Below, in pieces: positions 1-26,213 of a stretch of 26,213 nucleotides of DNA. A model generated the notes under the pieces. That model was not told the DNA's origin. It was given only the letters and a program-made list of their open reading frames with translations, and ran no database searches. The stretch is from the IMG/VR virus record IMGVR_UViG_3300025438_000119, positions 1-26,213 of that record; one strand, given 5' to 3'. Position numbers and translations under genes: made by a program. Numbering within the stretch: position 1 is the stretch's first letter; the number at the start of each line of letters is the position of its first letter. This stretch comes from a virus.

Positions 1-599
1 ACGCACTGGAGCACGAACCGCTGGGCCTCCAAGGCCGTGAAATCGCCGCTCTTCTCGCCCCGCTTGCGCAACCGACCGAACAGCTCCCCCATGCTCCGGG
101 CCTGAGCTTCAGTTACCTCGATCTGGTTGAGGCCGAAGTGGACCGGCTGCTCAGTCTTGCTGAGGAAGGCCAGAGACGACGATTGGCTAGCCAGATCCTC
201 CACCCGCAGCTTGACCAGGGGCTCATCCACCAGCTGGTTGAAGTCGTAAACCCACAGCTCATCGAAGTTGCTAAGCACCGAATAGTCCGGCTTGGGTGCG
301 AGGTAGATCCAGTAGCGCTGCAGTTGCGGGAAGTGGGGCTCCAGAGCTTTGCCCCGGCTCTTCATCTCGATCAGAACCGTGGCCCGTGTTCCCTCGATCA
401 GGGCGTCCGCCTTGCCCATGCCACCGGCCAGGCTGCCCTTGGGAATCTTGCGCTCGAAAGTGGTGCCCGCCTCTACAGAGTCAGCCCAGCCCCATGCCTG
501 CAGCAGCCGATTCACGTAGGTCTGGGCCTCGCTGTCCTCATCCCCACGGATCGAGGCCACCCAGTGGGCGAAGTTCTGCAGGGCCTGGGGGGTGCTCAA
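1..599 (-). CDS. MmeI-like type IIL/IIG restriction-modification enzyme, N-terminal part
   Basis: The minus strand stays open from a TTG at 599 to the window edge (199 codons, C-terminus outside). Residues about 46-83 carry a PD-(D/E)XK nuclease pattern: D65 in GKADALIEG, then E78 and K80 in VLIEMKSRG. This is followed by PQLQRYWIYL and FDELWVYDF, the layout of the MmeI N-terminal nuclease domain. The last residues (EAQRFVLQC) fit the helical domain that follows it. In that family one polypeptide cuts DNA and methylates adenine; the methyltransferase and target-recognition domains would lie off the left edge. TTG is chosen because no in-frame ATG occurs before residue 61, an upstream TGA closes the frame, and TGAGG lies about 9 nt ahead. 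The gene faces away from the phage operon and is probably a defence cargo or flanking host gene. Confidence 0.75.
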   Translation of the reverse strand, partial: MSTPQALQNFAHWVASIRGDEDSEAQTYVNRLLQAWGWADSVEAGTTFERKIPKGSLAGGMGKADALIEGTRATVLIEMKSRGKALEPHFPQLQRYWIYLAPKPDYSVLSNFDELWVYDFNQLVDEPLVKLRVEDLASQSSSLAFLSKTEQPVHFGLNQIEVTEAQARSMGELFGRLRKRGEKSGDFTALEAQRFVLQC

Positions 600-665
600 C
601 GGGAAAGGCCTCAGGCCCGCCGATTGTGACTGGGATCAATTCCTGATGGGATTTCGGGGAAACAG

Positions 666-782
666 TTACAGCAAGGAGAGATGCTTAGGCCCAGTAGCAG
701 GGCTCGGTGTGTCACAGCTGCTGCCAGCCGGCAAAGGCTCAGCCACCACGCGGTAAAGCCGGGCCCGCTCCTCATCGATGCG
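666..782 (-). pseudogene. Possible 3' remnant of an unknown minus-strand gene
   Basis: The last 38 codons before a TAA at 666 read like coding sequence, with host-like GC-rich third positions (RIDEERARLYRVVAEP, ending KHLSLL). Further upstream the same frame becomes merely the antisense of the ADP-ribosyltransferase remnant, and no convincing start exists. I read this as the tail end of a gene cut by the same rearrangement that truncated the neighbouring plus-strand gene; the junction would be near 780-793. The family is not recognised. It could be fortuitous. Confidence 0.3.
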
Positions 783-960
783 GCAGCGGTGCGCTGCGGT
801 GTTGATGGAGTTCGCCCCTGGCCACGGCGGCCGCGACATCTCAGGCCTGAGCAAGTTCCGCAGTGAAAAAGAGGTGCTGATCCCCGCGGCAGAGCGCTTC
901 ACGGTGCTGAGCGTGAAGGATGACGGCAAGATGATCCAAGTCAAGGTCAAGCGCGCCTAA
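778..960 (+). pseudogene. C-terminal remnant of an ADP-ribosyltransferase-like phage head morphogenesis protein
   Basis: This 60-residue frame ends with GRDISGLSKF, SEKEVLIPAA and ERFTVLSV. That is the typical end of an ART/VIP2-type fold: the ExE turn (E-K-E) followed by a V-L-I-P strand and F-x-V-L. In many phages this fold is fused to SPP1 gp7-like minor head proteins, encoded between portal and capsid protease, and the protease gene lies about 1.1 kb downstream here. Everything before the last ~55 residues is missing: the frame meets a TAA at 754-756, and the preceding DNA reads better on the other strand. The ExE alone cannot form an active enzyme, because the Arg and Ser-Thr-Ser motifs are gone. 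It is most likely a deletion remnant. An independently translated small protein is possible, but I see no ribosome binding site. Confidence 0.6.
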
Positions 961-997
961 CACCGTGCCAACATCAAACCAACAGCAGGGCAGCAGC

Positions 998-1189
998 ATG
1001 GCCAAGAGCAACCCCCCCAGCAGCACTCTCGGCGACCGGATGGCTAATGCGACCTTCAAGTGGGAAGGCGACCTGCAGGCCGCCCCTGAACGCCGGCAAG
1101 ATGGTTCTGGCATCAACTGGGCCAAGGTGGCATCTGAAACCAAGGAGATGCTTCGCCTGAATCCGCAGAACAGAAAAAAGCCCCGGTAG
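998..1189 (+). CDS. Small hypothetical phage protein
   Basis: A 63-residue, basic, polar protein (MAKSNPPSSTLGDRMANATF at the start, NPQNRKKPR at the end), not recognised. An in-frame ATG at 965 would add 11 residues. I prefer 998 because the extra stretch is Gln/Ser-rich filler, but neither start has a strong ribosome binding site. The stop codon lies inside the terminator hairpin of the opposing minus-strand genes, so the two transcription units converge here. It sits where many phages carry a small gene between the minor head protein and the protease. Confidence 0.5.
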   Translation: MAKSNPPSSTLGDRMANATFKWEGDLQAAPERRQDGSGINWAKVASETKEMLRLNPQNRKKPR

Positions 1190-1199
1190 ACCGAGGCTT
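1174..1199 (-). terminator. Intrinsic terminator for the minus-strand repressor block
   Basis: Read on the minus strand, AAGCC-T-CGGT-CT-ACCG-G-GGCTT forms a stem with a single internal mismatch. It is followed directly by a run of T (six A on the plus strand at 1174-1179). It begins about 30 bases past the stop codon of the 55-residue minus-strand gene. In the plus direction no T-run follows, so it acts mainly on minus-strand transcripts. Confidence 0.75.
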
Positions 1200-1230
1200 G
1201 CGAGTGCATGAGCACCCTTCCGATCGGAAG

Positions 1231-1398
1231 CTAGGGCGGGGCCAAGGGCGCCAATCCTTGGATGCCCAACTCTTGGGCCATCGCCAGCAGGCTTGAGCGG
1301 GAGAGAAAGATCAGCTGGAACCAAAAGTCTCCCGTGACAGGGAGCTCGTCGGCAGCCATGCAAAGCATGATCTCTTGGCGCAGGCGGTCATCTGTCAT
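1231..1398 (-). CDS. 55-residue hypothetical protein under palindrome control
   Basis: ATG at 1398 opens MTDDRLRQEIMLCMAADELP and the frame ends LAPLAPP before a TAG at 1231. The family is not recognised. Codon third positions are GC-rich like the neighbouring genes. It is last in a three-gene minus-strand run (XRE, Cys-motif protein, this). It has its own upstream palindrome with an extended -10 element (TGCTACAAT) about 40 bases ahead of the ATG, and an intrinsic terminator after it. That gene-sized packaging is the main reason to call it real. The middle is hydrophobic (FWFQLIFL-type stretch) but too short for a confident membrane call. Confidence 0.55.
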   Translation of the reverse strand: MTDDRLRQEIMLCMAADELPVTGDFWFQLIFLSRSSLLAMAQELGIQGLAPLAPP

Positions 1399-1445
1399 GG
1401 CTGGGGAGCGGTGGGACGCGAAGGCCTCTCGCCTTCATTCATATT

Positions 1446-1461
1446 GTAGCACGTTGCTAAC
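1446..1461 (-). promoter_or_regulatory. Palindromic operator overlapping a promoter (copy 1)
   Basis: On the minus strand GTTAGCAACGTGCTAC contains a perfect inverted repeat TAGCA-N3-TGCTA. Its right half runs into TGCTACAAT, a good extended -10 box (TGnTACAAT), about 40 bases upstream of the 55-residue gene. A near-identical copy (15 of 16 bases) lies at 1727-1742. The obvious candidate binder is the XRE protein encoded next door (inference). Confidence 0.6.
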
Positions 1462-1475
1462 ACCCCATAAGGGGA

Positions 1476-1700
1476 TCAGCCGGCCGCGGCCCGGTCTTTG
1501 GCTGCTGACCGCGCCTTGCGCGTCCGCTCCAGGGTCTTGGCCCGCTTGTCTGCCAGCCCTTCCGGCGTTGCCCACCAGCAGGCCCGGCAGAGGCCGCCTG
1601 GGAAGTTGCTGCGCAGGACCCGGTTGCAGTTGCATCGCGCTGCAGGTGGCTGCTTTCCTTTCAATCGCTCCCGGTAGAGCTGCTGGGTGTCGGCGGTCAT
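1476..1700 (-). CDS. Small protein with a CxC...CxxC putative zinc-binding motif
   Basis: A 74-residue protein with C23 and C25 (ARCNCNRVL) and C38 and C41 (GGLCRACWW). This is a CxC-x12-CxxC arrangement of the kind that binds one zinc ion. The C-terminal third is Lys/Arg/Ala-rich (KRAKTLERTRKARSAAK), suggesting nucleic-acid contact. An upstream GTG at 1721 would add seven residues. I prefer the ATG at 1700, because the GTG would lie almost on top of the putative -10 box. It is the middle gene of the minus-strand block and has the second palindrome directly upstream. The family is unknown to me; a small regulator is a guess. Confidence 0.6.
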   Translation of the reverse strand: MTADTQQLYRERLKGKQPPAARCNCNRVLRSNFPGGLCRACWWATPEGLADKRAKTLERTRKARSAAKDRAAAG

Positions 1701-1726
1701 TGTGCTGGGGAGCCTTTCCACTCACC

Positions 1727-1742
1727 GTAGCACTTTGCTAAC
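1727..1742 (-). promoter_or_regulatory. Palindromic operator upstream of the Cys-motif gene (copy 2)
   Basis: On the minus strand GTTAGCAAAGTGCTAC carries the same TAGCA-N3-TGCTA inverted repeat as 1446-1461, with a single base difference in the spacer. It lies just after the stop codon of the XRE gene and 27 bases before the ATG of the next gene. The right half again sits in a TGCTACGGT element resembling an extended -10. Confidence 0.6.
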
Positions 1743-1744
1743 GA

Positions 1745-1993
1745 CTAGAGGCCCAGCAGCAGGGCCGGGTCAATGTTCAGCAAGATGCAGATGCTCCGAA
1801 TCTGCCCAGGCTTTGCCGACCGCTCGCCCGAGCAGATACGGCTCACCGTGCTTCGATCCACCTCCAGCTGCTCTGCCAGCACCGCCTGGCTGATCTCCCG
1901 ATCGCGCAACATCACGGCCAATCGAGCACCAAACAGCTGACGAATCAAAGCGTCAGGCAGGAGAGTTGGCACTGGTGCGTTTTTGGCAACCAT
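1745..1993 (-). CDS. XRE-family helix-turn-helix transcriptional regulator
   Basis: An 82-residue protein with a single HTH_3-type domain. Residues about 36-57 read QAVLAEQLEVDRSTVSRICS, a standard helix-turn-helix with the usual A-L-V-S pattern. The following helices (IRSICILLNIDPALLL) complete the five-helix fold. Proteins of this size are usually phage or plasmid repressors, or antitoxin-like regulators. It is divergent from the capsid protease gene, with about 49 bases between the starts. In that gap I see no clear promoter and no copy of the palindrome. Palindromes lie downstream of it, ahead of the two genes it may control. It could instead be a moron with its own targets. Confidence 0.85.
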   Translation of the reverse strand: MVAKNAPVPTLLPDALIRQLFGARLAVMLRDREISQAVLAEQLEVDRSTVSRICSGERSAKPGQIRSICILLNIDPALLLGL

Positions 1994-2042
1994 CGCCAGA
2001 TCGTAATAGAAGCGGCCTCAAGTTGCACACAGCTGCATTCAG

Positions 2043-3323
2043 GTGCTGTTGGAGTTCAGGTTCGATCGCTCAGCAATTGGCAACTGGCAGGAAACCCCTG
2101 AAGGCTTCCTGCGCATTCGTGCGACCTTCGCCCGAACTGGTTGCCAGACCTATCGAAACTTCGATGGATCGCAACGTGTTGAGTATCGCCCTGAATCCGA
2201 GGTGGCCAGAGAGGATTCCTTCCTCTCCCTTGGTGGCCTCCCGGTCACCCTGGAACATCCGCCGCAGCTGCTCACCCCCGACACCGCTCGGCAGTACCAG
2301 CGCGGCGCCAGCGGCACCCACGTCACCTACGACAACGGTTTTGTTCACGGCACCGTGGTCTTAACGGACCGCGAGGCCATTGAGGCCGTGAAGCGTGGTG
2401 ATGCCACTGAGCTCAGTGTTGGCTACCGCTGCGAATACGACGCAACCCCTGGCGTCGCACCCGATGGCACCCGTTTCGACGGCACCCAGAGGTCGATCAG
2501 CGGGAACCATCACGCCATCACCAGCAAGGCTCGCGCCGGCTCTGAGGTGCGCTTGCACTTCGACAGCGCCGATCAACCGTCCTGGGTTGGCATCAGCACC
2601 GAATCATTCCAAACCCCTACCGAGGAGCCCGACATGGCCGCCCGCACCGCCCGCACCGACATGAAGCCCGAGGCTCCTAAAGGTGGAATGCCCAAAGACG
2701 AAGACGAAGAAAAGCCCATGGCCTCTGATGAAGACATGGAAGACATGGAGGAAGACGACGACGACGAAGAAGGGATGAGCTTCCCTCCCGTCAAGCCGAA
2801 GGCCAAGGCCAAAACGGATTCCGCCGACAACCGCACCGTTCCCTGGGCCGTCTACAAGGCCTCCCTCGATGACCTGGCCGCGGCTGAGCAGCGGTTCGAC
2901 GCCCTGGAGGAACAGATCACTGAAATCGAAAAGCAGCTGGACGCTCGCACCGACAGCTCCATTGACCAGCAGCGGCTCGACGCCCTGGTGGCTGAACGGG
3001 TTGAGGTGCTCGACAAGGCGGCCGCCATCACCGGTGCGCGCAGTCGCCACGACGGCCTGACGAACCGCCAGGTGCAGGAGCTGGCCCTGAAGTCCGGTGG
3101 CGTGAAGGTGGATCAGATCGAAACCCGCAGCGACGACTACGTGGCCGCCCGTTTCGACGCGGCCCATGAAGCGGCCGCCCCGCTCGTTTCCGGCACCGCC
3201 GAGGCCTTGGCCCTGCAGCTGCAGGGGCTCACTACCCCGCGCAGTGACGCGGCCCGCGACAACATCGCCGCCGCCGAGCAGGAGATGGCAGACACAACCT
3301 CGAACGCCTGGAAAAACTCCTGA
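2043..3323 (+). CDS. DUF2213 prohead protease with C-terminal scaffold region
   Basis: A 426-residue protein. Residues 1-170 match the DUF2213 capsid-maturation protease layout: TPEGFLRIRATFARTG, then LPVTLEHPPQ with the likely catalytic H72, ELSVGY with likely S125, and NHHAIT plus RAGSEVRL. In this family the protease trims scaffold and capsid during head maturation. Residues about 218-245 are almost all Asp/Glu, and 255-300 form a heptad-rich coiled coil (AEQRFDALEEQITEIEKQL), typical of an attached scaffold. The listed start is GTG. A TTG two codons later (2049, MEFRFDRSAIG) has CAGG five bases ahead and may be the true start. It opens the plus-strand late operon. An internal start at 2634 is described separately. 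Confidence 0.85.
   Translation: MLLEFRFDRSAIGNWQETPEGFLRIRATFARTGCQTYRNFDGSQRVEYRPESEVAREDSFLSLGGLPVTLEHPPQLLTPDTARQYQRGASGTHVTYDNGFVHGTVVLTDREAIEAVKRGDATELSVGYRCEYDATPGVAPDGTRFDGTQRSISGNHHAITSKARAGSEVRLHFDSADQPSWVGISTESFQTPTEEPDMAARTARTDMKPEAPKGGMPKDEDEEKPMASDEDMEDMEEDDDDEEGMSFPPVKPKAKAKTDSADNRTVPWAVYKASLDDLAAAEQRFDALEEQITEIEKQLDARTDSSIDQQRLDALVAERVEVLDKAAAITGARSRHDGLTNRQVQELALKSGGVKVDQIETRSDDYVAARFDAAHEAAAPLVSGTAEALALQLQGLTTPRSDAARDNIAAAEQEMADTTSNAWKNS
2634..3323 (+). CDS. Putative nested scaffold protein (internal start in the protease gene)
   Basis: Inside the protease gene an in-frame ATG (M198 of the long form) is preceded by GAGGAG with six bases between, one of the best ribosome binding sites in the window. 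Translation from there gives 229 residues: a basic start (MAARTARTDMKPEAPKGG), the acidic run, then the coiled-coil scaffold part, without the protease. This is the same arrangement as lambda Nu3 nested in gene C. The site falls exactly at the boundary between the protease domain and the scaffold, which supports function. That it is used is an inference. Confidence 0.45.
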   Translation: MAARTARTDMKPEAPKGGMPKDEDEEKPMASDEDMEDMEEDDDDEEGMSFPPVKPKAKAKTDSADNRTVPWAVYKASLDDLAAAEQRFDALEEQITEIEKQLDARTDSSIDQQRLDALVAERVEVLDKAAAITGARSRHDGLTNRQVQELALKSGGVKVDQIETRSDDYVAARFDAAHEAAAPLVSGTAEALALQLQGLTTPRSDAARDNIAAAEQEMADTTSNAWKNS

Positions 3324-3359
3324 TCCAGACCATTTAACCCGCCCCTTTGCAACCGTCCA

Positions 3360-3929
3360 ATGGCCCAGACTTACACCACGAACGCCGGAACCGGCCCTGC
3401 TGTCGGCGTTGGCACCGACTACCCGATGCAGCTGGCCCCAGGCCAGGCCGGTGATCTGTTCGACATCTCGGACACCGTCACAATCAGCGGGAACAACGAA
3501 ACGGCTGCCCGCATCGCCTACGGCTCGCCGTTGGTGCGCAACGGCAGCGGCCTCCTGCCCAATTCCGTTTCCGTTGCGGCTGGCGCGGCCACCCTGCTGG
3601 GCATCAGCTACCGGACCGATCGGGATTCTCTGAATCACCGCGAGAACGCCGACCCTTACCTGGGCGGCCCGGCCATCGGCGATGCCGTCAACGTCCTGAA
3701 GGTCGGCGCGATCTACCTGCCGGTTTGGGAAGACGTTGCCGTTGCCGTTGCGCTCCGCTACTTCGCCACCGGCGCCAATGCCGGCCAGTGGGGCACTACA
3801 GCCTCTGCTGGCAACAGCCTCGCGCTGACGGCTGGCTCCTGGGAGATCGAGCGGCCGGCCAGCGCCGGTGGCCTGATCGTCCTGCGGATCAACACCCCGC
3901 AGGCCATCGCCGTCACGGCTGACGCCTGA
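3360..3929 (+). CDS. Structural cement (decoration) protein, Gp24-like
   Basis: A 189-residue protein rich in small residues. Its pattern GDLFDISDTVTISGNNETAA, then ARIAYGSPLVRNG, a GISYRTDR segment and GDAVNVLKVGAIYLPVWEDV is what I recall for proteins annotated as structural cement protein Gp24, which bind the outside of the capsid shell and stabilise it. It lies between protease/scaffold and major capsid protein, the usual place for a decoration protein. The ATG is chosen as the first in-frame start; no good ribosome binding site precedes it, so coupling to upstream translation is possible. The assignment rests on pattern memory and position. Confidence 0.7.
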   Translation: MAQTYTTNAGTGPAVGVGTDYPMQLAPGQAGDLFDISDTVTISGNNETAARIAYGSPLVRNGSGLLPNSVSVAAGAATLLGISYRTDRDSLNHRENADPYLGGPAIGDAVNVLKVGAIYLPVWEDVAVAVALRYFATGANAGQWGTTASAGNSLALTAGSWEIERPASAGGLIVLRINTPQAIAVTADA

Positions 3930-3981
3930 TCACCGCATCAATCCCACCATCTCGACCACTTAACGCCCTGGAGGCAATTCA

Positions 3982-4926
3982 ATGAGCCATCGAACCGATG
4001 CCGACGCTTACCAATCCGGGGCGTTTCTGGCCGACCAACTGCAGCACCTCATCCCTGGAGTGCTGCGCAAGCCCTACGCGGAGATCGTCTACCCCCGCAT
4101 CTGCCCAGTCAGCTATGAGGTGGACCCGGGCGCAACGTCCATCAAGCGCACCATCTGGGACCGCACCGGTGACTTCGATCTGATCGGCGACGCCGCCGAC
4201 GATCTGCCCCGGTCTGGCACGAAGGTGGGTGAAATCGTCAACGGCATCAGAACCTTCGGCGGTTCGTTCGACTACACCCAGGATGAACTGCTGGCCGCAA
4301 AGATGGCCGGCGTTTCGCTCACCACTGAGCGGGCCGACGCTGTGCGCGACGCCTACGAACGCCGCAACAACCTCACATGCTTGTTTGGCCGCGGCGGCAC
4401 GGGCCTGAAGGGGATGCTGAATCACCCGGCTATCTCCCGCGTTGCTGTCACCGGCAACAACACGGACGCCTGGTTTGACGACGACGACATCACCCCGCAG
4501 CAGATGCTCGATCTGCTGAACTTCGGCGTCACCGCGATGCGGGCCAACAGCCGCCAGGTGGAGCAACCCAACACCCTGTTGATGGCTGAATCTGACCACC
4601 GCATTGTAAGCACCACCTGCCGTTCAACCACCGACAACACATCGGTGCTGGAGCTGTTCCTCAAGCAGAACCCCGGCATCACTTCGGTGGAGCCGATCAA
4701 CGAGCTCGATCCAGCCAACAGCGGCGGCAACCTCACCGCCAAGCGGATGCTGTTCTACCGGAAGGATCCGACCAAAGGCAAGTTTCACATCCCCTTGAAG
4801 CTCACCTTTTTGCCCCCGCAGCCCAGAAACCTGAAGTTCATTGTCCCTTCGATGAGCAAGATCGGCGGCTTCATCCCTGACTTCCCGCTGGCCTTCATCT
4901 ACATCGAAGACGGCGGCAACACCTGA
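3982..4926 (+). CDS. Major capsid protein (DUF2184 / HK97-fold type)
   Basis: A 314-residue protein starting with an ATG preceded by GGAGG nine bases upstream, as expected for a highly expressed gene. The N-terminus (GAFLADQLQHLIPGVLRKPY, then ARICPVSYEV-like PRICPVSYEVDPG) and the following TSIKRTIWDRTG and FGGSFDYTQDELLAAKMAG segments fit DUF2184 capsid proteins. So does the end (NLKFIVPSMSKIGGFIPDFP). These adopt the HK97/encapsulin fold and form the icosahedral shell. There is no long N-terminal scaffold domain, consistent with scaffold function being supplied by the protease gene. Its length and its position after the cement gene are normal for the family. Confidence 0.88.
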   Translation: MSHRTDADAYQSGAFLADQLQHLIPGVLRKPYAEIVYPRICPVSYEVDPGATSIKRTIWDRTGDFDLIGDAADDLPRSGTKVGEIVNGIRTFGGSFDYTQDELLAAKMAGVSLTTERADAVRDAYERRNNLTCLFGRGGTGLKGMLNHPAISRVAVTGNNTDAWFDDDDITPQQMLDLLNFGVTAMRANSRQVEQPNTLLMAESDHRIVSTTCRSTTDNTSVLELFLKQNPGITSVEPINELDPANSGGNLTAKRMLFYRKDPTKGKFHIPLKLTFLPPQPRNLKFIVPSMSKIGGFIPDFPLAFIYIEDGGNT

Positions 4927-4970
4927 TCCGGTTTCCTTCGCAGCACCTCCACCCCTCCGCCCCCGAGCCA

Positions 4971-5444
4971 ATGAGCACTACCCCCTCCAACCCTCCAGTG
5001 GCCGCCAAGAGCGCCAAGGATTCAGCACCCGCCGGCCTCCTGGCGATCGTCTACACCCCTGAGGTGAACGAGCCCAGCCTGCAGACCTGCCCCGGGGGCA
5101 GCATCTCCTGGGCTTTCGGCCCGATCAACCGGGCCACCACTCTGCGGATCAACCCAGGCCTCAATGGCCCGATTCCCCGCGATCTATGGGAGAAGGCCAA
5201 GGCCAGGCCAGACACCCAAATCCTGATGGGTCGCAACATCCTTCAGGAGATCGAGCTGCCGCCCGATGGCGCGGCCGGCCCTGACCTGGAGATCAAGGCC
5301 TTGCAAGCGCCGGCTGCCACCCGGCTGATCTACGGCTGCCGCGACACGTCACGCCTGCAACAGTGGCTGCGCGCCGAGGATCGCCAGCAGATCCGCGAGC
5401 GCCTGGCCGCTCGAATCAAGGAGCTGGAGGAAGGCAAGCTCTGA
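4971..5444 (+). CDS. Hypothetical protein between capsid and connector genes
   Basis: A 157-residue protein. The first 20 residues are Pro/Ala/Ser-rich and probably flexible. The middle (CPGGSISWAFGPINRATTLR and GLNGPIPRDLWEKAKARPD) looks like a compact beta/alpha domain, and the last 40 residues are helical and charged (RLQQWLRAEDRQQIRERLAA). The family is not recognised. It ends with a TGA overlapping the next ATG, which ties it to the head-completion genes. A head-tail interface or minor head role is inferred from position only. Confidence 0.6.
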   Translation: MSTTPSNPPVAAKSAKDSAPAGLLAIVYTPEVNEPSLQTCPGGSISWAFGPINRATTLRINPGLNGPIPRDLWEKAKARPDTQILMGRNILQEIELPPDGAAGPDLEIKALQAPAATRLIYGCRDTSRLQQWLRAEDRQQIRERLAARIKELEEGKL

Positions 5445-5752
5445 TGGCCATTCCCACCATGGCGGAGTTCATCGACCGGTTCCCTGAGCTTCAGGTCCAC
5501 AGCTTCGCCCAGCGGGACGAGGCCCTGGCCGCGGCCGGCCGCCGGTGCCCCGAATCCGTCTGGGCTGATCTTCAGTTCGACGGTGCCGGCTTCTATGCCG
5601 CGCACCTCATTGCCTCCCGTGTTCGAGAGGTGGGGGCCCAGGTGGGCCAGCCGGTGCAAAGCGCTGGCAGCGGCCTGCTCTCCACTCATTACGGCCAGCA
5701 GTTTGACGAGCTCTCGCAGTGCTTGCCCTGCACCAGTGGATTCTCAGTCTGA
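5444..5752 (+). CDS. DUF4054-type head-tail connector protein
   Basis: A 102-residue protein starting at the ATG that overlaps the previous stop (ATGA). The pattern MAEFIDRFPELQ, W-A-D-L-Q, AAHLIAS and GSGLLSTHYGQQFDEL matches the helical connector family DUF4054: an N-terminal F-x-x-x-F-P-E motif, an alanine-rich AHL helix, and a G-x-x-S turn near the end. Related proteins such as SPP1 gp15 and HK97 gp6 form the ring under the portal to which the tail docks. A longer in-frame reading from 5363 exists but overlaps the previous gene and lacks support. Confidence 0.7.
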   Translation: MAIPTMAEFIDRFPELQVHSFAQRDEALAAAGRRCPESVWADLQFDGAGFYAAHLIASRVREVGAQVGQPVQSAGSGLLSTHYGQQFDELSQCLPCTSGFSV

Positions 5753-6156
5753 TGTTTTCTCCTGAGCCGGCCACCAACTACGGCAACCTGGCCAACGCCA
5801 GCCTGGCGTTCACCGTGGCTGGGCCTGACCTGACGGTGGACACCACTACCGGCAATGAGGTGGCCAATTCCGTTGTGGTGGAGTACCTCGCCACGTTGAA
5901 GGTGAGCAACGCCACATGGGCCAAGCAGGTGGGCGTGGATGAAACCACATTTCCCTGCTCCGGCCGGCTGCTCAGCCCTGCTCAGCTTGATCCGCGCATC
6001 GTGTCGGGGAGCAAGGCGGCCGCCGTGATCAACGGCCGGCAGGGGCGGTTTGAGCTACGGGAAGACCTGGGCGCCCCGGTGGGTGCCATGCCGTTGCTTC
6101 GCCAGCAAATCACCGGGATTTTCCGGGTCACTGGAGGCCGCGGCGATGGCGCTTGA
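5752..6156 (+). CDS. Putative head-tail joining protein
   Basis: A 134-residue protein whose ATG overlaps the DUF4054 stop by four bases (MFSPEPATNYGNLANASLAF). It looks beta-rich: VVVEYLATLKVS, a TFPCSGRLLSP turn, GRQGRFELREDLG and QITGIFRVTGG. That fits the small beta-barrel stopper or adaptor proteins found at this position (SPP1 gp16-like), but I cannot name the family with certainty. It overlaps the following gene by 11 bases. An upstream ATG at 5719 would add 11 residues but lies inside the preceding gene. Confidence 0.55.
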   Translation: MFSPEPATNYGNLANASLAFTVAGPDLTVDTTTGNEVANSVVVEYLATLKVSNATWAKQVGVDETTFPCSGRLLSPAQLDPRIVSGSKAAAVINGRQGRFELREDLGAPVGAMPLLRQQITGIFRVTGGRGDGA

Positions 6157-6562
6157 TGCTCAGCTGCAGGGCGTTCTTGACGATGCGTGGGGCCGTTTCA
6201 GCGCCTACGTGGATGAACGCCTTACCAAGGAAATCACAGAACCGAAATGGCCATGGCCCAACGGTGAATCACCGCGGGACATCGTGGACACGGGGGACCT
6301 GCGCGCTTCCCAGTCCATGACTGTGGCCAGCCAGCCAGGAACGCTCGAGACGAAATACCGGTGGAGCGCCCCCTATGCCCCCACGGTTCACGACGGCGCC
6401 GTTTTCAAGGCAACGGACGCCGAAGGGAACGCCCGCACCATGACTGCTAGGCCCTGGACCCGTGAGGTGATCCGGGATCGCGTCAGGCTTCAGACAGCGT
6501 TCAAGCTTCACTTCACCATGGCCGCGAAACGCCGGGCCGGCCGCCTGGGGGGGACGCCATGA
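6146..6562 (+). CDS. HK97 gp10-like tail completion protein
   Basis: A 138-residue protein starting MALDAQLQGVLDDAWGRFSA. The helical N-terminus is followed by DTGDLRASQS, then WSAPYAPTVHDGA and ARPWTREVIRD. This Y-A-x-x-V-H-x-G ... A-R-P-W signature is the hallmark of the HK97 gp10 / lambda Z-type family, which finishes the tail end before it joins the head. The start is the ATG overlapping the previous gene by 11 bases; an upstream frame from 6050 would be antisense-like filler. The C-terminal KRRAGRLGG tail is strongly basic. Confidence 0.75.
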   Translation: MALDAQLQGVLDDAWGRFSAYVDERLTKEITEPKWPWPNGESPRDIVDTGDLRASQSMTVASQPGTLETKYRWSAPYAPTVHDGAVFKATDAEGNARTMTARPWTREVIRDRVRLQTAFKLHFTMAAKRRAGRLGGTP

Positions 6563-6981
6563 CGGACCCCTGCCTGGTGGAGCTTGGCGCCAGCGTTCGC
6601 GAGGTGGCCGACGACCTGCGCGAGCTGTTCGGCGGCCTGCTGGGCACCTACAGCAGGCCAGGCGGGGCCCCCATCCCAGCCTTCTGGGTGGTGACCCCCG
6701 GCCAGGTGCGCCCGAGCTTCACAGCGACGGGCATCGAAGCGGTGCTGAACAAGGCCCCGGAGCGCGAGCTTCTGGGCGGCGTGACGCGCACCCTGACGAC
6801 TATGCGCCGCTGGACCGTCACCTTCACCCAGTTCGACACGGCCAGCGATCTGGAGGCGGTGCGATTGCTCTGCTTCCGGGCATGGCCAACCTCGAACCAA
6901 CGTCATCAGCCTCAAACTGATGACAGCTATGAGCGGCTCATCACTGAGTTGCCCGACCCAATTCTCACCCTGTCGCTCTAG
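6559..6981 (+). CDS. Tail terminator candidate (lambda gpU-like position)
   Basis: A 140-residue protein starting with ATG in an ATGA overlap with the gp10-like gene. It contains a proline/glycine loop (YSRPGGAPIPAFWVV), then beta-like stretches (RRWTVTFTQFDT) and a closing segment YERLITELPDPILTLSL. Position between tail completion and tail tube, together with size, fits the tail-terminator family whose hexamer caps the tube at the head end. Sequence evidence is weak, so the function is inferred from gene order. Confidence 0.55.
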   Translation: MTDPCLVELGASVREVADDLRELFGGLLGTYSRPGGAPIPAFWVVTPGQVRPSFTATGIEAVLNKAPERELLGGVTRTLTTMRRWTVTFTQFDTASDLEAVRLLCFRAWPTSNQRHQPQTDDSYERLITELPDPILTLSL

Positions 6982-6996
6982 GAGGAGCTGATTCAA

Positions 6997-8016
6997 ATGG
7001 CCGACTTCGCTATCGGGCAAACGTTCATCAAGGCGCACCGCAGCATCCTGCTGATGACGCCGCTCACCGCCCCATGCCGCTACTTCCCCACGCGGGACAG
7101 CATGGGCTGGATCACCCGCCCCACCCTTGACACTGGCGACTGGGCGCGAGAGCTCCAGACCGTGAAACAGGTCAGTTTCTCCGTTGACAACAACGACCGA
7201 GAGTTCCGACTGATCGGCGATGACGGGTGGAGCGATTCCGTAACCACTGGCAGCATGGTATCTGCCAGCTTCGATACGTTTTTCTCGAAGGCGATCGTTC
7301 GGAAGCCGACAGGGAATTGCCCTGAGTTCATCGGCGATTACTCCGAAGAGTTCGGGATTGTTGCGCAAGCCCGCGACAACACCGACTTCGAGGTGTTCAT
7401 CGAGATGTTCAAAGAGCTTGGCCGCTCTGATGGCGGTTCCGGCAACTACATCTACGATTACGCCGGGTTCAACTGCGCGCTGCGGAACTACAAAGAGCCG
7501 CAAACTGCTGAGGATCTGATCAATGTGACCTTCGACGGCAAGAGCCGCGGCCGGGCCGTGTTTGGTCGCTTTGATGCCGGCGGCGCTCCGCTCTCCAGTG
7601 GAGCAATCCAAAGCGTGATCCTGGCGACTGATCCAGCCACCGGCGGCCGCCGCTATGCGCTGGCCCCGGCTGACAACGCTACCGACGTAACGGCTACCGG
7701 CAACATCACGGTGACCTACACCAGTGATGGCAGCACCGCCCTGCCCCAGCTGGCGCTGGGTGCGAGCGATGGCAGCGGCTTCCGCCTGGAGGTTGCTTCC
7801 AGCGGCGTTCAGGTGCCGGCTGCGGTGAGCCTCAACGCTGGCACCGGTGTGGTGACAGTCAACCCAGATGCCACGCTGGGGGCCTCGACCATCTACCGCC
7901 TGGTCGCCCGTAACGGTGCGATCGTTCAAGCCGTGGATGCGTCGCTGGTTGCTGATGCAGCTGGCATCCAGCGCCCGCTGGCCGGCTTCGCCAGCACCTT
8001 CCGCACCGCGTCCTAA
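6997..8016 (+). CDS. Major tail tube protein with C-terminal Ig-like domain
   Basis: A 339-residue protein with a strong ribosome binding site (AGGAGG) before the ATG, as expected for a tube subunit made in many copies. Residues 1-215 form the presumed tube domain (ELQTVKQVSFSVDNNDREFR, SMVSASFDTFF, GRAVFGRFDAGG). From about residue 224 the pattern APADNATDVTATGNITVTYT is the start of an SbsA/Big_5-type Ig-like domain running to the C-terminus. Such domains decorate the outside of many siphovirus tubes and can bind surface sugars. There is no sheath gene, which supports a non-contractile tail. Beyond the stop, transcription meets a hairpin and then the unusual island. Confidence 0.8.
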   Translation: MADFAIGQTFIKAHRSILLMTPLTAPCRYFPTRDSMGWITRPTLDTGDWARELQTVKQVSFSVDNNDREFRLIGDDGWSDSVTTGSMVSASFDTFFSKAIVRKPTGNCPEFIGDYSEEFGIVAQARDNTDFEVFIEMFKELGRSDGGSGNYIYDYAGFNCALRNYKEPQTAEDLINVTFDGKSRGRAVFGRFDAGGAPLSSGAIQSVILATDPATGGRRYALAPADNATDVTATGNITVTYTSDGSTALPQLALGASDGSGFRLEVASSGVQVPAAVSLNAGTGVVTVNPDATLGASTIYRLVARNGAIVQAVDASLVADAAGIQRPLAGFASTFRTAS

Positions 8017-8021
8017 GGACT

Positions 8022-8040
8022 GGGGCCTCTGGCCCCTTTC
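8022..8040 (+). terminator. Weak hairpin after the tail tube gene
   Basis: GGGGCC-TCT-GGCCCC is a perfect six-base-pair hairpin just after the tail tube stop, followed only by TTTCC. It could be a leaky terminator or an mRNA 3'-end stabiliser lowering expression of downstream tail genes. The T-run is too short for a confident strong terminator. The hairpin also lies just past the stop of the minus-strand frame ending at 8068. Confidence 0.45.
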
Positions 8041-8046
8041 CAAGCA

Positions 8047-8178
8047 ATGAACCGTCGCTACCGAGCTCTACAACAGCGCATTGACGCCGCCCGGAAGAAG
8101 TGCGGCGTTGGCTACAGCTGCGGCAGCACGTGCATCACGGTGCGGAAGGAGGGCCTGGTCACCCCCGATCCGCGATGA
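8047..8178 (+). CDS. Short Cys-motif reading frame, possibly a gene fragment
   Basis: A 43-residue frame (MNRRYRALQQRIDAARKKC at the start) with a tight cysteine cluster KKCGVGYSCGSTCI (C19, C25, C29). From memory, similar K-C-x2-G-x-x-C-G-x-x-C-I clusters occur in phage head-morphogenesis or ART proteins of cyanobacteria. If so, this would be a displaced fragment of the kind of gene truncated at 778-960, but I cannot verify that. No ribosome binding site is visible and the frame stops soon after the cluster. It is antisense to the end of a minus-strand frame; at most one of the two is likely functional here. Confidence 0.35.
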   Translation: MNRRYRALQQRIDAARKKCGVGYSCGSTCITVRKEGLVTPDPR

Positions 8179-8409
8179 ACCGGAACCGGAACGTGGCTGA
8201 CCCGTGACGCCACAGCCCGCCCAGCGGCGCCAGCGGTGGCCCAGGGCCGGCTCATCAGGCCTCCAGCGGTCGTGCCAATGGGCAATCGCGGCATAGGCCT
8301 CAGGGGGCCAGCCGGCGGCATCACCCAGTTGCTGCAACGCCTTCAGCTCGGCCGCGGCCGCGTGTGTCGGCTTGATCGCCGGCTCTCCCTTAGGGGCGAG
8401 CAGCGGCAC
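8068..8409 (-). CDS. Hypothetical minus-strand protein A of the island
   Basis: From a GTG at 8409 the minus strand reads 113 residues: MPLLAPKGEPAIKPTH, then ELKALQQLGDAAGWPPEAYA and AIAHWHDRWRPDEP, with host-like GC-rich third positions. The last ~35 residues (antisense of 8068-8178) look like filler, so the true end may differ. The first ~25 codons are duplicated at 8636-8706. There, four of the five changed codons are synonymous in this frame, which argues for translation on this strand. A TTG at 8493 would extend the N-terminus through a hairpin region and seems unlikely. The family is not recognised. Its opposite orientation to the tail operon marks it as a moron or insertion. Confidence 0.4.
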   Translation of the reverse strand: MPLLAPKGEPAIKPTHAAAAELKALQQLGDAAGWPPEAYAAIAHWHDRWRPDEPALGHRWRRWAGCGVTGQPRSGSGSSRIGGDQALLPHRDARAAAAVANAALLPGGVNALL

Positions 8410-8496
8410 ACTTGCGCTATTGTTGGACCAATTCCATCCCGATTTAGGGATGGTGGCTTCACGGGTTGCCCCCCGTGAAGCAGATAAAATCAAGGG
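8339..8496. repeat. Direct repeat R, copy A (158 bp)
   Basis: This copy matches 8636-8793 at about 145 of 158 positions with no gaps (counted by eye). It contains two perfect hairpins: CATCCC-GATTTA-GGGATG at 8435-8452 and TTCACGGG-TTGCCC-CCCGTGAA at 8458-8479. A third hairpin, imperfect in this copy, lies around CTCTCCCTTAGGGGCGAG. It covers the start of minus-strand frame A and the sequence ahead of it. A palindrome TTGGACCAA sits between the hairpins. Confidence 0.85.
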
Positions 8497-8574
8497 GGGA
8501 ATCTCCTTTGATGTCCCCAGCTGCCTGCGGTCCTAGTCGCCAAACAAAGAAACGCAGACGCTGGGAGGAATAGT

Positions 8575-8643
8575 GAGAGGGGGCCTTTCGGGGCCCTTTC
8601 TTTTTGGTCAGTTGGTCGGCATAGAGACGCCGAGCGCCTTCAG
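8575..8643. repeat. Direct repeat T, copy 1 (69 bp, contains a terminator)
   Basis: This 69-base stretch is repeated at 8857-8925 with one base changed. It holds a GC-rich hairpin and T-run, then TTGGTCGGCATAGAGACGCC, and runs directly into repeat R copy B. On the minus strand its second half encodes the shared C-terminus LKALGVSMPTN and a stop codon. T followed by R forms the repeated unit; R copy A lacks a T in front. Confidence 0.85.
8577..8605 (+). terminator. Intrinsic terminator inside the island (copy 1)
   Basis: GGGCC at 8581-8585 pairs with GGCCC at 8592-8596, extendable by G-U pairs. It is followed by TTTCTTTTT (8597-8605). This is a convincing plus-strand terminator in the middle of the tail operon. 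In the minus direction the bases after the hairpin are not T-rich. Confidence 0.65.
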
Positions 8644-8706
8644 CTCGGCTGCGGCCCTATGTGTCGGCTTGATCGCCGGCTCGCCCTTAGGGGCGAGCAG
8701 CGGCAC
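8608..8706 (-). CDS. Short minus-strand frame B, chimeric copy of A and C
   Basis: From a GTG at 8706 the frame gives 32 residues: MPLLAPKGEPAIKPTHRAAA, then ELKALGVSMPTN and a stop. The N-terminal part is the duplicate of frame A; the C-terminal 11 residues and the DNA after them duplicate the end of frame C. It therefore looks like a product of unequal recombination between two minus-strand genes, or a truncated copy. The family is unknown. Whether it is translated is uncertain: no ribosome binding site stands out. Confidence 0.3.
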   Translation of the reverse strand: MPLLAPKGEPAIKPTHRAAAELKALGVSMPTN

Positions 8707-8793
8707 ACTTGCACTATTGTTGGACCAATTCCATCCCGATTTAGGGATGGTGGTTTCACGGGGTGCAACCCGTGAAGCAGGCAGAATCAAGGG
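8636..8793. repeat. Direct repeat R, copy B (158 bp)
   Basis: This is the second copy of the 158-base element at 8339-8496, offset by 297 bases. The stems CATCCC/GGGATG (8732-8749) and TTCACGGG/CCCGTGAA (8755-8776) are unchanged, while the loop of the latter differs (GTGCAA instead of TTGCCC). The CTCGCC-CTTAGG-GGCGAG hairpin is perfect here. It follows T copy 1 without a gap and is followed by about 63 bases of unshared sequence before T copy 2. Confidence 0.85.
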
Positions 8794-8856
8794 ATTTTTC
8801 CTTTGGTTGAGCCGGTTCGGAGTTCGAGCTCCTGCCGGTGATCTGTTTTCTGAAAC

Positions 8857-8925
8857 GAGAGGGGGCCCTTCGGGGCCCTTTCTTTTTGGTCAGTTGGTCG
8901 GCATAGAGACGCCGAGCGCCTTCAG
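8857..8925. repeat. Direct repeat T, copy 2 (69 bp, contains a terminator)
   Basis: It is 68 of 69 bases identical to 8575-8643. The match stops exactly at the CTTCAG where R would begin, and the sequence then diverges into minus-strand frame C. This marks the right boundary of the duplication. Confidence 0.85.
8861..8887 (+). terminator. Strong intrinsic terminator inside the island (copy 2)
   Basis: GGGCCC-TTCG-GGGCCC is a perfect six-base-pair stem closed by a C(UUCG)G tetraloop (8863-8878). It is followed by TTTCTTTTT (8879-8887). It is one of the clearest terminators in the window and points in the direction of the tail operon. Confidence 0.8.
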
Positions 8926-9069
8926 GCCAGAGCGCAAGAGATCCGAATCAGGGATGCAGGCCCCGCGCTGCTCATGGGCAAAGTGCCAGGGGCAAATCCA
9001 AAGCCGGCGCCGACTCTCACGAAGGAAGAGATCGCTGGGATCAAAGAGAACAGCGATGCTGGCCCGCAC
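8890..9069 (-). CDS. Short minus-strand frame C
   Basis: From a GTG at 9069 the minus strand gives 59 residues, including SIAVLFDPSDLFLRES, RRLWICPWHFAHEQRGACIP and the C-terminus LKALGVSMPTN shared with frame B. Two Cys and two His (C-PWHFAH-EQRGA-C) might bind a metal, but no family is recognised. Third positions are GC-rich, while the plus-strand frame over the same bases is full of rare Arg codons and looks like a shadow. The start is uncertain and no ribosome binding site is seen. Confidence 0.35.
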   Translation of the reverse strand: MRASIAVLFDPSDLFLRESRRRLWICPWHFAHEQRGACIPDSDLLRSGLKALGVSMPTN

Positions 9070-9154
9070 ATTCGATGCCAATGCCGAGGAGTATTGGGTG
9101 GTCTGGGATCGTTCTATTGTGGTTGCAGCCAGAGATCCCCAGCTCGACGCATGA
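9056..9154 (+). CDS. Very short plus-strand gene or 3' fragment
   Basis: A 32-residue frame (MLARTFDANAEEYWVVWDRS, ending AARDPQLDA). Its stop overlaps the next ATG in the ATGA arrangement used throughout this operon, which is the main support. A longer in-frame version from 8954 adds 34 Arg/Ser-rich residues that look like antisense of frame C. It may be the surviving 3' end of a tail gene cut by the island. The family is unknown. Confidence 0.35.
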   Translation: MLARTFDANAEEYWVVWDRSIVVAARDPQLDA

Positions 9155-9372
9155 ACACCCGCCCCCCAGACGTAAGCCACACCCTCGCCGTGGTGGTTGG
9201 ATACCTGCGCCGAGGCCCCACGACGCGGCGGCGCTTCCTTGCGCTGATCGAATCGGCGCCCAACTATCAGCAGCTGCACCTCCAGGCCCAGGGCGAGGGC
9301 CTTTACGCTTCCCCGGCCGCGGCTGAAGAAGCAGCAGCGGCGATGGGCCTGGCGATCGAAGCAACGGCCTGA
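9151..9372 (+). CDS. Hypothetical small tail-operon protein
   Basis: A 73-residue protein starting MNTRPPDVSHTLAVVVGYLR. The N-terminal half is basic and helical (RRGPTTRRRFLALIESAP); the C-terminal half is alanine-rich (AAAEEAAAAMGLAIEATA). An in-frame ATG at 8974 would extend it by 59 residues of unlikely composition, so I take the ATG that overlaps the previous stop. The family is not recognised. It lies between tail tube and chaperones, where phages often carry small accessory tail genes. Confidence 0.55.
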   Translation: MNTRPPDVSHTLAVVVGYLRRGPTTRRRFLALIESAPNYQQLHLQAQGEGLYASPAAAEEAAAAMGLAIEATA

Positions 9373-9380
9373 GCCGCCGC

Positions 9381-9629
9381 ATGTTTCACCGGTTGTTGGT
9401 TTCGCCAATGCAGAACGTGGTGGCGATCCACTGCAATTTCAACGAGGCTGGCGATCAACTGAAGGTGGGGATGCTGGTGGTTGAGGCCGGCACCATCTCT
9501 TCCGACGTGCTGGTGTCACCGCCGACCGGCGGCGCGGCCTTCTATCTGGCCTTGCCTGAGGATGTTCTCAATGCAGGGCAGCGCTACGTTGGGTGGCAGA
9601 TCAGTTCCCCAATCAGGCCAGCCGCATGA
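9381..9629 (+). CDS. Hypothetical protein upstream of the tail chaperone
   Basis: An 82-residue protein that looks beta-rich (NVVAIHCNFNEAGDQLKVGM, VVEAGTISSDVLVSPPTGGA). It starts eight bases after the previous stop and ends in an ATGA overlap with the chaperone gene. An alternative start, ATG 9408, would drop nine residues. No family is recognised. Confidence 0.6.
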   Translation: MFHRLLVSPMQNVVAIHCNFNEAGDQLKVGMLVVEAGTISSDVLVSPPTGGAAFYLALPEDVLNAGQRYVGWQISSPIRPAA

Positions 9630-10261
9630 GCGTCAGCAGCAGAATCCTGGCCACCTTCCGCACCGATTACAAGGTGCTGGGGCCGTTCCGGTTGGCTGTC
9701 TACGGCAAATTGCTCCAGGGTGAAGCGGAGCTGCTCGAGCAACAGCAGCGTGATCAGACCGTCACCTATGGCGCCTACATCCGCCTCACTCAATCCATTG
9801 CCAGGGAGACAGGTCTGCCGATTGAGGATGTTGACCAAATCATTGCTCAGTTCCAGACCAGCAGCGACATCAACGACACCCAGGCGATCAATGAGAAGCT
9901 CAAAGCGCTTGGAGCTCTGAGCAGCGATGCCCAGGAGTTCAGCGCTTTCCTGAACAGTCAGGCGCTGCTGAGTGATCACAAGCGAACGCTGGTGACAGCG
10001 CTGCTGCTTGGTCGCGCTGAATACATGGCCGCGGAAGATGAGTCTGAGGAATGGATTCATCTCAAGCGTGGCGAGTGGGACATGGAAGACACCCGGAAAT
10101 TGCCGAAACCCATGGTGGATGAGCTCCATGACTTCCTGATGGGCGAGCGAGCTGCGCAGGTGGAAGCGGGAAAGCCGCCGGAGATGAAGGCCCAGAAGAG
10201 GCCCCGAACGACCAAACTCTCACCCGCGACGAACAGCTCGCCCGCATTGACGCCTTCCTGA
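9626..10261 (+). CDS. Tail assembly chaperone, short form (lambda gpG-like)
   Basis: A 211-residue protein starting in an ATGA overlap (MSVSSRILATFRTDYKVLGP). It is largely helical (QQQRDQTVTYGAYIRLTQSI; DVDQIIAQFQTSSDIN). By position, just before the tape measure gene, and by the frameshift arrangement at its 3' end it corresponds to lambda gpG. That chaperone coats the tape measure protein during tail assembly and is absent from the finished virion. I rely on genetic architecture rather than sequence similarity. The upstream ATG at 9593 lies inside the previous gene and is rejected. Confidence 0.75.
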   Translation: MSVSSRILATFRTDYKVLGPFRLAVYGKLLQGEAELLEQQQRDQTVTYGAYIRLTQSIARETGLPIEDVDQIIAQFQTSSDINDTQAINEKLKALGALSSDAQEFSAFLNSQALLSDHKRTLVTALLLGRAEYMAAEDESEEWIHLKRGEWDMEDTRKLPKPMVDELHDFLMGERAAQVEAGKPPEMKAQKRPRTTKLSPATNSSPALTPS

Positions 10262-10665
10262 GCACCCCTCCTACTGATTGGGATGAGATCCAGCTGGTGC
10301 TCACCAGCGGGCTCACCCATGATCCCCGCTGGCAGGCCGATCGATTCCACCTCCAACCGGTTGACGCCGTTCTGAAGGCCTACGGCTGGGCCCTGAAAGA
10401 GAAGGCGAAGCGCACCAATGAGCTGAGCACCACCACGGCCCGGCTGGCGGTGCTGGTGGAGATGGCCGGCTTCCCAGGGTTGGGCAGCAAAGGCCGCACA
10501 GAGGAACAGTTCCTGCCGTTTGACATCCGCGACGCCGACAGCCAGCGGGCCCAGCGGCTCACGCCAGAGGTGGCCGCCACAATCCGCTCCCTGCTTCGTG
10601 ATGGCCAACTGCCGCCCCGGGTGCTGGTGCTGGCAGTGGAAGAGCTCGAGCGCTCCAAACTCTGA
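9626..10665 (+). CDS. Tail assembly chaperone frameshift product (lambda gpGT-like)
   Basis: A -1 shift at GGGAAAG (10168-10174) moves ribosomes from the G frame into a second open frame that continues from 10174 to 10665. It joins 183 residues of the short form to 163 new residues, 346 in total. The T part (DEQLARIDAFLSTPPTDWDE, then RWQADRFHLQPVDAVLKAYG) has no plausible start of its own near its beginning. The first ATG is at 10297, well inside, as expected for a frame reached only by shifting. In lambda the T domain recruits the tube subunit to the G-coated tape measure. The tape measure gene follows directly. Confidence 0.78.
10168..10174 (+). promoter_or_regulatory. Programmed -1 frameshift site GGGAAAG
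   Basis: The heptamer sits in register G-GGA-AAG with the short-form frame, so tandem slippage by -1 gives GGG-AAA with re-pairing. It is the same heptamer as the lambda G/GT slippery site. It is the only heptamer of this type I find in the overlap between the two frames (10132-10261), and the downstream -1 frame is open to 10665. Confidence 0.82.
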
Positions 10666-10683
10666 CGCCGTTGCGGCCTCAGA

Positions 10684-13600
10684 ATGGTTTCAAGACAAGG
10701 TGAACGTTTGACCAGCAGCGGCGGGGGCGGCGGCGAATACACCCTGGGTACAGCCACCCTGACCCTTAGGGGCGACCTGAAGCCGCTTGAGGCTGACCTG
10801 GCCAAGATGCGGCGGATGATCGCCGACATGGAGCGGCGGCAGACCAACATTCCGGCGCCCAAGATCCCGCCGCCTTCCGCTGAAACCCAGAGCGGGTTTG
10901 ATCGGCTGCAGGGCACGTTGGAGCAGCTCCGCAAAGGGATCACTGGCGACAGCTCAGCCTGGGACGCAATGGCGGCTCGCCTGAAAGGCGCCGGCGCTGC
11001 TGGTGCCGGCGCGGCTGGTGGAATCGGCGGTGCTGGCGCCGCGCTCGGCAGCATGGTGGGCATGGCCGGGAAGGCGATCCCGATCCTCGGCCAGCTCGGC
11101 CTGGCGGCAGCGGGCGTCAAGGTGGTGTTTGGCGCGGTTTCGACAGCGATCGGCGCCGTGATCGGCCCGCTTCAGGCGCTGACCGCTGAGACGGCGCTGT
11201 TCAACCGGCAAATGAATGAAGCTGGGGCCGTGATGGCAAACCAGTTCGCTATTTTTGCTGATGGAAAGATCGTTGAAGGCACCGCCCGCCAGATGAGAAT
11301 GGTCCGTGGCACTATTCTCGACGAATACAAATACATCCAGAAGGAAGTAGCTAATATCAGCGGCTCTACAGCAGCTCAGATATACGATAGCTTCAACATC
11401 ATAATGACCCACAGCAACAGCTTGGGGGATAAAGGCACCCCGCAGAACGCTTCCAAGCTTGCTACCCGCATCGCGGCAGGTATGAACACGTTTGGGATCC
11501 CGCAAAACCAGATGATGCAGGAGACAAACGCTCTGATGATGGGCAACATCGATCCCAACGCGATGCTGGCCCAGAAGTTGGAGATCACATCTTCTGATGT
11601 AAAGGAACAGCAGAAGCAGGGCAAATATTACGACTTTTTGATGGGGAAGCTTGAAACCCTCTACGAGGGCCAGAAGGAGCTGGGGGTGAGCCTTCAGAAC
11701 GTGATGAGCAATTTCGAGTCCGTCAGCCAGACGATCACGGCGAAATCAGGCGTTGCGCTGGAGGCTTCTTCCGCCGCCATGCTTCAAACCGTGTTGACCA
11801 CGTTCCAGAACCTGCAGTCCAGCTTTGAAATGCTGCTGTCATCGCTTGCTGAGGCGGTGGCCCCCCTGCTGGAGCTCATGGGCCCGGTGCTCTCTGTGCT
11901 GACTTCGATCGGCAGTGTCCTGGCCTCTGTTGGCGGGATGGCGCTTGATGTGATCGGCGCGGTGTCCGCGGTCGTGAAGTCTTCTCTCTTGGCGCCATTG
12001 GTGGCTGTGGCTAGGAGCATTGAGCTGATCGCCAAAGGAGCGGAACTTGCCGCAAAAATATTGTCAGATGGCTTTGATTCAATAAAGGTCGCTCTTGGCT
12101 TCTTCCCCGACGAATCAGCTGATGGCGTCAACAAGTTCTTCGACAATCTGATCGGTGGCATTGAGCAGGCCGGCGAGTCCCTGGACCGCGCCCGCCTGGA
12201 TCGCTTGCAGAATCAGCTCGGCAATGGGCTGGGCAGGATCCGAACACAAGGGGAGGCGGAGGGGCTCTCTGAGTTCGCCATCAAAGAGCGCCAGGACAAG
12301 TTCCGTGACGACTTCATTGAGCGGACCGGCCTCGTTACTGATGTTGAGCTCCGCAGCCTCAAGCTCTCAAAAGAGGCCCAGGCCGATCTGGACGCCTTCA
12401 ACGCTGCGCTGGGCACCGGATCAACCCGTGCCCTGAACGTGTCCAAGCAATGGGCCGAGATCAAGACCAAGGGCTACCAGAACGAGATCAAGAGCTTGGA
12501 GCAGGGCCTTGGCCTGATGACCCGGCAGAAGGCCGTTGCGGAGGCCATGGCCGCCGTTGCCGATGCCCGCCGCGCTTTCACCGCCCACGGCTTCGAGCTT
12601 GGTGTCCAGGTGTCGGCATCACCAGAAGCCAAGGCCGCGGCAGTAGCCCGCCTGAACAATCTCAAGTTTGAGCAGGAGAAGGAAGCGATCCAGGAACGGA
12701 AGGGCCTGCTGCAATCCGAGCGGGAGATGCAGCAGCGGCAGATGGCGATCCAAGAGAAGCAGCTGCTGATCCAACAGGAGCAGCTCAAAATCGCGGTGGT
12801 TGAGGCAGAGAACAGTCGAAACAAAGGCAAGGAGACGACTCAGGAGCTGCTGCGCAAGCGCGGAAACACCCGCTTTGGCACCCCCGCCTATTTCGCCGTC
12901 ACTGCAGAGCTGAACGCCCAGATGGCCCGCACCACCCGGGACAACGCCATCCTCAATCACGCCAAAGAGGCCCGCCGCCTGGGCTTTGAAGCGATCAGTC
13001 AACTGGGCACCATCAACAGCCTCGAGCAACAGCGCATGGACCTGCAGCTGGAGCAGCTTGGCCTTCAGGAGCAGGGCGCCCAGTACACCCTGGAGCAACA
13101 GCGCCTGATGGTCGAGATTGCCGCCGCTGGCCAGGACATCGCCAACACCATGGCCGCGGCGAACAATGAAGCCACCGCCCGCAACAACGAGCTCAACAAC
13201 GAGAAAGCAACAATCCAGGATCAGTTGGCCCTTCAGGCTGAGCAGGTGAGGCTCGACAAGGCCCGCACTGACCTGGCCATCACCCGCGGCCGCGCTGCGG
13301 TTCAGGAAGCAGAGCGGCTGCAGTCAGTCCAGCAAGCGCAGGCCAGCGCCCGGAGCGGTGGCGGCGTGGTGGCCGTGGTCGAAGCACAGATTGCGGCGGC
13401 CGCGGCTGGTGTGACGGGAATGGAAACCGCCGCCGAGGCGCAGGAACGGCTCTATGCCGCGAAGGAAGCGCAGATGGAGCGCGAGCATCGGATGCAGCAA
13501 GAACAACTGCGCATCCAGCAGCTGCGCGAGCAATCTGAGCTGCGCATTCAGCAGCTCACACTTCAAAGCCAACAGGTGGAGATCACCTTGGCGCGGGCAA

Positions 13601-15810
13601 AGATGACCGCCACCCTGGCCACCATCGCGTTGGCCAGGCAACAGGACGCCCTCGGTGCGGCGATCCCTGGGCAGGGCTCAGTGCCAGGCCTGGGCAGCAG
13701 CGGCGGCGGCGCCGTCTTTGGAGCCACAGACGGCGGCACCGGCCGCGTCAGCAATGCCGAGGGCTACGTCCATGGTCACTTCCAGACATCTGGCACCCTC
13801 GCCGAGCTGCTGGAGGATGTCTTGCCTGTCGTCAACCAGCTGATCGAGCAAGGGGTAGACGTGACCCTGATGGACGGCACCCCGCTGAGCCGCGGAATGT
13901 CCGACCAACAGATCAAGGGCCTGCTGCGGAAAGGGGCCGGGCAGCACGGCCACAGCGGTGATGGTCGATCGCTGGATCTTTCGGTGCCGGTGGGAACCGC
14001 TGTGCCGGTGGGTCTGTCTGACGTGCGCACCGCCAACAACACCGCTGACGGGATCAACGGGCTGCTGCCAGGGAGCGGGAAGACGTGGCTCAGCCATCTG
14101 GCGCCGGGCTCAACGGGTGGAGCCGGCGCCAGCACCGCATCAGCGACCCCCGCAGCCTCGAACATCGATCCCAAAATCCTGGCGGCGGCCGCGGCGGCTT
14201 ACAAGGCTGGCTTCAGGGGTGAGGCTCTGGCCGAAATCACGGCGGTGGCTTTTGCCGAGAGCAGCTACGACCCCACCGAAACCAACATGAAGGGCGGAGA
14301 TCGCAGCTATGGGCTGTGGCAAATCAACATGAAGGACGGCACGGGGCCAGAGCGCCGGCAGCGGTTTGGCCTGGCCAGCAATGAAGACCTGTTTGATCCA
14401 GACGCCAATGCTCGCGCTGCTTTTGGCCTCTGGCAGGATCGAGGCTTCCAGCCCTGGCGAAACAGCCATGGCAATGCCAACTACATGGCGGCCCTGCCTG
14501 AGGCGCGGCAGGCGGCGGCCTGGGCGGAAGGTGGTGGCACGGTCGGCGCTGCTGGGGTGGGCCCAAGCCTCGATCAACAGCAAGCTGCAGCAGAAGAGCA
14601 GGGCCAGCAACTCGACACCGCCGAAGCCCGGCTGAACGAGTTGCTGGCGCAGATAACGACGTTCTTCGAGATGCTCAACAACCGCCAGAGCCTGGGGCAA
14701 GAAAACATGACGGAGGCGCAGCTGGCCGAACGCCAGCAGTTTGACTTTGAGCAGGAGACGGATCGACTCCGCGCCCTAACGCTGGAAACCCCCACCGGCC
14801 AGTTGGCGGCCAGCAGCACGCAGGCGATCACCGACAGCATTGCCGGATCCATCAAAGGCGGCCTTCAGGCCCTGATGAGTGGCGGCGACATCAAGCAGGC
14901 GCTGCTTGGTGTGCTCAGCCAGGCCGGCCAGACGCTGATGGAGGCCACCGTCGATTCCTTGCTCAACCCCATGCTGGCGCAGCTGCAGGGGCAACTGTTC
15001 AAGACGCTGAGCGGCGTGGACATAGAAGCAGTGGCACTGCAAAACGCTGCCGGTGCTCACGTAACCGCGGCTGGTGCATTGATGAATGCAGCGGCGGCCA
15101 TCGGCGCCGCTGCGGCCGGCACGGGTGCCGCTGGTGGGGTGAGTGGCATCAGCCAGGCCTTCAGCACGGTCAGCAAGCTGGCATCGCTGGCCGGCGGCCT
15201 GGGTGGCGGCATCAGTGCCGGCATTCAGAGCGCTGGGGCGGCAGCTGGCGCAGCAGCGTTTAATTCCATCGTTCCGATTGGTGTTCAACCGTTCACCGCC
15301 GGCTTTGCCGGTGGCGGTGAGGCGCGCTACGGCCTTGACTACCTTGTAGGGGAAGGAGGCCCTGAAATCGTGCGCTTCAATCGCTCCGGCGGCAAGGTCA
15401 CCAGCAACCGGCAATTGAGCCAGGCGCTTGGTGTTCCCTTTCAGCGCGCCCCGGGCGGCAAGGCAGAAGTGGCAGGCGAAACCCTGGGGATGGGCACCCC
15501 TGGCGTTCCGTTCGCTCGCACCGTCAGAAACTCCGCATCACCCGCAACCCCTGGCATTCCGTTCATCAGGCCCAGCGGGGGAGAGCGCAGCGGCGTTCCG
15601 TTCATCAGGCCCGGCGGGGGAGAGCGCAGCGACGTGGCCAGCGCCCGCCGGCTGCAGATTGGCATTGAAACCCAGGTGATCAATGGCGTCGAGTACGCCA
15701 CGGTAGAGCAGGTGCGGCAGGCGGCCAATGAATCCGCCGAGGCCGGCCGAGAGTCCGCCTACACCGGCATCCAGAACAACCCCAGCGTTCGGCGCGCCCT
15801 GGGGATGTAA
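10684..15810 (+). CDS. Tape measure protein with cell-wall-hydrolase-like domains
   Basis: A 1708-residue tape measure protein, which sets tail length and passes through the envelope at infection. The listed start is an ATG without a ribosome binding site; a TTG at 10708 (MTSSGGGGGEYTLG) has AAGG seven bases ahead and may be used. Hydrophobic stretches lie at about 105-170 and 390-455, and Gln/Glu-rich coiled coil at about 600-990. Around 1030-1130 is an M23-like segment (H1090 in GHSGDGRSLDLSVPVGTAV). At 1165-1280 lies a lysozyme/SLT-like domain (VAFAESSYDP with E1192 as likely catalytic residue; SYGLWQINM; AAFGLWQDRGFQPW). Near 1553 is the common tape-measure motif YLVGEGGPEIV. A short P-F-I-R-P repeat precedes the C-terminus. 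Confidence 0.9.
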   Translation: MVSRQGERLTSSGGGGGEYTLGTATLTLRGDLKPLEADLAKMRRMIADMERRQTNIPAPKIPPPSAETQSGFDRLQGTLEQLRKGITGDSSAWDAMAARLKGAGAAGAGAAGGIGGAGAALGSMVGMAGKAIPILGQLGLAAAGVKVVFGAVSTAIGAVIGPLQALTAETALFNRQMNEAGAVMANQFAIFADGKIVEGTARQMRMVRGTILDEYKYIQKEVANISGSTAAQIYDSFNIIMTHSNSLGDKGTPQNASKLATRIAAGMNTFGIPQNQMMQETNALMMGNIDPNAMLAQKLEITSSDVKEQQKQGKYYDFLMGKLETLYEGQKELGVSLQNVMSNFESVSQTITAKSGVALEASSAAMLQTVLTTFQNLQSSFEMLLSSLAEAVAPLLELMGPVLSVLTSIGSVLASVGGMALDVIGAVSAVVKSSLLAPLVAVARSIELIAKGAELAAKILSDGFDSIKVALGFFPDESADGVNKFFDNLIGGIEQAGESLDRARLDRLQNQLGNGLGRIRTQGEAEGLSEFAIKERQDKFRDDFIERTGLVTDVELRSLKLSKEAQADLDAFNAALGTGSTRALNVSKQWAEIKTKGYQNEIKSLEQGLGLMTRQKAVAEAMAAVADARRAFTAHGFELGVQVSASPEAKAAAVARLNNLKFEQEKEAIQERKGLLQSEREMQQRQMAIQEKQLLIQQEQLKIAVVEAENSRNKGKETTQELLRKRGNTRFGTPAYFAVTAELNAQMARTTRDNAILNHAKEARRLGFEAISQLGTINSLEQQRMDLQLEQLGLQEQGAQYTLEQQRLMVEIAAAGQDIANTMAAANNEATARNNELNNEKATIQDQLALQAEQVRLDKARTDLAITRGRAAVQEAERLQSVQQAQASARSGGGVVAVVEAQIAAAAAGVTGMETAAEAQERLYAAKEAQMEREHRMQQEQLRIQQLREQSELRIQQLTLQSQQVEITLARAKMTATLATIALARQQDALGAAIPGQGSVPGLGSSGGGAVFGATDGGTGRVSNAEGYVHGHFQTSGTLAELLEDVLPVVNQLIEQGVDVTLMDGTPLSRGMSDQQIKGLLRKGAGQHGHSGDGRSLDLSVPVGTAVPVGLSDVRTANNTADGINGLLPGSGKTWLSHLAPGSTGGAGASTASATPAASNIDPKILAAAAAAYKAGFRGEALAEITAVAFAESSYDPTETNMKGGDRSYGLWQINMKDGTGPERRQRFGLASNEDLFDPDANARAAFGLWQDRGFQPWRNSHGNANYMAALPEARQAAAWAEGGGTVGAAGVGPSLDQQQAAAEEQGQQLDTAEARLNELLAQITTFFEMLNNRQSLGQENMTEAQLAERQQFDFEQETDRLRALTLETPTGQLAASSTQAITDSIAGSIKGGLQALMSGGDIKQALLGVLSQAGQTLMEATVDSLLNPMLAQLQGQLFKTLSGVDIEAVALQNAAGAHVTAAGALMNAAAAIGAAAAGTGAAGGVSGISQAFSTVSKLASLAGGLGGGISAGIQSAGAAAGAAAFNSIVPIGVQPFTAGFAGGGEARYGLDYLVGEGGPEIVRFNRSGGKVTSNRQLSQALGVPFQRAPGGKAEVAGETLGMGTPGVPFARTVRNSASPATPGIPFIRPSGGERSGVPFIRPGGGERSDVASARRLQIGIETQVINGVEYATVEQVRQAANESAEAGRESAYTGIQNNPSVRRALGM
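15553..15630 (+). repeat. 39-bp tandem repeat near the end of the tape measure gene
   Basis: Two adjacent 39-base units (15553-15591 and 15592-15630) differ at two positions. They encode GIPFIRPSGGERS and GVPFIRPGGGERS. Two looser copies of the GVPF motif lie upstream (GVPFQRAPGG and GVPFARTVRN). The unit is a multiple of three, so copy number can change without breaking the frame. Confidence 0.85.
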
Positions 15811-16280
15811 TGGCCGTTCAGCTCTGCGCCTACATCGTGTTCGTGGATGCAAGCGGCACCCCACAGGTGGGTTATGCCTGGCAGAACTTCTGGGCTGGTC
15901 AGCTGCGCAGCTACGACGGTCGGGATCACGTCTTCATGGGATTCCGCATCAGCGATTCGGCTGGCGCCCGCGGCGGTGATCGATCACAAGGCGAGCTCAG
16001 AGTCAACCGGAATCAGCTCGCGCTCAACGTGTTGGCAGAGGCCCGGGCCAATGCCTGGAAGATCCGCGCCGATATTGTGGTGGTCGATGTTGTCGCCGGC
16101 AGCGACGTGCGGCTCCTGTCCAGGCACAACTGGCGGCTGGGGCCGATCGAGCGGCAGGCCTCCATCCGGGTGCAGCTGACCAGCCCCTTGGACGCCGTGC
16201 GTGGCGACGCCCCCCGCCGCCGGCTCAGCACTGAACTGGTTGGCCAGGTGCCAGATACCGGCTCCCTGTTTATCGCATGA
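15810..16280 (+). CDS. Minor tail protein (lambda M/L-like position)
   Basis: A 156-residue protein whose ATG shares one base with the tape measure stop (TAATG). It is beta-rich (MAVQLCAYIVFVDASGTPQV, DIVVVDVVAGSDVRLLSRHN), with the stretch QASIRVQLTSPLDAVRGDAP before a basic segment. Position between tape measure and the NlpC/P60-like protein matches lambda M and L, which build the distal tail. L-type proteins also carry a cysteine cluster for a metal centre, which is not present here. The assignment is by gene order. Confidence 0.6.
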   Translation: MAVQLCAYIVFVDASGTPQVGYAWQNFWAGQLRSYDGRDHVFMGFRISDSAGARGGDRSQGELRVNRNQLALNVLAEARANAWKIRADIVVVDVVAGSDVRLLSRHNWRLGPIERQASIRVQLTSPLDAVRGDAPRRRLSTELVGQVPDTGSLFIA

Positions 16281-16690
16281 CGATCACAGCGCCCTGGCTT
16301 CACTACCTTGGCCTCCCTTGGCAATGGAACGCCGACCCTGATCGAGATGGCGGCACAGACTGCTTCCGCCTGGTGCTCGCCGTCCTAGCCCTCCATGACG
16401 CCCCTCGACCTGAACGGATTCACCGGCAGTGGTACGTGGCCGCCGGCCGCGGCTATTGGGATGAAGTGCTCGATGAACTGGAGCTCGGCACCTATCGGGT
16501 GAAGGGTGGCTGCAACCTGGACATAGCGCAGCTGGACGGCGGCGCCCCGATCGCCCTGGGCATTTGCGTGGCCGGTGGTTTGCTCACTTGCTCCCGGGAA
16601 GAAGGGGTGCATTGGCGGCCCATTGATCCAGCGAACGTGCTCCGCTGGTGTCGCTTCTATCCAACGCCATCACTGCAGGGCCAGCCATGA
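16277..16690 (+). CDS. NlpC/P60-like tail peptidase (lambda gpK-like)
   Basis: A 137-residue protein in ATGA overlap with the previous gene. The start HYLGLPWQWNADPDRDGGTD followed by CFRLVL is the NlpC/P60 beginning: a G-x-P-W patch followed by D-C, making C29 the likely nucleophile. H112 (EEGVHWRPI) is the likely partner. In lambda, gpK has this domain and lies just before the tail-tip genes, as here. The protein is short for the family and lacks the usual N-terminal JAB-type domain of gpK. It probably cuts peptide cross-links in peptidoglycan or processes tail-tip proteins. Confidence 0.72.
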   Translation: MTITAPWLHYLGLPWQWNADPDRDGGTDCFRLVLAVLALHDAPRPERIHRQWYVAAGRGYWDEVLDELELGTYRVKGGCNLDIAQLDGGAPIALGICVAGGLLTCSREEGVHWRPIDPANVLRWCRFYPTPSLQGQP

Positions 16691-19600
16691 AACATCCCCT
16701 CCCGCTCCCTGGTGACGAATACCTGGCCGAGCTGCTGGGATGGACGCCAGAGCAACTGCTGCAATACCAAACCGAACGCTGGCAGGCGGCGGCACAAGCT
16801 CCCGCGCCCCTGGTGGTCTGCGAGCCGATCTCAGGAACACTGGCGGTCATCTCGTTGGTGACCACAATTCTGTCGGTCGGCTACACCCTGCTCAGCCTGC
16901 TGCTGGCTCCAAAGCAGCGGCGGCCTGGAGAGATCAGGAGCACCCAGCGGCAGGGCGACACGATCAGCGACAGCGGCCGGTACTCTCCACGCCCTGGCTT
17001 TGATTCAACCCAGGAGGTCGCCAGGCTCGGCACTGTGATTCCCGTCACGTTCGCCCGCCGCGAGTTCCTTCCCGCGCTGAATGGACGCCCTGAAGGCTTC
17101 TACGGGGGCATTCGGATCAATGCGGGCCTGGTCTGGTCCCAGATGTTCAGCCTCGGCGGCTCTCAGTTGTTCCGTGGCGTCTACGTGCTGGGGGAGGCGC
17201 CGATCGCCAGCGTTGACCCGCAAGGATTTGCGCTCGGCAACAACCCGCTGCGCTCCTACGACCTGGGCACGGACGGGGCCAACGAGGCCGCGGCGCGCCT
17301 GACGATCTACAGCCGGCCGGGTGGAGGCCGCATCCTTGGCACCGATCGAGTGGCGGGCCGGCTGGCCTCTGCTGATCTAGGCAATGTAGAGAATGCCGGC
17401 GGTGCGGACGTGTTTCAGCTGGGCAGCCTCGGCAATGCCATATTGCCGGATGCCTGCGCAACAGGCCGGCCCAGCACGTCCACCTCCTTCGGCCTTTACG
17501 CCACCGTGGCCAACGGCCTTGGCTATCGGGTGAACCCCCAGCTCCGGCCCACGCGAGTGATGACGGCCAAGCCCTCTGGGAATGACGGAGATCAACGGCT
17601 TGATCCAACTGACGACGTGGTGGCCCTGGGCGCGCTCTGGAAAGCTCGGAGCATGTGGAGCGGCCGCAGCGGCATCACCACCACCAGTAGAGGCTGGGTG
17701 AGCAATTCCGCCACCCTGGAGATCGGCGACAGCTTCCTTTATCTCCTGTCGAACACCACCGACGCAAAAACCCAGTTCCAATTCGACGGCTCCCAGACAG
17801 ACAGCGACCAGAAGCATCGCGAGACATTTTCGGACGTGGCTGTGGCAATCAGCAGCCGCCAGCGTTCAGCAGATGACGCCCTGCTTATTGGCGACATCTA
17901 CAAGGCCGGCAGCTGCCTGGCGGTGCTGGAAACTCGCACTCCTAGCGCCGATGTTTTTGTGAGCGACGCCGACAACGAGCCGGTAGGAGGTGGCCAGCAG
18001 ATGGTTTGCCTGTTCCGGGTCATTCGCGGCGGAATCGTCAACGAGACAACGGACAACGAAATCAATCCATCAACCAGTGGAGGCAGAACAGAGCCGCGGG
18101 TGGCGGATGAAAGTGATAATTGGGATTGGGCCAGCATTGATCCAGGGCCCCGCTACCCGACCGGCACCAGCCGGGGCCATTTGCATCGCTGCGCCATAGC
18201 TGACTTCACCCTGGCTCGCCCTGCCCAGGTGATTGAGATTGGCTTCCGCAGCACCGTAGGGATTCGCGGCCAGGGCTTCGCCAACGTTCGCCAGATCCCC
18301 AGCCTGCGCGAGATCAACAAAAAGGCGGGCGGTGAGCGAGAGGGGGAAATCCTGGAATCAGGCGACAAGCTTGAAATCTCATCGTTCCAGACCGGCACCC
18401 GTTCGTTCAGTGAGGAACGATATTCGTTCTTTCGTGTTTCGTATCGGGCAGAGGCCGGGGCGACCTTCACTGAATTGCCCACGATCTACGGGGTGCGCGG
18501 CCTCACCCAGCAGCCTCAGTACAACTATTTGCGGCTGCAGATGCCCAGCGCGGCCCGTTGGCAATACCGCATTGAACCGCTCAGTGGCTGGGAGATCCGA
18601 TCAGGGGCACAGGCTGGGAGCATGGCGGTTCTGGACGCCCGGCGCAACGTAATCGAATCTGTGCAGAGCTTTACTGATGGCGCGGTTGTTGCCACCTACA
18701 CCGGGGAGGCACCGTTTACCCGTTCTGTCGAGCGCTTTTCCCTCGACTCCATTGAGCCCAACGAACGGAGCTCGCTGGTCGGCTTGGCAACGCAGACCAA
18801 CAACGATCGCGGGAGGCCTGGGACATATACCAATGCCGTCATCCTGCAGGACGGGGAGGCAACCAACTCGCGAGCCACGGTGGTGGTGCCCACTGATGGC
18901 AACTTTGATGATTTGGCAATCACGATGACGGAGGCAGGCAACGACTACAACGGCGATGACGCCCTGACCTTGATCAACGGGGACAGCGGGAGCAGCCGTG
19001 TGCTCAGCACCCGCTCATTTCAGCTGGCGCCAACCAGCATCGCCTTCGGATATGGTCGGCTGAGTGTCCCAGAAAACACGGTTGTACCGCGGACAGGAAG
19101 CCGGGTCAGCTTTTCGGGCACTCTCCCCGCCGAGCTTGAAACGGGCATCACCTACTGGGTGGCCGGGTTGCTGGGTGGCAATGGGTTCGCTGTCTCAGAG
19201 ACAGATGGCGGCTCTTTGGTCCTGGTCGGCCTGGGCGGAAGCAGCAGCGCAATGACCTGCACCCAATGGGTGGATGCGTTCACGCTGACCGCCGCTTCGG
19301 CCGGCCCTTTCACGGTGGTGGGAGGCCCGGCCGTTCCCGCGGTTGACACCCCAATCGAGTTCGACTCGACCGGCACCCTTCCTTCCCCTCTCGTTGCTGA
19401 TACCGAATACTTTGTTCACAGCGTTGGCGCTACAACGTTTCTCGTTTCCGCCACCGTTGGCGGTTCATCCATCAGCCTCTCGACGGCCGGCACGGGCGTG
19501 ATCACCGGCCGGATCAGCAACGCCACGAACTGGGTTGGCGCTCCGCTGCTGGGCAAAACGGACATTGGCATTGGCTGGAGCGATGAAGACGCCCTCACCG

Positions 19601-20856
19601 ATAAGTGGGCGAAGGTGGCGGAGGTGTTTGTCTACGACGAAATCCAGACCAGCGCATCCGTGGGCCCGGAGCATGAAATCGCCTATGTGAACGTCATCCA
19701 GACCAACGCCGTCGCCCCGAGCTACCGCAACCTGGCCGGGCTGGGCCTCTCCATCCGCAGCTCCCTCGAGTTCAGCTCTGTTGGCCAGTTCTCTGCGCAG
19801 CTGCTCGGCGGGCACAGCGCTGAGCGCTACCTCGAAGAAACAGCTGGGCCCAGCCATCTGCTGCCAGATGCGTTTCGCACTCTTGCGTTAAGCCCTGATT
19901 TTGGCGGCGGCCTGGAGGTTGCCCCTGATCAGATCAACGAGCCCAGCTCTGTGGTGGCCGCTCAATGGTGCTTCGATCGCCGCTACTTCTTCGATGGCAC
20001 CCTGGGCACCCCAGAGAACCTGAGAGGGTGGGCAGCTGAGCAGGCCCCGTTGCATCTGCTCGCCTTCTATGAGCTCAATGGCCAGTTCTATTGGAAGCCA
20101 GCGATCACCTGGGACCCGGTGCCAATCGTTGACCTGTTCACGGCGGCGAACATCAAGCCCGGCAGCTTCAAATCAACAACCAGCGACGACGACCAGCGCC
20201 GCCCGATCCAGGTTTCAGGCGCCTACCGCGATGAACGGGCCAACGATGACATCCAGGCGCCGGGCATGTTTGCCACAGCGCGAGAGATCACGATCCGGGA
20301 GGCCTCCGGCAGCGACAGCGACCCGATCGAGCCGCTCGACATCACCGACAGCTGCACCAACCGGTGGCACCTGCTCGACGCAATGAAGTTCTTGATCCGC
20401 TGGCGCCGGCTGGTGGGTGATCCGATCAGCTTCGAGACAAATTACTCTGGCCTGCTCCGCCCTATCAGCCCAGAAGACCATATCGCCGTGGCTTACGACG
20501 AAGTGCTCGATGAGCTCTATTCCAACGGCGCCGTGTTGGCAGATGGAACGCTGATCGCCACCGAACCACTGGCGGATGGATCCTACGAAGTGCTGGCATG
20601 GGACGGGATCACGCTGCCAGGCCCCACGATCCAAACCCTCACCGTTACCGACCAAGGGAAGACCGGCTCACCGGTGGGCATCAACTGGACCCGCACCGCG
20701 CCGCCCCAGGTGCGAACCTACCGGGTAATGCGGGTGTCTCCCACGGATGACGGCCGCCTGCGGATCGAGGCCCTGCTGATGCCCACCGATGATGAAGGGC
20801 GCCTGCTGATCTCCCTAGATTGGGACGATGAAGATGCCTGGGTGATTCGAGGCTGA
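16687..20856 (+). CDS. Tail tip hub / host specificity protein (TipJ-like)
   Basis: A 1389-residue protein starting in an ATGA overlap (MKHPLPLPGDEYLAELLGWT). Residues 50-73 (TLAVISLVTTILSVGYTLLS) form one hydrophobic segment of the kind seen in lambda gpI and at the start of TipJ proteins. It is followed by DTISDSGRYSPRP and GTVIPVTFARREF, typical of the hub core. Two similar 40-50-residue modules lie at about 811-850 and 895-940 (LPAELETGITYWVAG; LPSPLVADTEYFVHS). The C-terminal part (NRWHLLDAMKFLIRWRRLVG, then a fibronectin-like end) resembles J hubs. It should form the trimeric tip that closes the tube. A start at 16648 adds 13 residues inside the previous gene. Confidence 0.8.
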   Translation: MKHPLPLPGDEYLAELLGWTPEQLLQYQTERWQAAAQAPAPLVVCEPISGTLAVISLVTTILSVGYTLLSLLLAPKQRRPGEIRSTQRQGDTISDSGRYSPRPGFDSTQEVARLGTVIPVTFARREFLPALNGRPEGFYGGIRINAGLVWSQMFSLGGSQLFRGVYVLGEAPIASVDPQGFALGNNPLRSYDLGTDGANEAAARLTIYSRPGGGRILGTDRVAGRLASADLGNVENAGGADVFQLGSLGNAILPDACATGRPSTSTSFGLYATVANGLGYRVNPQLRPTRVMTAKPSGNDGDQRLDPTDDVVALGALWKARSMWSGRSGITTTSRGWVSNSATLEIGDSFLYLLSNTTDAKTQFQFDGSQTDSDQKHRETFSDVAVAISSRQRSADDALLIGDIYKAGSCLAVLETRTPSADVFVSDADNEPVGGGQQMVCLFRVIRGGIVNETTDNEINPSTSGGRTEPRVADESDNWDWASIDPGPRYPTGTSRGHLHRCAIADFTLARPAQVIEIGFRSTVGIRGQGFANVRQIPSLREINKKAGGEREGEILESGDKLEISSFQTGTRSFSEERYSFFRVSYRAEAGATFTELPTIYGVRGLTQQPQYNYLRLQMPSAARWQYRIEPLSGWEIRSGAQAGSMAVLDARRNVIESVQSFTDGAVVATYTGEAPFTRSVERFSLDSIEPNERSSLVGLATQTNNDRGRPGTYTNAVILQDGEATNSRATVVVPTDGNFDDLAITMTEAGNDYNGDDALTLINGDSGSSRVLSTRSFQLAPTSIAFGYGRLSVPENTVVPRTGSRVSFSGTLPAELETGITYWVAGLLGGNGFAVSETDGGSLVLVGLGGSSSAMTCTQWVDAFTLTAASAGPFTVVGGPAVPAVDTPIEFDSTGTLPSPLVADTEYFVHSVGATTFLVSATVGGSSISLSTAGTGVITGRISNATNWVGAPLLGKTDIGIGWSDEDALTDKWAKVAEVFVYDEIQTSASVGPEHEIAYVNVIQTNAVAPSYRNLAGLGLSIRSSLEFSSVGQFSAQLLGGHSAERYLEETAGPSHLLPDAFRTLALSPDFGGGLEVAPDQINEPSSVVAAQWCFDRRYFFDGTLGTPENLRGWAAEQAPLHLLAFYELNGQFYWKPAITWDPVPIVDLFTAANIKPGSFKSTTSDDDQRRPIQVSGAYRDERANDDIQAPGMFATAREITIREASGSDSDPIEPLDITDSCTNRWHLLDAMKFLIRWRRLVGDPISFETNYSGLLRPISPEDHIAVAYDEVLDELYSNGAVLADGTLIATEPLADGSYEVLAWDGITLPGPTIQTLTVTDQGKTGSPVGINWTRTAPPQVRTYRVMRVSPTDDGRLRIEALLMPTDDEGRLLISLDWDDEDAWVIRG

Positions 20857-21275
20857 TGGCGATCGATTTCCCTGCTGTCGAACCCACCCGCTTTGGGTTC
20901 CTGATGCCTCGCCATCCGGTCACCAGCAGCGGAAGCGAGAACGGCATTCAGGATCAACGGCTCTGGGCCAGTGTGGCGAGCGGCGCCCAGCTCGATCTTG
21001 AGTTTGGGAACATCAGAACAGCAACGGCTCAGCTGATCCTGGCCACCTTCAACAGCAGCCTGTCTGGCGTGTTGCCGCTCACCTTGCCGGCGATCCTGTT
21101 TGCTGGCATCGGTCCAGAAGAGGTGACCTTCATTGAAAGCCTGACCACGGCCGCCGGGCAGAGCTGGTATTGGCCTGTCGGCCAGGGAGCTCCTACCCCG
21201 AAGATGTCCCTCACCTACCGCCGCCGCTGCTCATTGGCCGTGATGCTGGAGGCCAGGCTGCAGAACAGCCCGTAA
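20856..21275 (+). CDS. Minor tail structural protein
   Basis: A 139-residue protein sharing one base with the hub stop. The pattern FPAVEPTRFGFLMPRHP, LDLEFGNIRTATAQLILATF and LPLTLPAILFAG recalls a family of small tail proteins in marine phages with F-P-x-x-x-P-T-x-R-x-F starts. I cannot name it more precisely. Being just downstream of the hub suggests a place in the tail tip or fibre attachment. Confidence 0.5.
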   Translation: MAIDFPAVEPTRFGFLMPRHPVTSSGSENGIQDQRLWASVASGAQLDLEFGNIRTATAQLILATFNSSLSGVLPLTLPAILFAGIGPEEVTFIESLTTAAGQSWYWPVGQGAPTPKMSLTYRRRCSLAVMLEARLQNSP

Positions 21276-21324
21276 GGCTTCACCGGGGCCCTAGCTTGCT
21301 CTTAGCAGGGTGACAGGGCTACGG

Positions 21325-21723
21325 ATGGGCGTTCGCAATACCACCAAGTCCGATGTCTATTACAACGGGCAGCTGGTCGGGAAGCTCACCGATGCGTCTG
21401 TAAGCGTCAGCCGGGACAACCTCCCCACCACTGGAGTGGGTCAGCAGGCGGCCACCTCCGCCAAGGGCCTGCGCGAAAGCCAGGTCAGTTGCACCTTCAT
21501 CTACGACCCGGACAACAGCGCAGGGGTGGCCCTGGCTAACTCCATCTGGAACGATGATGAGGAGGTAGAGACGCTCCGAATCGTCACGCAGCGCGGCAAC
21601 ACTCGCGCCGACTTCACCATGGAGGTGATCAGCGTCAGCCTCGGCACACCGGTGCGAGTGCGCGAGCTCATCAACTGCTCCATGCAGCTCGCTGTTCAAG
21701 GTGATTTGAGCGGGAGGTTCTGA
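21325..21723 (+). CDS. Putative tail protein with tube-like beta fold
   Basis: A 132-residue protein. The ATG at 21325 has AGGG six bases ahead and is preferred over the GTG at 21310. The N-terminus (SDVYYNGQLVGKLTDASVSV) and the alternating strands (ESQVSCTFIYDPDNSAGVAL; DFTMEVISVSLGTPVRVREL) look like one compact beta domain of the tail-tube/Hcp type. That would make it a tube-like or tip protein, but the call is tentative. About 50 bases separate it from the previous gene, one of the few real gaps in the operon. Confidence 0.5.
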   Translation: MGVRNTTKSDVYYNGQLVGKLTDASVSVSRDNLPTTGVGQQAATSAKGLRESQVSCTFIYDPDNSAGVALANSIWNDDEEVETLRIVTQRGNTRADFTMEVISVSLGTPVRVRELINCSMQLAVQGDLSGRF

Positions 21724-21726
21724 TCG

Positions 21727-22809
21727 GTGGCCATTGACGGCGAGATTGGCACCGTCCAGTTCTCTCGGACCTGGCCCGAGCCGGTCCTAATCACTGATGA
21801 AGCCATCACCGCACCCGGCGCCATCGTGCGCCTGAGGATGGACGCGGAAGGCTTCTGGAACGGCGATCACGTCCTGCTTTCTTCACCCCTCGGCCTCCCG
21901 TTCGATGTCTCCGGCACTGGGTATGCCAACACCCCGGATGGCCACACCTTCTGGGGCACCGCAGGGGGCCCCGCTGGGCCCGCCACCCTGCACCGGACAG
22001 ATGACACCGGCCCATTCTGGAGCGATGACGACGCCGATCCCTTCTGGGAGGATGCCAGCACCACCGGCCTGACCACCCAGCTGGGCGCCTACATCCATCG
22101 CAATGACCTGGAGCAGGCCACCTTCTACAGCCTGGAGGCGCCCGCCGTGAACGGCGAGGCCCTGGGTCGAATCCCGCTGTTCCCTGTCGGCTTTGATGCC
22201 ATGGTGATCAGCGTGTTTGCCACTGCACCCGGTTACCAGAGCGATCTACTGCAGGCCGCGGCATCCGTAGAGCGCCCTGAGTGGAGAGAGTCACTGCTCA
22301 GCGACCTGATTGCCTTGCCGGCCTCTGTCAAAGAAGCTGCGGCAGAAGCCGACACCCGCGGGTGGAAGGTGATGGCGGATCTGAGCGGTTGGGATCTGGA
22401 AACGGATTGCGGGGCCCTGGATCAAGCGGCGATCGGCGAAGCGTTTGGATCGGTGGCCGTCAGCCAATTAAGCGGTGCCGGGAGCTTCATGGGCGAGGTG
22501 TCCAACACCTACGCCCCTGGCATCACAGTGGCCGCCAAGATGCTGCACCTGCAGCTCCTGACCCAGCAGGGCGCATCGGCCACCGTGCGCTTCCTGGTGG
22601 CCGATGGCGGCCGCGGACACAGCAATGGCGTCTGCTTCATCAAGGAAGAGTGCTTATTTTATGAAATGGACGTGCTGCTGACGAATGTTCGCCTGAGCAC
22701 TCAGACAGGAGACACCAAAAAGGTGCGCGGACAATTTGCCAGCATTGGTGGAATCCGCTTTGTTGTCGCTGATCGGAGCCATCCTTTGGCGATAGCGAGC
22801 TTGGCCTAG
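21727..22809 (+). CDS. Hypothetical tail structural protein
   Basis: A 360-residue protein from a GTG preceded by GGGAGG. The N-terminal half is rich in Trp, Phe and Gly with repeated FW-D pairs (TDDTGPFWSDDDADPFWEDA), suggesting an exposed beta structure. The C-terminal half is more ordinary (HLQLLTQQGASATVRFLVAD; CLFYEMDVLLTNVRLSTQTG). I do not recognise a family. Location between hub and fibre suggests a fibre-anchoring or baseplate-like component. Confidence 0.55.
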   Translation: MAIDGEIGTVQFSRTWPEPVLITDEAITAPGAIVRLRMDAEGFWNGDHVLLSSPLGLPFDVSGTGYANTPDGHTFWGTAGGPAGPATLHRTDDTGPFWSDDDADPFWEDASTTGLTTQLGAYIHRNDLEQATFYSLEAPAVNGEALGRIPLFPVGFDAMVISVFATAPGYQSDLLQAAASVERPEWRESLLSDLIALPASVKEAAAEADTRGWKVMADLSGWDLETDCGALDQAAIGEAFGSVAVSQLSGAGSFMGEVSNTYAPGITVAAKMLHLQLLTQQGASATVRFLVADGGRGHSNGVCFIKEECLFYEMDVLLTNVRLSTQTGDTKKVRGQFASIGGIRFVVADRSHPLAIASLA

Positions 22810-22832
22810 CCTGAAGTCAACAGCAACAGGTC

Positions 22833-25800
22833 ATGGCCCGGATCAGTCTGGCGAACGCCGCATCGGGGATTCTCAACGCTTTTGGCCCCAGCGGTCAGGC
22901 CAGGGCAAAACCCCAACTTGCAGCGATGGCGGATCTGCTGCGCCAGCTCGTTGGAGATGCGAACGTCGCGCCGGGTTCAGGGGAATCGATAGACCCGTTG
23001 CAGGCCCCCTTCACCCTTTACGTCAACCCGTTCATCGGAAGTGATCAGTTTGTAGCTGGCTATTACAACAGCTTCGAGACTACGGGCACTGATCAGCAGA
23101 TCATTGACCAGAAGCTGAAGAGGATCAGCAACCAGCAGATGACCTGCGGCTACAGCGCGCACCGGCCATTCCGCACCATCAACCGAGCGCTGCTGGAAGC
23201 TGTCATTATCACCTCCAGGAGTTACTACACGTTCGCATCGGCTGCCGCGCAGGTTGATTGCGTTCGTGTGTGCCTGTCTGATGCACAGCACCTTTATTAC
23301 ACAGAACCGCCAACTGGTACGCCCACGGTTTGGACTGATGGCTACACGCCTACGAAAGCCGATCTGATCAATTTCAACCCAGCTGGTGGGGGCGTTATCG
23401 CACCTCGATACACGTCAATTTCAGGCAACGACTACCGCAAGTGTGTCATCCGACCCTCCTGGACGCCGCCGGCTGCTGACCTGGCTGCCGATTACTCCAA
23501 TGCTGTGGCATTGCTGCAGGTTACCACCAGCGCCTACTTCCGTGAGATCACGTTCCAGGACAAACTGGGGCAGAACGAATCCGATCACCTTGCTTATTGC
23601 TCTGGCCCGGCAAGCGCCGCCGCCCTAGATGCCCTCTACGCCAAGGCCCTAGCAGCGTTCGGCACCGTGGCCGATCTGAACCCGGCGCTGGTGGTAACCC
23701 GCCCAACCGAATACGAAACCGTGGGACCATTCCCCGGCAACCCACAGCTGTCATGGGACACTGTTGTGGGGGCAAGTCCTTATATCTTGAACTGCGCCAA
23801 TCGCTCTCAGTGGGGCCGTGGCGGAGTGCTTTGGGATGGCGCCAAGTTGGGTGGCCTGAAATCGTTTGTCACCGCTCAGTTCACCAATACGAGCGAACAG
23901 AACGACGTCAATTCCTGGGAGGTTTATAACGGCAGCAACTGGGTAACTCCAGCGGATTACGACGCCCTGATTGCGGCTGATCCCAATGATACCCGCGCCA
24001 AGTTTGCTCGTAGTTCCCGGCACATAACCTGCATCAATGATGGCTTTGTTCAGGAAGTCAGCATCTTCGCTATTGGCACCAACTACCACAACCTTGTTGA
24101 TACTGGCGGGGAGATCACCAGCTCTAACGGAAACAACACGTTTGGTGGTTGTGGGGCGTTGGCAACTGGCTATAAGTCTGCCGCCTTCCCGCAAGATAAG
24201 AACTGGGACACAAGTGCAGTATCAGTACCGCTGACGCCTTCAGTCAAGACCAACAACATCCGCCGGATCTTTATCGGGACTGTTTCGGAGGTTTATACTG
24301 ACGATGGCGGTCTGATACTGGAGGGGCCGGCTGATATTACATCACTTGAGGCGTCAGGCTATAGCCTCGCCCCTGGCACTCAAATATGGTGCGAAACCCC
24401 TGCGGATCTCACTGATCCAGTCAGGGCTACGCTGAATGGATCGCCGTTCAACCCGGCTTTCCCTGACACCATCGGCTTTGTTACAGGCGGTGGCAACAAC
24501 TTCCCAGCCGATGGCGTGGGCATGGTTGGGCGACGTGTCTATGTGCGCCGCCTGGTAGACATCAGGGCCACAAGCGAACGCCGCGCTGAATTGGTACTAG
24601 GCAATACTGCCAACAGCCGCATCCCTGAAACCAATTTTGTCCTGCAAACTGACCCGTCCAGGACGGGAGCAGGGGCACTGTTTAATGCCACAACTGAAGT
24701 TCTGACTTGCTACAGCTCAAGCAAGACATTCCTTTCGGGGATTGACCTAGCCGTCCGCGTTGTTGTCCAGCAGGGCTCTTACGCCGCCAACTACGCCAAC
24801 GGCGGATATTACAGGGCTGGGCAGATAGTCTCCTACGCCAACAAAAAGTGGATGGCCCTGCTGGATGGCTACTCCGTAGGCACTCCACCGCCAGAAGACC
24901 GGTGGGGGCAAACGCATGTCCACACGCAATCAGGCTTCATCCCCGAGGGCATTGCTGGCGCCGAGGGTTTTCCGATCGTATTCGACACCGACACCGACAC
25001 AGCAGTTATCAGCACCACTTTGGGAATCAATTGGGGAACGATTTTCACTAGCTCCGGCTCTGTCCGTGATCAATACCGCTCCGGCCCTGACTATCTCGGC
25101 CTCCATGCCTTCCTGCGGGCGCTGGGCTTCAGCGATGCCAACGCCCACACCGCGCTCCTGCCCCGCGTGGAGGCTGATCGGCAGCTTGATCCGACCTCGG
25201 CCACCGACTTTCCCACGGCCCCATCTGGAGGGGCTGCTACAGGCCGCGCCAATTGGCCGCTGGAGTTCCGCCGCCCGAGCACATTGCGTCTCAGCAACCA
25301 TACCTGGGAGTGGTCTGGATGGGGAAATTATAGCAAAGCCTTGCCTATTGCGCAGAAGCCGCTATCAGCGCAAAACAGGTTTTCTTACTACTTCACCAAC
25401 ACCGCAGGGGGCCGTGTAGTACCCGCCGGAGAAAATGAAGATGGTTACAGGGTATCCCCCCGAGGACTGGAGAACATTCAGACTGGGGCGATCCTTGCGG
25501 TTAATGACATTCAAGGTGGGCCGCTGGATGCTCCGCTTGCATTTGACCCGAATCCAACATTTGGCAATTTAACCGTCACAAATAGCCTTGACATCAGGGG
25601 GGCCACTTTCCTGACTGATGATGGCCCATACCTACCTGTTATTGGTGATGCGACCGCTGAAGTGAGGCTGCGCAGGCTAGGGATAAACGCAGATGATGAC
25701 CCCGATTTTGATCTGTTCCTGAATGGCTCCGCCAGGGGCAATGTTGTTGACCTCGGAAGTGGTACTGCAATCAACTGCCAACTGGGTAACTATTTCACCC

Positions 25801-26036
25801 GAGCCATGGCTGGCAACCTGACCTTTACGTTTGTCAATCCACCAGCTGTTGGTCGATTCTCTTTTAGCCTCCAGATTGTCTATACAAGCGGTACTCTCAC
25901 GTTCCCTGCGAGCTTGCGCCACGCATTCAGCGTCTTGCCAAGCCTAATAGCAGGTCAAACCTACTTGTTCGTTATCAGCACCATTGACGGCGGCACCCGC
26001 TGGCTTTGTGACACCCGTAACTGGCCGACAGCATGA
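22833..26036 (+). CDS. Large tail fibre protein, cyanophage-like
   Basis: A 1067-residue protein. The N-terminal part (FTLYVNPFIGSDQFVAGYYN, then MTCGYSAHRPFRTINRALLE and AVIITSRSYYTF) resembles, from memory, structural and fibre proteins of T4-like cyanophages. There this segment begins a right-handed beta-helix-like shaft. The middle contains ITCINDGFVQEVSIFAIGTN and RRIFIGTVSEVYTDDGG, consistent with beta-helix rungs. The C-terminus (AGNLTFTFVNPPAVGRFSFS, then TRWLCDTRNW) looks like a small trimerising head. Sampled lines are about 47-52% GC against about 72% in a hub-gene line, suggesting separate origin. It probably recognises the host cell surface. Confidence 0.72.
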   Translation: MARISLANAASGILNAFGPSGQARAKPQLAAMADLLRQLVGDANVAPGSGESIDPLQAPFTLYVNPFIGSDQFVAGYYNSFETTGTDQQIIDQKLKRISNQQMTCGYSAHRPFRTINRALLEAVIITSRSYYTFASAAAQVDCVRVCLSDAQHLYYTEPPTGTPTVWTDGYTPTKADLINFNPAGGGVIAPRYTSISGNDYRKCVIRPSWTPPAADLAADYSNAVALLQVTTSAYFREITFQDKLGQNESDHLAYCSGPASAAALDALYAKALAAFGTVADLNPALVVTRPTEYETVGPFPGNPQLSWDTVVGASPYILNCANRSQWGRGGVLWDGAKLGGLKSFVTAQFTNTSEQNDVNSWEVYNGSNWVTPADYDALIAADPNDTRAKFARSSRHITCINDGFVQEVSIFAIGTNYHNLVDTGGEITSSNGNNTFGGCGALATGYKSAAFPQDKNWDTSAVSVPLTPSVKTNNIRRIFIGTVSEVYTDDGGLILEGPADITSLEASGYSLAPGTQIWCETPADLTDPVRATLNGSPFNPAFPDTIGFVTGGGNNFPADGVGMVGRRVYVRRLVDIRATSERRAELVLGNTANSRIPETNFVLQTDPSRTGAGALFNATTEVLTCYSSSKTFLSGIDLAVRVVVQQGSYAANYANGGYYRAGQIVSYANKKWMALLDGYSVGTPPPEDRWGQTHVHTQSGFIPEGIAGAEGFPIVFDTDTDTAVISTTLGINWGTIFTSSGSVRDQYRSGPDYLGLHAFLRALGFSDANAHTALLPRVEADRQLDPTSATDFPTAPSGGAATGRANWPLEFRRPSTLRLSNHTWEWSGWGNYSKALPIAQKPLSAQNRFSYYFTNTAGGRVVPAGENEDGYRVSPRGLENIQTGAILAVNDIQGGPLDAPLAFDPNPTFGNLTVTNSLDIRGATFLTDDGPYLPVIGDATAEVRLRRLGINADDDPDFDLFLNGSARGNVVDLGSGTAINCQLGNYFTRAMAGNLTFTFVNPPAVGRFSFSLQIVYTSGTLTFPASLRHAFSVLPSLIAGQTYLFVISTIDGGTRWLCDTRNWPTA

Positions 26037-26213
26037 ATGACAACATTATTGATCAGCACAAAGGAATTGGCTTGCCGAGAACAAGCAGCTTGATTCTGGA
26101 CATTGACACTGAAGCGGTAACACCAGGTAATCTGGATTTCACGCTGTCAATGGCAGCCAAAGTTGATTTCACCGACAACTACACAGTTCGCGTAATTACC
26201 GCGCCTGCGTCAG
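26033..26213 (+). CDS. Start of a further tail gene, cut by the window edge
   Basis: ATG at 26033 overlaps the fibre stop (ATGA) and opens at least 60 codons (MNDNIIDQHKGIGLPRTSSL, later DFTDNYTVRVITAPAS) with no stop before the window ends. The ATG four bases later, in another frame, stops after 18 codons. The base composition is AT-richer, like the fibre gene. The function is unknown; a fibre accessory or chaperone would be usual here. Confidence 0.6.
   Translation, partial: MNDNIIDQHKGIGLPRTSSLILDIDTEAVTPGNLDFTLSMAAKVDFTDNYTVRVITAPAS

Follow-up and report, generated by a model that had tools for sequence, protein, structure and literature searches.

Tail assembly chaperones made by programmed frameshifting are best known from the G/GT genes of phage lambda, where low-level −1 frameshifting links two products at a ratio of 30:1 (PMC5009743). 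According to that review, the tape measure protein is the binding partner of gpG and of the G portion of gpGT, whereas the T portion attaches to the major tail subunit; long-tailed phages widely share the G/GT arrangement although their sequences are little alike, and frames are shifted very readily at the heptamer G_GGA_AAG in E. coli. Many such pairs stay unjoined in annotation, as described for PRFect (PMC10885494). The haloarchaeal tailed viruses HCTV-1, HCTV-2 and HCTV-5 may be a further close known system, in other hosts. In a literature search by title and opening of the abstract, with subscription papers mostly outside its range, no paper on tail-chaperone frameshifting in a cyanosiphovirus was found.

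The DNA analysed here (the window) is the 26,213-nt record IMGVR_UViG_3300025438_000119 of an uncultured virus, the capsid protein of which has Synechococcus phage S-CBS4 as its closest named relative (45%). Two overlapping reading frames just upstream of its tape measure gene very probably (probability about 0.93) form a single, −1-frameshifted gene of an S-CBS4-related tailed phage, coding for a chaperone of the lambda G/GT type. Assignment to this type is favoured because the site, the direction of the shift and the gene order all fit. The frames, the site, its conservation, the gene order and a synonymous constraint in the sister clade are computed features, from which we infer the slip, its rate and the chaperone role.

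Reading 5' to 3', a capsid gene (Pfam Major_capside) is followed by a candidate tail tube gene, a gene-poor stretch, an 82-aa ORF, the short frame, the −1 frame and the tape measure gene (see table). The product of the candidate tail tube gene matches the major tail protein family phrog_820 only at E 0.19; the gene is kept at the same place in related contigs. The tape measure protein carries a SLT_3 lysozyme-like domain (residues 1170–1258, E 3e-13). The gene-poor stretch (nt 8017–9375) comprises 1.36 kb without a clear gene and harbors repeats of 159 nt (direct; 8338/8635, 92%), 69 nt (8575/8857, 99%) and 24 nt (inverted). Near-identical contigs diverge or stop within it, and one related locus (L015) has about 2.2 kb of dissimilar sequence at this place. 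A search of nt 7900–11000 against Rfam gave no match above the gathering score.

Features of the predicted frameshifted gene and its neighbours in the window
Feature	Position (nt)	Strand	Evidence
Candidate major tail (tube) protein, C-terminal Ig-like domain	6997..8016	+	Big_5, E 6e-6
Short form (211 aa), predicted chaperone of tail assembly with a gpG-like role	9626..10261	+	Conserved in homologues
Overlap, both frames open	10132..10261	+	Frame computation
Slippery heptamer G-GGA-AAG	10168..10174	+	Heptamer at this place in 37/37 testable records
−1 frame extension, 163 aa, predicted gpT-like role	10174..10665	+	Conserved in both clades
Tape measure protein, 1708 aa	10684..15810	+	phrog_305 tape measure, E 0.0021 (first 667 aa)

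An earlier note on this DNA, made from the sequence alone, had placed the end of the short frame at nt 10261 and an open −1 frame at nt 10132–10665, with no start near its beginning. The frame computation agrees on each point: the zero frame runs from ATG 9626 to a stop at nt 10259–10261, the last upstream stop of the −1 frame lies at nt 10129, and the first ATG, GTG or TTG of that frame is GTG 10297. For the short frame the program-made ORF list gives a 222-aa ORF from GTG 9593; alignment with homologues supports ATG 9626 as the start, which overlaps (ATGA) the stop codon of the ORF before it. GGGAAAG at nt 10168–10174 is, as the note had said, the sole in-register heptamer of the form X-XXY-YYZ within the overlap, its codons being GGA at nt 10169 and AAG at nt 10172. 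A slip there would join 183 residues to 163 to give the 346-residue fusion that had been proposed, with the junction between GK and AAGDE.

On this reading, most ribosomes would complete the 211-aa short protein. A minority would move back by one base on reaching G-GGA-AAG, with both tRNAs pairing anew on GGG and AAA, and would go on to make the fusion of 346 aa. If the proteins act as gpG and gpGT do in lambda, the short domain would form a coat on the tape measure protein, and the less abundant fusion would use its extension to bring in the tail tube subunit. Lambda itself (NC_001416) has the same heptamer, GGGAAAG, likewise directing a −1 shift shortly before the short frame ends, and shares the order of major tail protein (a candidate here), chaperone pair and tape measure gene, so that the likeness in site, direction and position claimed in the note is borne out. 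The two differ in spacing: counted from the start of the heptamer through the end of the stop codon, the distance is 24 nt in lambda and 93 nt in the window.

When the 43 codons of the overlap were recoded synonymously at the codon usage of the window, any in-register slippery heptamer appeared in 3.9% of cases and GGGAAAG in 1.5%; in 24% the −1 frame remained free of stops throughout the overlap. The chance probability of the heptamer in the window taken alone is only moderately small; the deciding evidence is conservation in homologues.

Related contigs were gathered by using the capsid protein and an extension profile as queries. Thirty-eight records hold the extension (the window and 37 IMG/VR loci), of which 37 could be tested, as L047 begins inside the extension; L016 and L021, duplicates of L041 and L040, were left out of the counts. 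Many records are near-identical; the 31 taken from the 38 represent 24 distinct contexts downstream of the heptamer (GGGAAAG in 10, A7 in 14). In all 37 testable records the second frame lies at −1, the overlap is open in both frames, and an in-register heptamer is found at the corresponding place. The window shares with G/GT pairs two overlapping, −1-related frames immediately before the tape measure gene and a slippery heptamer in their overlap that is conserved in homologues. The note had named conservation of the heptamer as a check, and homologues fused in-frame or devoid of a heptamer as evidence against a shift; 0 of the 37 were of either kind. What is conserved is the site and not the GGGAAAG of the note, since heptamer identity varies: GGGAAAG occurs in 21 records, and A-AAA-AAA in the 16 of the S-CBS4 clade. 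In the window's clade (clade 1), all 10 distinct contexts retain GGA AAG at the site; GGA makes up 9.5% of the glycine codons in the window. Loci of the L027 type have GGGGGGAAAG, which holds two overlapping heptamers, and L055 and L058 have an additional AAAGGGG 84 nt upstream.

Identity to the short protein of the window is 43–50% in diverged clade-1 records and 20–24% in the S-CBS4 clade. The extension is better conserved (64–72% and 29–34%, respectively), and in its single-coding part (133–141 codons; 10 pairwise comparisons) most changes affect the third codon position in the −1 frame, a pattern indicating that it is under protein-level selection in that frame.

Among the named phages searched, the only convincing match was to S-CBS4, and a scan of bacterial genome contigs found no relative. 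In S-CBS4 (L057/L023; HQ698895, nt 19779–20746) the homologous pair, gp032 and gp033, lies directly before a gene annotated as tape measure, as in the window, but its heptamer is A-AAA-AAA and it has a Shine-Dalgarno (SD)-like element upstream. Its short frame begins at ATG 19779, upstream of the annotated start of gp032. The record lists the two as separate hypothetical proteins, with gp033 called as a shortened, 222-nt gene; the expectation that automatic annotation would split the pair and miss the fusion holds for this example.

The signals around the heptamer differ between the clades. In the window, the 60 nt downstream fold no better than shuffled sequence (z −0.30), and the upstream SD-like match is not distinctive, 10% of control windows being as good; both observations weaken the frameshift explanation for the window itself. 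SD-like matches are likewise ordinary in L039, L040 and L042. In the S-CBS4 clade (14 of its 16 records used), codons 158–169 have a synonymous identity of 0.977 against 0.625 gene-wide, the highest of any 12-codon window in the short gene. This stretch finishes at or just past the heptamer, and its upstream part contains CGGAGGTGAA, a strong SD-like element, which in S-CBS4 itself reads GGAGGTGA. The anti-SD match (−15.4 kcal/mol; 5 of the 16 records examined) ends 12 nt before the heptamer, and in these five sequences just 2% of the gene's control windows do as well; no ATG, GTG or TTG lies between the element and the heptamer in the contexts examined. Stimulation of −1 shifting by an SD-like element at similar spacing is known from work on dnaX.

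Twelve contexts were folded downstream of the heptamer. L029, L038, L043 and L053 gave z below −2, L026, L030 and L039 gave z between −1 and −2, and the window, L040, L042, L044 and L057 (S-CBS4) gave z above −1; as the values range so widely, there is no universal downstream structure. A hairpin 4 nt downstream in clade 1 is strong in L029 (z −2.7) and L038 (z −3.0) and weaker in L030 (−1.5). Another, 11 nt downstream in the S-CBS4 clade, is strong in some members (L043, z −3.6, and L053, z −2.3, with paired changes between the two) and absent from S-CBS4 itself. In the alignment of the clade-2 hairpin, 84.8% of cells are paired and 2 of 8 pairs are changed on both sides; in 7 of the 14 sequences, two of the inner pairs cannot form.

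These observations somewhat favour the view that one orthologous chaperone lineage has exchanged its frameshift signal at an unchanged position, with selection acting on where the slip occurs while the cis-signal turns over. The window's clade would then rely on G-GGA-AAG, a site of the lambda type, almost or entirely unaided by a stimulator, although in some relatives a GC-rich hairpin lies 4 nt downstream. In the S-CBS4 clade the signal would be dnaX-like, consisting of an 8-base anti-SD match, a spacing of 12 nt, A-AAA-AAA and, in part of the clade, a hairpin at +11 nt.

The main alternative, that these are two separate but translationally coupled genes, with the extension made alone from an internal start (GTG 10297) after the stop at nt 10261, appears improbable. 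Such a GTG does exist 36 nt past the stop of the short frame, and automatic gene callers and the S-CBS4 record use starts of this kind. However, in the window and the listed clade-1 records other than L026, which has a GTG upstream of the heptamer, the conserved TPPTDWDEI block of the extension precedes the first ATG, GTG or TTG of the −1 frame, and independent initiation is therefore unlikely to yield the full conserved domain. In many clade-1 relatives the first start codon is found only about 63 residues into the extension. Two coupled genes would also leave unexplained why every one of the 37 records has a heptamer at this position, and why synonymous sites upstream of it are constrained.

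A −1 message could also arise by slippage of the polymerase, and not of the ribosome, on a run of A or G. Some sites are indeed homopolymeric (A7 in the S-CBS4 clade, and six Gs before AAAG in loci of the L027 type), but the window has merely GGG AAA, seven As are short for transcriptional slippage, and the conserved anti-SD match 12 nt upstream points to the ribosome; this explanation is very improbable. Least credible, to the point of being negligible, is an assembly error or pseudogene in which an indel has split one gene, as the identical −1 split recurs in 37 records and both frames are under selection; nothing in its favour emerged.

Similarity to known chaperone families is faint. Pfam, PHROG and NCBIfam gave no chaperone family for the two proteins of the window, which also counts against the frameshift explanation. 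Neither the window's extension nor the window in six frames is matched by PF06223 (Phage_tail_T) or phrog_337, both of which match lambda gpT itself (E 4.5e-16 and 4.7e-7). Across the 22 extensions, PF06223 gave sub-threshold matches to 11 (best E 0.0027, S-CBS4 clade) and phrog_337, which has no curated cut-off, gave weak matches to 11 (best E 0.00098, S-CBS4 clade). The matches fall in extension residues 81–145 in the members listed singly; of four extensions so listed, three match PF06223 at 14.2–15.6 bits against a curated cut-off of 25.9, and the extension thus falls short of the curated similarity cut-off for the gpT family. Homology to lambda T was not supported by hhalign, in which the extension profile (22 sequences) scored a probability of 0.1 against a narrow profile of eight lambda-T relatives. 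A shallow profile of the short protein (24 of 25 distinct sequences; L056, with a longer called start, omitted) scored 0.15 against seven lambda-G relatives. Given these low values, the family matches are leads only, and the S-CBS4-clade extension offers at best a very weak lead for distant gpT homology, short of membership. The note's remark that the proteins look unrelated to those of lambda holds for the short protein, for which no relation to gpG was detected, and is qualified for the extension by these weak matches in the S-CBS4 clade.

The matches listed in a second lambda-T search were all to lambda-like enterobacterial phages, apart from a few of Vibrio. In the five lambda relatives N15, phi80, HK225, Fels-1 and mEp460, the G gene has GGAAAAG close to its end and no in-register X-XXY-YYZ, and for this reason the identical heptamer in the window and lambda most likely reflects convergence on an efficient site.

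AlphaFold2 models of the short form and the extension are mediocre (pLDDT 63.3 and 57.5), and searches with both against a viral structure library and the PDB returned no chaperone, a further point against the proposed role. Below E 0.001 the viral library gave one match each, the unnamed A0A346A5Z9 (E 3e-4) for the short form and the uncharacterised A0A6J7WZS6 (E 1.4e-4) for the extension. A0A346A600, seemingly the next accession after A0A346A5Z9, weakly matches the extension model (E 2.1), and the two may represent such a pair annotated apart in another phage. The PDB fold matches listed were generic helical ones only (Z up to 7.3, with mediocre models), and a PDB sequence search gave nothing meaningful (one designed helical protein, E 0.0002, for the extension).

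This case, ordinary but well-supported, leaves a well-known mechanism unchanged. Its consequence is a corrected annotation for a cyanophage lineage, S-CBS4 and relatives, and the addition of a predicted chaperone pair missed by the family models that were tried. The locus also offers a natural set of variants, since one gene appears to achieve the same end through two heptamers with different helpers, and if the signal has been rebuilt in place, the ratio of the two products would, by inference, also be under selection.
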